64,000 nt of DNA, taken from contig JAJFKX010000049.1 of NCBI GenBank assembly GCA_021772985.1, positions 186,001 through 250,000 of the forward strand. The letters run 5' to 3'. This DNA is from Gammaproteobacteria bacterium. GTDB lineage: Bacteria > Pseudomonadota > Gammaproteobacteria > Xanthomonadales > Wenzhouxiangellaceae. A program made the translations under genes and the position numbers. The notes beneath the pieces are model-generated. The model saw nothing but the letters and a program-made list of their open reading frames with translations. It was not told where the DNA came from and made no database searches. Within the stretch, counting starts at the first letter, position 1. Each line of letters starts with the position of its first letter. This document shows, piece by piece, positions 1 to 64,000 of this stretch.

Positions 1-268
1 CGCATAAATAAATTTGCTATTTTCTCTGCTAAGCTGATGCGTTGCAAGCATTTCTGACAATTTTACTACAGAGTGGGTAGATTTGTTGCTCAAATACAAC
101 GTTACAGTGCTGGTTTACATGTGAATAGATGAGATTAAATAAAATTTGCGTTAAAAAAACAATCCCATAGGTATAATTTGTTGGGGATATGTTTGTGGTA
201 AAAATACAACAATGGCGTTAACCACGCATACTGTAGGGATTGCTGAAAGAACTTGATAGATTGAAGAA
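1..268. other. Gene-free 5' edge with possible promoter
   Basis: AT-rich stretch ahead of the first gene with no credible reading frame. A perfect TATAAT is at 172-177, but no well-spaced -35 box is visible, so promoter assignment is weak. Nothing else recognisable was seen. Confidence 0.35.
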
Positions 269-1408
269 ATGATAAAAACTAAACCAAACAATCAGCAGCT
301 GACGTTAAAACCTGTGATATCGCGCGGCGATCGTCAACACTTTATGCGCTTGCCGCAACAACTATATGCTGACGATGATCATTATGTACAACCATTGAAT
401 CAGGAGTTGAATCATGTTCTGTGTGGGCGCAATGCCTGGTCAAAGCACGCAGAACTGCAGGCATGGCTGGCTTGGCGCGGAAATCAGCTAGTGGGTCGAA
501 TCAGCGCGCAAAGAGATCAGTTGCACACTGACCCGCAAATTGGCCAATTCGGTTTTTTGGAAGCAATTGATGATGCTGATGTGTTCAAGGCGCTACTGGA
601 TACAGCAGCAAAATGGTTATCCAGCCGAGGTGCGACAAGCTTACAAGGCCCATTTGACCCTTCGATCAATGCGCAGACTGGTTTGCTGATCGATGGTTTT
701 GATACACCTCCATATATAATGATGGGACATGCTCCCAGCTATTACCAGACACGCTACCTGGAATATGGACTGCAGCCCGTCCAGGAGTTGCTGGCCTACA
801 TCATGGATATACGCTTTGTGGTACCAAAGGTCATGAACCGTTTGGCGCGCCAATATCGTTCTAAATTCCGAATCAGGCAACCGGATTGGTCTCAGCGAGC
901 ACAGGAAATGGAAACCATGCGCAATATTTTTAACGATGCATGGCAAGATAACTGGGGCTTCGTACCCTACAGCAAAGCTGAGTTTCAGGAATTAGGCAAA
1001 AATTTGAAAATGCTGATCAAACCGGGTTGGGCCCATATCGTTGAGTATGAGGATCGTCCCATTGCCTTTATTGTGTTGTTGCCCAACATCAACAGCATAA
1101 TCCAGGATTTGCGTGGCAAATTGTTTCCGTTTGGCATTTTGAAGTTGTTATGGCGTCTGAAGTTTCAGAAAATTAAAACAGGTCGTGTTCCATTGATGGG
1201 GGTGCTGAGAGAGTTTCATGGCACTCCGTTGGCTGGCGCAGTGTCATTTTTGATGATCGAACAACTACAGATATACAGTGTGTCATCAGGGGTGACTCAT
1301 GCGGAACTCTCTTGGATATTAAAGGACAACAAAGGTATGCGCGATATTCTCGAGGCAATTTCCGGATACCCTTATAAGCGCTATCACGTCTATGCTAAAG
1401 ACATTTGA
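269..1408 (+). CDS. YghO-like GNAT-fold acyltransferase
   Basis: A 379-residue soluble protein. The N-terminal pattern (FMRLPQQLYADDDHYVQPL, then WSKHAELQAWLAWRGNQLVGRIS) matches the start of YghO-type proteins, a GNAT-like family of unknown substrate in which a short segment is followed by an acyl-CoA-binding-like fold. The C-terminal half carries the alpha/beta pattern of that family (WGFVPYSKAEF, then WAHIVEYEDRPIAFIVLLPN). The stop lies 33 bp before lptF on the same strand, so co-transcription with the LPS export permeases is plausible. Family placement is by recognition of sequence style; the substrate is unknown. Confidence 0.6.
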   Translation: MIKTKPNNQQLTLKPVISRGDRQHFMRLPQQLYADDDHYVQPLNQELNHVLCGRNAWSKHAELQAWLAWRGNQLVGRISAQRDQLHTDPQIGQFGFLEAIDDADVFKALLDTAAKWLSSRGATSLQGPFDPSINAQTGLLIDGFDTPPYIMMGHAPSYYQTRYLEYGLQPVQELLAYIMDIRFVVPKVMNRLARQYRSKFRIRQPDWSQRAQEMETMRNIFNDAWQDNWGFVPYSKAEFQELGKNLKMLIKPGWAHIVEYEDRPIAFIVLLPNINSIIQDLRGKLFPFGILKLLWRLKFQKIKTGRVPLMGVLREFHGTPLAGAVSFLMIEQLQIYSVSSGVTHAELSWILKDNKGMRDILEAISGYPYKRYHVYAKDI

Positions 1409-1441
1409 CCATTACCAGAATTTACCGGCAGAACCAATGGC

Positions 1442-2536
1442 ATGATCCTTAGACGATATGTATTAAGCGCGGTCATGCGTCCTTTTCTGGGAACTCTGGT
1501 GTTCCTGGTGGCCATTTATGGAGCCTGGGCCGCGAGCAAATTGATTAGTGCTGGTGGCGCAGTATCAATGACGCCCAGCGAGTTTTTTACGGTAATCGGA
1601 TTACAGACTCAGGTAGCGCTGGAAGTATTGGTGCCATTTTCATTATTTTTAGCCATCATTACTGGATTGGGTCAACTGGCTGCAACCCAGGAGGCTCTGG
1701 CCATTCGGGCTAACGGCGGTGGTGACAAGATGTTATTCAGCAGCGTGGCCGGGGTTGGCCTGCTGATAACACTGATCATCGGCGTGGAATCGCTTTGGCT
1801 CCGTCCGCAGGCTTATGAGCATATTTACACGATCAGCACGGCGATTGACCAGGACATCGATTTCAGCCGGATTGAAGGTGGGAAGTTTTATATCAGCCAA
1901 GCGAGCCAAAATGATCAGGGAGGACGAGTGATCTTTGCTGATCGGCGTGAGGACGACACCTTGTATCAGGTTTTTGTGGCACACACTGTGAATGGCCGCA
2001 GCGAGTTTATCTTTGCGCGTGATGCGGTCCAGCAGGCAAGCACTGATGGTGATCGGGTGATGGATTTTACCCAGGGATACTTATACCAACTGGTGGAACA
2101 AAGTGACGCCAGTGATGATTGGCACCTGGCATTTGATGAAATGCGATTCGTTATGCCGCCACCGGCCAACCCGGATCCAGGTAATCGAAGAAAATCGACC
2201 TCAACTGAAGTGTTGTCGAAAAGCGCAGTGCCATTTGAAATTGCAGAGTATCAAGGACGATTTGGCGCACCTTTAACAACATTATTGCTGGCCTTACTGG
2301 CGATACCACTCAGTCGTTTCGCACCACGCAGCAGCCGCTATGGCCGCATGTTAGTCGCGGTTGTATTTGTGATTGTTTATTACAGTGCAAATTCATTGGC
2401 ACGAACCTGGATGGAATCAGGTGTTATATCGTTGTTTCCAGGGGTATTTTGGCCCCAGCTGTTGTTGGTTGCCGTGTTTGTTGGTTTGGTGATGCCTACA
2501 TCCCGCCCGCGTGCACAACGCTTTGGTCGACGTTAA
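1442..2536 (+). CDS. lptF: LPS export ABC transporter permease LptF
   Basis: A 364-residue inner-membrane permease of the LptB2FGC complex, which extracts lipopolysaccharide from the inner membrane and drives it along the LptA bridge. The architecture is typical: three N-terminal membrane segments (about residues 10-115) with the conserved coupling region around QLAATQEALAIRANG, a periplasmic beta-jellyroll domain (about 130-250), and three C-terminal membrane segments from about 275. It is followed 6 bp later by lptG, the usual order. Length is normal for the family (about 360). Confidence 0.93.
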   Translation: MILRRYVLSAVMRPFLGTLVFLVAIYGAWAASKLISAGGAVSMTPSEFFTVIGLQTQVALEVLVPFSLFLAIITGLGQLAATQEALAIRANGGGDKMLFSSVAGVGLLITLIIGVESLWLRPQAYEHIYTISTAIDQDIDFSRIEGGKFYISQASQNDQGGRVIFADRREDDTLYQVFVAHTVNGRSEFIFARDAVQQASTDGDRVMDFTQGYLYQLVEQSDASDDWHLAFDEMRFVMPPPANPDPGNRRKSTSTEVLSKSAVPFEIAEYQGRFGAPLTTLLLALLAIPLSRFAPRSSRYGRMLVAVVFVIVYYSANSLARTWMESGVISLFPGVFWPQLLLVAVFVGLVMPTSRPRAQRFGRR

Positions 2537-2542
2537 GCTGTT

Positions 2543-3613
2543 ATGCAGACTTTTGGTCGTTATTTAAGGTGGGAGTTATTACGCAGCATGCTACTGGCTG
2601 CGGTTAGTCTGGTCGGCCTGTTCAGTTTGATTACCCTGGTTGATGAACTCGATGAAACAGGGCAGGGTAGTTATAACGCAGTTGACGCCTTTTATTTCAC
2701 TGCACTGACCATGCCCGGCGAAGTTTTTAGCCTGTTACCTTTGATTATTTTACTGGGTTGTATCATCACGCTGGGAATGCTGGCAGTCAGTCAGCAATTG
2801 GTGGCGATCAGAGCACTTGGAGCATCAATCTGGGGGATTTTGCGCAATGTAATTATGACGGTGCTGATAGTGATCGGCGTGATGGTGATTCTGGCAGAAT
2901 GGGTGATACCTGAATTAGAAGAACATGCTTATACCTTACGCGCAGTTCGCCAATCGGAGCACTCTTCTCTAACCGGTGATCAGGGGTTCTGGGCGCGTAA
3001 CGGGTTGCAGTTCATCAATATTCAGGAGTTCCGTTTAGGCCGTATCCCTACCGGTATTAATATTTATGACTTTTCCGAGAAAAACGGATTGGTGCGCTAT
3101 ATTCATGCCGCAAACGCGCTGATTAGTGACGATTCCACAGAGTGGCAATTACAGGATGTATGGGCCAAGGATATTGGTCCAGGTTCCAGTCAGGTTCAGC
3201 AGTATCCGACACTGGTCTGGCCATCGTTTCTATCCAATCAGCAAATCGGCGCATTGACCGTTCCACCGGAAAGCCTGGCGCCAAGCAACCTGTTCCAATA
3301 TGTTCGGGAACTCCGCCGGCGTGGCCAGGCAGCCGATGTTTATGACCTGGCTTTGTGGCATCAATTGGCTATTCCGTTTTCAGCATTCATTATGGCGCTG
3401 ATTGCAATACCAGTTGCTATTAACACCACCCGAAATCAGGGGGCGACCAAGCGAATATTTCAGGCTGCAGCAATCGGGTTGTTGTTTTACCTGGTTAATC
3501 AGGCACTGGGCTATATCGGTTTACTGGCCAATGCCAATCCAATGATCACCAACTTTGGCCCGGTAGTTTTGCTGGCGTTGGTAGCCTGGCCGTTATTGCG
3601 TCGTCTACGTTGA
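2543..3613 (+). CDS. lptG: LPS export ABC transporter permease LptG
   Basis: A 356-residue partner of LptF in the LPS transporter. It starts MQTFGRYLRWELLRSM, has three membrane segments, the coupling motif region LAVSQQLVAIRALGAS, a periplasmic beta domain (about residues 125-255) and three C-terminal membrane segments containing AIPVAINTTRNQG. It begins 6 bp after the lptF stop, indicating one operon. No lptA, lptB or lptC is in the window, as is common because they sit elsewhere in gammaproteobacteria. Confidence 0.93.
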   Translation: MQTFGRYLRWELLRSMLLAAVSLVGLFSLITLVDELDETGQGSYNAVDAFYFTALTMPGEVFSLLPLIILLGCIITLGMLAVSQQLVAIRALGASIWGILRNVIMTVLIVIGVMVILAEWVIPELEEHAYTLRAVRQSEHSSLTGDQGFWARNGLQFINIQEFRLGRIPTGINIYDFSEKNGLVRYIHAANALISDDSTEWQLQDVWAKDIGPGSSQVQQYPTLVWPSFLSNQQIGALTVPPESLAPSNLFQYVRELRRRGQAADVYDLALWHQLAIPFSAFIMALIAIPVAINTTRNQGATKRIFQAAAIGLLFYLVNQALGYIGLLANANPMITNFGPVVLLALVAWPLLRRLR

Positions 3614-3626
3614 TGAATCCATACCG

Positions 3627-4562
3627 ATGGATGTAATCAGTCAGAATTTACAAGCGTTGCAGACACAAACCACAGCTGGAGAGGATTTGCAGTTCTTAGC
3701 GGAAGCCTTGCGTGCCGAGCATGGTGCAACTGTGGCAGCTGTTTTGTATTACGGGTCGTGTTTGCGTAGCGGTAATGCCGGGGAAGGTGTTGCCGATTTT
3801 TATATACTGGTGGATAGTTATCGTGATGCCAATATGGGCTGGCTGAAAGCTGGCCTGAACCAACTGTTGCCGCCCAATGTTTTCTATTTGGAAGCGCCAC
3901 GAGAACAGCAGGTATTGCGTGCTAAATATGCTGTGGTGAGTGTTGATCAATTTAAACGTGGTGTATGCGGTGGCTGGTTACTGCCGTATTTGTGGGGGCG
4001 GTTCGCCCAGCCAAGTGGTGTATTGTGGTGCCGTTCGGAAACACTTCGACAATCTATTTACACTTGGCTGAGCCAGGCATTGGTTCACTTTGTACAGCAA
4101 TCAGCACCGATAATGGGGGATAGTTTTCATGCAGCTGAGTTGTGGCGGGCTGGATTGACGAGAAGTTACCAAACCGAACTGCGGGCGGAGCGTGAAGACC
4201 GTATCCTGGGTTTATATGATTATTGGCCTGAATACTATGCGGCCCAGACACAACGCGCACTGGTTTTGCTGGGCTGGTTGCAAGCATCCACCCAGTCAGG
4301 TTATCAGGTAGACATTCCAGCATCTGTTCGAGCTACTGCCAGGCGCCGCTGGCGATTGCGAACTTTACTAGGCAAACCTTTGGCACTGATCCGTTTGATT
4401 AAAAGCCTGCTGACATTTCGAGGCGCTTTGGATTATGCGGTCTGGAAAATTGAACGGCATAGTGGTCAGCCGCTGGAACTGCCGGATTATGCGCGGCGCT
4501 GGCCGTTATTGGGCGGCTGGGTGGTGTTATGGCAATTGTTGCGTCGCGGCAGTTTGCGCTAG
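3627..4562 (+). CDS. Putative nucleotidyltransferase-fold protein
   Basis: A 311-residue protein starting 13 bp after lptG, hence probably in the same transcript. Near residues 41-62 it has YYGSCLRSG followed by ADFYILVD, which resembles the GS...DxD active-site signature of the nucleotidyltransferase superfamily. The overall look is reminiscent of Tam41-type phosphatidate cytidylyltransferases, but I cannot establish this by eye. The C-terminus is Arg- and Leu-rich with a hydrophobic patch (WPLLGGWVVLWQLL), suggesting membrane association. Position between lptFG and a lipid-kinase-like gene supports a lipid role by inference only. Confidence 0.5.
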   Translation: MDVISQNLQALQTQTTAGEDLQFLAEALRAEHGATVAAVLYYGSCLRSGNAGEGVADFYILVDSYRDANMGWLKAGLNQLLPPNVFYLEAPREQQVLRAKYAVVSVDQFKRGVCGGWLLPYLWGRFAQPSGVLWCRSETLRQSIYTWLSQALVHFVQQSAPIMGDSFHAAELWRAGLTRSYQTELRAEREDRILGLYDYWPEYYAAQTQRALVLLGWLQASTQSGYQVDIPASVRATARRRWRLRTLLGKPLALIRLIKSLLTFRGALDYAVWKIERHSGQPLELPDYARRWPLLGGWVVLWQLLRRGSLR

Positions 4563-4821
4563 ACAGTTGTTTGTACTTGCTTGTGCAGCAGTGACGTAAT
4601 CAAAAAAACCTGACAGTTAGCTGTAATTACGAAACTTTACGGAGATGCATCAGCGAGCGCCTGCTGTCAGATTTTGTTAGACTGGCGGCTTGGGAATTAT
4701 GGCTAACTACCGATCAATAAACGAATAGATGGTCAGGTAAGTAATGGGAACGTATCTGGGAACCGTGGCCATGGGATTGAATAAAAAAGCTTATTTATGA
4801 TCATCATGTTGAACAACGGTG

Positions 4822-5928
4822 ATGCAGGTTATGGCCGGCAACAGTGATTTATCTGATAGTTCAGTGGTGAATCGGCTGATGGATTTAAAAGATAACAGCA
4901 GTAACGATTCTCAACATATCGGCAGTAATCGTGATATTGCAGTTGAAAGTTGTTCAGTAACTCGCCCGCCGGCTGGCTTGATTTCCAATCCATTGAGTTT
5001 TTATAACCAGCGCCGCCCGGAACCGGTGCTGCGTAAAATTTTGAAAGATTATCCTGAGGTGCATAAGTACCCGGCACAAAATCGATCAGAAATTCGCGCA
5101 GCGGTTGCCGCATTGCGTGACATCGATGCCCGACTGGTAATCGCCAATGGTGGCGATGGCACAGTTCAGGGGGTCATTACCGAAGTGTGGCGGCAATGGC
5201 CGGAAAAGAAGCTGCCATTGCTGGCGGTAATGCCCGGTGGGCGCACCAATGTTATTTCACAGGATTTGAACTCAAAGCTGCGCCCGCGAGAAATATTGCG
5301 CGGTATTTTGATGAATTATTGCTCGGGAAATGAGCAGCAACGAAAAACACGATCCTTACTGCGTATTGATATCAACAAGCGACAGCCGGAACTGGGTTTT
5401 TTGATCAGTGCTGCCGGCCTGGCGGGCGGGATCGAGCAGTGCTGGAGTTTTCGAAACCGGCATCGCAAATGGGGTATGTTCGGAGGGCTTGGCACAGCTG
5501 CCTGGGTAATCGGAGGCTTGCTAGGGACGCCGGCAGGTACACCTTTGTTGGAATCACGGCTGGCAAAAATTGTAGCCGATGGCGAACCTATTCCTGGTGA
5601 TTATCAGCAAATTGTGATGGTGACGACCAATCAACGCATGCCATTATTGATTAATCCTTTCTGGCAGCAACGTGAAAACAGCCAGGGTGAAATCAAGATT
5701 ACTGTGGTCAGTCATGAAACCCGGGGGCTGTGGTGGCGCAGCATACCGTTGGCATTCGGTTGGCGTAAGTTGCTGCCGGAGCAAGCCGGTTTTTATAGCC
5801 GTAGTGTTAATCATATTCAGATGCAGTTGGATCAAAGTTTCCATCTGGATGGTGAAAACTGGATGCTGGATTACCCTCAGCAGGTGGATGTAAGGCCTGG
5901 CCCTGCATTGGAGTTTGTTGCGGCGTAA
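4822..5928 (+). CDS. Diacylglycerol-kinase-catalytic-domain protein
   Basis: About 368 residues. The catalytic nucleotide-binding signature NGGDGTVQGV lies near residue 109 and is followed by MPGGRTNVIS, corresponding to the PxGTxN loop of DAGK/sphingosine-kinase/YegS enzymes, here with Arg in place of one Thr. The C-terminal half has the beta-rich second domain (FHLDGENW near the end). These enzymes phosphorylate lipid alcohols; the substrate cannot be read from sequence. The N-terminal 50 residues are low-complexity and not family-like, so the true start could be downstream. GTG at 4819, ATG at 4822 and ATG at 4831 are all possible and none has a clear ribosome binding site. Confidence 0.75.
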   Translation: MQVMAGNSDLSDSSVVNRLMDLKDNSSNDSQHIGSNRDIAVESCSVTRPPAGLISNPLSFYNQRRPEPVLRKILKDYPEVHKYPAQNRSEIRAAVAALRDIDARLVIANGGDGTVQGVITEVWRQWPEKKLPLLAVMPGGRTNVISQDLNSKLRPREILRGILMNYCSGNEQQRKTRSLLRIDINKRQPELGFLISAAGLAGGIEQCWSFRNRHRKWGMFGGLGTAAWVIGGLLGTPAGTPLLESRLAKIVADGEPIPGDYQQIVMVTTNQRMPLLINPFWQQRENSQGEIKITVVSHETRGLWWRSIPLAFGWRKLLPEQAGFYSRSVNHIQMQLDQSFHLDGENWMLDYPQQVDVRPGPALEFVAA

Positions 5929-6100
5929 GTGGTTTTGAAGCCCGGCTGTATTGCTTAAAATAAACCTGTAAAACCCCGCTAGACAGCGCAGATGAGCTAT
6001 TGATTAATAGCTGCTGGCAAAAAATACTGGCTGATTTATACAATTTGGTCTTGCCAACAGGCAGCAGAGTGCTTAGCATTGCGTCTCTTGGATAACCAAA

Positions 6101-6174
6101 GGCTAGGTGGCAGAGTGGTTATGCACCGGCCTGCAAAGCCGTGTACCTCGGTTCGATTCCGGGCCTAGCCTCCA
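6101..6174 (+). tRNA. tRNA-Cys (GCA)
   Basis: Cloverleaf readable directly: acceptor GGCTAGG pairs with CCTAGCC, the anticodon loop is CTGCAAA with anticodon GCA, the T-arm contains GGTTCGATTCC, and CCA is encoded. The outermost anticodon-stem pair is mismatched. Confidence 0.95.
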
Positions 6175-6180
6175 TTTATT

Positions 6181-6208
6181 GGCTGATCATCGTGATCAAT
6201 GATCAGCC
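6181..6208. repeat. Perfect hairpin between the two tRNA genes
   Basis: A 10-bp perfect inverted repeat (GGCTGATCAT / ATGATCAGCC) with an 8-nt loop, starting 6 bp after the tRNA-Cys CCA end. There is no T-tract, so it may be a processing or stabilising hairpin rather than an intrinsic terminator. Confidence 0.6.
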
Positions 6209-6231
6209 ATCATGGAACTTAAGCAACTTAC

Positions 6232-6318
6232 GCCCGGGTGGCGAAATTGGTAGACGCAAGGGACTTAAAATCCCTCGGTAGAAATACCGTGCCGGTTCGA
6301 TTCCGGCCCCGGGCACCA
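6232..6318 (+). tRNA. tRNA-Leu (TAA)
   Basis: Acceptor GCCCGGG pairs with CCCGGGC. The anticodon stem AGGGA/TCCCT encloses CTTAAAA, giving anticodon TAA. A long variable arm is present, as expected for Leu. The T-arm contains GGTTCGATTCC and CCA is encoded. It lies 57 bp downstream of tRNA-Cys, probably in the same transcript. Confidence 0.95.
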
Positions 6319-6864
6319 CTGTTTATTTATACAGTACTATTTTGCGAGCAAATTGCGTCAGAGTAATTATTGTCAGTCATTTATCGCTGATCGATGCTCT
6401 CCGGTAAAACCTGCTCAGCCCAATGGCAGGATGCCAGTCCAACAAGCGGGTGAGGCGATGAATGAAGCACTCAGGCCGTTAAACCGCTAAAACCCTGGTT
6501 CCTGGGCTTAACGGTTTGCTGCTAATCAGGCATTCTCCGGAACAATGGTTTGACGTTGTCAGGTATTGGTAAGCATCAAAAGTGTACTCTTCATGGCACC
6601 CGTCATTCAGCACTGTCAATTTTATGCTGAAACAAAAGGTTTTAAATTTTTAACGGTAATCATCTGGCCTGAAAGTTTTGATACCCTGCTGCATCTGATT
6701 TTCCAGTAACCGCCGCAAGCATCCACATATCAGTTTCTGTGATTGTTCCTCTTGCTGTATATTCAGCTTGGTTGGCCGTTAGCCGGTGGTTGCCATTTGT
6801 GCTTAAAAGTTAATTGATATTTTACATTGATTGTTGGCGCGTTAAGTTAATCACCAGAAAAATT
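6319..6864. other. Gene-free region after tRNA-Leu
   Basis: 546 bp without a credible reading frame. Around 6477-6520 there are short complementary arms (CCGTTAA ... TTAACGG) that could form a hairpin. The 3' half is AT-rich and runs into the 3' end of the convergent oxygenase gene. No integrase or attachment-site repeat was recognised although tRNA 3' ends are common integration targets. Confidence 0.4.
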
Positions 6865-7848
6865 TCAAGATGCTGCAGAATCATACAAATCAGCACTGGC
6901 AATAGATTCACCCAAGGCAACACGAACCTCTCTTGCTCCTGAGTAGGGTAAACGGCTGTGGGCGACTAACAAGTTATCGTTATAAATAATGTCACCGTTT
7001 TTTGCTTGTATGGTGACGCTCTCTTGCTCTAAAACCTCAGAAATAACAGACAGTATTTCTTCTGAAATCGGGCTGTCATCACCGAAGCATACATAACGAG
7101 GGAATTCAGTTTCCTGATAGCTATACCGAAGCGCTTCATAGTTTTCTTCATCAAGCATGCGTGGGTGATGAAGTTGAATCTGATTAAACCAAACCAGCTC
7201 TTTTAATACTGGGTGCGTGATTATTGCCGGTGCTATTGTGCAAGTTGAAAATATGTCACCGTCCCACTTGAAGTCAATGCCGTTTTTTTTGCAGATTGAT
7301 TCCAATGCATGCTTTTCTGTAACTTTAAAGAAATTCTGCCAGCTGACATCAAGATAGGGAATGTAATTTCGATAATATTTTAATTTTTTATCGCTGAATT
7401 TTTGGACTATATCCTGAGGGAGTTTTTTTAATACAGCTCTTCCATCAACGACACGAAGCCCACCACCTTCAGCAGCGGCTTGAACACAATAAAAAAATTG
7501 TTTTGCGGGAATGGTTGGCGTATGGGATGCTTCATTATGAAAGTGAATGGTCATATCTGGTGGGTAAGGTGTGGCACCATATATTTTTTCACTTTTTGGT
7601 GTTGGTGGTAAGTCACCATAATTTGTATAAAGAGAAGCACACAATTGTTCGGCGCATTTTTCGAACTTGGATACGCTGCCAATGTTGAAATTTTTGAATA
7701 CAATGGATCCAAATGCTTTAATGTTTAATTCAATTTCATCTTTATGGTCTGAAGCAAATTTTTCAAAGTCAATTTCTTGGGCGCCATTCACAACCAATGG
7801 AAGAGTATTGTCGGTAGGTGTTGAGCAAAGAGAGGAAAAGAAGCTCAT
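6865..7848 (-). CDS. TauD/TfdA-family Fe(II)/2-oxoglutarate oxygenase
   Basis: A 327-residue protein of the TauD/TfdA family, closest in style to SyrP or clavaminate-synthase-like members. The iron ligands are visible as H104-x-E106 (HFHNEASH) and distal H297 (NDNLLVAHSRLPYSG), with R306 or R309 for 2-oxoglutarate. HxE instead of HxD occurs in that branch. AAAGGA lies 8 nt before the ATG. The gene is clearly more AT-rich than its neighbours, uses many AAA/AAT/TTT codons, and stands alone beside tRNA genes, suggesting horizontal acquisition. Substrate unknown; such enzymes often hydroxylate amino acids in secondary metabolism. Confidence 0.8.
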   Translation of the reverse strand: MSFFSSLCSTPTDNTLPLVVNGAQEIDFEKFASDHKDEIELNIKAFGSIVFKNFNIGSVSKFEKCAEQLCASLYTNYGDLPPTPKSEKIYGATPYPPDMTIHFHNEASHTPTIPAKQFFYCVQAAAEGGGLRVVDGRAVLKKLPQDIVQKFSDKKLKYYRNYIPYLDVSWQNFFKVTEKHALESICKKNGIDFKWDGDIFSTCTIAPAIITHPVLKELVWFNQIQLHHPRMLDEENYEALRYSYQETEFPRYVCFGDDSPISEEILSVISEVLEQESVTIQAKNGDIIYNDNLLVAHSRLPYSGAREVRVALGESIASADLYDSAAS

Positions 7849-8215
7849 GGCGTTAATCCTTTATTATTATGAGTTATGCATACTTACAAGCTGGAATCGT
7901 ATAACTATAATGAACATATTGTTATAATTCAACGCTATAGCTTCAATCTGCTGGATCACTATTTTCGTTCAAATGAAAGTGATTTAAAGGAGGGGGTTCG
8001 CTGATATGGGCTCGATTGGAGCCTCTAAGATAGTACATGCAGGCTATCGTGATATGGCCTTATGTGAGGTTGCCAACCAGTTCAGGTTCAACCAGCTAGG
8101 AATATGTTGCTTGTGTATCGGTCAGCCAGCTCAACCCAAGCAATGCTATGCCTAATAGATACAGTCTGTGCTAGGCTTGCGTTCGTTTCAAACCAGTAAT
8201 CAAACCGAGTTTTCT
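7849..8215. promoter_or_regulatory. Divergent intergenic region
   Basis: 367 bp between the oxygenase gene (leftward) and arginine deiminase (rightward). The 7900-7935 part is very AT-rich, with TATAAT-like hexamers on both strands flanking an imperfect palindrome (TATAATGAACATATTGTTATA), a plausible promoter or operator for the oxygenase gene. The remainder shows nothing distinctive. Confidence 0.35.
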
Positions 8216-9490
8216 ATGAGCATCAAGATTGACCTGACGTCTGAAATTGGCTCGATTAATGCAGTAATGGTGCATAGACCAGGCCAGGAAATTGAGAACA
8301 TGACGCCGGCTACTGCTACCGAAGTGCTGTATGACGATATCATCAGCCTGCCGTTGGCTCGGGCTGAGCATCAACAATTGACAGGAGTGCTGGATAACCT
8401 GGCCCAGGTGGTGGAACTGACCAATTTACTCAGCGATGTTCTGGACAATCAGGATGTGCGCGAGCGGCTGTTGCGCGAAGTGGTGCGCCTATACGATTGT
8501 GCTGAGATACTCGATGAACTTCTGGATACACCCTCACCGGCACTTGCCAATCAGTTGTTGGAAGGCACGCCAATGCGTAAGGACACGCTTGAGAAATACT
8601 TGAGTCCGCTGCACCATGCATTGCCGCCACTGCCGAATACGTTTTTCACCCGTGATGCGACGATGTGTTTGCATGATCGAGTCATTATCGGATCGATGGC
8701 TTATCGTGTCCGACTGGTGGAAAGTCTGTTGTTGAAAGCCATTTTTAAATATCACCCGACAATCCAATCACAAGGGTTTTATTTTGATGGTACCGATGAC
8801 AGCCCGGCAGATCAGCAAGCAGGTCATGAAAACCCGATCACCATAGAGGGTGGGGATTTACTGGTCGCACGAGATGATTTGATATTGATAGGCTACAGTG
8901 AGCGGACCACGGCTTCTGGGATAGATCGGCTGATTCAGGCCATAGCGGCACACGGGCGTGCCAAAAATTTCATTGTTCTGGAAATTCCCAAACAACGTGC
9001 CAGTATTCATCTGGATATGATATTCACAATGCTGGACCGGGATAAATGCATGGTGTTTCCACCGTTGATTACCAGCGCCCGATGCTGTCGCGCATTTCAT
9101 ATTGCGTATACCGGTAACCGCCGTTCAAAAATTCGCGAATACCAGGGGATACTGCCGGCTTTGAAAAAGCAGGGCCTGGATTTGGAGCCGATTGCCTGCG
9201 GTGGCGAAAACCGGTTCCATCAGGAACGTGAACAATGGAACAGTGGCGCTAACTTTTTTGCATTGGCTCCCGGGCATATTATCGGCTACCGGCATAATAT
9301 CCATACCGTCGAGTCACTAAGCCAGGCTGGTTTCGGTGTTATTGAAGCGCAGGAAATTATTGCCGGTAAACAACAAATGCAAGCTGGCAAGCCAACAGTT
9401 GTGGTGATGGATGGCGCTGAGTTGAGCAGGGGAGGCGGTGGTTGCCGCTGTATGACCATGCCATTGAATCGAAGCACTATTGATTGGTAA
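8216..9490 (+). CDS. arcA: Arginine deiminase
   Basis: Converts L-arginine to citrulline and ammonia. From the ATG at 8216 it is 424 residues; an in-frame GTG at 8168 would add 16 unlikely residues, and family members begin near IGSINAVMVHRPG. Family signatures are FTRDATMCLHDR, EGGDLLVARDD, HLDMIFTMLD and the catalytic Cys in GGGGCRCMTMP (C412 by this start), normally written GGPRCMSMP. Neighbours do not include arcB, arcC or an arginine/ornithine antiporter, so this is a solitary deiminase and not a full ADI operon within the window. Confidence 0.9.
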   Translation: MSIKIDLTSEIGSINAVMVHRPGQEIENMTPATATEVLYDDIISLPLARAEHQQLTGVLDNLAQVVELTNLLSDVLDNQDVRERLLREVVRLYDCAEILDELLDTPSPALANQLLEGTPMRKDTLEKYLSPLHHALPPLPNTFFTRDATMCLHDRVIIGSMAYRVRLVESLLLKAIFKYHPTIQSQGFYFDGTDDSPADQQAGHENPITIEGGDLLVARDDLILIGYSERTTASGIDRLIQAIAAHGRAKNFIVLEIPKQRASIHLDMIFTMLDRDKCMVFPPLITSARCCRAFHIAYTGNRRSKIREYQGILPALKKQGLDLEPIACGGENRFHQEREQWNSGANFFALAPGHIIGYRHNIHTVESLSQAGFGVIEAQEIIAGKQQMQAGKPTVVVMDGAELSRGGGGCRCMTMPLNRSTIDW

Positions 9491-9584
9491 AACTAAGCGT
9501 AACGAATGACCAGCGTTTAGATTTATCAACGGGGCGATAACTATTATGGGTAAGCAGTAAAGTCGTATGACTGTAGATCAGTGA

Positions 9585-10580
9585 TTATTCGTGTATCGGC
9601 AACCGGTATAACGGTGTCGGCAAGCGTTCACTGGTTAACCAATAAGATAGATTGTCCTGGTCAAACGCCAGTGCTTCAGCTTGTGGCAGTTCCGGGGTAG
9701 ATAAAATCTTCGGAATACCGCCTAAAATTGCAGACCAGCTTTGCTGAGGTTGCTTGTTAAATAGATAAGCTTGTTTATAGGTTAGTAACAAAATATTTTG
9801 ACTGCCATCCGGCAGCGCCTGGATATCCAGTGCAGTGGGCTGGAAACGCCATTCAGCCTGCTGGCCAAAGCGAATTCGATCAAGGGCACTGGGGCGTCCC
9901 AATTGCGGGATATCACCCAGAAACTCAGGTATTAACACTGTTGCAGGGCTGGCTGTCACTATCGGCAACGAATAGATACGAGGCAATGGATCACGCTTGC
10001 TGATGATGATGATCTGGCGGCCTGGGACATCAACGTCCACCGATTCCACATCACGTGCACCTTCCGGGTAGCGATAAGCAATGTCAGCAGCCGGTTGCAC
10101 TGCACCCGCATACTGGCCTTGTGCATTCGCTTGAGGTTCGGGTACCAGCCATAAATGTGCCAGTTGCCGCTCTGCGTAATTATCTCCGACATCTGCAATC
10201 AACAGCCAATGTTGTCCATCAATGGTAAACGCTGCCAGATCTTCCCAATCGACATTGATGACGCCTTTGACTTCAATTTTACCCAAATCAGCACCGGAGT
10301 TTTTATCGAAGGCAAACAGGTAATTGCCGTTGCCGCTGTCATTCAAGCCCCATAACACATTGGTTTTGATGGTTGAACTGGCCAGGCCACTAAGTTCGTT
10401 CAATTCGGATTGTGCCAATATCACCGGTTCAGGCGTGACAAAATTGCTGGCAGGTGTATTGGTGGTCCGATGGCATGTTAAAAGCGATGCGGCAATCAGG
10501 CCAAATATCACTCCAAGGATGGCTCTGATCAGTGGCCGGATAAAACTATTTGAGCGTTTTGGTATTGGTTTGTTTTTCAT
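9585..10580 (-). CDS. Predicted lipoprotein, beta-propeller-like
   Basis: 331 residues. The N-terminus has a positively charged start, a hydrophobic segment (about 16-35) and a lipobox-like SLLTC, so it is probably an exported lipoprotein. The mature part has spaced motifs LWGLNDSGNGN, VDWEDLAAF and LLIADVGDNYAERQ, typical of a family of bacterial propeller-like exported proteins with NDSG/DWED/GDIGDN blocks, often annotated as hypothetical or phytase-esterase-like. Function not established. Divergent from the rhodanese gene with 47 bp between starts. Confidence 0.6.
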   Translation of the reverse strand: MKNKPIPKRSNSFIRPLIRAILGVIFGLIAASLLTCHRTTNTPASNFVTPEPVILAQSELNELSGLASSTIKTNVLWGLNDSGNGNYLFAFDKNSGADLGKIEVKGVINVDWEDLAAFTIDGQHWLLIADVGDNYAERQLAHLWLVPEPQANAQGQYAGAVQPAADIAYRYPEGARDVESVDVDVPGRQIIIISKRDPLPRIYSLPIVTASPATVLIPEFLGDIPQLGRPSALDRIRFGQQAEWRFQPTALDIQALPDGSQNILLLTYKQAYLFNKQPQQSWSAILGGIPKILSTPELPQAEALAFDQDNLSYWLTSERLPTPLYRLPIHE

Positions 10581-10627
10581 GATGGATAATAATACCCGTT
10601 CTGTAACAAGATGAAAGTGACCCTTGA

Positions 10628-11047
10628 ATGGAAAAATTACTGGAGTTTGCCGGCAACCACCCGTTATTGGTTGGTGGCTTTGCAGCAGTACTGGTGGGTT
10701 TGATAGCCACCGAAGTATTACGTGTTACGCGTAAATTCAAGGTTGTTTCAAGCGCGGAAGCGATCCGCTTGATCAATCGTGAAAGCGCGGCCATCATTGA
10801 TATATCAGCCAACAATGATTTTGCCAGCAAGCATATAGTCGAAGCGATTAACGTTCAGCCATCACAGCTCCTGGCCAGCAATAAAAAGTTGATGAAGCTG
10901 CAAGGGCGTCCAATACTGCTATATTGTAAAACCGGTCAGGCGTCGCATCAGAACGCTGCTAAGATGATCGCTCTGGGTCTGGGGCCGCTGTACGTGTTGC
11001 GCGGAGGACTGGCACAATGGCAATCAGATCAGCAACCGGTGGTCTGA
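10628..11047 (+). CDS. Membrane-anchored rhodanese-like protein
   Basis: 139 residues: one N-terminal membrane segment (about 11-31) followed by a rhodanese domain with the active-site loop CKTGQAS starting at C100, a position expected to carry persulfide sulfur. The C-terminal ALGLGPLYVLRGGLAQWQ is the usual end of single-domain rhodaneses. It lies upstream of secB and gpsA, an order seen in pseudomonads, where a rhodanese of this YibN type accompanies secB. Confidence 0.85.
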   Translation: MEKLLEFAGNHPLLVGGFAAVLVGLIATEVLRVTRKFKVVSSAEAIRLINRESAAIIDISANNDFASKHIVEAINVQPSQLLASNKKLMKLQGRPILLYCKTGQASHQNAAKMIALGLGPLYVLRGGLAQWQSDQQPVV

Positions 11048-11143
11048 GCGATTGGGATTATTATCCTGCTGGACTTGATCGAGGCTGATCTAGGCCGCAT
11101 TTCCTAATATTAATAACTTTAACCCTACACATTTGGAATCCCC

Positions 11144-11653
11144 ATGACTGACGAACAGACTATCGATTCGCAAACGGCAGTTGCCGGCGCCCAGGATGCT
11201 GCTGCCAATGCACAGTTCAATATGCAGCGCATTTACACTAAAGACATCTCCTTCGAAGCACCCAACACCCCACAGGTTTTCCAGGAGCAAGGGCAACTGG
11301 AAATGAAAATGAATCTGGGGCAAAGAGTAGATTCAATGGGTGAAGGCCTGCACGAAGTGATTCTCACAGTCACGGTAACCGGCTTGATCAATGAAAAAAC
11401 CGCCTACCTGTGCGAAGTGCAGCAGGCTGGGATTTTTCAGGTAAGCGGCATGACCGAACAGCAGGAAGCAGGTGTTATCAATGTGCTGTGTCCAAATACT
11501 TTGTACCCGTATGCCCGCGCCAGTGTCGCGCAATTGGTATCTGCTGCCGGTTTCCCGCCAGTCACTTTGCAGCCTATCAGTTTCGAGCAGGTTTATGCTC
11601 AGCGAATGCAGGAAGCGCAACAGCAGCAAGCCGCTGCAGGTAATGCAGAGTAA
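11144..11653 (+). CDS. secB: Protein-export chaperone SecB
   Basis: 169 residues. SecB is a homotetrameric cytosolic chaperone that keeps preproteins unfolded and delivers them to SecA. Diagnostic blocks are FNMQRIYTKDISFEAPNTP, FQVSGMTEQQ, LCPNTLYPYARASVAQLV and AAGFPPVTLQPISFE. The C-terminal tail is rich in Gln and Ala. Presence of SecB restricts the organism to Proteobacteria-type export. It sits between the rhodanese and gpsA genes, the usual context. Confidence 0.95.
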   Translation: MTDEQTIDSQTAVAGAQDAAANAQFNMQRIYTKDISFEAPNTPQVFQEQGQLEMKMNLGQRVDSMGEGLHEVILTVTVTGLINEKTAYLCEVQQAGIFQVSGMTEQQEAGVINVLCPNTLYPYARASVAQLVSAAGFPPVTLQPISFEQVYAQRMQEAQQQQAAAGNAE

Positions 11654-11707
11654 CAAGTTGACTTCAGGTGCAGTCAGCACTGTTGGCTGCAATCTATTGG
11701 TCATTTA

Positions 11708-12712
11708 ATGCCCGATTACGCTGATATTGCAGTACTTGGCGCTGGCTCATGGGGCACCGCGCTGGCGATGCAGCTGGCTCGGGTACAGCGGCGCACAGTG
11801 CTGTGGGCGCGTGATCAAGTGTTACTGGCACAAATTCAAACGGATCGTGAAAACCAACGCTATTTACCCGGAATTCGGGTACCGGATACGCTTTTAACCG
11901 AAGCTGATCTGGAGCATGCAGTCAGTCATGCGCAACAGGTATTGGTGGTTTGCCCGAGCCATGCATTTACCGACCTGCTGCGCACCATTAAGCCCTGGTT
12001 GTCTGCGTCCAGCGGTGTCAGTTGGGCCTGCAAAGGTTTTGAGCCGGGCACCGGTCGGTTATTGCATACCAGTGCGCGTGAAATTTTGGGCGAACAACGT
12101 CCACTGGCTGTGGTTACCGGTCCTTCATTTGCCCGCGAAGTAGCCTTGGACATGCCTACTGCAGTTACTGTCGCCGCTTCTACTGAACAATATGGACAGC
12201 AAATAGCCAGCCTGCTGCATGGTGGCAGTCTGCGCGCTTACTATAGCAATGACATTGTTGGTGCTGAGCTTGGTGGCGCCAGTAAAAATGTGATGGCGGT
12301 TGCTACCGGCATCTGTGATGGGATGGCTTTGGGTTCCAATGCACGGGCGGCGCTGATAACCCGCGGATTGTCGGAAATGATGCGTTTAGGTGTTGCAATG
12401 GGGGCTAAACCGGAAACTTTAATGGGGCTTGCCGGCATGGGCGATCTGGTTTTAACCTGCACCGGTGAGCTATCCCGGAATCGACGTTTGGGGTTGGCAT
12501 TGGGTCAAGGTCTGGGCGTGGATCAAGCTATCCAGCAGATTGGTCAGGTGGTGGAAGGGTACAAGGCCGCTGCAGAAGTTTATCGACTTAGCCGTCAATT
12601 CCAGTTGGATTTGCCGATTTGTGAACAGGTATACGGGGTTTTATATCAAAACTGGAACCCACAAAAAGGTGTCAAGGTATTATTGAACCGAGAGCTTAAA
12701 AAAGAGCATTGA
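11708..12712 (+). CDS. gpsA: Glycerol-3-phosphate dehydrogenase [NAD(P)+]
   Basis: 334 residues, cytosolic. It reduces dihydroxyacetone phosphate to sn-glycerol-3-phosphate, the backbone of phospholipids. The Rossmann motif is LGAGSWGTALA at the N-terminus. Further blocks are VTGPSFAREVA, the catalytic-Lys region ELGGASKNVMAVATGICDGM, and LAGMGDLVLTCTGELSRNR. It is the third gene of the rhodanese-secB-gpsA group and ends 5 bp before the convergent trmL stop. Confidence 0.95.
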   Translation: MPDYADIAVLGAGSWGTALAMQLARVQRRTVLWARDQVLLAQIQTDRENQRYLPGIRVPDTLLTEADLEHAVSHAQQVLVVCPSHAFTDLLRTIKPWLSASSGVSWACKGFEPGTGRLLHTSAREILGEQRPLAVVTGPSFAREVALDMPTAVTVAASTEQYGQQIASLLHGGSLRAYYSNDIVGAELGGASKNVMAVATGICDGMALGSNARAALITRGLSEMMRLGVAMGAKPETLMGLAGMGDLVLTCTGELSRNRRLGLALGQGLGVDQAIQQIGQVVEGYKAAAEVYRLSRQFQLDLPICEQVYGVLYQNWNPQKGVKVLLNRELKKEH

Positions 12713-12717
12713 CATCA

Positions 12718-13206
12718 TCACTTGCCGGTGTTTAATTGGCGCCAGGCTTCATAACTGACAATCGCTACCGTATTAGACAAATTTAAGCTGCGGCTGCTGG
12801 CTAACATCGGCAGGCGGATGATTTGATCAGCGCTTGCCAGCGCGGCTTCATTTAAGCCCCTGGTTTCCGCGCCGAATAATAAACAATCGCCCATTTGGAA
12901 ACGGACATCCCATAAACAGAGATTGCCTTTGGTGGAGAAGGCCAGCCGCCGTCCACCCGGAATTTGTTCGTTGAACTGTGTCAGGTTGTCATGTTTTTGC
13001 CAACTGCTGCGTTCGCGATAGTCCAAACCCGCACGTCGTAATTGGCGGTCATCAAGGCTGAAGCCCAATGGTTCGATGAGATGCAGATTGGCGCCGTGAT
13101 TAGCACATAAACGCATGATATTACCCGTGTTTGGCGGAATTTCAGGCTCAACCAAAACGATATGCAAGGCCAATGGCGGTGGAAATTGTTCGGATAGGCT
13201 ACTCAT
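12718..13206 (-). CDS. trmL: tRNA (cytidine(34)-2'-O)-methyltransferase TrmL
   Basis: A SPOUT-fold methyltransferase that 2'-O-methylates the wobble base of tRNA-Leu isoacceptors. Taken from the ATG at 13206 it has 162 residues, the normal family length; a longer in-frame reading to 13350 adds 48 residues of non-family sequence. Motifs: LVEPEIPPNTGNIMRLCANH near the start, LFGAETRGL, and the knotted C-terminal SLNLSNTVAIVSYEAWRQ. A tRNA-Leu(UAA) gene, encoding one known substrate, is present in this window. Confidence 0.92.
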   Translation of the reverse strand: MSSLSEQFPPPLALHIVLVEPEIPPNTGNIMRLCANHGANLHLIEPLGFSLDDRQLRRAGLDYRERSSWQKHDNLTQFNEQIPGGRRLAFSTKGNLCLWDVRFQMGDCLLFGAETRGLNEAALASADQIIRLPMLASSRSLNLSNTVAIVSYEAWRQLNTGK

Positions 13207-13346
13207 GCCAACAAGCCTAACCCATACCAAGGGAATGTTACAGCAGCATCCATATGTCGTTTTCTGAGGCCTTAATATCAGCAATAACAGGGGCTTGAGA
13301 GAAACTATTTGACAGAGTCTTATGTGCGGAGTAATGTAGTTAGCCC

Positions 13347-13362
13347 ACACAATATGTTGTGT
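13347..13362. promoter_or_regulatory. NrdR box 1
   Basis: ACACAATATGTTGTGT, a near-perfect palindrome matching the NrdR consensus (acaCwAtATaTwGtgt). NrdR is the ATP/dATP-sensing repressor of ribonucleotide reductase genes. It lies 101 bp before the nrdJ start. Confidence 0.85.
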
Positions 13363-13378
13363 TTATCTAGAGCATTTA

Positions 13379-13394
13379 ACACAAAAAGTTGTGT
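13379..13394. promoter_or_regulatory. NrdR box 2
   Basis: ACACAAAAAGTTGTGT, second NrdR-type palindrome, with its arms intact and one change in the core. It lies 32 bp (three helical turns) from box 1, the spacing typical of paired NrdR sites, so both boxes face the same side of the DNA. Confidence 0.85.
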
Positions 13395-13462
13395 TGTAAC
13401 ACATAGCGATTAAAAATATATTCCGTTACTATACCGAGTCGTTTACGGGGATTAGGATACAG

Positions 13463-15610
13463 ATGAGCAGTGTACGTCAAGAATCAATAATGATGGATAC
13501 CAAAGACATACCACTGCAGGATGCATCATTGGATATCTGGGACAAGAAATACCGCTTGAAGAGCAAAAGTGGTGAGATTCTTGACCAGGATGTTGATGCA
13601 ACCTGGCAGCGGGTGGCAACTGCGTTAGCCGACGTGGAAGTAACACCGGAGTTACGTCAACACTGGCGTGAGCAGTTTTTGTGGGCTTTGCGCCGCGGGG
13701 CTATTCCGGCAGGGCGAATTACCTCAAATGCGGGCGCACGGGCGCACAAGCCGGCCACTTCAACGATTAATTGCACCGTCTCGGGCACTATCGAAGACTC
13801 CATGGGCGGTATTCTCGATAAGGTACATGAAGCGGGCCTGACGCTGAAGGCGGGTTGTGGTATTGGTTACGAATTTTCTACCTTGCGGCCCCGTGGCGCC
13901 TACGTGTCCGGCGCGGGGGCATACACTTCCGGTCCATTGTCGTTTATGGATATTTACGACAAGATGTGTTTTACAGTGTCCTCGGCGGGTGGTCGTAGAG
14001 GTGCACAGATGGCTACTTTTGAAGTGGGTCACCCGGATGCGATGGAGTTCATTCGCGCCAAGCGTGAAGATGGCCGGTTGCGCCAGTTCAACTGTTCGTT
14101 ACTGATTACCGATGAATTCATGCAGGCGGTGGCCAACGGTGATGATTGGCCGATGGTTTTTCCGATTTCCGAACAGGAAATTGATGAAGTGGATGTGAAT
14201 GATCCGGCCCAGGTGCTGTGGCGAGAATGGCCGATTACCAAGGGTTATGTCAGCCGTGATGATGGCTTGGTGGCGTGCAAGATTTACCGCACAGCACCAG
14301 CCCAACGCATGTGGGACATGATTATGTCGTCCACTTATGATTTTGCTGAACCGGGCTTTATTCTGATTGACCGGATCAACGAAATGAACAATAACTGGTG
14401 GTGCGAAGATATCCGCGCTACCAATCCATGTGGCGAGCAGCCACTGCCGCCTTATGGAGCCTGCTTGCTGGGTTCCATTAATCTGACCCGGTTTGTTGAA
14501 CAGCCGTTTACCAGTCAGGCCAACTTTGACTGGGATGAATACCGCAAAGTGGTCAAAGTATTTACCCGGATGCTGGATAATGTTGTGGAAATCAACGGAT
14601 TGCCGTTGGATGATCAGCGGCAGGAAATCGCCTATAAGCGTCGTCATGGCATGGGTTTTCTGGGGCTGGGCTCGACAATAACCCTGTTGGGCATGAAATA
14701 TGGTGAACCTGAATCACTCTCATTTACCGAGGATATTGCCCGTGAAATGGCCATCACAGGCTGGGAAAGTGCACTTGAATTAAGCCAGGAGAAAGGCCCG
14801 GCGCCAATCATGGATGATGACTTCGAAGTTACCGCTGAAATGTTGCGCAAACGCCCGCAAATGGTTGCAGACGGCTGGAAATCCGGCCAAACCATTAAAG
14901 GCCGTGTGCTGCATGCGCGCTATAGCCATTACATGCAACGGTTGGCAGAGGTGAACCCGGAACTGGTCGAGCAATTGGCGGAGCAGGGCGCGCGGTTTAC
15001 CCATCACACTTCTATTGCACCCACTGGTACCATTTCATTATCGCTGGCAAACAATGCCAGCAATGGCATTGAGCCCAGCTTTGCGCATCATTATTCGCGC
15101 AATGTTATCCGTGAAGGGCGTAAAACCAAGGAAAAAGTAGAGGTTTACTCGTTTGAATTGCTGGCTTACCATGCTTTGGTAAACCCGGAAGCTATGCCTT
15201 ATGTGGAAGACCCGGAGTTGCAATTGCCGGATTATTTCATCGCTGCTGATGATGTTACGCCAACAGCACATGTTGATATCCAGGCTGCAGCTCAGATATG
15301 GATTGATTCGTCTATTTCCAAGACGGCTAATGTGCCCACCGACTATCCATTTGAGGATTTTAAACATATTTATCGCTACGCTTATGAGCAGGGGCTGAAA
15401 GGGTGTACTACATTTCGCTTTAATCCTGAGGCTTTTCAGGGTGTTTTGGTTAAGCAACAGGACCTGGAACAAACCACCTATCAGTTTACGCTGGAAGATG
15501 GCAGCGTGGTCGAGGTTAAAGGCAACGAAGAGATTGAATACGATGGTGAAATGCATACAGCGGCCAATCTGTACGATGCGCTAAAAGAAGGCTATTACGG
15601 AAAGTTTTAA
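13463..15610 (+). CDS. nrdJ: Class II (B12-dependent) ribonucleotide reductase, main subunit
   Basis: 715 residues. Reduces ribonucleotides to deoxyribonucleotides using adenosylcobalamin, independent of oxygen. Blocks: AGCGIGYEFSTLRPRGA, GRRGAQMATFEVGHPD, the radical-site finger loop NPCGEQPLPPYGACLLGSIN (N321, C323, E325), KRRHGMGFLGLGS and SIAPTGTISLSLANNASNG. It lacks the C-terminal TSCPD/zinc segment, which is encoded by the next gene, as in the NrdJa/NrdJb split of Pseudomonas. The TAGGATA ribosome site supports the ATG at 13463. Two NrdR boxes lie upstream. No cobalamin riboswitch was recognised. Confidence 0.93.
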   Translation: MSSVRQESIMMDTKDIPLQDASLDIWDKKYRLKSKSGEILDQDVDATWQRVATALADVEVTPELRQHWREQFLWALRRGAIPAGRITSNAGARAHKPATSTINCTVSGTIEDSMGGILDKVHEAGLTLKAGCGIGYEFSTLRPRGAYVSGAGAYTSGPLSFMDIYDKMCFTVSSAGGRRGAQMATFEVGHPDAMEFIRAKREDGRLRQFNCSLLITDEFMQAVANGDDWPMVFPISEQEIDEVDVNDPAQVLWREWPITKGYVSRDDGLVACKIYRTAPAQRMWDMIMSSTYDFAEPGFILIDRINEMNNNWWCEDIRATNPCGEQPLPPYGACLLGSINLTRFVEQPFTSQANFDWDEYRKVVKVFTRMLDNVVEINGLPLDDQRQEIAYKRRHGMGFLGLGSTITLLGMKYGEPESLSFTEDIAREMAITGWESALELSQEKGPAPIMDDDFEVTAEMLRKRPQMVADGWKSGQTIKGRVLHARYSHYMQRLAEVNPELVEQLAEQGARFTHHTSIAPTGTISLSLANNASNGIEPSFAHHYSRNVIREGRKTKEKVEVYSFELLAYHALVNPEAMPYVEDPELQLPDYFIAADDVTPTAHVDIQAAAQIWIDSSISKTANVPTDYPFEDFKHIYRYAYEQGLKGCTTFRFNPEAFQGVLVKQQDLEQTTYQFTLEDGSVVEVKGNEEIEYDGEMHTAANLYDALKEGYYGKF

Positions 15611-15683
15611 ATTAACAGTTGAGGATAGCAACCACTGGCAAGCAAATTTGTTGTAGCGGGCTGGTGCAGGCGTAAAGAATAAT

Positions 15684-16415
15684 ATGAGCACAAAAATTGA
15701 TCAAAAAATTGTAGGTTATGCGGTGCGCAATGATCAAGCGCAGGATAGCCAGGAACAGTCTGCAGCCGACAGCGCAAATACTGAAGAGCTGCCCAAGAAG
15801 GCTGAAGTTATCCGGATGCACGAAAAGCTGATGAGGCCTGAAGGCCTGGAGTGCCTGGAAGGTTCCACCTATAAAATCAAGACGCCACTGGATGATCACG
15901 CGTTATACATCACCATGAATGATATTGTTTTGAACGCTGGTACTGAACACGAGCAGCGCAGACCGTTCGAAATATTCATTAACTCCAAAAACATGGACCA
16001 TTTTCAGTGGATTGTGGCTTTGACCAGGGTCATGTCAGCGGTATTTCGGAAAGGTGGTGACGTAACTTTTTTGGCCGAAGAACTGCAGGCGGTGTTTGAT
16101 CCCAAAGGTGGCTATTTCAAGCCCGGTGGCAAATTTATGCCTTCGCTGGTGGGTGAAATCGGCGCTGTGATCGAGCACCATATGCAACGTATCGGTTTGC
16201 TTGATCCGCCTGAGATGAGCGAACAGCAGCAACTGATACTGGATGAAAAGCGCGCTGAAGCGCAGCTTGCAGAAAAAAAAACACTGAATGAGCCAACTGA
16301 AACCGAGTCTTATCCTGCATCGGCCACCTTGTGCAATAAGTGCCAGACCAAGGCCGTGGTAAATATGGATAACTGTGCTACCTGTCTGGCATGTGGTTAT
16401 TCCAAATGCGGGTGA
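15684..16415 (+). CDS. Class II ribonucleotide reductase accessory/C-terminal subunit NrdJb
   Basis: 243 residues, corresponding to the separated C-terminal part of class II reductases (Pseudomonas NrdJb). It has a TSCPD-like domain (about residues 60-170, with FINSKNMDHFQWIVALTRV) and a C-terminal Cys cluster (CNKC, then CATCLACGYSKCG) that may bind zinc or shuttle reducing equivalents to the active site. It starts 73 bp after the nrdJ stop and is surely co-regulated by the NrdR boxes. Confidence 0.9.
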   Translation: MSTKIDQKIVGYAVRNDQAQDSQEQSAADSANTEELPKKAEVIRMHEKLMRPEGLECLEGSTYKIKTPLDDHALYITMNDIVLNAGTEHEQRRPFEIFINSKNMDHFQWIVALTRVMSAVFRKGGDVTFLAEELQAVFDPKGGYFKPGGKFMPSLVGEIGAVIEHHMQRIGLLDPPEMSEQQQLILDEKRAEAQLAEKKTLNEPTETESYPASATLCNKCQTKAVVNMDNCATCLACGYSKCG

Positions 16416-16633
16416 ACTTAAGCTAAATTGTTACCATTAAACGGGGTATGGTTTTCTGTTGCATTTTTTGCTCCGGGTAGTGCTGTTTTTAGCGTGATTT
16501 TAGTGATGCTTTGCCCCGTATAAGTGATGCTGCTCAGGCTGTGTGTAGGGTATAGATGTGATATAATAATTTAGTCGTATTGCATTAAATCAAATCATTG
16601 ATTTTAAAGATTAAAAACCCTCCAGGAGTAGGA

Positions 16634-17650
16634 TTGAGACATTCTGTGAACAATGTTTTCGCAAGCATCGGCCGGGCCTGTCTGGTCCTGTTTATGGCCT
16701 ACTTTACGTTCGGCGTTGCCAATGCCCGACCTGAGTTGGGTCCACCCAGTATCAAACTGCGCACCAATTTATCAAACGTGGTGATTGCCGAGCTGCACAG
16801 TGTAAGCGCAGATCACAAACTGACCTTCAGCATTGGCGAAAACCTGCACAATGAAGCTGAGCAATCCATTATCATTCGCAGTGATGCATTAACGGCAGCC
16901 AGATTAGGTACCGGACAAACCTATGTTATTGCGTACGTGGGATGGGATGTTCAGCGCTTCCCACGTGTAGTCAAACCCCGCCGTGATGGTGCCGTCATTA
17001 TTAATCTGCCGGGTGCGATGCCTGCTATTTTTCAGCTAAATCCCGACTTGATTGAGTTATTAAAATGGGATTTGAAAAAATCGCTGCAAAGTCCGGATGC
17101 CATGCTGGCATTGATTTTACGGGGTATGGCTGAGTCCGACCCACAATTGCAAAACTTTTTCAGCACAGAACTGGTAACACGTCCCAAACTTTATAGAAAA
17201 TTGACTGCAGAGCAGAAGCAGGCTGTGGCTGGTCACATAGAAGATAGTGGTTATTCGCCTCTGGGGCGAAATTTAATGCTGGGCGACCAGGCATTCAGTG
17301 AGTTGTTGCTAAGTCAAAATGCAAAGCTGAAAATTTCTCGAGAAATTCTAATCCACCACCCGATACATGTGGAATTCGGATCACAATACGGCGGTTTAAT
17401 CCGGACAGCTATGAAAGTCGTGGAAAGTACAGGGGACGTGGACGATGCGACTAAAGCACAACGCTGGCTGAGCAGCAATCAACCGACTTTGGTTGAATCG
17501 GCTGCAGCGGTTATTTATGAAGTCAATCCTGAAACACTGATAAGCGCGCTGGAGCAAGCCGCTGAATACTCTTTGCTGGAAAAACACAGCAGGGATGCAT
17601 TGGTCAATTTGCTTCGGCGTTATCGCCTTTCTCTGGCGGAAAATCTATAA
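16634..17650 (+). CDS. Exported protein, first copy of small module subunit
   Basis: About 338 residues from the TTG at 16634, chosen because AGGAG lies 5 nt upstream and a signal peptide ending FGVANA then begins directly; a TTG at 16598 is the longer alternative. After cleavage comes a beta-rich N-terminal part (IKLRTNLSNVVIAELHSV, LGTGQTYVIAY) and then a long alpha-helical, HEAT-like C-terminal part. It is clearly paralogous to the protein at 20815-21813, sharing the LHN.A...I.I block, the GA.PAIF.LN block and the GMA.SDP...FF block. It precedes a ~980-residue secreted protein by 60 bp. No known family recognised. Confidence 0.7.
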   Translation: MRHSVNNVFASIGRACLVLFMAYFTFGVANARPELGPPSIKLRTNLSNVVIAELHSVSADHKLTFSIGENLHNEAEQSIIIRSDALTAARLGTGQTYVIAYVGWDVQRFPRVVKPRRDGAVIINLPGAMPAIFQLNPDLIELLKWDLKKSLQSPDAMLALILRGMAESDPQLQNFFSTELVTRPKLYRKLTAEQKQAVAGHIEDSGYSPLGRNLMLGDQAFSELLLSQNAKLKISREILIHHPIHVEFGSQYGGLIRTAMKVVESTGDVDDATKAQRWLSSNQPTLVESAAAVIYEVNPETLISALEQAAEYSLLEKHSRDALVNLLRRYRLSLAENL

Positions 17651-17710
17651 CGAAAATTGCGGATAAGAGTTTAGAGTTTTAAGTATTTAAATTTTGATGA
17701 GGTAAACGTT

Positions 17711-20650
17711 ATGCATAATATAAATATGCGCCGTCTGGTCCTGGCAATTGTTGCCATCGGCTATAGCGGTTTAGCTCTGGCAGTAGCACCTCAGAGTACG
17801 ACACCACAACAGGTGATCAACTCTGTAAGGCATGATACTTCGCCACCATTGGCGGAATTATTGCAAATTGCTGCTGCCAATCAGGCTGCTGATCCGGCAC
17901 CACCGTCACCGCCGGATTTTGTCTTTCCTAATTTCGATGAGCCAGGCAATTCCGCCACAACCCTGGATCAGACCTTTGTTGGTGCAGCGGCAGTAGGTGC
18001 TCAACGTGGCGGCGGGCTTGGAAGTGCACCGCCATTGATAATATCTGTTGATGGCATCGGGCAATCAGATGCCGCAGGTGGCGGTTTGCCACCGGATACC
18101 AATGGTGACGTTGGTACTGATGTTTATATTCAATACATTAATACCGATTGGGTGATTATCGACAAAGCTACCGGCAACTTTGTTGCCCCCGGGGTGATGG
18201 AAGGTAATACATTTTGGGCTGGCTTTGGTGGTGTTTGTGAAACCAGCAATTCAGGCGATCCTATCGTCCTATATGACAAGCTCGCAGATCGCTGGGTATT
18301 TACCCAATTCACCGGTTCCGCAACCAATCGTCAATGTTTCGCGGTTACCACCGGCAGTGACCCGGCTGGGCCATATAATCGATATGAATTTGATTTTTCG
18401 CCAGACTTCAATGATTATCCACATATTTCCGTTTGGACCGATGCAAGCGGTGAGCGTAGTGGTTATTACTTAACCACACATGATTTTATGCCGGATGGAA
18501 TGGGTGGATTTAATTTTCTGCAGGCATCATTCAGCGCAGTTGACCGGGATGCGATGCTGGCTGGTGATCCTGCCAGCATAGTGCGTTTTACCAACACGGG
18601 ATTTGCTGCCGCCAGTTCATTCGGGGCTTTATCCGCACATCTTGAAAGCACCGAACTACCACCAGCCGGTACCTGTGCACCGTTTGCTCATAACCGTGCA
18701 GACCTGGATAGCTATTTACTGTGGGATTTGTGTGTGGATTGGGATAACCCTGGTCAATCAACTTTGACCGGGCCAAGCGTGCTGGCTGCCAATACTGTTT
18801 TTGATAATGCGGTTGATAATGTGCCGCAACCACCGCCTGCACCGGCGGGCTCTGAGTTGGATAACTTTGTCGGGAATACCATGTACCGCGTCAGCGCGCG
18901 GGCTTATCCAGCAGCCAGTGGCTTACCTGTTGAGCTGGTCGTGAATCATTCTTCCAATGCAGGCAATGGGATAAGTGGTGTACGTTGGGTGCAGGTTGCT
19001 TTAGCCACTGGAGATGAGGTGTTCCTTGGTGGTTTTGAAACCAGTGAGCCATTGCCCGATGGCCAGGCAAAAATTCTGGATCAAGGATTGTATTCTCCGG
19101 ATGATGATTTCCGCTGGATGGCTGGCATTTCGATAGATCAAAGCCGAAATATCGGCCTTGGCTACAGTGTCTCCAGTGCTACTACATTTCCCAGTGTGCG
19201 TTACACAGGACGTACACCCAGTGAGCCACCAGGGATGTTGTTGGATGAACAAAGCTGTGTAGTTGGCAGCGGTGTACAGACTTTTGTTGATGCAACCGGC
19301 CGCGCCGGTCGTTGGGGTGATTATTCTTCTATGAGCATTGATCCAGTGGATCAATGTACTTTCTGGTTAAGTGTTGAATATATTACCAATACCGCAACTG
19401 CTGATTGGGAAAACCGGGTGTGCTCATTCAGTTTTCCGGATTGTGGTGATCCAACTTTCTTTGTCAGCTCCGATTTCAATCGGCAGATTAACTCTTGCAC
19501 CTTAAATGATTCTCCTCAGGCCAATGTTAATGTCCAGTCCCTCGGTTTTACCGATCCTGTGATGCTCAGCGCATCAGGCCTGCCTGGCGGAGTAAGTGTA
19601 GTATTTGATAATACGACTATAAGCACTTTCCCAGGGGGCACAGGTATTACCATTAATGGCTTGAGCAGTCAGGGTGATGGTGGATTCTCATTCAATGTTG
19701 ATGCTGTATCGGGTGGCACCACTCGTTCGTTGGACTTTGATATCACAACTTCCTCTGGGGTGGTAACAGCGCCGGTATTAACTGCGCCTGCTAATGGCAG
19801 TGAAGCGACTGTACGTCCTACATTTACCTGGAACGCGGTAGCGGGCGCAACCAGTTACCGGATTGAGGTTGCCACTGACGCTGGGTTTACCAATATTATC
19901 GCCACCGGTGAAACTGCAAGCACATCATTTGTTGCTTCACAGGTTTTTGATTCTGGTGTAACCTTGTTTTGGCGGGTGCGCGGTGTAAACAACTGTGGTG
20001 GCGGTAGCGCAGCGTCAGCAAGTTTTACTACCATACCACCGGGTGTGTGCCCCGCAGGCACCTCACCAAACGTGGTATTCCAGGATGACCTGGAAGGTGG
20101 TGCACCAGGCTGGACCATGCCATCAAGTGGTGTAGGACCAGAACTTTGGGCATTAAGCAATGTACGTCAAAACAGTGGTACTTTCTCATTCCTGGCAGTG
20201 GATCCACCAACTCAGTCTGATCAGTTCCTGGTTTCACCACCGATTAACGTACCCCCGATTGGACAGGCGCCGTTAACGCTGAGCTATTGGAATTTCCAGA
20301 ATATGGAGGCCAATACCGGTTCAGGTACAGACGCCTGTTGGGATGCCGGGCTATTGGAAGTCAGTACTGATGGCGGAAACAACTTCGTTCAGATAGCCGA
20401 TTCTGTATTATTGACTGATCCGTATAATGGGACAGTGACCGTCAATGGCGCATCCACCATTAGTGGATTGTTCGGATGGTGTGCAGATGACATCGTACCT
20501 GCATCCGGTGATCAGGAAGTGGTATCGGTAGTGGATATATCCGCACTGGCTGGTCAGACGGTTCAATTCCGTTATCGGTTGGCATCTGATGGTGCTGCCG
20601 GTGATGAAGGTTGGTACATCGATGATATTGAAGTTCAGGGTTGTCAATAA
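17711..20650 (+). CDS. Large multidomain secreted protein, copy 1
   Basis: 979 residues. Signal peptide (about 1-25), then an N-terminal block VRHDTSPPLAELL. A propeller-like region follows: PPDTNGDVGTDVYIQYIN, GDPIVLYDKLADRWVFTQF, and GRWGDYSSMSIDPVDQCTFW near residue 535. Next come a fibronectin-III-like domain (about 695-775, TFTWNAVAGATSYRIEVATD) and a C-terminal MAM/jelly-roll-like domain (about 790-979) ending DEGWYIDDIEVQGC. A VFLGGFE segment lies near residue 437. AGGTAA precedes the ATG. The mixture suggests an extracellular binding or adhesion protein; no catalytic residues recognised. Its paralogue follows at 21971. Confidence 0.72.
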   Translation: MHNINMRRLVLAIVAIGYSGLALAVAPQSTTPQQVINSVRHDTSPPLAELLQIAAANQAADPAPPSPPDFVFPNFDEPGNSATTLDQTFVGAAAVGAQRGGGLGSAPPLIISVDGIGQSDAAGGGLPPDTNGDVGTDVYIQYINTDWVIIDKATGNFVAPGVMEGNTFWAGFGGVCETSNSGDPIVLYDKLADRWVFTQFTGSATNRQCFAVTTGSDPAGPYNRYEFDFSPDFNDYPHISVWTDASGERSGYYLTTHDFMPDGMGGFNFLQASFSAVDRDAMLAGDPASIVRFTNTGFAAASSFGALSAHLESTELPPAGTCAPFAHNRADLDSYLLWDLCVDWDNPGQSTLTGPSVLAANTVFDNAVDNVPQPPPAPAGSELDNFVGNTMYRVSARAYPAASGLPVELVVNHSSNAGNGISGVRWVQVALATGDEVFLGGFETSEPLPDGQAKILDQGLYSPDDDFRWMAGISIDQSRNIGLGYSVSSATTFPSVRYTGRTPSEPPGMLLDEQSCVVGSGVQTFVDATGRAGRWGDYSSMSIDPVDQCTFWLSVEYITNTATADWENRVCSFSFPDCGDPTFFVSSDFNRQINSCTLNDSPQANVNVQSLGFTDPVMLSASGLPGGVSVVFDNTTISTFPGGTGITINGLSSQGDGGFSFNVDAVSGGTTRSLDFDITTSSGVVTAPVLTAPANGSEATVRPTFTWNAVAGATSYRIEVATDAGFTNIIATGETASTSFVASQVFDSGVTLFWRVRGVNNCGGGSAASASFTTIPPGVCPAGTSPNVVFQDDLEGGAPGWTMPSSGVGPELWALSNVRQNSGTFSFLAVDPPTQSDQFLVSPPINVPPIGQAPLTLSYWNFQNMEANTGSGTDACWDAGLLEVSTDGGNNFVQIADSVLLTDPYNGTVTVNGASTISGLFGWCADDIVPASGDQEVVSVVDISALAGQTVQFRYRLASDGAAGDEGWYIDDIEVQGCQ

Positions 20651-20701
20651 ACCCTGGATAGTAATAACAATGACAATCTAAACGGTTGTTGGAAAATGTT
20701 A

Positions 20702-20730
20702 GTTAACACCCGCCACTGGCGGGTGTTAAC
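20702..20730. terminator. Hairpin terminator after module copy 1
   Basis: A perfect 13-bp stem (GTTAACACCCGCC / GGCGGGTGTTAAC) with a 3-nt loop, 51 bp after the secreted-protein stop. The T-tract is weak (TTAT). Its core is shared with the hairpin after copy 2. Confidence 0.75.
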
Positions 20731-20814
20731 TTATCTGCAGGTCAGAGTTTGATCAGTTGATAGATTGACGCTATTTCCACTTGGGCTTGAACCGTTATAC
20801 TCGCTGAGCTGTAA

Positions 20815-21813
20815 ATGAGGTATCGTGACTTGAAAATACGGTTTGCAATAGCTGCCTTAGCAGCTTGTCTGTTAATTAATTCAACTTATGCAGCAAAAGC
20901 AGCGCCGCCGCCCAGCGTTGCATTACGCACTGAAGTTTCATACGTCAACATTGTTTTGCTTGAATCCGTCAACCACACACAGAATGGTTCAGCTCAGCTC
21001 AATGTCGAACTGTTGGAGGACTTACATAATCACGCTCAACCCCGAATAGTTATTAATGCGACCCCAGGTTTGGCTGCCCAACTTGAGGTCGGATCTGAGT
21101 ATGTGGTGGCTTATTACAGTGTCAAAAAAATTCGAGATAATGAACTGAAGCATTACCAGCCTTTATCTGATGGTCCGGAGTTGATGCATGTTGATGGTGC
21201 TTATCCGGCTATTTTTAAACGCAATGCGCATTTAATTCAACAATTGACCAGTTCGCCGGAACTTGCACAATCTGATCCGGATACACTGATACAGAATATC
21301 TTTTCAGGTATGGCTGCAACTGATCCGGTTATCAAGGCATTTTTTGTGCGTGAAATCATTAACTGGGATGCACTGCATTCGTCGCTTAAAACAAAACACT
21401 ATCAAAGCCTGTACCAAGCCTTAATATCGCCCAATGCCACCCCTGATACGGTTAGCGCATTGTTGGAATCACGTGAAAATTTACACTCGGCAATAGGCGT
21501 TAAGCGAATCGGTGCACAGGCACACAGTATCCTGCAAGGCATGTCGGTGAATCTGGATATCAATGGCCAAGAGCCGACAATGGTATTGAATGCTCTGATA
21601 TTTGCTGAATCTCACCAGCTGGCAGACTGGCACACAATCAGCCGCTGGACGCGGGCAAATATTCCAACATTGGCAGAACGGGCATTATTGTTGTTAGCAT
21701 CATTGGACGCTGATAAAGCATTAGAGTTAGCCAGGCAGCGGGTTACCGAAACACGTTTGAACCAGGCTACTCGGCGTGCGGTGCAACGGTTTATTACCAG
21801 TCGAGAGCGTTAA
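20815..21813 (+). CDS. Exported protein, second copy of small module subunit
   Basis: 332 residues with a signal peptide (hydrophobic segment IAALAACLLINSTYAAKA). It is paralogous to the product at 16634-17650: the same order of a beta-rich N-terminal part (VALRTEVSYVNIVLLESV, LEVGSEYVVAYY), GAYPAIFKRNAHLI, GMAATDPVIKAFF and a helical C-terminal region. A TTG at 20830 with AGG upstream is a possible alternative start that also leaves a good signal peptide. It is followed by the second ~990-residue secreted protein. No family recognised; conservation as a pair suggests the two proteins work together. Confidence 0.7.
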   Translation: MRYRDLKIRFAIAALAACLLINSTYAAKAAPPPSVALRTEVSYVNIVLLESVNHTQNGSAQLNVELLEDLHNHAQPRIVINATPGLAAQLEVGSEYVVAYYSVKKIRDNELKHYQPLSDGPELMHVDGAYPAIFKRNAHLIQQLTSSPELAQSDPDTLIQNIFSGMAATDPVIKAFFVREIINWDALHSSLKTKHYQSLYQALISPNATPDTVSALLESRENLHSAIGVKRIGAQAHSILQGMSVNLDINGQEPTMVLNALIFAESHQLADWHTISRWTRANIPTLAERALLLLASLDADKALELARQRVTETRLNQATRRAVQRFITSRER

Positions 21814-21970
21814 GTAACAACCCAGTTGTAGTTTGCATTGACTGGTTGTGTGGTTTTGCACTTTTAACAGCCGCTGTTTTTGATGGTGACACTATACGTA
21901 AGTTGCATAGTGCGCTATATTTGCAAGGTTTTACCAATCCCTACTCACTCTTAATTGGATGGTCTTAATT

Positions 21971-24934
21971 ATGGGTCAATATCGTTGTGCTTATCTTTGT
22001 GTAGCAGCTGGGCTGCTGTTGACGGGCATGCAAGCGCTTGCTCAAACTTCTAATCCGCCGCTAACAAGCTCATCGGTTAAACACGATGTGTCACCACCTT
22101 TGGAAGAGTTGATCGCTGTGTATCAGCAAAAACTCGACAATGGCATTTCACCCAATGTTGCACCGGGTTTTGTGATACCCAATATTCTGGAAATTGATGA
22201 AAGTGCCATCGTGGACAAGCTTCCAGCAGCGCCCGCAACCAGGGGACCTATCGAAGGGGTTAGTGGTGCAGCCACTCCACCGGTGATAGTTAGTGCCGAT
22301 GGTTATAGCACATCAGATAATCTTACCCAGGGGCTTGGGAATTTTATCCCTCCGGATACCAACGGTGATGTAGGGCTGAATTTTTACATCCAGTACGTTA
22401 ATGTTGGTTGGATTGTATTAAATAAATCAGATGGAAGCGTTGCAGCAGGGCCGTTTGTCGGTAATGTATTTTGGCAAGGCTTTGGTGGACCCTGTGAAAA
22501 TGACAATGCTGGTGATCCCATTGTATTATTTGATAAGCTAGCCCAGCGCTGGCTGTATAGTCAATTTACCAGTGGTGCGAATACCGATGGCCGTCAGTGC
22601 TTTGCCATTTCCACCACCAGTGATCCGCTTGGTCCGTATAATCGGTATGAATTCCTGTTTCCTGGAGAGTTCAACGATTATCCGCACATTGGAATATGGA
22701 CTGACCAAACAGGTGACCGTAGCGGTTATTACTTCGTAACGCATGATTTTATTTTGCCGAATACATTTAATCAGGCTTCTTTTGCGGTGGTGGAAAGAGA
22801 TGAAATGCTGGCAGGTAATCCAGCCCAATTTGTTCGTTTCACCAATACGGCATTTGAGGGTTTTAGTGGATTTGGCGCATTACCACCACATCTGGAAAGT
22901 TTCACCATACCCACTGCAGGCAGCTGTGCACCATTTGTACAGGGACGCCCGGATATGCGTGGTTACCTGTTAACTGATCTGTGTGTGGATTGGGATAACA
23001 CTGCCAATTCAACACTGGGTAATCAACGCATAGCTGATGCTGGTGAAAGTTGGGCGCCGGGCCCAGGCAGCGTTATACAGCCCGGTGGGAACGCAGGTAA
23101 TGCACTGGATACATTATCATCGGCCGGTCGGATACTTTATCGTGCATCTTATCGTGCTTATCAGCCTGGAGAAGGCAGAGCCGATACCATGACCGTTAGT
23201 TTCCCGGTTGATGTGGGTGGTGGTCAGGCCGGTTTTCGCTGGGCCCAAATTGATTTTCCCAACATGGAAGATTTGTTCGTCGGCGGCTTCGAAGAAGCTG
23301 AAGCCACTTTCCCAGCTGCCTCAGGTAACGTAAAAAACCAGAATGAATATGCACCGGATGCGACAACAGACCGGTGGATGTCTGCTATCTCTGTCGATCA
23401 GGATGGTAACCTTGGAGTAGCCTATACTGCATCCAGTGATGAGACAGCACCGCCGATATTTCCGGGTGTGCGTTTCACTACAAGAAAATTCGATGACCCG
23501 GTCGATACCCTGCGAGCTGAGCAAATTTGTGTTGATGGCGGAGGTATTCAAACGGATGGTGCAGGTAGATGGGGAGATTACTCATCCATGAGTATCGATC
23601 CTGTGGATGAATGTACCTTCTGGGCTTCAGTTGAATATCAATTGACCACAGCTGCGCGTAACTGGAGCAACCGGGTGTGCTCGTTCCGCTTTGATGATTG
23701 TGGTGACGCAAACGCATTTTTCTCCAGCGATGTTATAGCAACCGCCAATGTATGCAGTGCGACAGCAAGCAGTGTTGGGTTTGATTTTGGGCTAATCGGC
23801 ATCAATGGTTTTTCGGAATCAACAACCCTGGGCAGCAGTGGCTTACCGCCGGGAACCAGTGTCAGTTTCCCCAGTGGAACTGTGAGCACATTTCCGACCT
23901 TTGACCGGTTTTCCATGCAGGGAATTAACGGCTTAGCGGCAGGCAACTATTCCTTTGATGTAACAGGTTCATCGGTGTCGGCTAATCCAGCTATTGCATA
24001 TAGTCTGGTGGTATCAGATTCCGCAGTCGCAGTAGCAAGTAACCTGACTGCACCCGCCAATGGCGCCACCGCAGTAGATCTGAATCCACCTTTTACATGG
24101 TCTTCGGCTACCGGTGCTTTGCAGTATTTAATCGAAGTGGCTACAGATGCAGGCTTCAGCAATTTGCTGGTATCTGAAATTGTCAGTGGCACTTCATTTA
24201 CTTCTTCAGTCTCATTTGACACCAATACTGAATTGTTTTGGCGGGTCACAGCTTTGAATAACTGTGGACTAGGAGCGGTATCAACTGCAGCCAGCTTCAC
24301 CACCGGCAGTTTTGTGAGCGGTACCGCAGCGGAATGTACCGGCGGCACAACGCCTAACGTGGTTTTCTTTGATGATCTTGAAGGTGATGTAAGTGACTGG
24401 ACACTACCGGTAGCCCCAGTGGGTACCAATACCTGGCAGCAAAGCACTGTTCGGGCGTTTTCAGGAACATCCTTCTATGCCGAGGATTCTAATGTTGCTT
24501 CTGATCAATATCTGGTCTCACCAGCAATTACCTTGCCTGGAGCAGGACAGCAGCCGATATCATTAGCTTATTGGAATTTCCAGAATATGGAAGCCAATAA
24601 CGGTACCAATCCGGATGCTTGCTGGGATGGCAGCCTGTTGGAAATTTCCACAGATGGTGGGGCAAACTTTACCCAAATAGCCGGCAGCGATCTGCTGGGT
24701 GATCAATACAATGGCAATATTACCAACAATGCCCCAAGTCCGATTTCTGACCTGGATGCATGGTGTGCAGACGATATCGTGCCGGCCAGTGGCGACCAGA
24801 CCGATATCTCAGTGGTGGATTTGAATGCTTTTGCTGGACAAACAGTGCAATTTAGATTCCGCGTAGGCACTGATGGAAATACCGGTGATGAAGGCTGGTA
24901 TATAGATAATGTAACGGCCCAGGGCTGCCAATAG
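21971..24934 (+). CDS. Large multidomain secreted protein, copy 2
   Basis: 987 residues from the ATG at 21971, with GGATGG upstream; the in-frame ATG at 21959 is an alternative. It has a signal peptide ending MQALAQ, then VKHDVSPPLEELI, PPDTNGDVGLNFYIQYVN, GDPIVLFDKLAQRWLYSQF and GRWGDYSSMSIDPVDECTFW. A fibronectin-III-like domain (PPFTWSSATGALQYLIEVA) and a C-terminal MAM/jelly-roll-like domain ending DEGWYIDNVTAQGC follow. DLFVGGFEEAE is the counterpart of the GGFE segment in copy 1. Domain order is identical to the product at 17711-20650, with considerable divergence between them. Likely extracellular; function unknown. Confidence 0.72.
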   Translation: MGQYRCAYLCVAAGLLLTGMQALAQTSNPPLTSSSVKHDVSPPLEELIAVYQQKLDNGISPNVAPGFVIPNILEIDESAIVDKLPAAPATRGPIEGVSGAATPPVIVSADGYSTSDNLTQGLGNFIPPDTNGDVGLNFYIQYVNVGWIVLNKSDGSVAAGPFVGNVFWQGFGGPCENDNAGDPIVLFDKLAQRWLYSQFTSGANTDGRQCFAISTTSDPLGPYNRYEFLFPGEFNDYPHIGIWTDQTGDRSGYYFVTHDFILPNTFNQASFAVVERDEMLAGNPAQFVRFTNTAFEGFSGFGALPPHLESFTIPTAGSCAPFVQGRPDMRGYLLTDLCVDWDNTANSTLGNQRIADAGESWAPGPGSVIQPGGNAGNALDTLSSAGRILYRASYRAYQPGEGRADTMTVSFPVDVGGGQAGFRWAQIDFPNMEDLFVGGFEEAEATFPAASGNVKNQNEYAPDATTDRWMSAISVDQDGNLGVAYTASSDETAPPIFPGVRFTTRKFDDPVDTLRAEQICVDGGGIQTDGAGRWGDYSSMSIDPVDECTFWASVEYQLTTAARNWSNRVCSFRFDDCGDANAFFSSDVIATANVCSATASSVGFDFGLIGINGFSESTTLGSSGLPPGTSVSFPSGTVSTFPTFDRFSMQGINGLAAGNYSFDVTGSSVSANPAIAYSLVVSDSAVAVASNLTAPANGATAVDLNPPFTWSSATGALQYLIEVATDAGFSNLLVSEIVSGTSFTSSVSFDTNTELFWRVTALNNCGLGAVSTAASFTTGSFVSGTAAECTGGTTPNVVFFDDLEGDVSDWTLPVAPVGTNTWQQSTVRAFSGTSFYAEDSNVASDQYLVSPAITLPGAGQQPISLAYWNFQNMEANNGTNPDACWDGSLLEISTDGGANFTQIAGSDLLGDQYNGNITNNAPSPISDLDAWCADDIVPASGDQTDISVVDLNAFAGQTVQFRFRVGTDGNTGDEGWYIDNVTAQGCQ

Positions 24935-24984
24935 CCTGAACACTGAATCGGTAGCCGGTAATACCGGTTGATAGAGTACTGAAT

Positions 24985-25012
24985 AAAAACACCCGCCATG
25001 GCGGGTGTTTTT
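24985..25012 (+). terminator. Intrinsic terminator after module copy 2
   Basis: An A-run then ACACCCGCC / GGCGGGTGT then a T-run (about 13 paired bases counting A-T pairs, tight loop), a classic bidirectional intrinsic terminator. The stem core matches that of the hairpin at 20702-20730. Confidence 0.9.
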
Positions 25013-25114
25013 ATATGCTTGGTGGGAACAGGAAATATTTCGTAGTTTTGTTGTATACTCAGAGCCAATAATGAGTTAGAGGCATACTTGCAACGCTGAT
25101 AAACGGAGATGGTC

Positions 25115-25618
25115 ATGATACGTAAACTCGTTACTGTACTTATTTTTGTACCCTTTATCGCTTCAGCAGGTTCTCTGGTTGATCTGTCATTCAGTAATTC
25201 GATCTACATGGTGGAAAGTGCCCAGCTACGCCATGCCGCAGAACTTGGTGATCCCGATTCACAATTCCGCCTTGCCTGGCAATACAGTCAGCAGGATGCG
25301 TCAGAGCGTATGGAAACTATCCATTACAGCCCCAGACATGCATTACGCTGGTATCGTGAAGCCGCCCGGCAGGGGCATGTAGCTTCAGCCTACAATCTGG
25401 CTGTTATGTATGCTCAGGGAAGAGGTACCAGCGCAGACCCGATTGAAGCATATGCATGGCTGGATTACGCTGCAGATGCTGGGCATAAGCAGAGCAAAAA
25501 CATCCTGCCTGAATTTGAGAAGCTGCTAAGCAAGGTGCAAATTGAAGAAGGTTTGGCTCGGCAGTCAAAAATAGCCTCGGCAAGAGGTTTTAATCCACGG
25601 GCTCGCCGTTTTAATTGA
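25115..25618 (+). CDS. Exported Sel1-repeat protein
   Basis: 167 residues from the ATG at 25115; CGGAG six bases upstream fits this start better than the in-frame ATG at 25109. A signal peptide ends IASAG. Two to three Sel1 (TPR-like) repeats follow: AAELGDPDSQFRLAWQY, AARQGHVASAYNLAVMYAQG, and EAYAWLDYAADAGHKQS. Such repeats mediate protein contacts, often in the periplasm. A stand-alone gene between the duplicated module and an AlkB-like gene. Confidence 0.8.
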   Translation: MIRKLVTVLIFVPFIASAGSLVDLSFSNSIYMVESAQLRHAAELGDPDSQFRLAWQYSQQDASERMETIHYSPRHALRWYREAARQGHVASAYNLAVMYAQGRGTSADPIEAYAWLDYAADAGHKQSKNILPEFEKLLSKVQIEEGLARQSKIASARGFNPRARRFN

Positions 25619-25631
25619 TAATCTTGGCACT

Positions 25632-25658
25632 TTGGTGGAGTCTGCTGGACTCCACCAA
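25632..25658. repeat. Perfect hairpin after the Sel1 gene
   Basis: 11-bp perfect inverted repeat (TTGGTGGAGTC / GACTCCACCAA) with a 5-nt loop, 13 bp after the stop codon. No T-tract follows, so termination would be imperfect or Rho-assisted. Confidence 0.55.
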
Positions 25659-25718
25659 GCTGTTCGGTCAAGGTTACATTAATTAAACCACTGCTACCGA
25701 TTTCACTGTTTAAATCAT

Positions 25719-26318
25719 TTGAGTAATATCGCTGGGGATACTGCCATTGTTGAGCTGGCTGATGCCAGACTGAGCTATTACCCTGGTTTTCTAGCAGTGG
25801 CCACTGCTGATCAACTGCAACAGCAGTTAAGCACTGAACTAAACTGGAAACAAGCTGAAATCCGCCTGTTTGGCCGATTGATTAGAGAACCTCGATTAAC
25901 CGCATGGCATGCTGATCCAGGTGTTGTTTATAGTTACTCAGGTCGTCGGCTGACAGCTGCCGGATGGCCTGGCAGCCTGGTTTTGTTAAGACAGCAGATC
26001 AGCATGCTAAGCGGCTGTGAGTTTAACTCAATGTTGGGTAATCTGTACCGCAACGGCAATGATTATATGGGTTGGCACAGCGATGATGAAGTCAGTCTCG
26101 GTTCAGCGCCAGTGGTGGCCTCTGTCAGCCTGGGGGCGGTGCGGACATTTGTTCTGCGTAGAAAGGATAACCATAAAATCAAGCACCAAATACAATTGGC
26201 CCACGGCAGTTTGCTGGTTATGCAAGGTCAAACGCAACACTACTGGCAGCACGCGCTGCCACGGCGGATAACGGTTCAGCAGCCTCGTATTAACCTAACA
26301 TATCGATGGGTTATATGA
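25719..26318 (+). CDS. AlkB-like Fe(II)/2-oxoglutarate dioxygenase
   Basis: About 199 residues, of the ALKBH2/AlkB-type nucleic-acid demethylase group. The ligands are visible: HSDDE (HxD near residue 120), a distal His in QHALPRR, and the C-terminal RINLTYR carrying the 2-oxoglutarate-binding arginines. NSMLGNLYRNGNDYMGWHSD and SLGAVRTFVLRRK are family blocks. The start is TTG at 25719, as no ATG or GTG in frame retains the N-terminus, and no clear ribosome site is seen. Convergent with xseB. Confidence 0.85.
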   Translation: MSNIAGDTAIVELADARLSYYPGFLAVATADQLQQQLSTELNWKQAEIRLFGRLIREPRLTAWHADPGVVYSYSGRRLTAAGWPGSLVLLRQQISMLSGCEFNSMLGNLYRNGNDYMGWHSDDEVSLGSAPVVASVSLGAVRTFVLRRKDNHKIKHQIQLAHGSLLVMQGQTQHYWQHALPRRITVQQPRINLTYRWVI

Positions 26319-26341
26319 CCTAAACTGTGGTCTTGTAATGA

Positions 26342-26566
26342 CTACTCCGATAGCTTGGTAACATCATTAGTAGATTGTTCTGCATTCAATTCATCAACCA
26401 CCTGCTGAGCCTCATTCAGATAACTGTGGCATTGCTTTGCAGTTTCCACGCCTTCGCGAAACAGTTTGATGGATTCCTGTAAGGGCAGTTGCCCCTGTTC
26501 CAACCGCTCCACCAATGATTCCATATGCTTCAGGGATTGTTCAAAATTAGTGTTTGGTTTATTCAT
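26342..26566 (-). CDS. xseB: Exodeoxyribonuclease VII small subunit
   Basis: 74 residues, normal length for XseB: FEQSLKHMESLVERLEQGQL followed by PLQESIKLFREGVETAKQC. It binds XseA to form the nuclease that degrades single-stranded DNA to oligonucleotides. In most relatives xseB precedes ispA-dxs; here it ends an accA-tilS-xseB string, 4 bp after tilS, and its downstream neighbour is a convergent gene. Confidence 0.93.
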   Translation of the reverse strand: MNKPNTNFEQSLKHMESLVERLEQGQLPLQESIKLFREGVETAKQCHSYLNEAQQVVDELNAEQSTNDVTKLSE

Positions 26567-26570
26567 CGGG

Positions 26571-27908
26571 TTATTTTATCGGTTGCCACTGCCAACCGAT
26601 AGCTCTTTTTTCCAACCAGGTTCGAAATGCTGGATGCAGCCATTTGTCAGCAACAGCGATTAGCTTTTTACGGTGATAAATCAGCGGCAGGCGATCGCGT
26701 TCCCAAGGCGGTATACCGGCTTGCTGGTATAGCTTTTTAAGTCGGTGATGATGACCATCATCAAGTTTGATCTGTTCTCCACCAGCACGTTGATAAACTT
26801 CTAATGCAGGCCAATGCAGTGAACTTGATGTGTCTGGTAAGTTGATTTGTATACGACCGATATCAGGCCAAACCCAATCACCTGCCTGTTGCCAATGGTT
26901 GTTTGTAATCGGCGTGACTGAATTTTTGTCAACCATGTAAAGTCGGCTTTGGTAAACCCTTAGGCTATGACTGTTCCAGGTCAATACAGGCGATTTTCCT
27001 GATTGCGCTTGATTGAGCTGTCGAATAAATTCAGTTAAACGCTGTCCTGGTGGTGGCGGCCAGATAGCCAGTGCGGTGATAAATTCGCGCACTATTTCGT
27101 ACTGAAAAAACACCGGATAATCTGTCAGTTGCTGTAAATCAAGCAGTTGATCATCGGTCATGAGTTTATCCAGCTGCTGTTGGATAAATTGTTGATTGAG
27201 CAATAGTGACTGGCCTAATAATTGTGCGCTTATGGTGAAGTTTTCCTGTGCACCTGGAAACCGTCTCTCGATTAATGGCAATAACTCGTTTCGCAACCAG
27301 TTACGGTCAAAATTCAGGTTCTGATTGCTGTTGTCTTCACTAAACAATAATTGTGATTGCGTGCAATAGTCGCGTAGCTTACTCCCGGGTAACTCCAGCA
27401 ATGGTCGAAATAACACATAATTACCGAGTGTCCGCTGTTTCGGCATACCAGACAAACCGCGTAGTCCGCTGCCACGTAACAGGTTAAGCAGCAGCGTTTC
27501 GACCTGATCATCAGCGTGATGAGCGGTCAACACCACAGTCCCACGACCAGCGTGCTGACTGATGGTGTTGTAGCGGGCGTCTCGAGCAGCCGCTTCCAAC
27601 CCATAGCCATCTCTGGTTATAGAAACATGTTCAAGTTGCAGTGGGATATTCCAGTCGGCACAATTAGCGCGCGCCAGCTTGGCCCAATCGGCAGCTTCCG
27701 CCTGCAGCCCATGATTGACATGTATTGCGCGAATTGATTGTTTGATTTTTAATCTGGACAGAGCATGTAACAACGCAGTCGAGTCCGGGCCAGTGCTGTA
27801 TGCAACCAGGTATTCAGTTGCCGGAGGACCGTTTGTCAGTTGTTGTTGGAGGTGCTGATGCAGCTGCAGTGAAAGCTTTGTCAGACTGTCAGACTCACTA
27901 AATGCCAC
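26571..27908 (-). CDS. tilS: tRNA(Ile)-lysidine synthetase
   Basis: 445 residues. Ligates lysine to C34 of tRNA-Ile(CAU), allowing AUA decoding; essential. The PP-loop appears as YSTGPDSTALLHAL (usually SGGxDS). HVNHGLQAEA, TAHHADDQVETLLLNLLRGSG and the C-terminal domain with KKLYQQAGIPPWERDRLPLIY are diagnostic. The start is GTG at 27908, 5 bp after the accA stop, with AAGG nearly touching it. Confidence 0.94.
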   Translation of the reverse strand: MAFSESDSLTKLSLQLHQHLQQQLTNGPPATEYLVAYSTGPDSTALLHALSRLKIKQSIRAIHVNHGLQAEAADWAKLARANCADWNIPLQLEHVSITRDGYGLEAAARDARYNTISQHAGRGTVVLTAHHADDQVETLLLNLLRGSGLRGLSGMPKQRTLGNYVLFRPLLELPGSKLRDYCTQSQLLFSEDNSNQNLNFDRNWLRNELLPLIERRFPGAQENFTISAQLLGQSLLLNQQFIQQQLDKLMTDDQLLDLQQLTDYPVFFQYEIVREFITALAIWPPPPGQRLTEFIRQLNQAQSGKSPVLTWNSHSLRVYQSRLYMVDKNSVTPITNNHWQQAGDWVWPDIGRIQINLPDTSSSLHWPALEVYQRAGGEQIKLDDGHHHRLKKLYQQAGIPPWERDRLPLIYHRKKLIAVADKWLHPAFRTWLEKRAIGWQWQPIK

Positions 27909-27913
27909 CTTGT

Positions 27914-28876
27914 TTATTGAGCGGACTCAAACTGTCCCATGCTGGTTAGGCGTAGGTAACGCTGGGCCAGGAGTTCATCAACCGATAATTGTTCCAGCTT
28001 TTTCATTTGCTTCAGGATGGTGTCACGCAAGTTGGCTGCAATCGTATCCATATCGCGATGTGCACCACCAGCAGGTTCAGCGATAACACGGTCGACCAAG
28101 CCCAGCTTTTTCAAGCGGTTTGAAGTAATGCCTAAAGAATCAGCTGCTAATTCAGCATATTCAGCACTTTTCCATAAAATAGAGGCACAACCTTCTGGTG
28201 AAATGACTGAATAAATAGCGTATTGCAGCATATTGACACGATCAGCAACTCCGATCGCCAAAGCCCCGCCGGAACCACCTTCACCAATCACGGTGGCAAT
28301 GATCGGCACAGGTAACAAAGCCATTTCCTTCAAGTTACGAGCAATGGCTTCAGATTGTCCACGTTCCTCAGCACCAATTCCTGGATAAGCGCCCGGCGTG
28401 TCTATAAAGGTAATAATCGGCAGTTGGAAGCGTGCCGCCAGTTGCATTAGACGCAGTGCTTTGCGGTAGCCTTCCGGTCTGGGCATGCCAAAATTACGGT
28501 GTATTTTCTGTTTGGTGCCACGGCCTTTTTGCTGGCCGATTAACATCACCGTTAAGTCGCCGATTTGAGCGAGCCCACCAACGATTGCCGGATCATCAGC
28601 AAATGTACGGTCGCCGTGCAATTCATGAAAATTGTCACACATCAACTGGATGTAGTCATTGGTATAAGGTCGATCAGGATGGCGGCTGAGCTGGGCAATT
28701 TGCCAGGGGCTCAGGTTTGAAAAAATTTGCTCAATTTTGCTGGTGAGCTTGCTTTCCAAGCGCTGAATTTCCTCATCCAGATTTAACGCATTAGCGTTAT
28801 CAACACTGCGAAGTTCCTGAATTTTGGCTTCCAGGTCGGCAATCGGGCGTTCGTATTCGAGAAAGTTCTGGCTCAT
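27914..28876 (-). CDS. accA: Acetyl-CoA carboxylase carboxyltransferase subunit alpha
   Basis: 320 residues, the standard length. With AccD it forms the carboxyltransferase that converts acetyl-CoA to malonyl-CoA, the first step of fatty-acid synthesis. Blocks: [72 protein letters not shown] and [17 protein letters not shown]. First gene of accA-tilS-xseB. Confidence 0.96.
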
Positions 28877-28909
28877 AAGGTCTTTTCAGCTGATTTTTAC
28901 AAAGTATAC

Positions 28910-29791
28910 CTATCCTGAGGTTGATCCGGAACCATAGATCAGTTTTCGAATATCCCAGTGAGCGAGAGCCCATGACAATAAACCATCAATAGTGGTGACA
29001 TTCGATGGGGGGGAATGCCTCAAATGTTTAAGCGCAGCCTGCAAGGCTGATACCGGTTGTTGTTGATTCAAAGGGTCATCAGGGTAGCGTTTACTGAGCT
29101 TTTGGTTATCTGAGCCGGTAACCAATGGGATATGAGCGTATCCGGGTGAATCCAGGCCGAGCAGCTTGTGCAGGTGCAATTGTCTGCCGGTTGAAGGCAA
29201 CAGGTCGGCACCACGAACGACCTCACTGACTCCAGGTGATGCGTCATCAACCGCCGCACATAACTGGTAAGCAAAAATTCCATCTGCACGTCGGATAATA
29301 AAATCTCCGGTAGTCTGTTGTATCTCATCACGTTGAGTTCCAGCCAGAAGATCAGTAAATCGGTAGGGCTGCGGTGGTGCTAAAACCCGGATGCTGCGTG
29401 GTTGCTTGCCTGTTGGGATACCATTTCGGCAAGTGCCGGGGTAAGAGCCATCGGCGGCCATATCAGCACGGCTGCAACCACAATAATAGGCGTTGCCGTT
29501 GTTTAATAAATAATCAATGGCACGTTCATATTTGGTCCGATGTAAGCTCTGATAATCAGGTTGGGTATCCGGCTGTAAATTGAATCTTTCCAATGAGCGG
29601 ATAATGCTGTCCACGCTGCCGGGTTTAATACGCGGTGTGTCGATATCATCAATGCGGATAAACCATCGGCCATGATGAACTTTTGCTTGCAGATAGCTGG
29701 CCAACGCTGTGGCCAGTGAACCGAGATGCAGGTCACCAGTTGGAGACGGGGCAAAACGGCCCCGGTAACGGCTGTACTTTATCCGACTAAT
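28910..29791 (-). CDS. gluQ: Glutamyl-Q tRNA(Asp) synthetase with non-canonical start
   Basis: Attaches glutamate to queuosine at position 34 of tRNA-Asp. The HIGH-like N-terminal block (GRFAPSPTGDLHLGSLATAL) is encoded at about 29702-29761. Later come a zinc site (YYCGCSRADM with GTCRNG) and a KMSKS-like KLSKR. The first ATG/GTG/TTG in frame is the TTG at 29704, inside and beyond the HIGH motif, so the active protein must start upstream. An in-frame TAA limits the start to the segment up to 29803, where only ATT (29791) and ATA (29782) resemble start codons. The 3' end of the fimX-like gene overlaps this region. Start coordinate is inferred. Confidence 0.8.
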   Translation of the reverse strand: MSRIKYSRYRGRFAPSPTGDLHLGSLATALASYLQAKVHHGRWFIRIDDIDTPRIKPGSVDSIIRSLERFNLQPDTQPDYQSLHRTKYERAIDYLLNNGNAYYCGCSRADMAADGSYPGTCRNGIPTGKQPRSIRVLAPPQPYRFTDLLAGTQRDEIQQTTGDFIIRRADGIFAYQLCAAVDDASPGVSEVVRGADLLPSTGRQLHLHKLLGLDSPGYAHIPLVTGSDNQKLSKRYPDDPLNQQQPVSALQAALKHLRHSPPSNVTTIDGLLSWALAHWDIRKLIYGSGSTSG

Positions 29792-31842
29792 TGCTGTTTC
29801 TGCTTAAGGAACTCGCCCTGAATCAGGGTAATACCGGATTGCCACAGTGATGGCAGGCAATCTGCACTATCCACCGAGCAGGCAATCAGTATACTACCCG
29901 CTTCCCGTGCCGCCCTGACCAGGCCAGGGAATGGTTCAGATCGCGCCATATCGCTGTTCTGAGGCACTTTGGTGGGGCATAGCCGTACGAATTCAGGTTG
30001 TAAGTGTTTGACCAGTTGTGCAGCATTGTCTGTAGCACCGTAATGATCCAACGCCCAGCGAATGCCTGTGCCGCTGAGAGCCCGGCGCAAAATATCGGTG
30101 GGTTGCAGATTTTGCTGCAAATCATAGCTGCTGACAGAAAAGATAAGCCGGGAACCGGAAATTCCGGCATATTTGAGGCTTGCCATGATCCAGTCGGCCA
30201 GCGCTTTGGGGTCGTGATTTACCGGTGTGATCGGCAGCATCAGGGATTGTTGCCCCTGTTGCAAATTTTCCAGCATGACCCGAATCGCATGACGATCCAG
30301 CTCTGCAGTCAATGCTGAACCGGCAATCGCCTGTTTAAGTCCCATTCCGTAGGTTTGTTCAACGTCATCGGATTTAGGCAAACACAAATCCAGATCAAGA
30401 ATTTGTTGTTGTTCATCGTTGATATCGCTGATCAACGAAGTGATCAGTTTCAGTTCATTCTGGTCAATAGCATGCCTAAGGCGCTCTTGCCATTGAGCGC
30501 GTTCGTTGCCGTCGTCGACTGACTGCAGAGTAGGGCGGAAGCGTTTGCTCTGTTTACCGCCTTCTGCAGCAGCTTCCCGGGCAGCTCGCACAGATTGTGA
30601 AATCAGAACATCAATATTTTTTGTTTGGCGACCGGCAAAACAAAAACCGATACTGCAGGTGACAGTGGTCGATGAGTCATTGAGTTCGGCAATCCTGCTG
30701 GAAAAAGTTTCTACAATATGTTCTACAACCTGTTCTACTGCAGGTCGTTGAGTGCGCTGTACCAATACCACAAATACGTGTTCGGAATAGCGGGTGACTC
30801 TATCAGTTTCCTCACTCAAACATTCCATCAACAGTGTTGCGCGTTCATTGATCAAGGCGTCTGAATTGGCAAACCCAACATGTTCCTTGATGCTGTCGAA
30901 ATCATCGACACTGACACACAAAATACCAATCGCCTGGCCTTCAGTGTCGCCATTGAGTATGGTTTGCGCTTCGGTAAGAAATCCACGTCGTGACAGCAAG
31001 CCATCTATTTCACTGGATACCGGGAAGGCATCTGCCGGCAGTACAATGACCGGTTGTTCGCGTAAAGTGATCTGAGTGCATTCTTCACCGCTATATCTAG
31101 CTGGGTGCAATACAGCTTGTAACGCCGGAGCATCCTTAATGCCTTGTAGAGAGACATCCAAGCTGGCTTTATCGAGTGTTTGTTTTTCCAGGCCGATCAA
31201 AGTTTTCTTAAGGCTGTCTTCAGGGTTATTGACGGAAATTAATTCCAGCAGAGATTTTTCACTAAGCACCCGGAGGTCTTCAAAACCGGTCAGCTCAAGG
31301 TATGCGGGGTTGGCATAAATATGCAAACCGGAGAGCACAAATGCAATGGCTTCACTGGAGGTATCCAGCAACATTTCATAGCGTTCTTCGATATCTGCCA
31401 GGCGTCGCTGCATTTCATTGGTAGCATCTGCATGGTGGACCGCCTTCAAGCTTTTAGTCAGCACTTCCTGGATGCCATATTCATCACTGCTGAGCAATGT
31501 GGAGTCTGGCCGATAGCGCAAACGCTCTTCCAGTTCTTGATGGTCCAGAGCAAATTCCCCCTGCATATCAATTACATTAATCCAGCGGCAATCCGGTTGC
31601 CCTGTACGCAGGCACTGCAATGTGGATGCGACCTGTTGTTTATCTACGGATGGCCCCAGTAACATCACGCTAAGTTTGTGGTTCTTCCCGGAAATACTGG
31701 TAAGTTGATGGCGGAAAGCATCCAGTGTGTCGGCGAACAGGAAACGGATTTGTTCACCATCAAATTGCTGCTGCAGTTTTTGCATAAACACCGGACTGTC
31801 ATCCATAACAAGTACGGTGTCTAGAAAAAGTTTATCAGTCAT
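29779..31842 (-). CDS. FimX-like degenerate REC/PAS/GGDEF/EAL protein
   Basis: About 687 residues from the ATG at 31842 (GAGAT upstream; the ATG at 31872 lacks a site). Receiver-like N-terminus (TVLVMDDSPVFMQKL), a PAS domain (about 155-230, SGLHIYANPAYLELTGF), a GGDEF-type domain where the signature is YSEHVFVVL, and an EAL-type domain lacking the EAL triad but ending IQGEFLKQ. Length and order match Pseudomonas FimX, a c-di-GMP-binding regulator of type IV pili that has lost cyclase and phosphodiesterase function. Both sites look inactive here, so a c-di-GMP-binding effector is inferred. Its 3' end overlaps gluQ. Confidence 0.8.
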   Translation of the reverse strand: MTDKLFLDTVLVMDDSPVFMQKLQQQFDGEQIRFLFADTLDAFRHQLTSISGKNHKLSVMLLGPSVDKQQVASTLQCLRTGQPDCRWINVIDMQGEFALDHQELEERLRYRPDSTLLSSDEYGIQEVLTKSLKAVHHADATNEMQRRLADIEERYEMLLDTSSEAIAFVLSGLHIYANPAYLELTGFEDLRVLSEKSLLELISVNNPEDSLKKTLIGLEKQTLDKASLDVSLQGIKDAPALQAVLHPARYSGEECTQITLREQPVIVLPADAFPVSSEIDGLLSRRGFLTEAQTILNGDTEGQAIGILCVSVDDFDSIKEHVGFANSDALINERATLLMECLSEETDRVTRYSEHVFVVLVQRTQRPAVEQVVEHIVETFSSRIAELNDSSTTVTCSIGFCFAGRQTKNIDVLISQSVRAAREAAAEGGKQSKRFRPTLQSVDDGNERAQWQERLRHAIDQNELKLITSLISDINDEQQQILDLDLCLPKSDDVEQTYGMGLKQAIAGSALTAELDRHAIRVMLENLQQGQQSLMLPITPVNHDPKALADWIMASLKYAGISGSRLIFSVSSYDLQQNLQPTDILRRALSGTGIRWALDHYGATDNAAQLVKHLQPEFVRLCPTKVPQNSDMARSEPFPGLVRAAREAGSILIACSVDSADCLPSLWQSGITLIQGEFLKQKQQLVG

Positions 31843-31971
31843 GTCTATCTCGCTGATTAATGTCAACTTCATGCTGGTTAGTTGAACACATACTGTCCTA
31901 CTATAAGGCTAATATCAGCCACGATGATCAGCTTATAACACCAGCGTCGTATATATTTTGTGAAGATAACG

Positions 31972-33018
31972 TTAAATGTGCATCTCAACCACTTCTTTAA
32001 GCGGCAATTTAGCAGCTTCCCCTGGCACTTCCCGTACCAGCCTGGGCAATAAATAACCAGGCAGGCGACTTTGCATATTAGCATGAAGCCGTAAAGCTTC
32101 ATGATCGCTAACCTTGAAGTGCTGTGCACCTGTTACCGGATCAAGCTGATGCAGGTAGTAAGGTAGTATACCGGCATCGTATAGCTTTTCTGACAACACT
32201 TGCTGTAATTTTATCTCATCGTTTACACCTTTTAACAAAACTGACTGGTTCAACAGGCAAATACCAGCTGCTCGCATCCGAACGCAAGCTTGTACTACGT
32301 CTTCGCTCAGTTCTCGATGATGGTTAATATGCAACACCATAGATACCGGCCAGGGCAGACTTGCCAGCCAGTGACAAAAGGTGTCAGTAATACGAGCGGG
32401 GATCATCACCGGTAATCGGGTATGAATACGCAAACGGCGCAGATGTGAAATGGTTTGTAGATCGTTGGTTATAGCTGTCAGTTTTTGTGTACTAAGAATT
32501 AATGGGTCACCACCACTGAAAATGACTTCGGTAATACTTGGGGTTTGGGACAGGTAATCCAGGCTCAGTAACCACTGTGCAGGTTTAATTTGTTGTTCTG
32601 CGTAAGGAAAGTCACGCCGGAAGCAATAACGGCAATTAACTGCACAAGCACCGGTCAACAGCAATAAAGCCCGGTTTTGGTATTTATGCAACACACCCGG
32701 TGCGGCTTTGCTGGCTAAATCGCCAACTGGATCACTGCTATAACCTTCAACTTTGAAGGACTCATCCACCACCGGTAAGATTTGACGTAGCAGCGGATCA
32801 TTAATATCGCCAGGATGAATTCGTTGCAGATATGCTTCCGGAACCCGCAATGGAAATAGCTTGTCAGCAATGTCCATGCCTGATAACAAGTGCGCGGGAA
32901 GTTCCAACCTGCTGAGGAGTTTCTCAGGGGTGATGCTGCTGTCACGCAATTGCTGGCGCCAGTTAGTTGATAAATTCATCATCAAAGGCTGCCGTTTAAG
33001 GTCGGTTCGCGCTACCAT
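31972..33018 (-). CDS. epmB: EF-P beta-lysylation protein EpmB
   Basis: 348 residues of the KamA/lysine 2,3-aminomutase radical-SAM family. The cluster motif is [15 protein letters not shown] (CxxxCxxC). [16 protein letters not shown] and [16 protein letters not shown] are further blocks. EpmB converts (S)-alpha-lysine to (R)-beta-lysine for EpmA to attach to EF-P. It is divergent from efp with only a few dozen bases between starts, which fixes the functional assignment. Start codons at 32982 and 32979 (shorter N-terminus) are also possible. epmA is not in the window. Confidence 0.93.
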
Positions 33019-33054
33019 AGCGGATTATTTTTGCAAGTTTTCTTGGGAGCATGC

Positions 33055-33624
33055 ATGGCTAGTTATAGTACCAATGAGTTTCGCAGCGGGTTGAAGATCA
33101 TACTCGATGGTGATCCATATAACATTCTTGAAAATGAGTTTGTTAAACCGGGCAAGGGACAGGCATTTAGCCGAGTGCGGGTAAGAAACCTCAAAACAGG
33201 TCGGGTTATAGAGCGCACCTTTAAGTCTAATGAATCAGTTGAAGCCGCAGATATTTTCGAGTTTGATGTTGAGTATTTATATAACGACGGCGAATTATGG
33301 CATTTCATGAATCCCAATGACTATGAGCAATATGCCGCCGGTGAAATCCAGGTTGGTGATGCGCATCAATGGTTAAAAGAGCAGGATGTTTGCAAGCTGA
33401 TGTTATGGAATGGTGAACCTTTGTCATTAGACCCACCTAATTTTGTAGAACTCAAAATCGCCCAGACTGACCCAGGTGTACGTGGCGATACCTCCGGAGG
33501 AGGTGGCAAACCAGCCACGCTGGAAACCGGAGCGGTTATCCGGGTGCCACTGTTTGTTGGTGAAGGTGAAATTGTCAGAGTGGACACCCGTACCGGTGAG
33601 TATGTCTCACGGGTAAAAGATTGA
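33055..33624 (+). CDS. efp: Elongation factor P
   Basis: 189 residues from the ATG at 33055 (GGGAG six bases upstream), normal length. Three beta-barrel domains; relieves ribosome stalling at polyproline. The modified lysine is K34 in VKPGKGQAF, as in beta-lysylated EF-P, consistent with divergent epmB. Ends at a TGA that overlaps the TTG start of the following mtaD. Confidence 0.97.
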
Positions 33625-34973
33625 GATCATCTGTGTCTGGCATTACACGATTCGCACTAAGCGCCAGTTGGGTGGTCCCGGTTGAACCGGAAGGTGTGGT
33701 TTTGAAAGACCATAGCGTGGTCATTGAGCAAGACAGGATTGTTGAAATTCTACCAACCACTGAATTGGATCAGCGCTATCCAGGTATTGCAACTGAGTCA
33801 TTGGACGGACACGCCTTGCTGCCTGGTTTAATCAATATGCATGCACATTCGGCCATGACCCTGATGCGGGGACTGGCAGATGATTTGCAACTGTCAGTCT
33901 GGCTGAACGATCACATCTGGCCTGCCGAACAGCGCTGGATGGGACCGGAATATGTGCATGATGGCACTCAGCTGGCGGTGCTTGAGTATTTGCGTGGCGG
34001 GATAACTTTATTTAACGATAATTACTTTTTCCCGGATGTTACAGCCGCAGTTACCAGTCAGTCCGGGATGCGGGCTTGCATAGGCCTGCCGGTCATTAAT
34101 TTCCCTACTGTGTGGGCACAAAATACGGATGAGTATTTTGCCCGCGGTCTGGAAGTGCATCAGGCATTCAAAGGAGAGCAGTTAATCAGCACTGCATTCG
34201 CACCGCATGCCCCGTACTCAGTGGATAACGATAGTTTTTTGCGGATTCGCAAGTTGGCTGAAGAAATGGATGTGCCGATCCATCTGCATCTGCTGGAAAC
34301 CGCTGGTGAAATTGCAGACAGCGAGCGTGATTATGGATTAAAGCCCCTGGCACGTATGCAACAGCTGAATTTGTTGGACACACGTTTGCTGGCAGTGCAC
34401 ATGACTGCGCTTAACGATGCCGATATCGAAACCGTCGCCCGTCATGGCGTTAATGTGGTGCATTGCCCGGAATCCAACCTGAAGTTGGCCAGTGGCATTT
34501 GCCCGGTTGCGAAATTAATAGCTGCCGGGGTGAACGTGAGTGTTGGCACTGATGGTGCTGCCAGTAACAATGATCTGGATCTGCTGGGCGAAATTCGCAC
34601 AGCTGCATTACTGGCCAAAGGCTTCAGTGGTGACCCTGAAGCGGTGCCGGCGTCAGCAGCGTTGGCGATGATTACCATCAATGCAGCTCGGGCACTGGGT
34701 ATGGAAGCGCAACTGGGATCATTATTGCCGGGTAAACAGGCAGATATTTGTGCTATTGATTTATCTGCACCGGAAACTCAGCCGATTCATAATGTTATCT
34801 CTCATCTGGTGTATGCCACCAGCCGCCAGCAGGTTCAGCATGTGTGGGTTGCAGGCAGGCGGTTGCTGAAAAACCGTGAGCCATTGACACTGGATGTTGA
34901 TGAGATTGTCAGCAACGCACGTTCCTGGCAAAAACGGGTAGGTAAAAACCATGCATCAAAGGCGGCTGGATAA
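33621..34973 (+). CDS. mtaD: 5'-methylthioadenosine/S-adenosylhomocysteine deaminase
   Basis: Amidohydrolase of 450 residues. It deaminates S-adenosylhomocysteine or methylthioadenosine to the inosyl forms for methyl-cycle recycling. Metal ligands are visible in [18 protein letters not shown] (HxH) and [11 protein letters not shown], then [13 protein letters not shown] and [16 protein letters not shown]. The start is TTG at 33621, overlapping the efp stop (TTGA), or GTG at 33633; neither has a clear ribosome site, suggesting coupling to efp. Next gene is ubiG, the order seen in Pseudomonas. Confidence 0.88.
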
Positions 34974-35003
34974 TATTACCGGCAGATCGGTAGAGTATTG
35001 TTT

Positions 35004-35720
35004 ATGAACCAGTCTGAAATATCGGAAACAGCCAATATTGATACTGCCGAACAGCAACAATTTGCCCGTTTGGCCAGCCGCTGGTGGGACCGGCAAGGTG
35101 AATTCAAAGCACTGCACGACATCAACCCAGCCAGGCTTGGATATCTCACTGGCAAGTGTGAATTGCCGAATAGCCCGGCTCTGGATATTGGCTGTGGCGG
35201 TGGTATATTGGCTGAAAGCCTGGCCGCCGCCGGTGCCCTGGTCACCGGTATAGATATTACCCGTGAAGTCCTGGAAGTTGCCAGACTGCATTTGCTGGAG
35301 TCTGGCCAGCAAGTGGATTATCGTTTGATTACTGCTGAGCAACTGGCGCAACAACAGCCGCAATCGTTTGCCCATATCACCTGTATGGAAATGCTGGAAC
35401 ATGTGCCTGATCCAGCTGCCATAGTTAATGCCTGTGCCGAATTATTACAGCCGGGCGGCCAGGTGTTTTTCAGCACGCTGAACCGCTCGCCGTTGGCGTT
35501 TGCATTAGGTATTGTTGCAGCAGAATACATGTTGAACCTGGTGCCTCGTGGAACACATCGTTACGATCGATTTATCCAGCCATCTGAATTGGCCGGATGG
35601 TGTCGACAGGCAGGCTTGACGGTTAGAGATATCAGTGCCTTGCATTACAATCCGATCACTCGCAAAGCGACGGTGGGTGGAACGCCTCGGGTAAATTATC
35701 TGCTACACGCCAGCTTGTAA
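35004..35720 (+). CDS. ubiG: Ubiquinone biosynthesis O-methyltransferase
   Basis: 238 residues from the ATG at 35004. An SAM-dependent methyltransferase performing both O-methylations of ubiquinone synthesis. Blocks: FARLASRWWDRQGEFKALHD, LDIGCGGGILAESLAAAGA (SAM motif I), MEMLEHVPDP and FFSTLNRSPLAFALGIVAAEY. Part of the mtaD-ubiG-mupP-like string. Confidence 0.95.
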   Translation: MNQSEISETANIDTAEQQQFARLASRWWDRQGEFKALHDINPARLGYLTGKCELPNSPALDIGCGGGILAESLAAAGALVTGIDITREVLEVARLHLLESGQQVDYRLITAEQLAQQQPQSFAHITCMEMLEHVPDPAAIVNACAELLQPGGQVFFSTLNRSPLAFALGIVAAEYMLNLVPRGTHRYDRFIQPSELAGWCRQAGLTVRDISALHYNPITRKATVGGTPRVNYLLHASL

Positions 35721-35735
35721 CCGGATCTTCCAGAA

Positions 35736-36428
35736 ATGACGGGTTTAATGAAAAATCATCAGGCTATAAACGGCTATTTATTTGATTTGGATGGCACCTT
35801 ATTGGACAGTGCGCCGGATTTAACTGCAGCCTTGAACCGGGTTAGAGCCGACTACAAATTACCGCCGATGCCGGTTGCAACCGTACGGGCAGGAGTTTCT
35901 CGAGGCGCAGCCGGAATGTTGGCTTTAGGCTTCCCCGGTGTTGAAGAAAATGAATATGGCAGGATTCGCAGTAAATTTCTGGAATACTATGGTGCCGGCA
36001 GCTGCGAGCTTAGCCAGCCATTTCCGGGGATAACCGAATGGCTGGACAAATTGGATAGTAACGGCATTCCATGGGCTATCGTAACCAATAAAAGCACCCG
36101 TTTAACGCTGCCAATTGTTGCTGAGTTGGGTTGGCAACGGCGTGCCCAAATAGTGGTTTGCGGGGATACAACTGATCAACCCAAGCCAGCGGCCAAACCG
36201 GTTTTGCTGGCATGTAAGGCATTACAAATGGAACCTGATGAAGTGATCATGATTGGTGATGACCCCAGAGATATCCAGGCTGGTAAAGCGGCAGGATGTT
36301 ATACCGCCGCCGTCGGTTGGGGTTATGGTGAGTTGCAATCACCCGGTTTACAGGCTGCTGATTATTACTGCCACCAGGTCAGCGACATGGACAGCATCGA
36401 AATTGTCGCACGGGTCTTGCCGGAATGA
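35736..36428 (+). CDS. HAD-family phosphatase, MupP/Gph-like
   Basis: 230 residues, subfamily IA HAD hydrolase: FDLDGTLLDSAPDLTAALN (nucleophile Asp), AIVTNKSTRLT, KPAAKPVLLACKAL and IGDDPRDIQAGKAAG. The immediate downstream position after ubiG is that of MupP (N-acetylmuramic acid 6-phosphate phosphatase, cell-wall recycling) in Pseudomonas, so MupP is more likely than a true phosphoglycolate phosphatase, but sequence alone does not separate them. Overlaps hslO by 4 bp (ATGA). Confidence 0.8.
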   Translation: MTGLMKNHQAINGYLFDLDGTLLDSAPDLTAALNRVRADYKLPPMPVATVRAGVSRGAAGMLALGFPGVEENEYGRIRSKFLEYYGAGSCELSQPFPGITEWLDKLDSNGIPWAIVTNKSTRLTLPIVAELGWQRRAQIVVCGDTTDQPKPAAKPVLLACKALQMEPDEVIMIGDDPRDIQAGKAAGCYTAAVGWGYGELQSPGLQAADYYCHQVSDMDSIEIVARVLPE

Positions 36429-37306
36429 GTAGCAAGAAACTGACTGATTGGGTCTATGCATTTGCTTTTGCAGATTATCCGGTGCGTGGGGCATTGGCGT
36501 GGCTGCCAGATAGTTGGCAGGCACTTTGCCAACGCCGGCAATACCCATCACCACTTAATCACTGGCTGGCGGATATGTTGACTTCAATCACCCTGGTACG
36601 CAGTGGTATCAAAGCCAGTGGTCGTCTAAGTTTGCAGATACGTAGTCAGGATAATCCGCATTTGCTAAGTGTGGAATGTGATGAGCAGTGGCGGATGCGT
36701 GGAATGGTGCGTTTCCAACCGGAATTGCCGTTGGCTGAAAATTTGCCGGCGATACAGTCCGGGTTATTGACCATGCAACTGGAACCACCGGATGAGGGGG
36801 TTAGCTACCAGGGGGTAGTACCGTTGGAAGGGGAAAACATTGCCGCTGCAATGGAAAACTATTTTTTAAAATCTGAGCAATTACCGACTCAATTTGTGCT
36901 GGGCTTTTCCCAACAGCAGCCGGGTGGGCTTATGCTGCAGCGCATGCCGGGTGAAATGCATGCAGATGACTGGCAACGGATAAACATGCAGGCGGCGACA
37001 TTGAAACATGCAGAAATGCAACAGTTTGATAGCGAGAAATTGTTGAAGCTTTTGTTTCCTGAGGACAAAATTAAGCTGTTTGCTGTTCAGTTACCAGAGT
37101 TTCATTGTACTTGCAGCCGCGAACGGGTATCTCGAATGTTGTTGCAACTGGGCTATACGGAAGCCAACAGTATTGTTGCTGAACGGGGCAATGTGGAGGT
37201 GGCCTGTGAGCATTGCGGAGAGAGCTATGGCTTCGACAAAATAGATATTGAACATCTATTCACCAGCCAGGATATTTCCGCGCCGGTAACTGATCGAGTG
37301 CAATAA
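36425..37306 (+). CDS. hslO: Redox-regulated chaperone Hsp33
   Basis: 293 residues. A holdase activated by oxidation of a four-Cys zinc centre, which is intact: CTCSRERV (CxC) and CEHCGESYGF (CxxC) in the last 65 residues. DDWQRINMQAATL and LLKLLFPED precede it. The ATG overlaps the stop of the phosphatase gene, indicating translational coupling. Confidence 0.94.
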   Translation: MSSKKLTDWVYAFAFADYPVRGALAWLPDSWQALCQRRQYPSPLNHWLADMLTSITLVRSGIKASGRLSLQIRSQDNPHLLSVECDEQWRMRGMVRFQPELPLAENLPAIQSGLLTMQLEPPDEGVSYQGVVPLEGENIAAAMENYFLKSEQLPTQFVLGFSQQQPGGLMLQRMPGEMHADDWQRINMQAATLKHAEMQQFDSEKLLKLLFPEDKIKLFAVQLPEFHCTCSRERVSRMLLQLGYTEANSIVAERGNVEVACEHCGESYGFDKIDIEHLFTSQDISAPVTDRVQ

Positions 37307-37319
37307 GCCAGGTTTGGTG

Positions 37320-38186
37320 ATGCAGGCCACAGCCGAGCAATGGTGCTATGAGCGTCTGGCAGCCGCAGTTGCACCCTGGCCGTTGATCCAGGTTTATATT
37401 CCGGAAAACCAAAAGCTTCGGTTGCTGGCTGGTAACGCTTTTCTCAGGGCCTTGATTGAGCTGGTCAGTACCCATCGGGAGCCTGACGTTGCCGGGCAAA
37501 CACTCAGCTGGTGGCAGCATGAATTGTCGCAACACTCCCAAAGTGGCCACCCGGCATTTATTGCCATGCGCGAGACGGGTTTGAGTGATACCTGGGACTG
37601 GTCAAACTGCAGCAGATGGTGTGAGCAGCTGAGGCTGATACTTGAAGCAGATACACCAATTGATCAGGCACATTTATGGCAACAGACTCAGTCTATCGCG
37701 GGGCAGGGTGTCCGGCTGCTGGAAGCAGCAATTAATCCACCAGAAGCAGTTACAGGGCAGCAACAAGGGCCGGCCAGTGAAATATACTCAGCTTTGCTGA
37801 CCCTTGAATTAACCAATCAATTGTCGACCGGTTTTATGGCTGAACGCTGGTTACCGTTATCATTGCATGCACGTTATGCATTAAAGCTGGATCAACAGCG
37901 GGCATATTCAAGCATTGATAATGGGTTGGAATTGGCGATTAAAGATTTGTTGAGCCCGGTGATTAAAGTCTTAAGCAGCGGCGCACTTGAAGCGCAGCTG
38001 GTTGGCTTGATTGATTCCGTTGACCCCAGCTGGCTGCGGATGCTGTCATTACAGCGAATTTTGGGGATCAGGGCCGGTCATCGGTTGCTGCGATCTGCAA
38101 AGCTGGTATGGCGACAACCTGTGAATACGGCTGGGTTACTGAGTGGCTGGTATTGCTGGCGGGCGATCAGGCGGTTGGGTATTTAG
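37320..38186 (+). CDS. Squalene/phytoene-synthase-like protein lacking Asp motifs
   Basis: About 288 residues from the ATG at 37320. The N-terminal pattern NAFLRALIELVST followed by TLSWWQHELSQ and HPAFIAM resembles the start of the trans-isoprenyl head-to-head synthase fold (AF..E.....P....RL.WW..EL), and the rest is helical. The DxxxD metal-binding motifs are not visible, so it is more like the non-catalytic NDUFAF6 branch. It follows hslO by 13 bp. Assignment is tentative. Confidence 0.45.
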   Translation: MQATAEQWCYERLAAAVAPWPLIQVYIPENQKLRLLAGNAFLRALIELVSTHREPDVAGQTLSWWQHELSQHSQSGHPAFIAMRETGLSDTWDWSNCSRWCEQLRLILEADTPIDQAHLWQQTQSIAGQGVRLLEAAINPPEAVTGQQQGPASEIYSALLTLELTNQLSTGFMAERWLPLSLHARYALKLDQQRAYSSIDNGLELAIKDLLSPVIKVLSSGALEAQLVGLIDSVDPSWLRMLSLQRILGIRAGHRLLRSAKLVWRQPVNTAGLLSGWYCWRAIRRLGI

Positions 38187-38205
38187 CCACTAAGGAAATA
38201 ATCTA

Positions 38206-38589
38206 ATGCACAAGGTACTTACTTATCAGGGAGGCTGTCATTGCGGCAATGTTAGGTTCGAGTTCACTGCCGAGCCTATCTTTGAGGCAACCCGTTGTAA
38301 CTGCTCTATGTGTAGTAGAAATGATTTTTTGCATATTTTTGTACCGCATCGGCTGCTGACTCTGCTGTCGGACCCCAAGCTGCTGACCGAATACCGTTTT
38401 AATACCGGCGCCGCTCAGCACCTGTTTTGCAGTCAATGCGGGGTCAAGGCGTATTATCAGCCACGTTCTCATCCGGATTGCTGGAGTGTAAATGCCCGCT
38501 GTATTGATGATTTGGATATTCAGAGCCTGCAACTGGTGGAATTTGATGGCCGCCACTGGTCATCAGCCCGGCAGGGGCTGGTGGATTAA
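38206..38589 (+). CDS. GFA/CENP-V-type zinc-binding protein
   Basis: 127 residues with the complete GFA zinc pattern: GGCHCGNVRFEF, CNCSMCSRN and FCSQCGVKAYY. The family includes glutathione-dependent formaldehyde-activating enzyme but most members have unknown substrates. 19 bp after the preceding gene. A second, divergent member lies at 42669-43097. Confidence 0.85.
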   Translation: MHKVLTYQGGCHCGNVRFEFTAEPIFEATRCNCSMCSRNDFLHIFVPHRLLTLLSDPKLLTEYRFNTGAAQHLFCSQCGVKAYYQPRSHPDCWSVNARCIDDLDIQSLQLVEFDGRHWSSARQGLVD

Positions 38590-38659
38590 TCAGCAGTTGA
38601 AGCCCATGATTTGCCCTCAACATCCTGTACAATATGCTGATCATGGGATGTGCTGAACG

Positions 38660-39793
38660 ATGACAACACCTGGCATTGAAATGTCGGCCGGTGATACCGG
38701 TTATGAAGCGCAGATCAGTGGTGACTGGACGCTGCTGAATGCGGCCGGGTTAGAGCAAAAAATTTCGGTGGCTCGCAAACACTCACCCGATACCACCGGC
38801 AAGCTTAACTTGAGTGGATTGCAAAATCTCGATACCACCGGCGGGTTATTACTGTTGCGTTTACTGGGTGGGACCACTCCCGATACTTTGGCGGATATGT
38901 TGATCGGTGCCAAGGCCAACCACGTGCTGCTGCTGAAAACCATTTGCCAGGCTTTACAACAGGAATCTCACCCGCGCCGGCCCAGAAGCCGGGGCATCGA
39001 CATGATTTTTGACCGGACCGGGCGCTGGGCGGTTGATACCTGGATGCAGGTTCGCGTGTTGTTGCATTTTGTTGGCGTGGTGATAGTCACCACCTTGCGA
39101 AATACTCTGCAACCGTGGCGGATGCGCTGGACCTCACTGTTTTACCATATAGAACATGTTGGCCTGGATGCTGTGCCAATTGTCAGTCTGTTAAGTTTTC
39201 TGGTTGGCGGTGTGATTGCGTTTCTGGGTGCAACCATCTTGCGTGATTTCGGTGCACAAATTTACACCGTCGAGCTGGTCGGTTATGCATTTTTCCGAGA
39301 ATTTGGCGTGTTGCTGCCGGCGATTCTACTGGCCGGCCGATCGGGTAGTGCATTTACCGCACAGATCGGTTCAATGAAAAGCAATGAAGAGCTGGATGCG
39401 CTGAAAACGCTGGGAATGGATCCGATTTGCGTATTGGTGATGCCCCGGGTCGTGGCATTACTGATTATGCTACCGATGCTGTCATTCGGTTCCATGCTGA
39501 TGGGTCTGATTGGAGGTGGCGTGGTAAGCGCGTTGATTTTGGATATCTCGCCTGGAATGTTCATCACCCGCTTATATGAAAATACCTCGATTACCCATTT
39601 CTGGGTCGGTATCTGCAAGGCGCCGGTATTTGCATTCATGATAGCGGTGGTCGGCTGTCTGGAAGGGTTTAAGGTATCCGGAAGTGCTGAATCAGTGGGC
39701 CGGCACACCACTTCAGCAGTGGTGCAATCCATTTTCCTGGTATTGGTTGCCGATTCGATGTTTGCCATATTCTTTGAGCAATTGGGTATTTAA
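38660..39793 (+). CDS. MCE-type lipid ABC transporter permease with N-terminal STAS domain
   Basis: 377 residues: a STAS-like domain (about 1-110, LNLSGLQNLDTTGGLLLLRLL) fused to an MlaE-family permease (about 150-377, FFREFGVLLPAILLAGRSGSAFTAQIG, LDALKTLGMDP). In E. coli the STAS part is a separate protein, MlaB. First gene of a permease-ATPase-MCE-lipoprotein set resembling Pseudomonas PA3211-PA3214, probably moving phospholipids between membranes. Confidence 0.9.
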   Translation: MTTPGIEMSAGDTGYEAQISGDWTLLNAAGLEQKISVARKHSPDTTGKLNLSGLQNLDTTGGLLLLRLLGGTTPDTLADMLIGAKANHVLLLKTICQALQQESHPRRPRSRGIDMIFDRTGRWAVDTWMQVRVLLHFVGVVIVTTLRNTLQPWRMRWTSLFYHIEHVGLDAVPIVSLLSFLVGGVIAFLGATILRDFGAQIYTVELVGYAFFREFGVLLPAILLAGRSGSAFTAQIGSMKSNEELDALKTLGMDPICVLVMPRVVALLIMLPMLSFGSMLMGLIGGGVVSALILDISPGMFITRLYENTSITHFWVGICKAPVFAFMIAVVGCLEGFKVSGSAESVGRHTTSAVVQSIFLVLVADSMFAIFFEQLGI

Positions 39794-40612
39794 ATGCAAA
39801 GTAGCGCGATCAACACTTACCCTGAAAATGATGATGCGCATGTCATCAAAGTGCGTGGGCTGGTGAACCGGTTTGGTGACAATCTGGTACATGACGACCT
39901 GAGCCTGGACGTCAGGCGTGGTGAGATTTTGGGTGTGGTCGGCGGCTCGGGTACCGGTAAGTCGGTATTACTGCGCAGTATCGTTGGCTTGTTGAAGCCC
40001 GCAGAAGGGGATATCAGGTTATTTGGCCAGCCATTACAGGATGTATTGGCGGAATACGAGAGTGGAAAAAACATCCGATATGGCGTGATGTTCCAGGATG
40101 GTGCGTTATTTTCTTCGTTGACGGTAAGAGAAAACATCAAACTGGCCATCAGTGAACATTATGATATCAGCGATGAACTGTTGCACCCATTGTCATGTAT
40201 GAAAATCGCATTGGTAGGACTACCTGCCCATGCTGCAACGTTATATCCCGCCTCATTGTCAGGAGGTATGCGTAAACGTGCCGGTCTGGCAAGAGCCCTG
40301 GCAATGGAACCTGAGTTGCTGTTTCTGGATGAGCCGACATCAGGTTTGGACCCGGTCTCTGCAGATGGTATTGATCAATTGCTGAAAACCTTGCGTGATA
40401 CCTTGGGTTTAACCGTTTTTCTGGTGACCCATGACCTGGATACGCTGCACGCCATATGCGACCGGGTAGCGGTGCTGGCGGAACACAAAGTGCTGACGGT
40501 TGGGCCGTTGGAGCAGGTCGCACAACATGACCATCCCTGGGTACAGGAGTACTTCAGTGGTCCGCGTGGACGTACCGTGCTGTCACAATATACTAAGCAA
40601 CCTCTGATTTAA
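39794..40612 (+). CDS. MlaF-type ATP-binding protein of MCE transporter
   Basis: 272 residues, directly abutting the permease stop. Walker A GGSGTGKSVLL, signature LSGGMRKRAGLARAL, Walker B LLFLDEPTSGLDP, H-loop VTHDLDTL. The last codons and stop lie inside the left arm of the inverted-repeat element at 40602-40863, so the C-terminus (QPLI) may have been reshaped by the insertion. Confidence 0.93.
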   Translation: MQSSAINTYPENDDAHVIKVRGLVNRFGDNLVHDDLSLDVRRGEILGVVGGSGTGKSVLLRSIVGLLKPAEGDIRLFGQPLQDVLAEYESGKNIRYGVMFQDGALFSSLTVRENIKLAISEHYDISDELLHPLSCMKIALVGLPAHAATLYPASLSGGMRKRAGLARALAMEPELLFLDEPTSGLDPVSADGIDQLLKTLRDTLGLTVFLVTHDLDTLHAICDRVAVLAEHKVLTVGPLEQVAQHDHPWVQEYFSGPRGRTVLSQYTKQPLI

Positions 40613-40863
40613 TCTGTCATGAGCCGCGTTACTGCAAAAAATGCACCAAGACAAAGCGTCGTTGGGCAGCACAATAGCCGGTCTATTGCCAAACAACGCA
40701 ATGCAGGATTTATGCATTTTCTGCGTAACCCTTTAGGGAGCGGCCTTGTTTGGCGCATTGCAGCACTTTTGCAACTCGACATAGCCAGCTATGCTGTCGT
40801 TGGAAAAAGCACTGCACTGCACCAAACAAGACTCACTCGTGGTCATGTCAGATTAAATCAGAG
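40602..40863. repeat. 262-bp element bounded by 21-bp inverted repeats
   Basis: Left arm 40602-40622 (starts CTCTGATTTAATCTG) and right arm 40843-40863 (ends CAGATTAAATCAGAG) are reverse complements with one mismatch. The interior has further self-complementary segments: GCCAAACAA (40688-40696) with TTGTTTGGC (40746-40754), CAATAG/CTATTG near 40671-40687 and ATAGC/GCTAT near 40781-40792. It contains only a dubious 86-codon frame. It separates the ATPase and MCE genes of one operon and resembles a MITE or other palindromic repeat. Confidence 0.75.
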
Positions 40864-40903
40864 CTTCCCTAAACCGTAGTTTGGGCTGATAGAGGAAATC
40901 TTA

Positions 40904-41878
40904 ATGGAACCCAAAGCCAATTTTATTCTAATCGGGGCCTTTACTCTTGCTGCCGGTATAGCAATGTTTTTCTTTGTGATCTGGCTGGGAAAGTTTGCGG
41001 TTGATCAGGAATTCAATTACTACGACATTATTTTTGAAGAAGCGGTGACCGGCTTGGGCAACCGCGGTGCAGTGATGTTTAATGGTATCCAGGTTGGTGA
41101 AGTGATCGAGCTGGATGTAGACCCCAGCAACCCCGGCCGGGTCATTGCCAGGGTGCGAACTGAGGCTGGAACACCGATACGGGCCGATACCAAAGCCCAA
41201 TTGGGTTTTCAGGGGTTCACAGGTCTGGCCTTTATAGAATTGGAAGGGGGGTCCCCCAATAGTCCAATGATTGAAGATGTCAGCCAACAGGCGATACCCA
41301 TTATTGTTGCTGAAACATCTGACCTGCAAAGCCTGTTGAACAGCAGTGGTACATTATTCGAAAATATCAATGATTTGCTGCTGCGGGTTAACAAGGTAGT
41401 CAGTGATGAAAATGCCAATCGGGTTTCCAGTTTGCTGGAAAATATTGAATTGACCACGGAAGAAATTGCATTGCACCGCGCCGCAATTGGTGATTCTCTG
41501 GAAGGTCTGCGACTGGCCACTGACCAGGCCAATATGACTCTGGCACGAATTGATCGGGTAAGTGAAGATTTTGAATCTTACTGGGATCAGCACAATGCAC
41601 AAATTGGCGAAGATCTGCTGGCGGTGACCAGTGATGCCCGTGCCACTGCTGCTCAGGCGCGGATGCTGGCTGAACGCCTGGACACCATATTCAGCCGCAA
41701 CGAAACTGCGGTGGATGCGTTTGCCCAGGATGGGCTGGGTCAGATCGCACCGACCTTGCAGGATTTCCGGCAACTGGTCAGGCGTCTGGAATCAGTAGCA
41801 CGCAATTTTGAAAACAATCCATCTGGCTTTCTGTTAGGTGATGAACAGACGGTTGAGTTTCAGCCGGCAGCTAATTAA
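40904..41878 (+). CDS. MlaD-family MCE-domain protein
   Basis: 324 residues: one N-terminal membrane anchor (about 7-30), a single MCE domain (about 40-120, AVTGLGNRGAVMFNGIQVGEV, GFTGLAFIELEGG) and a long helical C-terminal part (about 150-300). MCE hexamers form a lipid channel in the periplasm. Third gene of the transporter set, separated from the ATPase gene by the inverted-repeat element. Confidence 0.92.
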   Translation: MEPKANFILIGAFTLAAGIAMFFFVIWLGKFAVDQEFNYYDIIFEEAVTGLGNRGAVMFNGIQVGEVIELDVDPSNPGRVIARVRTEAGTPIRADTKAQLGFQGFTGLAFIELEGGSPNSPMIEDVSQQAIPIIVAETSDLQSLLNSSGTLFENINDLLLRVNKVVSDENANRVSSLLENIELTTEEIALHRAAIGDSLEGLRLATDQANMTLARIDRVSEDFESYWDQHNAQIGEDLLAVTSDARATAAQARMLAERLDTIFSRNETAVDAFAQDGLGQIAPTLQDFRQLVRRLESVARNFENNPSGFLLGDEQTVEFQPAAN

Positions 41879-41918
41879 TACAGCACGGACAAGGTACGCG
41901 GAGTAGCGGGAGCATAAC

Positions 41919-42509
41919 ATGGGCTATTTTTCTCGATCAGTGATACTACTGTTGTTACCAGCAGTATTAAGTGGTTGTCTTAATATCGGCGGCGACAGCA
42001 AGCCAGTGACTTTATTTCGGTTGAACCCTGTGGTGGAAAAAGCTGAGGGTGGGGAAGCTGCAATACCATTCAAACTGAGCATCAGCAGTGGCAGCCTGTT
42101 AAACAGTCAAAGGTTGTGGGTCTATCAGGGAGATACTCAGGTAGCTGGATATGCAGAAGCCCGTTGGGCGATGCCGTTACCGGAAATGTTCCGGCAGACA
42201 TTGATCAGCAGTTTGGAACAATCAGGTACCGGCATAGTGTTGGAGGCACCTGCGCGGGCACCGACCCTGCGAGTGGCAATTAGAGATTTTCAGATTGAGG
42301 CAAACGATCTGAACGCTACCGCAATAGTTGCGATTAAGGCAAGCTGGATTGATCTCGAAGGCAACATCAGCCATCAATTAATCCGGGCAACTGAGTCAAC
42401 CATGCTCGATAGCGCGAGCAATGTGGCAGTAGCAATGAATAAGGCCAATCAGCAAGTGTTGCGTGAATTGCAGGAATGGTTGCAGGCTAGTACTTCTGCA
42501 GAGCAATAA
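41919..42509 (+). CDS. ABC-type transport auxiliary lipoprotein (PqiC-like)
   Basis: 196 residues with a lipobox (LPAVLSGC) and the pattern of the ABC_trans_aux family: LFRLNPVV, RLWVYQGDTQVAGYAEARWAMPLPEMFRQTLISSL. Such lipoproteins sit at the outer membrane and dock the MCE tunnel (PqiC in the Pqi system). Last gene of the transporter operon. Confidence 0.85.
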   Translation: MGYFSRSVILLLLPAVLSGCLNIGGDSKPVTLFRLNPVVEKAEGGEAAIPFKLSISSGSLLNSQRLWVYQGDTQVAGYAEARWAMPLPEMFRQTLISSLEQSGTGIVLEAPARAPTLRVAIRDFQIEANDLNATAIVAIKASWIDLEGNISHQLIRATESTMLDSASNVAVAMNKANQQVLRELQEWLQASTSAEQ

Positions 42510-42668
42510 AGCCGATTGGCAGCAGTTAAGTTAAAACTCGCGGGGAAGCTGCCGGTTGCAGGTATTTACATTTGATCAATGCCTGATAACAGCATTGAAA
42601 ATCCCACTTAATCATTTTAATGACAGGAAATACCAAAATATTTGCCTGCTCGCTGTGAGAGATACGAA

Positions 42669-43097
42669 ATGACAGATGACAATAAGATCACCACTGGTGG
42701 CTGCCTCTGCGGTGCAGTACGCTATCAGGTAAAGGGCCCGTTGCGCGATGTGGTCAACTGCCATTGCAGTATGTGCCAGCGCTTGCACGGAGGCTTTGGG
42801 CCGCATAGCAAGGCGCGTAAAGTTAACATCACAATCACCAAAGATGATGGACTTGCCTGGTATCAAACCTCGGATATTGCACGCCGGGGATTTTGCCGGC
42901 AGTGTGGTTCGGGGCTTTTTTGGGAACCGTTTGACTTGGACGCCACCGGTATTATTGCCAGTACCCTGGATGCTGCGACCGGATTAAAAACCATGGGGCA
43001 TATATTTGTCGGCGAAAAGCAGGGTTTTTATGAGATAACAGACGATTTGCCGCAATATCAGGAATTTTCCAACGGTGAAATGGTTAACGATTATTGA
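42669..43097 (+). CDS. GFA/CENP-V-type zinc-binding protein
   Basis: 142 residues from the ATG at 42669 (GAGAGATACGA upstream). Zinc ligands in GGCLCGAVRYQV, CHCSMCQRLHGG and FCRQCGSGLFW. Ends with the FVGEKQGFYEITDDLPQ pattern common in longer GFA proteins. First of a run of small accessory genes. Confidence 0.87.
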   Translation: MTDDNKITTGGCLCGAVRYQVKGPLRDVVNCHCSMCQRLHGGFGPHSKARKVNITITKDDGLAWYQTSDIARRGFCRQCGSGLFWEPFDLDATGIIASTLDAATGLKTMGHIFVGEKQGFYEITDDLPQYQEFSNGEMVNDY

Positions 43098-43133
43098 TAG
43101 TATCAATACACATTAACGTCAAGGAGGGAATCG

Positions 43134-43526
43134 ATGATTGTACTTATTTCCAGATGGAAGCTTAAGAATGGCTGTCCTGCTGATTTGGTAACAACACTTG
43201 AGAGCTTGGCAGATAAAGTAAAAGCAGCTGAACCGGACACATTGTTGTATTCGGTTAACTTACAAGCCCGCTCACCACTTAACCAGCCCTCCCAGCTGCC
43301 TGCTCCGATTCCGGGTAGTCAACAAACCGAAGTGGATTTTTTTGAAATCTATAAAGATGCCCAAGCATTTGCCCACCACATCAATGGACCGGTTTTTACT
43401 CAATTCAGAGAGCAGAATATTCAGCACTTTTATGAAGATCCTGAAAAGCCCGGCTGGCCGAATACCGAAACGGTATTTTTAGACAAGCAATCGATGTTTG
43501 TTCGTTCGGTGTTGGCAGATTGTTAA
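43134..43526 (+). CDS. Putative antibiotic-biosynthesis-monooxygenase-like (ABM) protein
   Basis: 130 residues with the small ferredoxin-like dimeric fold pattern: IVLISRWKLKNGC, EPDTLLYSVNLQA, VDFFEIYKDAQAFAHHINGPVFTQF. A strong AAGGAGGG lies 8 bases before the ATG. ABM-fold proteins include quinol monooxygenases and heme-degrading enzymes; no specific function can be read. Its neighbours are GFA, AraC and VOC genes. Confidence 0.65.
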   Translation: MIVLISRWKLKNGCPADLVTTLESLADKVKAAEPDTLLYSVNLQARSPLNQPSQLPAPIPGSQQTEVDFFEIYKDAQAFAHHINGPVFTQFREQNIQHFYEDPEKPGWPNTETVFLDKQSMFVRSVLADC

Positions 43527-43704
43527 CGGTCAATTTTGCGTGTGTAGGTATTGCTTAAATGACTGGTTAATACTCAGGCTGTGTGAAAGAAGAGTCATTG
43601 TCATTGGGTTAGCAAAGGGCGGCTTACAACCCATAGCGAACCTTAGCCATTCGGCTTATGCGAGGAAATTGTTGAACCATATTAGATGTAAGAAACAAAA
43701 CTAG

Positions 43705-44136
43705 ATGCTAACAAAGAACCAGCTGATCAGATTGTGCAGTGCACGCGACCAATTACGTGATGTAGGGTACGCGGAGGGGTCAATTGATGAAGTGGCGAAA
43801 TCGGTGGCCATGTCTCGGTTTCACTTTGTCCGCCAGTTCAAGGCGGTTTTCGGTGAAACCCCGGTTCAGTTTCGTACCAGGGTGCGTCTGGATCAGGCGA
43901 AACATCTGCTTATTCAGAGCGACGATTCGATTACGGACATATGTATGGCGATTGGCTTTTCGAGCCTGGGTAGCTTTAGTTTCTTGTTTTCCCAACGATT
44001 CGGCCGGGCGCCATCGATGTACCGGCAAAAGCTCAGGGAATCAGGTGAGATACTTTCGCCAGACTGTATGACAATTATGCGCGGTGCGTGGGAGAGCGAT
44101 TCGCAAATTTCGAGAAGCACAATCTCACCCGAATAG
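43705..44136 (+). CDS. AraC-family regulator reduced to its DNA-binding domain
   Basis: 143 residues consisting almost only of the two-helix-turn-helix AraC domain: VAKSVAMSRFHFVRQFKAVFGETPVQF and ITDICMAIGFSSLGSFSFLFSQRFG. The usual sensor domain is absent, as in SoxS/MarA-sized members. A VOC-family gene starts 37 bp downstream and may be co-transcribed. Confidence 0.88.
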   Translation: MLTKNQLIRLCSARDQLRDVGYAEGSIDEVAKSVAMSRFHFVRQFKAVFGETPVQFRTRVRLDQAKHLLIQSDDSITDICMAIGFSSLGSFSFLFSQRFGRAPSMYRQKLRESGEILSPDCMTIMRGAWESDSQISRSTISPE

Positions 44137-44173
44137 ATTATTCTGTGTCCAAGCAAAACGACTGGAAAACACC

Positions 44174-44563
44174 ATGAAAATCAAACTGAGCGGCATCTAT
44201 GTAGACGACCAGCAGAAGGCGCTGGATTTCTATACCGATATCCTGGGATTCAAGAAAAAACAGGATATTCCTGTTGGGGAGTTTCGGTGGCTTTCAGTCG
44301 TATCTCCGGAGGGGGGGGACACTGAGCTTTCGCTGGAACCCAACGTCAATCCAATTGCAAAAACGTATCAGGAGGCGCTGTTCGAACAGGGTATTCCAAT
44401 CACCGCATTCGAAGTTGATGATATACAGGCTGAGTTCCGGAGGCTCTCTGATCTCGGTGTGAAATTTACCACCGAGCCGACCAGTGCCGGCGACGTTACC
44501 CTGGCGGTATTTGTTGATACGTGCGGCAACCTGGTTCAGATATATCAGCTGGGAGCCGGATGA
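44174..44563 (+). CDS. VOC-family (glyoxalase/bleomycin-resistance-like) protein
   Basis: 129 residues from the ATG at 44174. Start of the VOC fold: KLSGIYVDDQQKALDFYTDILGF; later VFVDTCGNLVQIYQLG, with Val-Asp-Thr-Cys-Gly-Asn-Leu typical of the last strand. Members bind metal and act on varied small molecules. Directly follows the AraC-type regulator. Confidence 0.87.
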   Translation: MKIKLSGIYVDDQQKALDFYTDILGFKKKQDIPVGEFRWLSVVSPEGGDTELSLEPNVNPIAKTYQEALFEQGIPITAFEVDDIQAEFRRLSDLGVKFTTEPTSAGDVTLAVFVDTCGNLVQIYQLGAG

Positions 44564-44940
44564 CTGCTTTTTAACCGTCCAGGGCAAGTAGCGGCCAAAC
44601 GATGGCCGCACTTTAATTGAATTTTATTCTTTCGCACTGCAGTGGTTGTGCAAGGCATCGGCAATGCCTTGGGTTTGTGTAACCATAGCTTGCAGCATCC
44701 ACAGGTAATGGCTGCAAGCTGATCGCCACTGACAGGATCAGCACAACTGGGCGACAGTTGGGAACCAGCAATACTTTCAACAACGGCCCAACGTGATCAC
44801 CGGATCATAAGTGCAACTTCAGATGAGGTTTTAACCAACGCCACTCCTGGCGTTTATAATGAACACGCCGAATATGGCTGTAATTGCCATGTTATCGAAC
44901 ATCTCTTTAACCTATAAACTTTTACAACTTGGTTAATAGC
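44564..44940. other. Gene-free gap with several consecutive inverted repeats
   Basis: 377 bp without a credible gene. Hairpins readable: GCGGCCA/TGGCCGC (44591-44609) with T-rich sequence after it, a likely terminator for the VOC gene; CAAGGCAT/ATGCCTTG (44651-44671); AGCTTGCAGC/GCTGCAAGCT (44687-44720); GCTGATC/GATCAGC (44718-44742, overlapping the former); CAACTG/CAGTTG (44744-44760). The dense set suggests a structured RNA or palindromic repeat. Confidence 0.55.
44591..44609 (+). terminator. Probable intrinsic terminator after VOC gene
   Basis: 7-bp perfect GC-rich stem with a 5-nt loop, 28 bp after the stop, followed by a T-rich tail (CTTTAATTGAATTTTATT). Confidence 0.6.
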
Positions 44941-45414
44941 ATGCTCTTGTTTGCGAAAAACCTGCTTTTCACGATCGTTGTCCCTGGCACTGTGGCAGTC
45001 TATATCCCAGTATTTCTTTTCTCTTATGCCAGTGTCGATTTTTCACTGAATGCCCTAATCGGGGGCCTGCTTCTGCTTATTGGGGGGAGCATCTATCTGT
45101 GGTGCTTATGGGACTTCGCATCAACTGGGCGTGGGACACCAGCGCCGATAGACCCACCTAAGCACCTGGTCGTTCGCGGGCTCTACCGTTATATGCGCAA
45201 TCCTATGTATGCAGGCGTTCTTAGCGTCATCTTCGGGTGGGGAAGTTTATTTGCTGCTTTACCCATCATAATTTACGGACTCTGCATGGCAATAGGTTTT
45301 CATCTGTTTGTCGTACTCCATGAAGAACCCAATCTCAGACAGATGTTTGGTTCAAGCTATGAGGAATATTGCTCGCAGGTTAATCGTTGGCTTCCGTTGC
45401 GGTATGCCTCCTAA
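44941..45414 (+). CDS. Isoprenylcysteine-methyltransferase/PEMT-like membrane protein
   Basis: 157 residues from the ATG at 44941, three to four membrane segments. The SAM-binding signature of the ICMT/PEMT group is present: RGLYRYMRNPMYAGVL, then HLFVVLHEEPNLRQMFGSSYEEYC. Such bacterial proteins methylate lipids or small molecules at the membrane; the substrate is unknown. Confidence 0.8.
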   Translation: MLLFAKNLLFTIVVPGTVAVYIPVFLFSYASVDFSLNALIGGLLLLIGGSIYLWCLWDFASTGRGTPAPIDPPKHLVVRGLYRYMRNPMYAGVLSVIFGWGSLFAALPIIIYGLCMAIGFHLFVVLHEEPNLRQMFGSSYEEYCSQVNRWLPLRYAS

Positions 45415-45582
45415 CAAATCTCTCGACGAGAAGAAACGAGAAATGTTAAAGCGCTTTAATCCTAACTTTTAACTGTCTGGTTCGGGCAGTTTATAGTCTT
45501 TGCTAAAATTGATTTTTCATATCACCACGATCATACCTAAAGTGGGCGTTTTCAACCGAACCTGCCTGCTTGAAACTTCACT

Positions 45583-46662
45583 GTGGATAAGCTGATGAAA
45601 CGGTTTTTTATTATTTTTCTGAGTGCTGCATTGCTTTATGGCTTTGTTGGGTCTGAAGTTGCCAGGTCAAATGTAAGTTATCCAAATTATGAGAATATTT
45701 ATGTCAATGACTATGCAGGTATTTTAGGCAATGAAAGCAAAGATGAGCTTTATCAATATTTGCAGCAAGTAGGTGATAATAATGGGCCACAGATAATACT
45801 CGTTATCATTCAAAGCTTAGGTGATTATGGTGCAGGCCCTTCAATTGAGCCTTTTGCTACCGGTTTGTTTAACCACTGGGGAGTTGGCCATGCTGTTGAA
45901 AATGATGGCGTTTTAATTCTTGTTTCAGTGTCTGATCGAAAAATGAGAATTGAATTAGGCTCAGGTTACTCACGTAACCGGGATAATGAAATGAAGAGCA
46001 TTATCGATAATTCCTTTATCCCGTATTTTAATCAAGATGAATATCAAAAGGGGATTAGAATTGGAACAATAGAAATCATTCATGCTGTCACTGGGGAATA
46101 CCCTGGTGCGATAGACAGCAGTTTATTTGCCAGAGCCAAGTTCAAAGTTTTAAGACTGATAGATCAGCTGGGTGCATGGGTTATGGCAATCATTGCACCA
46201 ATTTTCCTGGGTATTTTTGCATTGGTTCGCAAGCTTTGGCGTCTGCGGCCGCGTTCCTGTGGTGTCTGCCAAAATAAAATGGTGATGATGGGTGAGACGG
46301 CAGATGATGTGCACCTTGATGGTGGGCAGCGTCTTGAGGAATACCTTAAATCCGTGGATTATGATGTTTGGCAGTGCACGATGTGCAGCCGAATCGATAT
46401 TAATCGATATAGAGGGCTGTTTAGTTCATATCAAACATGCAAGGCCTGTAACTATCGAACCTTAGGTGCAGATACAACGGTAATCACAGCAGCTACTACC
46501 AGTTCTCAAGGAAGGAAAAGAATAGATTACTTTTGCGAAAACTGTCATTTCACAGGTACTGAGACACGTTCGATTCCTCGACTCAGTAAGTCATCAGGTA
46601 GTAGCAGCAGTAGTTTTGGCGGCGGCAGTTCGAGCGGTGGCGGAGCAAGTGGGAGTTGGTAG
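45583..46662 (+). CDS. TPM-domain (YgcG-like) membrane protein
   Basis: 359 residues, start GTG at 45583 or ATG at 45595. Signal peptide, then a TPM domain (about 40-170: VNDYAGILGNESKDEL, NDGVLILVSVSDRKMRIELGSGY), one membrane segment (about 190-210), a cytoplasmic region with CxxC pairs (CGVCQNK, CTMC, CKACNY, CENC), and a Ser/Gly-rich tail (SSFGGGSSSGGGASGSW) characteristic of this family. Function unclear; related proteins act in photosystem or envelope quality control. Confidence 0.85.
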   Translation: MDKLMKRFFIIFLSAALLYGFVGSEVARSNVSYPNYENIYVNDYAGILGNESKDELYQYLQQVGDNNGPQIILVIIQSLGDYGAGPSIEPFATGLFNHWGVGHAVENDGVLILVSVSDRKMRIELGSGYSRNRDNEMKSIIDNSFIPYFNQDEYQKGIRIGTIEIIHAVTGEYPGAIDSSLFARAKFKVLRLIDQLGAWVMAIIAPIFLGIFALVRKLWRLRPRSCGVCQNKMVMMGETADDVHLDGGQRLEEYLKSVDYDVWQCTMCSRIDINRYRGLFSSYQTCKACNYRTLGADTTVITAATTSSQGRKRIDYFCENCHFTGTETRSIPRLSKSSGSSSSSFGGGSSSGGGASGSW

Positions 46663-47000
46663 TGGCTGGTGATAACTCGTTATAGACAAATCGTAGCGAG
46701 ATTGGAGATATTTAAATGGCTGCTTGGGGCAATTGATAGCCAGGCTATCACTAAAACCCTCTAGACAGCCGCCTCATAAGGCTTAACCAAAACCTTCCGA
46801 ATACTGCTATCCCCACATCAGCCACCGTAAACACCCGATCCTTAATCCACAAACCACCTTTGTCAGCGGGTCACGATACCCACACCTTGTAAAGTCCTAA
46901 AAGTATACCCGCGAAGGATTAAGACAAGCCAAACGCCACAAAGCCAACACGCCTGCTTAATACCTAACCCGGCATTTATCGACTACTGAGAGAGAAAACA
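46663..47000. other. Gene-free region before the PadR operon
   Basis: No credible gene. A perfect 15-base palindrome GATAGCC-A-GGCTATC lies at 46735-46749. The 46770-46980 stretch is C/A-rich on this strand and might be a decayed insertion, but I could not identify a protein remnant in any frame. Confidence 0.4.
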
Positions 47001-47001
47001 C

Positions 47002-47031
47002 TTGACATCCCAATACTGTATGCCATACAGT
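47002..47031 (+). promoter_or_regulatory. Promoter of padR-HAAS operon
   Basis: Perfect -35 TTGACA at 47002-47007 and TACAGT at 47026-47031 with an 18-bp spacer. The -10 hexamer is inside the first palindromic operator, so regulator binding would block transcription. Confidence 0.6.
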
Positions 47032-47033
47032 AT
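47013..47033. promoter_or_regulatory. PadR operator 1 (perfect palindrome)
   Basis: ATACTGTATG, a central C, then CATACAGTAT: 10-base arms without mismatch. It overlaps the -10 region and lies 45 bp ahead of the PadR start. Confidence 0.75.
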
Positions 47034-47041
47034 ATGTCAAA

Positions 47042-47060
47042 TACTATGTGCCACACAGTA
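47042..47060. promoter_or_regulatory. PadR operator 2 (imperfect palindrome)
   Basis: TACTATGTG-C-CACACAGTA, one mismatched pair, with the same layout as operator 1 and its centre 28 bp away. It lies just upstream of the ATG at 47078. Confidence 0.65.
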
Positions 47061-47077
47061 AAAGCAGAGCGCAGATT

Positions 47078-47407
47078 ATGACAGATAGCGAACACTACAA
47101 AAAATTGAAGCTCGAACTCCGGCGCGGCGTGCTTATTCTGGCGGTGCTGGCCGAGTTGCGGGAAGAGCACTACTGCTACTCACTACGGAAAAACCTGGCG
47201 GCCAAGGGTATGGAGATTGATGAGGGCACGCTTTATCCATTGGTTCGACGGTTGGAAAAACAGGGCCTGCTCGAGAGTGAGTGGCGTGAAGAAAGCAATC
47301 GAAAGAAGCGCTTTTACCAATTATCCGAAGTGGGTAAGTCAACACTCAGGCAATTGAGCGAAGACTGGCAGCAAGTTGAAACCACACTGAACAACATTTT
47401 GAAATGA
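47078..47407 (+). CDS. PadR-family transcriptional regulator
   Basis: 109 residues from the ATG at 47078. Winged helix with the family signature: LRRGVLILAVLAEL, DEGTLYPLVRRLEKQGLLESEW, KKRFYQLSEVGKSTL. It probably represses its own operon through the two palindromes upstream. The next gene, 27 bp away, encodes a HAAS-domain membrane protein, a pairing widely seen with PadR regulators. Confidence 0.92.
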   Translation: MTDSEHYKKLKLELRRGVLILAVLAELREEHYCYSLRKNLAAKGMEIDEGTLYPLVRRLEKQGLLESEWREESNRKKRFYQLSEVGKSTLRQLSEDWQQVETTLNNILK

Positions 47408-47434
47408 ACACATGAGTGATTCACGGGAACTGAT

Positions 47435-48385
47435 ATGAAAATGATTCAAAATTATCTAGATAACCTCGAAAGCTATTTACCGGATGAGCTGAAACAGGAC
47501 GTTCGAGACGAGCTTGAAGCATCTATCATGAGCCAGGTGGAAGATAGTCAGGAAGCGCTGGGCCGGGAGTTGAACCTTGAGGAAACTGAAGCGCTGTTAA
47601 GAAAACTTGGCCACCCGATGCGTGTCGCATCGGCTTACCTGCCCAAGCAACAGCTGATCGGACCGAATTTTTTTCCTGCCTATAAGAAAGCCTTGAAAAT
47701 AGCCTTGATGATAATGGTCGTCGTCATCGTGCTGATTTCACTGCTCGGGGTCTTATCTGGCCAATCACTTATCGACACTGTCATCGACACATTGGCTAAT
47801 GTGGCCGACAAGGGCTTATATGTGTTTGCGATTGTGACCCTCATTTTTTACCTGATGGAGTATTGCGACACCAACCTCAATGAAATCTATGCCTGGTCAC
47901 CCAAAGACCTGAAATCGAAATCGAAGCGTTTGGCTTTAAGCCGCATAGAAACCGGGTTTGAGATCATTATTACCGTTATATTTATGGCCTGGTGGAACGA
48001 TATCCCTAGCTGGCCTGCGCAGGCATTGATCGATGTCCAACCCGTCAGCGTATCATTAAGCCCTGAATGGCAAGCCGTTTTCTGGAGTGTCAACGTGATT
48101 GTCGGCCTGAGTCTTGCCCTTGCACTTTATAACTTCGTGGTGGCCAGCTGGAGTCGGTTCAGCCTTGCTGCGGAAATCATTCTGTCGCTGGCAACACTGG
48201 TGATTATCAGTCAGATAGGGCGATTTGATCAGCTGCTTATCCTCCACTCACCAGTCAATGAAAACGCTGGTTGGGAACGGATCGTCGATCATCTGGATTA
48301 TGCGGTTTATTCAATTCTGGCCATCATAGCTGTGGTTTGTGTGTTCGAAATTATTTCCAATTTTCGGAAAATTAGCAGTATATAA
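47435..48385 (+). CDS. HAAS-domain membrane protein
   Basis: 316 residues. The N-terminal HAAS domain (about 1-75) reads YLDNLESYLPDELKQDVRDEL, then NLEETEALLRKLGHPMRVASAY. Five or so membrane segments follow (about 88-110, 125-145, 170-190, 210-235, 245-262, 285-305). HAAS domains pair with PadR regulators and sense envelope or antimicrobial stress in some bacteria; the signal here is unknown. Confidence 0.82.
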   Translation: MKMIQNYLDNLESYLPDELKQDVRDELEASIMSQVEDSQEALGRELNLEETEALLRKLGHPMRVASAYLPKQQLIGPNFFPAYKKALKIALMIMVVVIVLISLLGVLSGQSLIDTVIDTLANVADKGLYVFAIVTLIFYLMEYCDTNLNEIYAWSPKDLKSKSKRLALSRIETGFEIIITVIFMAWWNDIPSWPAQALIDVQPVSVSLSPEWQAVFWSVNVIVGLSLALALYNFVVASWSRFSLAAEIILSLATLVIISQIGRFDQLLILHSPVNENAGWERIVDHLDYAVYSILAIIAVVCVFEIISNFRKISSI

Positions 48386-48419
48386 AATGGCCATAGGTCG
48401 GTTGTTAACAGAATGGAAA

Positions 48420-48445
48420 ATAATGAGCCTGACCGGGCTCATTAT
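48420..48445. terminator. Hairpin after HAAS gene
   Basis: 10-bp perfect stem ATAATGAGCC/GGCTCATTAT with a 6-nt loop, 34 bp after the stop. T-run is on the opposite strand side, so it may serve the minus strand as well. Confidence 0.6.
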
Positions 48446-48471
48446 CTTGGGGAAAATATTAACGTATTAAA

Positions 48472-48905
48472 TGGTTGCTTAGGGCAAATAACTGACAAAC
48501 AAATAAGCATCATTTATATCAAAGACGCCAGCTTAATATTCAGAATTAAATAAAACACGACCGGCAAAACCGAATACCGGCCGAGTTTCAGACATACCTA
48601 TCAAGTAATATCATCAATCGGCGGCAACCGCCGGGTAATGTTGCTGTCATCCAAATCTTCAAGATCCAGTCTGGTGATACGCCTACCCGATATGCTGTCT
48701 CCAATGGTTCCAATGCCTATCAGAGCATCGACATCATCATCCTGATCGGTTTGGTTCGGCCTTATTAAGGCAAATAATGCCGCCATGCGGTTAATGGCCT
48801 GATTATCAAAGCTGTCTTGAAGCGGAGGTTCAAATGCGCTTTTGATTTCCAGGAAAGCAGTCTGGTTGTCATCGTCTGCTAACTGGGAAACATCATATTT
48901 CAGTG
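48472..48905 (-). pseudogene. Broken 3' copy of the 457-residue orphan gene
   Basis: Near-duplicate of the 3' end and downstream flank of the gene at 50144-51517 (matching about 50013-50449). It retains about the last 100 codons in frame (KYDVSQLADDDNQTAFLEIK matches EYDVSQLASDDDQTAFLEIK), with one extra Asp codon, but lacks the first ~355 codons. The downstream terminator hairpin is also present but mismatched. Only a 61-codon frame with a start remains (48601-48786). Most likely a non-functional partial duplication. Confidence 0.8.
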
Positions 48906-49407
48906 AAAAATCAGGACAGGCATATTACTTGGATTATGTCCTACATGACAACTGCTGATTTACTGACGCCTAACTGATAACCGTTGGATTACGCTGACTT
49001 CAGTATTTTCTAGACCACCCTATGACTGTTGCCCATTCATCACTCGTCTCTATCGCTGCAACACCCCATAACCACGTAATTGGCCGCTGTGTGAGGCGGT
49101 TGTTTTTGTCTAGATATAGGACTCAATGACTCAAAGCTGACTCTATAGTTACGGATTGATCGAGCAGGTCCCATCAAGGTCAGATGCCAGCATCATAATC
49201 AGATCCAATGTATATATGCAGTAGGATCTAATAGTCTGTCAATAACTTAGCAAAACGGAGGAGACTATATATGGCTTGATTTTCCGCTATTGTAAATTCA
49301 TAACTGAGGAGTATACTTAAATTGTGGCTTTAAGCTATGGATAAGCGGAAACCATATTCGTTGGTAGGAGCATCTACCTTTAGTTTATTTTATCTGAAAA
49401 GGAATTT
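48906..49407. other. Gene-free spacer
   Basis: About 500 bp of AT-rich sequence with no reading frame of note, between the truncated copy and the small exported protein gene. AAAAGGAATTT at its right end is the ribosome site of that gene. Confidence 0.4.
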
Positions 49408-49749
49408 ATGATGAAGAAACTTATACTGCTATTTATTTTATTGACACTATCAATTTCAAGTCTAAGCTTCGCAACTGAACCCTCTAACAGCACTTTAGCG
49501 GCTGCCGATCTTGCTAATGAGGCTTTTATCAGCTTGATTTTTGACAAAGTGCATTCTGATGAATATACCTCAGCCACTGATATTGTAAGCAGTAGTCTGC
49601 ACGAATCCGGCATAACACCCATCCTTAGAGTTAGCTGTTCTTCTAGAGATGGTTCAGTGGACTGCTTTTGTGCTGCGGGCCAATTTTGTAGACGCACTGA
49701 AACTGATTGTGAATGTGTTGACGGCGGTATCCAATCAATTGAGCAATAA
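49408..49749 (+). CDS. Small exported Cys-rich protein
   Basis: 113 residues; AAAAGGAA lies just upstream. A clear signal peptide (KKLILLFILLTLSISSLSFA) is followed by a 90-residue mature protein whose last third has six cysteines (VSCSSRDGSVDCFCAAGQFC, then DCECVDGG), likely disulfide-bonded after export. No family recognised. It lies between the truncated and full copies of an orphan gene on the opposite strand. Could be a secreted effector, a bacteriocin-like peptide or a structural protein; no evidence decides. Confidence 0.6.
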   Translation: MMKKLILLFILLTLSISSLSFATEPSNSTLAAADLANEAFISLIFDKVHSDEYTSATDIVSSSLHESGITPILRVSCSSRDGSVDCFCAAGQFCRRTETDCECVDGGIQSIEQ

Positions 49750-50143
49750 ACCTGCAGGGTGAATTGACAACACTATAAGCTACCCACTTGATAGTGGGTG
49801 GCCATAAGGCAGATTTGCCAAAGGCCTAAGCTGTTTTTAGGTTAACCGCAAGCATATTTATCGAAAATTGGGGTCAGCTATTAACGGCCCTCTGTCAACA
49901 AACAACATTTTTTTCGGCCTTTAGCTATACCCATTGATCTGTAACTGAGTCAATCAAGGTAGTGCGCATTTATGCAAAAGCCTCAAATGCATTGTATTTT
50001 GCCTATCTGGACAATGCCTGCTAAGGTCAAATAATTGACATATAAATCAGCATCATTGATATCAAAGGTGCCAGTTTAAAATTCAGGATTAATTAAAACA
50101 CGACCGGTAAAAACCTAACACCGGTCGTGTTTAGACATATTTA
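49750..50143. other. Gene-free spacer with terminators
   Basis: Holds a hairpin ACCCACT/AGTGGGT (49782-49799), possibly ending the small gene, and from about 50013 the flank shared with the truncated copy, including the terminator at 50096-50132. Confidence 0.45.
50096..50132 (-). terminator. Intrinsic terminator of the 457-residue orphan gene
   Basis: 13-bp perfect stem (AAACACGACCGGT / ACCGGTCGTGTTT) with an 11-nt loop, followed on the minus strand by TTTTAATTAATCC. Sits 12 bp after the orphan gene stop. Confidence 0.85.
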
Positions 50144-51517
50144 TCAAGTATTACCATCAATCGGCGGCAGCCGTCGGGTGATGAAGCTGTCATCCAAATC
50201 TTCAAGATCCAGTCTGGTGATACGCCTACCCGATATGCTGTCTCCAATGGTTCCAATGCCTATCAGAGCATCGACATCATCCTGATCGGTTTGGTTCGGC
50301 CTTATTAAGGCAAATAATGCCGCCATGCGGTTAATGGCCTGATTATCAAAGCTGTCTTGAAGCGGAGGTTCAAATGCGCTTTTGATTTCCAGGAAAGCAG
50401 TCTGATCATCATCGCTTGCTAACTGGGAAACATCATATTCCAGGGTGCGCAACTGGCTTTCCGCTGTGCGGTATTCGGTGGTGGCCGAGCCGGAACGGGT
50501 CAGGCAGGCGAGCAGGGTTTTTCTGAGTGCTTCGGTCAAAAACACCAAAAATTTCTCGTTGACTTCCAAAGCCCGCAATTGCACTTCAACATCAGTTCTA
50601 TCGCCGGAATTTCGCGCCTCCTGTAAAGCTTTTCGAATATCCTGCATAATTTTCTGGACTTCCCGGATTTTTTTGCGGATGACTTTGGTACGTAATTGCA
50701 ATTGTTTTTTGTTGAAGTAGGTCAGACGAGTATTGGAATCAATTTCCGGTTCATCAGAATCGTCTTTGGGGGTTTCATCCCAGGAAAACCCGCCTTTGGC
50801 ATGAACACCGGTGCGGATACGTTTGGAAACTGCGCTGAGATTAACCCCCACACCCACCTTAGGCGGAACACCCATAACCTGTATTGCAAATCCATCACTC
50901 AACCAGTCAAGAATGGCCTGCATTGCATCTTTTAATGGCGTCGGGTCTGGGCAACCCAGTTCTTCAAGGCATTTCAATACATCCCGCATGTAAATTCGCC
51001 ATAAGTCACGGATTGCTGGAATTAATTCCTGGATCACACCATCTGTGCCTTCTGGTACGGGCTTGCCTTTGTATTTGGCATCAAATTTATCGGCAACTTT
51101 CTCGTAACCGTTGCGGTATTTGCTTAATGCCCGCTGCAGGCATTTACGTGCCTTTTCCAATGCCTCTTTATCAGCCCCCAACAGCTCACATTCTTTTAAA
51201 ACGTCTTCCAATATGTCCAGAAAGTTGGCCAGTGCCTGTAAAATTTGTCGCCAAACTCTGGCGCTGCGTATCGGCCCGGTTTTGGTTTCAAAGGCTGCTT
51301 GAATGGCTGCCAAGCCCAGATAATTCCAAAGCGCCCAAGCGCCAATGATCAAGGTTACCGGACCGCCTTTAGCCAATATGCTGGCCACTTTGCTTCTTAA
51401 CAGCAATAAAACCTGGCCCAGAAACGGACCACTGAATTTTTCCAGAATCCGCTGTATCCGTTCCAAGTCTCCGGGCCGTTTCAAAATCTCTTCCACTACC
51501 GCTTCTGCAGTTGCCAT
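50144..51517 (-). CDS. Orphan helical protein, 457 residues
   Basis: No known family recognised. It starts MATAEAVVEEILKRPGD with TAAGGAG seven bases before the ATG. One hydrophobic segment (about 52-77, PVTLIIGAWALWNYLGLAAI) could be a membrane anchor or buried helix; there is no signal peptide. Residues about 85-240 are helical with scattered cysteines. A short middle part (VMGVPPKVGVGVNLSAVSK) looks beta. Residues about 265-350 are Lys/Gln/Glu-rich and likely coiled coil. The tail (DLEDLDDSFITRRLPPIDGN) is acidic. A decayed second copy of its 3' end lies 1.5 kb away at 48472-48905. Function unknown. Confidence 0.65.
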   Translation of the reverse strand: MATAEAVVEEILKRPGDLERIQRILEKFSGPFLGQVLLLLRSKVASILAKGGPVTLIIGAWALWNYLGLAAIQAAFETKTGPIRSARVWRQILQALANFLDILEDVLKECELLGADKEALEKARKCLQRALSKYRNGYEKVADKFDAKYKGKPVPEGTDGVIQELIPAIRDLWRIYMRDVLKCLEELGCPDPTPLKDAMQAILDWLSDGFAIQVMGVPPKVGVGVNLSAVSKRIRTGVHAKGGFSWDETPKDDSDEPEIDSNTRLTYFNKKQLQLRTKVIRKKIREVQKIMQDIRKALQEARNSGDRTDVEVQLRALEVNEKFLVFLTEALRKTLLACLTRSGSATTEYRTAESQLRTLEYDVSQLASDDDQTAFLEIKSAFEPPLQDSFDNQAINRMAALFALIRPNQTDQDDVDALIGIGTIGDSISGRRITRLDLEDLDDSFITRRLPPIDGNT

Positions 51518-51918
51518 AGGTTTGCTCCTTACCTGTTAAACAGGTGTGGTTAAGTGTCGGCATCAGCAGATAACGCTTGAGTGTCTGTAGGGAAAACCAC
51601 AATAGTAAGCGTTACTGAATGAATCTCCCCTGCAAAAGAATGATAAAAATTCCGCGTTGTTGTGATGCCCCGATTATTTATATTTCATCAACTAATACGG
51701 TTGACACTGAGATTAGGTTCGATTGTTTTTATATGGATTTGCCTGGCATAGCGCCTGGGGTTTAAATTGGGCTCAAAAGTAGTCTAATATAGCCGCTGGT
51801 TTTAGCACAGCCGCTTAATTAGAACGACATCAGGTCAACTGATGATCTGCAGAGCAGATTTTCCACAAACCAGGGAGGTGATAGCCAATTGGTCGAAAGC
51901 TTTTAGAGATATTCCATC
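51518..51918. promoter_or_regulatory. Divergent intergenic region
   Basis: 401 bp between two divergently transcribed orphan genes. Contains a near-palindrome ACCTGTTAAACAGGT at about 51532-51546 next to the leftward gene, a small hairpin ATCTGC/GCAGAT (51845-51859), and GGGAGGTG at 51873-51880. The last is followed by a five-codon frame (TTG at 51889, TAG at 51904) in register with the downstream gene. Regulation is therefore likely but undefined. Confidence 0.4.
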
Positions 51919-53538
51919 ATGCCTAATATTCCCTCCGTTATAACCAGGTCGGTTTTATTTTCCACCAGCCTGTTAATGCTATTAGTGTTGTATACCTTGC
52001 AGGTGCAGGCAGCCACTTTCACAGTCAATTCCATCGGTGATGATGTCGATATGAGCATCGATGGCACCTGCGATACCGGCATGCTGGTCGGTGGCCAGCC
52101 AGAATGTACCTTGCGTGCTGCAGTGCAGGAGGCCAATGCCACCCCGGTATTGGATGACATCGTTTTCAACATCACCGAAAATTGTGTAAACAATATCTGC
52201 ACCATCAATGTGACCACTGCAGCCGGTGGTTTTATTCCTGATATTCTCACCCCGGTCAACATAGATGGCTCAACTCAGCCCGGTAATGCGGCAGTGTGTA
52301 CCACTGATATCCCGGATCGGCCTGCATATCGCATTGTGGTGCATGGTGATGCGATAGATATTGGCCTGCGCCTGGAGCTGGGTTCGGATGGATCCAGCAT
52401 ACGTGGCTTGAATATGCGAAACTTTTTCAATGCTATTGCGATTGTGCGCAGCGACAACAACAGCATTGAGTGCAATTTTATCGGTAGCGACGAGAACGGC
52501 ACTTTGGCTGGCCCGGGTAATGTTCAGAATGGCATTATTCTGGGGTGCGACAGCAGCGGAAATGTTATTGGCGGAGCTTCGTTTGCCGATGGCAATTTAC
52601 TTTCTGCAAATGGGGTCGATGGGGTGCAGTTTTTTGCCGGTTTTGATTGTGCGCCGACTGCCGGTAATGTGCCCAGATTAAATTCAGTACTGGGCAATTT
52701 TATTGGCACACAGAAAGACGGTATCTCTGCGCTTGGAAATGTATTCGACGGCATCGCTTTTTTTGGAGGAGATGGCGCTGAAGATAATTTTGTTGGCGTA
52801 TTGCAAAACGGGGTGACCATTAATGGTAATGTTATTGGTGCCAACGGTGCAGCCGGTATTTTTATTGACAGCCAGGAAGGCAACTCCAATGGCACGGATA
52901 ACACCTTGATTATGGGTAATTACCTTGGCACTGATCGTACTGGAACAGTTGACCTGGGTAATGCATTTGGTGGTGTGGACATTTTTACCGGCACCAACAA
53001 TATCATCGGCGGTACATTACCTGGGGCAACCAATATTTTCGCTTTCAATAGCGAAGGTGTATTCATTTCTGATCCGGTGGCGTTCGGCAACCGTATACAG
53101 CGCAATAATATGTATCAAAATACCGGCTTGGGAATTGACCTGGTTATCAGCGGAGAAGACCCGGATGGGCAGAATGCGAATGACCCGGATGATTCAGATA
53201 CCGGTGCCAACGGGTTGCAAAATTTTCCGGAAATTACCAGTGCGACACAGGATGCTTCGATGGTAACCATTAATTATTCAGTCCCTTCGGTAGATTTGCC
53301 ATTGAGCATAGAGTTTTATCAAGCCGATTTGGATAATCAGGAAGGGCAGGGATTTATAACAGAAGATAGTTACACAACACCGGGAACAGCAATGGTTATT
53401 TTTCCGGATAGTATGATTGATCTGGATGCTGTTATTGTTGCAACCGCTACTGATGCCAATGGCAATACATCTGAGTTTTCCTCATCGGTGAACGTGGTTT
53501 TCCTGGATCTTTTGTTTAGAGATGGTTATGAGCAGTAA
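51919..53538 (+). CDS. Secreted CSLREA/parallel beta-helix protein
   Basis: 539 residues. Signal peptide ending LQVQA, then TFTVNSIGDDVDM and ECTLRAAVQEANA, the CSLREA-type N-terminal domain of exported proteins. The centre is full of repeated N-x-IG/GN-x-IG strands (NNSIECNFIGSDENGT, SGNVIGG, LGNFIGT) typical of a right-handed parallel beta-helix (pectin-lyase-like). The C-terminus LLFRDGYEQ fits the short F-x-D-G-[FY]-E tail of many gammaproteobacterial secreted proteins. The ATG has no close ribosome site; a strong one lies about 40 bp upstream before a tiny in-frame leader. Confidence 0.78.
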   Translation: MPNIPSVITRSVLFSTSLLMLLVLYTLQVQAATFTVNSIGDDVDMSIDGTCDTGMLVGGQPECTLRAAVQEANATPVLDDIVFNITENCVNNICTINVTTAAGGFIPDILTPVNIDGSTQPGNAAVCTTDIPDRPAYRIVVHGDAIDIGLRLELGSDGSSIRGLNMRNFFNAIAIVRSDNNSIECNFIGSDENGTLAGPGNVQNGIILGCDSSGNVIGGASFADGNLLSANGVDGVQFFAGFDCAPTAGNVPRLNSVLGNFIGTQKDGISALGNVFDGIAFFGGDGAEDNFVGVLQNGVTINGNVIGANGAAGIFIDSQEGNSNGTDNTLIMGNYLGTDRTGTVDLGNAFGGVDIFTGTNNIIGGTLPGATNIFAFNSEGVFISDPVAFGNRIQRNNMYQNTGLGIDLVISGEDPDGQNANDPDDSDTGANGLQNFPEITSATQDASMVTINYSVPSVDLPLSIEFYQADLDNQEGQGFITEDSYTTPGTAMVIFPDSMIDLDAVIVATATDANGNTSEFSSSVNVVFLDLLFRDGYEQ

Positions 53539-53685
53539 TGTCCGCAAGGCATCACTGCATTTGAACGAGCAATAATTATTTTGATTCCAGTGTTGAAACA
53601 CTGACACATCTGTCGCCTACATTTTCAACATAAATAAAAAAACGAGTGCCCGATTACAGGGCGTAACTTGTACTTGAGGGAAGAC

Positions 53686-54663
53686 ATGAGAGTTGTAGGC
53701 GGAATTATTGGCTTGGGGCTGGGGCTTGCTTACGCATTTTTCAGTGCGTATTTTTTTGGTGCAATGCCGGCCGGGACTTCGGTGGCAGCGCTGGCGCCCA
53801 TAGTGGGACCATTGGCGCCATTTCTTGCACCGGTATTAATATTGTTGCAGGTAGTGGCAACGGCGATAGCGATGCCATTGGCAGGAGCAATGCTGGTCTG
53901 GTTGCTGGTCACGTTATTGCTGACCTGGGCCATATACGCTATTGCTAATGCCATTTACGTGGCATCGGCCGCATTTACAGCATCCAGTTCCATACCGGCT
54001 GTGACACCCCTGGCCCCGCCCGCAGGCGAGCAGTTTTTTCTTGGCATAATGATTGGAGCTGCAGCAGGTATCAATGCTGTATTCTGGTTGCTCGCAGGAC
54101 AATTGCCGCGAACATCATTTACCCCGCCGTACGTGGCATGGAATTTTATACTTGCACTCACTGCGTTGATACCTTTTCTGGCAGTGGTGGCGGCAATATC
54201 TCTGTCCAGGGTTTATCAAACATTTGTCGGTTGGTTTGGCATTTTGATGCCTTATTCCTGGTTGGCAACAGGCGTTGGGTTGTTACTGTTTATCATTACA
54301 TTACCAATTGCGCTCGGGCAGAGTGGTGCGGCTGCACTTCGATTTGATTTCACCACGGCTACTGTTGAGCTGTCTATTAACCTGTCCGCCATTTCCGGCT
54401 TTAGCGGTGGTTTTTCGTTGGGCAACTTTACCTTTCTGATGCCGGGGCCGGCCATGCAGACGCCCTTTAATGCGCCGGGTTTATCAAGCCATGAAACCGG
54501 TCATACCCTGAACACTGCTGTACTGGGTGGTGCATTCTTGTGGGTAAATGCCATAGATGAAAATTTACCCGGGCGTATTGGGCGAAATTCCTGGGGTGAG
54601 ATGCTTGCAGAAAGTCATTTTCCACGCCCAGGTTTCCCTTACAGCCCACTATGGACGGCATAA
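53686..54663 (+). CDS. Polytopic membrane protein with HEXXH motif
   Basis: 325 residues from the ATG at 53686 (GAGGGA upstream). Six or so strongly hydrophobic segments (about 5-25, 45-68, 70-95, 115-135, 150-172, 192-215) are followed by a C-terminal region with LSSHETGHTLNTAVLGGAFLW (HETGH at about 269-273) and GEMLAESH, which could supply a third ligand. This is the zinc-metalloprotease signature, but no named family is recognised. It overlaps or abuts the next small membrane-protein gene. A membrane-embedded or membrane-anchored protease-like function is an inference. Confidence 0.6.
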   Translation: MRVVGGIIGLGLGLAYAFFSAYFFGAMPAGTSVAALAPIVGPLAPFLAPVLILLQVVATAIAMPLAGAMLVWLLVTLLLTWAIYAIANAIYVASAAFTASSSIPAVTPLAPPAGEQFFLGIMIGAAAGINAVFWLLAGQLPRTSFTPPYVAWNFILALTALIPFLAVVAAISLSRVYQTFVGWFGILMPYSWLATGVGLLLFIITLPIALGQSGAAALRFDFTTATVELSINLSAISGFSGGFSLGNFTFLMPGPAMQTPFNAPGLSSHETGHTLNTAVLGGAFLWVNAIDENLPGRIGRNSWGEMLAESHFPRPGFPYSPLWTA

Positions 54664-54665
54664 TC

Positions 54666-55166
54666 ATGACTAACGGTAATCAAAACGGACACGGCGGTTT
54701 TTCTACTTATGTACCCTGGTGGATACGTAATAAGCCACCGTCTGGAACGGGCCCCGGCAGCCAACCGGGTGGCGGCAACCCCAACCCGTCCGGCGGTTTT
54801 TGCAGTTTCTTTTATTGGACAGCCATTGTCACCGGACTAACCTTTATAGTGCTGATCGCTTTTATCATTTTGTTTCCAGTGGCAATTGTAGGGATATTAA
54901 TTGCCATGGCCGCAGCATTAGTGTTATTTCTTGTGGCTCTGGGCTTTATGGCAGCTTTTTGTAATATAAACAGCTGTAATATACACACCCTGTTTACCTG
55001 GTTGTTTATGTGGAGTGCCATTATTGTGCTGGTTGTTGGTGCTGTAGCCGGCAATGGTTTGGTGCTGTTGCTTGGTACTTGTTACGGTGCTATTGCAGGT
55101 TTGCTGGTTCGTCTTCAATGGCAGAATGCCTGTTTACCTGTGCCTACTCCTTTGAGGCGGCCCTGA
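54666..55166 (+). CDS. Small membrane protein next to HEXXH gene
   Basis: 166 residues from the ATG at 54666, two bases after the preceding stop (an ATG at 54651, overlapping that gene, is the alternative). The N-terminal 45 residues are Gly/Pro/Asn-rich (GPGSQPGGGNPNPSGG), followed by three to four membrane segments (about 55-75, 78-100, 115-135, 138-155). No family recognised. Tight linkage to the HEXXH protein suggests they act together. Confidence 0.6.
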   Translation: MTNGNQNGHGGFSTYVPWWIRNKPPSGTGPGSQPGGGNPNPSGGFCSFFYWTAIVTGLTFIVLIAFIILFPVAIVGILIAMAAALVLFLVALGFMAAFCNINSCNIHTLFTWLFMWSAIIVLVVGAVAGNGLVLLLGTCYGAIAGLLVRLQWQNACLPVPTPLRRP

Positions 55167-55270
55167 GCAGCAGGCAGAGGCAACTATGTCTACAGAATTT
55201 TGTATGATTGGGGGTTATTGAGTCGGGCATTACCGGTTCAATAATAATACATTCACCGATAGAAATAGAT

Positions 55271-55738
55271 ATGCAAACCAACCATATTGCCCTTTTGCAG
55301 ACGACGCTGGCTCTGGCCGAAGAAGCATTTCAACAAGGTGATCACCCATTCGCTGCAATATTGGTGGTTGATAACAATGTATTGATGTCGGTTAAAAATA
55401 CGGTTGTCTCAGAACAAGACCCAACCCGCCATGCAGAACTCAGTTTGTTGAGTTTGGCAGCGCGTGAGTTTGGTCCAGAGCGACTTGCCAAGGCAACTTT
55501 ATATACAAGTACCGAACCTTGCCCGATGTGTGCCGGTGCCATTTATCAGTGCGGCATTCCCCGGGTGGTTTATGCTTGTTCCGGTGAGGGGTTGCGAAAT
55601 TTGATAGGGCAGGGAGCGGCCATTCCATGCCGTGAGATATACCGGCAGGCACAGCGAGACGTTGAAGTTATTGGGCCACTGCTTGAAGAGCGGGGCTTGT
55701 TGCTTCACCAGCGGTTGAGTTGGTGGTCACCTGCATAA
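55271..55738 (+). CDS. Nucleoside/base deaminase (CDA fold)
   Basis: 155 residues from the ATG at 55271. Zinc and proton-shuttle motifs: RHAELSLLSLAAREFG (HAE) and STEPCPMCAGAIYQCGIPRVVYAC (PCxxC). Resembles the guanine deaminase/TadA-type branch; substrate undetermined. It converges on the pyrimidine operon's own deaminase gene (56205-55768), with 29 bp between stops, so two deaminases of the same fold sit tail to tail. Confidence 0.82.
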   Translation: MQTNHIALLQTTLALAEEAFQQGDHPFAAILVVDNNVLMSVKNTVVSEQDPTRHAELSLLSLAAREFGPERLAKATLYTSTEPCPMCAGAIYQCGIPRVVYACSGEGLRNLIGQGAAIPCREIYRQAQRDVEVIGPLLEERGLLLHQRLSWWSPA

Positions 55739-55767
55739 ATCGATAGCCGTAGATTGGTTGTTAAGAA

Positions 55768-56205
55768 TTACTCCCCAATATCTTCATTCCAAAGCTGCGG
55801 GGATTGTTCGATAAACACGCGCATCAGCTCGATGCATTGCTCATTTTGCAATATATCCAGACTGACACCATGATCAGTCAATAAAGCTTCCGAACCGGTG
55901 AAAGTCTGGTTTTCACCGATAACCACCTTGGGAATGCCATACAACAAAATGGCACCGGTACACATAGAGCAGGGCGATAAAGTGGTATAGATAACGCATT
56001 CCCGATAAACAGATGCGGGTAAGCGCCCGGCATTTTCCAGCGCATCCATTTCACCATGTAATACGGTGCTGCCTTGTTGAACCCGGCGATTGTGACCACG
56101 GCCGATAATCTTGCCGTTATGCATCAGCACCGATCCAATCGGGATACCACCTTCAGCAAAACCCTGCTTGGCTTCGTCAATTGCAGCTTGCATAAATGGG
56201 TCCAT
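55768..56205 (-). CDS. Cytosine deaminase, fungal Fcy1-type
   Basis: 145 residues, CDA fold. HGEMDALENAGRLPASVY and YTTLSPCSMCTGAILLYGIP, then VIGENQTFTG, and the end FIEQSPQLWNEDIGE match the fungal cytosine deaminase Fcy1 (which ends FIDERPQDWFEDIGE as I recall it) and differ from the amidohydrolase-type CodA of E. coli. It converts cytosine to uracil, feeding the reductive pathway. AAGGA precedes the ATG. Last gene of the operon, 19 bp after preA. Confidence 0.87.
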   Translation of the reverse strand: MDPFMQAAIDEAKQGFAEGGIPIGSVLMHNGKIIGRGHNRRVQQGSTVLHGEMDALENAGRLPASVYRECVIYTTLSPCSMCTGAILLYGIPKVVIGENQTFTGSEALLTDHGVSLDILQNEQCIELMRVFIEQSPQLWNEDIGE

Positions 56206-56224
56206 GCCTGGTTCCTTGTGCTTG

Positions 56225-57499
56225 TCAGGTATTGCTCATCGGGTTATTTGGATGCTGGGTCCAGTTCATATACGGCAGGCCATTATCCACTTCCACCATG
56301 CTGATACATTCGGGTACCGGGCAAACCAGATTACACAGGTTACAGCCAACACATTCATCGTCAATCACCGTATAAATGCGTTTGCCGTCAGCTGTTTTGG
56401 TTTTTGAGATGGCTTGATGCGAAGTATCTTCACAAGTGACATAACACAAACCGCATTCGATACATTTACCCGGGTCAATGCTGGCAATGGTTTTATAGTT
56501 CATATCCAGATATTGCCAGTCGGTGACATTGGGCACCGCCTGGCCACGGAAGTCATCCAGGGTACGGTAACCCTTGCTGTCCATCCAATTGCTTAAGCCA
56601 TTGGTCATTTCATCGATAATGGCGAACCCGAAGCGCATAGCGGCGGTACAGACCTGCACACTGCCGCAATTAAGCGCAATAAATTCAGCTGCATCGCGCC
56701 AGTTACTGATGCCGCCGATGCCGGATATCGGCATTCCACGGGTTTGCTCATCACGGGCGATATCGGCCACCATGTGCATGGCAATGGGCTTTACCGCAGG
56801 GCCACAATAGCCTCCGTGGGTGCCTTTGCCGGCCACGGTAGGCTGGGGCGCCATTTGATCTAGGTCGACTGAAACAATCGAATTAATGGTGTTGATCAGT
56901 GACACCGCATCGGCGCCACCGGCATGCGCAGCACGTGCAGCAAAGCGTACATCGGTGATATTCGGGGTAAGCTTCACAAATACCGGCAGATAGGTGTGCG
57001 TTTTGCACCATTCAGCTACCATCTGGATGTATTTGGGTACCTGACCTACGGCGGAACCCATGCCACGTTCGCTCATGCCATGTGGGCAACCAAAATTCAG
57101 TTCCACCGCATCGCAACCGGTTTGTTCCACCTGTTGCAGAATATTCTTCCAGGCACTTTCTTCGCAGGGCACCATCAGTGAAACCACCATGGCACGATCC
57201 GGCCAGGCTTTTTTCACCGCAGTAATTTCTTGCAGGTTCACTTCCAGTGGCCGATCGGTGATCAGCTCGATATTGTTTAAACCAACCATCCGCTGGCCGT
57301 TGTAATCTACGGCGCCATACCGTGAGCTGACGTTAACTACCGGTGGGCCAGCTTCGCCCAGGGTTTTCCAGACCACGCCACCCCAGCCAGCTTCGAACGC
57401 ACGTTCAACGTTGTATTGTTTGTCTGTTGGTGGAGCAGAGGCCAGCCAGAACGGATTGGGCGATTTGACGCCGGCAAAATTACAGCTTAAATCAGCCAT
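56225..57499 (-). CDS. preA: Dihydropyrimidine dehydrogenase subunit PreA
   Basis: 424 residues from the ATG at 57499 (GGAGGTG upstream). An FMN TIM-barrel like dihydroorotate dehydrogenase (NPFWLASAPPTDKQ, LNFGCPHGMSERGMGSA with the active-site Cys) plus two C-terminal 4Fe-4S motifs (CIECGLCYVTCEDTSH, CVGCNLCNLVCPVPEC). With PreT it reduces uracil and thymine to the dihydro forms with NADH. Its start overlaps the preT stop by 8 bp. Confidence 0.95.
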   Translation of the reverse strand: MADLSCNFAGVKSPNPFWLASAPPTDKQYNVERAFEAGWGGVVWKTLGEAGPPVVNVSSRYGAVDYNGQRMVGLNNIELITDRPLEVNLQEITAVKKAWPDRAMVVSLMVPCEESAWKNILQQVEQTGCDAVELNFGCPHGMSERGMGSAVGQVPKYIQMVAEWCKTHTYLPVFVKLTPNITDVRFAARAAHAGGADAVSLINTINSIVSVDLDQMAPQPTVAGKGTHGGYCGPAVKPIAMHMVADIARDEQTRGMPISGIGGISNWRDAAEFIALNCGSVQVCTAAMRFGFAIIDEMTNGLSNWMDSKGYRTLDDFRGQAVPNVTDWQYLDMNYKTIASIDPGKCIECGLCYVTCEDTSHQAISKTKTADGKRIYTVIDDECVGCNLCNLVCPVPECISMVEVDNGLPYMNWTQHPNNPMSNT

Positions 57500-58847
57500 G
57501 TTGCACCTCCGTGCTGAAACCTTTATGAATGGCCTCGGCGGCCAGCTTGCCATCCTGGACGGCGGCAACGGTTAAATCGGTTCCGGCGACGCAGTCACCA
57601 CCGGCATACACATCCGGTAATGACGTGCGACGTTCGTCATCGATTACAATTCGGCCTCGTTGGATGTTTAAGTCACGCAATTCGTCACCCACGGCAGTGG
57701 CATCCAGGGCTTGCCCGATGGCTTTAAATGCCATATCTGCAGCCAATTCAAATTGCTCACCGGTACCTTCCAGACGGCCATCATCATTCAACCGGGTTTT
57801 TTCAAAGGTAATGCCGGTCAAGCCATTGTCATCATGCTGGATAGCAATTGGCTGGGCCCAGGTATTGATTAACACGCCGTTGGTTTGAGCGATTTCCTGC
57901 TCGTGCCAGGTTGCACTCATCTGCTGTTGTCCACGGCGGTAAACAATAGTCACCGATTCGGCACCCAGCTTTTTGCTTTGCACCGCAATATCAATGGCGG
58001 TATTGCCACCACCAATGACCAATACCCGCCGACCGACCGGCAAACCGGTTAGGTCCTGCTGGCGGATTTTTTCGATGTAATCGACTGCGTTGAACAATCC
58101 GGGTGAATCTTCTCCATCCAGACCGAGATGATTGACGGCATTGTGTCCAAGTCCCAGAAACACTGAATCATATTCGCTGCGCAGCTCAGCAAGCTTTAAC
58201 TCAACACCCAGCGCCTTACCGGTATGCAGGGTAATCCCACCAATATCCAGAATGAATTGCACTTCTTTGGCAGCCCGTTCATCCAACATCTTATAAGCGG
58301 CGATGCCATATTCATTCAAGCCGCCGGCTTTCGGGCGGGCTTCAAACAAATCCACATGGTGGCCGTGCATAGCCAACCGATGCGCACATGCCAGCCCGGC
58401 AGGGCCGGCGCCAACCACCGCCACCCGTTTACCACTGTCGGCGGCGCGTTGAAACGGTTGTGTTTCCTGAGCGAATAAATGATCGGTGGCGTAACGCTGC
58501 AAAAGCCCGATGGTTATCGGCTTATGTTCAGCTGTGTTCATCACACATTTCAATTCACACAGCTCTTCAACCGGGCAAACATTGGCGCAAGTACCACCCA
58601 TAATATTAGCGCTGAGTATTTCAGTGGCTGCACCAGTGGCATTGCCCATTGCAATTCTGCGGATAAAGCCTGGAATATTAATCTCGGTAGGGCAGGCCTC
58701 GATACAGGGTGCATCGTGACAGAACAGGCAGCGTGCGGCCTCAGCATTTGCCTGCATGTCAGTCAGGGGCGGATGCAGGTCGCTGAAGTTATCCTGAATT
58801 TGTTGAGTGGATAATCGGCCATTGGCGATATCATGCACTGGCTTCAT
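57492..58847 (-). CDS. preT: Dihydropyrimidine dehydrogenase subunit PreT
   Basis: 451 residues from the ATG at 58847 (AAGGAAAG upstream). Two N-terminal Fe-S binding segments (CLFCHDAPCIEACP, GGTCANVCPVEELCE), then FAD (GAGPAGLACAHRLA) and NAD (GGGNTAIDIAVQSKKLG) sites, as in the GltD-type electron-transfer module. It passes electrons from NADH to PreA. The start overlaps the permease stop (ATGA). Confidence 0.94.
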   Translation of the reverse strand: MKPVHDIANGRLSTQQIQDNFSDLHPPLTDMQANAEAARCLFCHDAPCIEACPTEINIPGFIRRIAMGNATGAATEILSANIMGGTCANVCPVEELCELKCVMNTAEHKPITIGLLQRYATDHLFAQETQPFQRAADSGKRVAVVGAGPAGLACAHRLAMHGHHVDLFEARPKAGGLNEYGIAAYKMLDERAAKEVQFILDIGGITLHTGKALGVELKLAELRSEYDSVFLGLGHNAVNHLGLDGEDSPGLFNAVDYIEKIRQQDLTGLPVGRRVLVIGGGNTAIDIAVQSKKLGAESVTIVYRRGQQQMSATWHEQEIAQTNGVLINTWAQPIAIQHDDNGLTGITFEKTRLNDDGRLEGTGEQFELAADMAFKAIGQALDATAVGDELRDLNIQRGRIVIDDERRTSLPDVYAGGDCVAGTDLTVAAVQDGKLAAEAIHKGFSTEVQHG

Positions 58848-60322
58848 AAGCTTTCCTTGATGTTGCGGACCATCAACAGGTAGTAGCTGAACCCGGCCAG
58901 GGCAAAACCCAGGAACCAGGCGTAATGATAAAGTTCTACCGCAATCGGCCAATTGTCTGCCTGTAATAATCCGATTTGGACCAGAAAACCGGGGACGTTG
59001 GGCAATACGCCAATCAGTAATGCAGCAATGGCCATTGGGTTAAAACCTGCCTGATAACGGTAGCGGCCTTGGTGCCGGTATAAATCTTCGGTATACAATT
59101 GGCGACGGCGCAAGACAAAATAATCGACGATCATAATCGCTACAATCGGGCCGAGCAGGGCGGAGTAGCCGATCAGCCAGGTGAAAATGTAACCGTTGGG
59201 ATCACTCAGCAGTTTCCACGGCATCATCACAATACCGATAACCCCGGTGATATAACCACCCCGTTTAAAATTGATTTTGGCCGGCCACAGGTTGGAAAAA
59301 TCATTGGCCGGGCCCACCACATTAGCAGCCACATTGGTGGACAAGGTAGCAATCACCACCGCCAGCATCGCGAACGATACCACCAGCGGCGAATCAAAAC
59401 GGCGCACCAGTATCACCGGGTCCCATATGGCTTCGCCAAAAATCACCAAGGTGGCACTGGTGACGGCAACCCCGATAAAAGCAAAAAATGTCATGGTAAT
59501 CGGCAAGCCCAGAATCTGCCCCTTCAACTGTGAACGCTGGTTGATGGCATAGCGGGTGAAATCTGAAATGTTCAGGCTCAGGGTCGCCCAAAAACCGACC
59601 ATCGCGGTCAGCGCCGGGAAGAAAAATGCCCAGAATTCAGAACTGGAAGTGAATTGTGACGGTGCATCCAGCATTGGTCCAAAGCCATCAGCCCGGGTAT
59701 AGGCCCACATTAGCAAACCGACACCACATAACAATAAAAATGGTGCTGCCATGGTTTCCAATACCTTGATCGATTCCACTCCACGCCAGATCAGGTAAAT
59801 ATTGATACACCAGAAAATCATGAAGCAAATGAACTGGACCAGGCTGACATCCAGAAAAGCGGGCAGAATGGTCGGTGCATCCGCCAGTTGCGGTGCCATA
59901 ATCAAGGCGATGGTATAAATGGCAGCACCGCCTATCCAGGTTTGAATACCGAACCAGCCACAGGCAACAATTGCTCGCAGCAGGGCAGGTATGTTGGAAC
60001 CTCTGATACCGAATGCAGCCCGGGCAAACACTGGAAAAGGTATGCCGTAACGGGCGCCGGCATGGCCGCTGAGCAACATCGGCAATAACACGATGCAATT
60101 GCCCAGCAGTACCGTCAGCATGGCTTGCGACCAGCTCATGCCACCCTGAATCATCGAGGCGGCAATCATATAGGTGGGAATACACACCGCCATGCCCACC
60201 CACAAGGCGAAGAAATTGACCGTTTTCCAGGTTCGCCTGTTGGCGGGTACAGGCGCTATATCAGCATTGCTTAAATCGGCATCCAGTTGCAGTGCAACGG
60301 TTGATTCACTGTAAGTTGTCAT
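58844..60322 (-). CDS. NCS1-family nucleobase/hydantoin permease
   Basis: 492 residues, about twelve membrane segments. The NCS1 signatures are visible: N-terminal NFFALWVGMAVCIPTYMIAAS, HAGARYGIPFPVFARAAFGIRG and NISDFTRYAINQ. It is likely to import uracil, cytosine, hydantoin or related substrates; context favours pyrimidines. AAGGA before the ATG; 3 bp after the aminotransferase stop. Confidence 0.9.
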   Translation of the reverse strand: MTTYSESTVALQLDADLSNADIAPVPANRRTWKTVNFFALWVGMAVCIPTYMIAASMIQGGMSWSQAMLTVLLGNCIVLLPMLLSGHAGARYGIPFPVFARAAFGIRGSNIPALLRAIVACGWFGIQTWIGGAAIYTIALIMAPQLADAPTILPAFLDVSLVQFICFMIFWCINIYLIWRGVESIKVLETMAAPFLLLCGVGLLMWAYTRADGFGPMLDAPSQFTSSSEFWAFFFPALTAMVGFWATLSLNISDFTRYAINQRSQLKGQILGLPITMTFFAFIGVAVTSATLVIFGEAIWDPVILVRRFDSPLVVSFAMLAVVIATLSTNVAANVVGPANDFSNLWPAKINFKRGGYITGVIGIVMMPWKLLSDPNGYIFTWLIGYSALLGPIVAIMIVDYFVLRRRQLYTEDLYRHQGRYRYQAGFNPMAIAALLIGVLPNVPGFLVQIGLLQADNWPIAVELYHYAWFLGFALAGFSYYLLMVRNIKESL

Positions 60323-60325
60323 ATA

Positions 60326-61648
60326 TCAGGCTTCCTTAGCCAGCTGGTGCAATGCGCTATCGATGGTTTCAATAATGGTATCGATCTGTGCTGCGTTGAC
60401 CGCCAGTGGCGGCGCCAGGCGGATGACATTAACCAGTAAACCGCCTTTGCCCAACAGCAGGCCACGGTCTTTACAGATATCCATCAACCGGGCTGTTTCG
60501 GCTGCTGCAGGGGCTTTGGATTTTCTGTCCTTGACCAGCTCGATACCCATCAACAAGCCGCGGCCACGTACATCGCCAATGATCTGGTGCTGCTGCATTA
60601 ATCCCTGCAACCCATCCATCAGGCGTTTACCCATAGCCATGGCGTTATCAGCCAGCTGTTCCTGCTTGATGATATCCAGGGTAACCTTGGCCTGTACGGT
60701 TTGATAAGGGTCACAGGCAAAGGTATTGAAATACACCTTGCCGGACAGTTCATCAGCGATCTCGGAGCGCATCAACACACCACCAATCGCTGCACCATTG
60801 CCAAAGCCTTTGGCCATGGTCACGATATCGGCATCGATACCCAGACCCTTGGTCAATAACAGCTCGTGGCTGCAACGACCGGCGCCGGTCTGCACTTCAT
60901 CGCTGATGAATTTACCACCATATTCGTGCACGATCCGGGTGACCTCGGAAAAATATCTTTCTGGCGGGGTGATAAAACCTCCCACGCCCATCACAGGTTC
61001 AACCACCATTGCAGCAATTTTTCCATGGGTTGCGGTCTGGATGGTGGTTTCAACATTCTGTGCACATTCCAGGTTACAACTGTCCGGATGTTGCTTGAAT
61101 GGGCAGCGGTAGCAGTAAGGCTCCAGCGCACTGACCGCCGATGCGTTGGGTTGTGCACGGAACCGCCAGGTATGGTGGCCGCATTGTGACAGGGTGCCGG
61201 AGGTGCCGCCGTGGTAACCATGCCGGAGATTAAGCACCATGGTCTCGCCGGTGGCCTGGCGGGCCGCCATAAAGGCTAATTCATTGGCTTCCGAGCCGGA
61301 ATTGGTAAACGCTGCCCGGTCCAGCCCTTCCGGCGCTTCTTCCAGCAGGGTTTCTGCCAACTCAACCGGATAGCGGGTCAGATACAGGGTGCTGGTATGC
61401 TGGATAACATCATTTTCCAGCATCCCCATCAGTGCTTTTTTAATTTTTGGATGGTTGTGTCCTGCGGAAATACACACGATCCCGCCAATGGCATCCAGGT
61501 AGCGTTTGCCTTCTGAATCCCAAACATATTCGCCCTGGGCTTTGACCAGTTGCAGCGGCTGATCGTGATAGAGCACGGCAGTGGGCAGAAAATGCTGCTG
61601 ACGTTTGGCGATCAGCTCTTGATTGGTTGGCAGATTAGTCGTCGTCAT
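60326..61648 (-). CDS. Class III aminotransferase, probable beta-alanine transaminase
   Basis: 440 residues, PLP fold type I: DSEGKRYLDAIGGIVCISAGH, the PLP Lys in MAKGFGNGAAIGG, and DEVQTGAGR. It also has a Cys-rich insert (CYRCPFKQHPDSCNLEC) found in AGXT2-like transaminases. Between permease and amidohydrolase genes it most likely converts beta-alanine to malonate semialdehyde, completing uracil degradation; thymine would give beta-aminoisobutyrate. Confidence 0.85.
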   Translation of the reverse strand: MTTTNLPTNQELIAKRQQHFLPTAVLYHDQPLQLVKAQGEYVWDSEGKRYLDAIGGIVCISAGHNHPKIKKALMGMLENDVIQHTSTLYLTRYPVELAETLLEEAPEGLDRAAFTNSGSEANELAFMAARQATGETMVLNLRHGYHGGTSGTLSQCGHHTWRFRAQPNASAVSALEPYCYRCPFKQHPDSCNLECAQNVETTIQTATHGKIAAMVVEPVMGVGGFITPPERYFSEVTRIVHEYGGKFISDEVQTGAGRCSHELLLTKGLGIDADIVTMAKGFGNGAAIGGVLMRSEIADELSGKVYFNTFACDPYQTVQAKVTLDIIKQEQLADNAMAMGKRLMDGLQGLMQQHQIIGDVRGRGLLMGIELVKDRKSKAPAAAETARLMDICKDRGLLLGKGGLLVNVIRLAPPLAVNAAQIDTIIETIDSALHQLAKEA

Positions 61649-61689
61649 AGTTTCACCATCGATATGTGCAGGCAGCTGGTCGCCGCGTT

Positions 61690-62556
61690 TTATAATTCGA
61701 CCAGCTGGCCGTAGGTTTCGGGACGACGGTCACGGTAAAACTGCCATGTATCGCGTACTTCCTTGATCATATCGAAGTCCAAATCGGTCACCACCATTTC
61801 GTCGTTGTCTTCGCTGGCCTGCGCAATGATTTTGCCGCGCGGGTCGACGAAATAGGATGAGCCATAGAATTTGCCGATATTCCACGGGCCTTCGGTGCCT
61901 ACCCGGTTGATGGCACCGACAAAATAGCCGTTGGCAACCGCATGTGCGGGCTGCTCCAGTTCCCACAGGTACTGGGATAAACCGGCAACTGTGGCGGAAG
62001 GATTAAACACAATTTCCGCACCATTCAAGCCCAGACAGCGTGCGCCGTCAGGGAAATGGCGGTCATAACAGATATACACACCCACTTTGCCGTAAGCGGT
62101 ATCGAATACCGGATAACCCAGATTGCCTGGTTTAAAGAAAAACTTTTCCCAAAAACCGGCAACCTGAGGGATATGGTTCTTGCGGTATTTGCCCAGGTAG
62201 GTGCCATCAGCATCAATCACTGCTGCGGTGTTGTAATACACGCCGGTCATGTGCTTTTCATAAATCGGCACCACAATCACCATGTTGTATTTTTTGGCGT
62301 ATTCGCACATCAGCTGAGTGGTCGGACCATCAGGAATCAGCTCAGCGGCGTCGTACCATTTGCTGTCCTGAGAAGGGCAGAAGTACGGTCCGGTAAAAAT
62401 TTCCTGGAAACACAACATCTGTACGCCTTGTTTGCCGGCATCTTCAATATAGGGAATATGTGCTTCGATCATGGCATCGCGATGCTGGTCGCAGGATGCA
62501 GAAGTATCCAGCCGGTTGGCGAGTTGGATAATGGCCGATTTTACGATTCTCGACAT
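61690..62556 (-). CDS. Beta-ureidopropionase (nitrilase superfamily)
   Basis: 288 residues. The Glu-Lys-Cys triad is visible: LCFQEIFTGPYF (Glu), GKYRKNHIPQ (Lys), VYICYDRHFPDGAR (Cys). It resembles N-carbamoylputrescine amidase and beta-ureidopropionase; the operon fixes N-carbamoyl-beta-alanine as substrate. Starts 22 bp after the dihydropyrimidinase stop with AAGGAA upstream. Confidence 0.9.
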   Translation of the reverse strand: MSRIVKSAIIQLANRLDTSASCDQHRDAMIEAHIPYIEDAGKQGVQMLCFQEIFTGPYFCPSQDSKWYDAAELIPDGPTTQLMCEYAKKYNMVIVVPIYEKHMTGVYYNTAAVIDADGTYLGKYRKNHIPQVAGFWEKFFFKPGNLGYPVFDTAYGKVGVYICYDRHFPDGARCLGLNGAEIVFNPSATVAGLSQYLWELEQPAHAVANGYFVGAINRVGTEGPWNIGKFYGSSYFVDPRGKIIAQASEDNDEMVVTDLDFDMIKEVRDTWQFYRDRRPETYGQLVEL

Positions 62557-62578
62557 GAGTATTCCTTGCTGATTTCAA

Positions 62579-63967
62579 TTAATAGTGAGGGTTGAACGGG
62601 CCGCGTGACAAGTATTGGCCATAGCCTTCTTCCACATCGGCCTTGCCTTCATCCACCACCACTTTGCCGCGTAAGATCGTGGTGCGGCACTTACCTGTAA
62701 GTTCCCAGCCTTCATAGGCGGAGTAATCGCAGTTCATGTGGTGTGTATCCACGCTGATGGTGTGTTTGACCTCCGGATCAAAAATCACAATATCTGCATC
62801 GCTGCCCACTGCAATAGTGCCTTTGCGTGGAAACAGGCCAAAGATTTTGGCAGCCGCAGTGGAAGTGGTTTCGACGAATTTGTTCAATGAAATCCGGCCT
62901 TCGAGCACACCTTTGGAATACATCAACTCCAGGCGGTGTTCCACGCCCGGCATACCGTTGGGAATTTTGGAGAAGTTGTCGATGCCCATGGCTTTTTGAT
63001 CCATGCAGAACGGGCAGTGATCGGTGGCCACTGTATGCACCAGGTTCTGACGGATACCGGCCCATAGCGCTTCCTGGTCTTTTTCTTTACGCAGCGGCGG
63101 ACTCATTACCACTTTGGCGCCTTCAAAACCTTCCTGGAAATAGAGTGACTCATCCAGTGTCAGGTATTGAATGCAGGTCTCCGCATGCACTTTCTGATTG
63201 CGCAGGGTGGCAGCTTTGACGCGTTGCAGAGCTTCTTCGCAGGTCATGTGCACAATATACAGTGCCGAGCCTGTTTGATTGGCCAGATCAATCACCCGAC
63301 CACTGGCCTCGGCTTCGCACTCGGGCGGGCGCGAGAGCACGTGGTATTTCGGGGCGGTTTTGCCCTCGGCTAAAAAACGGTTGACCAGTTGTTCGACCAT
63401 ATCGCCGTTTTCGGCATGCGTGGTCATAATGCCGCCGTGTTCTACCAGCTCTTCCATCAGCTGAAATATCTGGCCGTCATCCACCATCAATGCGCCTTTA
63501 TAGGCCATAAAGATTTTAAACGAGTTAATACCGCATTCGTTGATAATGCTGGGGATTTCTTTTTTGGTGTCGTCGTTAAAGTCGGTGACCGCGCAATGGA
63601 AGGCATAATCGCCGACCGCATGGCCATCGGCCTTTTCGTGCCAGCTATCGACTGCGTGGTTCAGCGACTTACCATGGCTTTGGATGGCAAAGTCGATAAT
63701 CGAGGTGGTGCCGCCGTGCAACCCGGCCAGTGTGCCTGAGTAAAAGGTATCGCTGGCATAGGTGCCCATAAACGGCAGTTCCATGTGCGTATGTGGGTCA
63801 ATACCGCCCGGAATGACATAACAACCATGGGCATCCAGCGTTCGGTCTGCGGAGTAGTCCAGATTTTTACCAATTGCCTGAACCTGTTCATCCTGAACGA
63901 AAATATCAGCTTGATAATGATCCGTAGCGGTAACCACGGTGCCGTTTTTAATCAATAAGCTGCTCAT
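62579..63967 (-). CDS. hydA: Dihydropyrimidinase
   Basis: 462 residues. Opens dihydrouracil to N-carbamoyl-beta-alanine. Binuclear metal ligands: IDPHTHMELPFMGTYASDTF (HxH) and the lysine normally carbamylated in SFKIFMAYKGALM, then MTTHAENGD and ATDHCPFCMDQK. AGGAG precedes the ATG. First gene in the window of the reductive pyrimidine operon; sequence beyond 63967 is too short to show its promoter. Confidence 0.94.
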   Translation of the reverse strand: MSSLLIKNGTVVTATDHYQADIFVQDEQVQAIGKNLDYSADRTLDAHGCYVIPGGIDPHTHMELPFMGTYASDTFYSGTLAGLHGGTTSIIDFAIQSHGKSLNHAVDSWHEKADGHAVGDYAFHCAVTDFNDDTKKEIPSIINECGINSFKIFMAYKGALMVDDGQIFQLMEELVEHGGIMTTHAENGDMVEQLVNRFLAEGKTAPKYHVLSRPPECEAEASGRVIDLANQTGSALYIVHMTCEEALQRVKAATLRNQKVHAETCIQYLTLDESLYFQEGFEGAKVVMSPPLRKEKDQEALWAGIRQNLVHTVATDHCPFCMDQKAMGIDNFSKIPNGMPGVEHRLELMYSKGVLEGRISLNKFVETTSTAAAKIFGLFPRKGTIAVGSDADIVIFDPEVKHTISVDTHHMNCDYSAYEGWELTGKCRTTILRGKVVVDEGKADVEEGYGQYLSRGPFNPHY

Positions 63968-64000
63968 TGCTGCTCCTGCTGTGTCCTATGTTTCCATTGT

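Follow-up and report, generated by a model that had tools for sequence, protein, structure and literature searches.

Exported accessory proteins that serve a single client family are represented by the lipase-specific foldase Lif, whose gene lies beside those of its client family, whose binding surface is solenoid-like and whose mature part is all-helical. A further point of reference is the NTR domain of the TIMP type, which carries conserved disulphide cysteines. Here we describe a gammaproteobacterial locus, contained in a stretch of 64,000 nucleotides (the window), at which genes for a small exported protein (S) and a large secreted protein (L) form two consecutive units (Table 1), and compare it with these systems.

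Table 1. Features of the two S-L units (window positions) and predicted domains of L2 (residues)
Feature	Position	Strand	Remarks
S1, small exported protein, 338 aa	16634..17650	+	type 1; ORF, fold carried over from the S2 model
L1, secreted propeller protein, 979 aa	17711..20650	+	VFLGGFE tag-like motif, residues 437-443
Hairpin after unit 1	20701..20731	+	core of stem ACACCCGCC/GGCGGGTGT, loop ACT; not followed by a T-run
S2, small exported protein, 332 aa	20815..21813	+	type 2; mature part without Cys
L2, secreted propeller protein, 991 aa	21959..24934	+	LFVGGFE motif, residues 439-445, low-confidence loop
Hairpin/putative terminator after unit 2	24983..25014	+	core same as unit 1
L2 domains (predicted)	propeller ~105-580; Ig/FN3 ~590-790; jelly-roll/MAM-like ~795-991

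The initial annotation described the two small-plus-large units as paralogous, with order, strand and spacing retained. All four open reading frames indeed lie on the plus strand where it had placed them, S1 opening with a TTG codon preceded by AGGAG at 16624-16628 (read from the sequence), and order and strand are the same in both units; the spacing is kept only roughly, the gap from S to L measuring 60 nt in unit 1 and 145 nt in unit 2. The small proteins align well beyond chance, with 73 of 260 positions identical (28%; BLASTP E 3e-24) and a local alignment score of 261, where 200 shuffles gave 56 at most, and L1 and L2 are identical at 481 of 1001 positions (48%). Judged by these alignments, S1/S2 and L1/L2 are pairs of paralogues; alignments of S with L score within the shuffled range. 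The two-gene unit was duplicated as a whole. Given that types 1 and 2 are found separately in other families, and that a sister genome carries the units in reverse order at the same locus, the duplication is ancient, and the view of the locus as a fresh tandem copy has to be abandoned.

Each large gene is followed by a strong hairpin (-24.2 kcal/mol, z -7.0 after unit 1; -20.8 kcal/mol, z -5.5 after unit 2). The shared stem core, ACCCGCC...GGCGGGT, which had been noticed at the outset, occurs at three sites in the 4.85 Mb genome, two of them at this locus, and a reversed control pattern gave one count per strand in the same genome; in three other genomes (G009, G007 and G008) this core likewise follows the final L of the locus. 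With regard to their designation as terminators, the first of these hairpins has no T-run behind it, and a terminator scan of the locus reported neither.

With respect to the small protein, the S2 model (pLDDT 95.6) predicts an OB/NTR-like barrel joined to a HEAT-like solenoid, the first roughly 110 residues being mainly beta strands. Foldseek places C3/C5 NTR domains among the top matches of the model, the matches to NTR (C345C) domains being weak (best E 2.6e-3, to the C3 NTR domain; TM about 0.2). The C-terminal two thirds align with HEAT/armadillo solenoids at Z 10-11.5, a value common among helical repeats, and the best of these alignments spans 168 residues at an rmsd of 3.6. A Pfam scan of 22 S members returned weak matches to HEAT_2 (two members, best E 0.016), DUF7656 (one) and Death (one); matches to described chaperone families are absent for S in both Pfam (the same 22 members) and NCBIfam, and neither collection has a family that covers S or the L propeller. 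Similarly, the PADLOC models gave no family for S1, L1, S2 or L2 at E 0.1, and S as a sequence query matched no solved structure at E 10. By eye, both S and L bear apparent cleavable signal peptides, and no membrane anchor is visible in S.

The L2 model (pLDDT 85.4) is predicted to combine a seven-bladed propeller with Ig/FN3 and jelly-roll domains. The domain make-up originally suggested, beta-rich and HEAT-like for the small protein and propeller, FN3-like and MAM-like for the large one, thus fits the predicted folds. The predicted propeller aligns at Z of about 20 with WD-type and CylK propellers and at Z of about 18 with integrin alpha (about model residues 77-553), and DxNxDxG-like loops can be recognized in it by eye; with the L sequence as query, the matches among solved structures at E 1 are Ig/FN3-type chains alone. 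Over their final 120 to 200 residues, L1 and L2 match the C-terminal region of NF038112 (67.7 and 82.4 bits), and the scores against NF038112 and NF038111 (49-82 bits; cut-offs 1500 and 1700) concern the C-terminal part only. Other L members carry C-terminal fn3, PKD and similar modules, and 7 of the 40 S-linked L, one of them nearly propeller-only, give no FN3 or MAM profile match. Because the modules behind the propeller vary in this manner, the propeller is the likely target of S. S-linked L also possess extra cysteines and histidines; these occur throughout the branch, also in members without S, and so do not constitute a signature of S itself.

The dedicated link between small and large protein that the initial annotation proposed, retained through strong divergence, is upheld by adjacency, branch specificity, co-occurrence and matching trees. 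First, all 24 testable S genes adjoin an L, among 26 found with S as query (24 rows of one search and two more from later profile searches); one of the 24 L is a fragment truncated where its contig ends, the two untestable S (L077 and L082) lie at contig ends, and L090, whose propeller is cut by a contig end, was kept in the adjacency tally only. Second, in the propeller tree S accompanies 40 of 50 testable rows of one branch and none of 47 in the other branches, the sub-branch of L1 and L2 being S-linked in 33 of 33 testable rows. Third, within the taxonomic family of the host, 5 of 43 genomes yielded S, the same five that were seen to carry the S-linked L branch, and four genomes with only other-branch propellers yielded none. 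Fourth, the S and L trees correspond (r 0.82; 25 of 37 splits in common, with a maximum of 3 in 200 relabellings), a match that partly reflects the shared descent of the genomes, and in both trees types 1 and 2 form groups supported at 96 or more. S and L are hence very probably linked and work together. Among 40 pairs, S lies upstream on the same strand in 34, divergently in three, downstream in two and convergently in one; not being bound to an upstream place in one operon, S probably acts in trans.

The converse pattern, large homologues standing without the small gene, does hold across the L family as sampled, with no S within 5 kb in 56 of 97 testable rows, but the tree explains most such cases: 47 of 57 S-less rows belong to other branches and ten to the S-linked branch. 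The latter comprise nine distinct genes, as L095 repeats part of L096 and thus adds one S-less row too many; in L112, the second L lies 3 kb away from the S and was scored as S-less in the tree. All five genomes reached through an S-less L of the branch have S elsewhere (G766 and G767 are apparently G010 and G009 again); G764, whose branch L is truncated where the contig ends, yielded no S. In a later sample, six of seven branch rows had no S on the stretch covered, some being repeats or short contigs. The host genome itself holds three S, the third of them elsewhere and adjoining another L, and six L of the branch. A query with a single S missed this third copy, which only a profile found, so that the S counts from the family and order searches are lower bounds; the first contig scan with two S sequences gave no match. 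Eleven loci that repeat records already included were left out before counting, L236 and L237 are likewise repeats of records counted before, and some genomes and genes in the later S searches and branch sample repeat earlier ones. Clustering of neighbouring ORFs found no third partner: apart from S and L, no family was present in more than five of 38 loci. Several of the remaining neighbour clusters resemble long antisense or spurious frames, and the flanking 243-aa and SEL1-like genes are common to close relatives only.

We propose, with a probability of slightly under one half, that S is a dedicated exported chaperone or escort for the L propeller. S and L would constitute a dedicated exported pair, both leaving the cytoplasm via cleavable signal peptides; S, modelled as a soluble two-domain binding protein, would recognize the propeller of one L branch and might help it to fold, to acquire ions and disulphides, or to exit the cell, and L would be the working product, its propeller borne on a predicted stalk of Ig/FN3 and jelly-roll domains. 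We infer physical binding between S and L, the propeller as its target and the chaperone role. The ratio of three S to six branch L in the host fits a helper with several clients but is equally compatible with some L having no need of S. A role as a disulphide chaperone was rejected, since S (43 sequences) has no conserved cysteines.

A more elaborate version of this proposal, which we consider improbable, holds that S is the first known representative of an exported chaperone class with an OB/NTR-like barrel and a HEAT-like solenoid, reserved for one branch of an uncharacterized propeller family, and that it escorts or presents an [IL]Fx[DNG]GFE tag relocated into a disordered propeller loop. 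In this view the motif is a short secretion-type tag, C-terminal in many other exported proteins of these bacteria. S as a general reader of the tag was rejected: tagged L131, L132, L140 and L150 occur in genomes without S by profile, and 17 of 40 S-linked L have no tag by the expression used. Among the papers listed in literature searches, titles and opening lines of abstracts contain no description of the S-L pair or of the GFE motif, and the matches of one search look like chance letter runs.

The main rival of the chaperone or escort reading, which we regard as rather unlikely, is that S is a permanent subunit that caps or regulates the propeller in a stable secreted or surface complex. 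Such a complex would be consistent with the matching trees and tight pairing, the predicted two-domain binding-type fold of S and the lack of an anchor visible by eye, but a fixed 1:1 pairing is not forced, given the S:L ratio in the host and the ten S-less branch rows. It appears distinctly improbable that S acts as an inhibitor or protector, keeping L inactive until export, in the manner of an immunity protein or a TIMP-type inhibitor: the weak matches to NTR domains and the evolution of the S sequence, about twice as fast as that of the propeller, point in this direction, but neither Pfam nor NCBIfam reveals an enzyme domain, peptidase or other, in L1 and L2, and the counted stretch of S holds no cysteine in 27 of 43 sequences and one or two in 16, unlike TIMP-type NTR domains. 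Finally, most pairs come from one bacterial order (19 of 398 genomes of that order; two of 369 in a class sample, both from it) and vertical inheritance preserves neighbours, but it is very unlikely that S and L are functionally unlinked genes carried along by descent, because adjacency persists while orientation changes, no other gene family recurs to a similar extent, Acidobacteriota and Alteromonadaceae records contain pairs as well, and the unit was duplicated whole. Cultured carriers among the records include Marinicella meishanensis and Tahibacter caeni.

Through this pairing, an uncharacterized exported family gains a specific partner, and a testable requirement emerges for one branch of a propeller family found in several phyla. 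If S is a chaperone, it would add a new architecture to the dedicated helpers of the periplasm and be of practical use in making such propellers. Genomes that combine branch propellers with S and other-branch propellers without it offer a built-in control.

Compared with the known systems, S resembles Lif as a putative exported accessory protein whose gene neighbours those of a single client family and whose predicted surface is solenoid-like; it differs in its beta-barrel domain, in showing no membrane anchor by eye and in matching no Pfam chaperone family, and its partner is a propeller whereas the client of Lif is a lipase. The predicted barrel is weakly similar to NTR (C345C/TIMP-like) OB-fold domains but has no conserved cysteines and is fused to a predicted helical solenoid, which in turn resembles HEAT/armadillo repeats in a common arrangement. 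The C-terminal module of L resembles those of the myxosortase- and rhombosortase-dependent M36 peptidases (NF038112, NF038111) and InhA-like MAM domains; unlike these peptidases, L1 and L2 show no peptidase domain, and their scores fall far below the cut-offs. The L propeller aligns with those of integrin alpha, CylK and glycoside hydrolases at Z 17-20 and 5-9% identity, a likeness of predicted fold.

The initial annotation described a tandem two-gene unit with a hairpin, and this arrangement is borne out: the window carries S1 (small exported protein), L1 (large secreted propeller protein) and a hairpin, followed by S2, L2 and a second hairpin, all on the plus strand. S1 and S2 align at 28% over 260 positions (E 3e-24), and L1 and L2 at 48% over 1001 positions. 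By eye, the N-termini of all four proteins show a hydrophobic stretch with an AxA-like site at its end and no lipobox cysteine. In Pfam and NCBIfam, no family covers S or the L propeller; the end of L yields only sub-cut-off matches, to MAM-like modules and to the C-terminal portion of M36 peptidase models.

The link between S and L is, in our assessment, very probably genuine. Searches with S in the order gave 24 matches in 19 of 398 genomes, and an S profile added two, for a total of 26; two of these end at contig ends and are untestable, and all 24 testable S have an adjoining L, one of which (locus L090) is a fragment at a contig end. Applied to 50 genomes reached through an L, the profile detected S in 12. 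Eight regions round S, seven from these L-reached genomes and one (genome G053) from the earlier profile search, all contain an adjoining L, two of the eight being repeats of earlier records. Across 40 collected pairs, S and L are separated by no more than 194 nt, save for one pair at 3163 nt, and S lies upstream on the same strand in 34, divergent in three, downstream in two and convergent in one. Given that many of these 40 pairs entered through L searches, the 24 of 24 above gives the fairer picture. S changes place while remaining next to L, which argues more for action in trans than for coupling in one transcript.

The converse, that the large protein always keeps the small one, does not hold. 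Among 106 propeller rows, S is present within 5 kb in 41 (including the second L of locus L112, later counted as S-less) and absent in 56, with nine too close to a contig end to be testable. The S-less L are mostly accounted for by the propeller tree, in which a single branch (SH-aLRT 99) unites all 40 S-linked rows with 10 S-less and two untestable ones, whereas 47 S-less, seven untestable and no S-linked rows lie outside. The S label requires 8 changes on this tree compared with a shuffled mean of 32, and the sub-branch of the window copies consists of 33 S-linked rows and one untestable row.

Of 43 genomes of the family, S was found in five, the same five in which the branch was seen. In G002, G004, G011 and G034, neither the single-sequence search nor the stretches fetched gave any S, and the propeller matches of these four genomes at E 1e-10 all belong to other branches. 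In a later sample, one of seven branch rows (in G007, a relative of the window genome, and retrieved with its neighbourhood not yet known) has S (E 9e-30) and six lack it on the stretch covered, three of the latter repeating known genes and two lying on one 3.3 kb contig; S adjoins none of 16 propellers of other branches in the same sample. Where a branch L without adjoining S led to a genome, that genome encodes S elsewhere in five of five cases (G762, G763, G765, G766 and G767, of which G766 and G767 look like G010 and G009 again); the profile found no S in G764, a 2.2 Mb genome record whose branch L, the entry point to it, is truncated at a contig end. Furthermore, 43 genomes reached through an other-branch propeller include six with S, each adjoining a branch L. 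The window genome itself has 13 propeller-family genes (contigs C4, C8, C12, C28, C31, C33, C35, C38 and C44), some in tandem; seven of the 13 are in branches without any S neighbour seen. S and branch propellers are also found at three loci (L156, L158 and L165) in records titled Acidobacteriota OFTM223/OFTM233, which belong, like the Gammaproteobacteria MAG OFTM396, to the OFTM series of MAGs; either transfer across phyla or misbinning may lie behind this.

For the 40 pairs, S and L tree distances correlate at 0.82 (maximum of 5000 permutations, 0.24), and 25 of 37 splits are common to both trees (maximum of 200 relabellings, 3). This match is partly due to shared descent of the genomes, which nevertheless fails to explain the type 1 (S1/L1-like) and type 2 (S2/L2-like) groups, supported at >=96 in both trees and present together in one genome. 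Distances for S are roughly double the corresponding propeller distances (median ratio 2.05). Six residues (C323, C342, C524, C574, H262 and H311, L2 numbering) are present in 90-97% of S-linked versus 12-18% of S-less rows. Of the 10 S-less branch rows, 9 or 10 have the four cysteines, compared with 0 of 46 S-less rows outside; the cysteines are thus diagnostic of the branch rather than of an adjoining S. From their spacing, two extra disulphides in branch L are a fair guess.

In related genomes, as in the window, the locus is flanked upstream by a gene of 243 aa and downstream by one of 169 aa, the latter presumably SEL1-like. Between them, the sister genome G009 (locus L072) has the units in the opposite order, S2L2-S1L1, and G007 (L076) has S2L2 alone; in other families of the order, single-sequence searches found genomes with just one of the two types. 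Hence, the two types separated long ago, and their tandem arrangement is labile. In G009, G007 and G008, the last L at this locus is likewise followed by the hairpin core ACACCCGCC/GGCGGGTGT, with an altered form between the two units of G009; the core pattern occurs at three places in the window genome, two of them at the window locus. Copying of the hairpin along with the unit would best explain the shared core.

As modelled (308 residues, 31 sequences, pLDDT 95.6), S2 comprises a strand-rich N-terminal barrel and then a helical solenoid. Foldseek matched it to NTR domains of complement C3/C5 and to armadillo-type solenoids, none at E <=0.001; VIA-align Z-scores against solenoids reach 11.5, a level often seen with folds of this kind. 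In the model of L2 (964 residues, 42 sequences, pLDDT 85.4), a seven-bladed propeller precedes Ig/FN3 and then jelly-roll domains. Against FN3 and MAM profiles built from the window copies, 30 of the 40 S-linked L match both, three match one and seven neither (among them L075, cut by a contig end, and L087, with almost nothing behind the propeller). As some S-linked L match neither profile, what S targets in all of them is probably the propeller together with the segment N-terminal to it.

A low-confidence loop of this propeller contains the motif [IL]Fx[DNG]GFE.

Positions of the GFE motif in the two window propellers
Feature	Residues	Window positions (nt)
Motif in L1	437-443	19019-19039
Motif in L2	439-445	23273-23293

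With a slightly wider expression, 19 of the 40 S-linked L have the motif in the propeller loop, two at the C-terminus and two elsewhere, and 17 have none. Of 56 S-less L, 15 have it at the C-terminus, one has it elsewhere and 40 have none; in no case is it in the loop. Near-motifs (IFGDGFD and LFGDGFD) lie in the FN3 region of the S-linked L085 and L118, 274 and 266 residues from the end, as if the tag could shift between loops and C-terminus. The corresponding DNA pattern has 39 matches in the window genome versus 5 in the reversed control; 26 of 30 inspected are no more than 21 codons away from a stop (three of them in frames of <45 codons), the remaining four being the two window L and two others. 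The usual place of the motif is the very C-terminus of proteins that look exported. Across the order (396 genomes), many genomes show 20 to 144 matches versus 0 to 9 in the control, and many others are at control level. The codons vary, indicating that the motif is kept as a peptide. Our literature searches found no description of it, and it may be a tag for sorting or processing that is new to the literature. It resembles GlyGly-CTERM and MYXO-CTERM tags in being short, terminal and numerous but, by eye, differs in having neither hydrophobic helix nor basic tail.

With respect to how the pair may work, we favour the reading that S would be a dedicated exported chaperone or escort of this propeller type, at a probability slightly below one half. 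The unequal numbers in the window genome (3 S versus 6 branch L) and the faster change of S fit such a helper, but do not settle the matter. A stable complex of S and L comes second and is less likely; that S is an inhibitor seems improbable. Within the libraries and literature searched, neither the pair nor either family seems to have been described. Exported partners whose genes adjoin those of a single client family are a kind already known.
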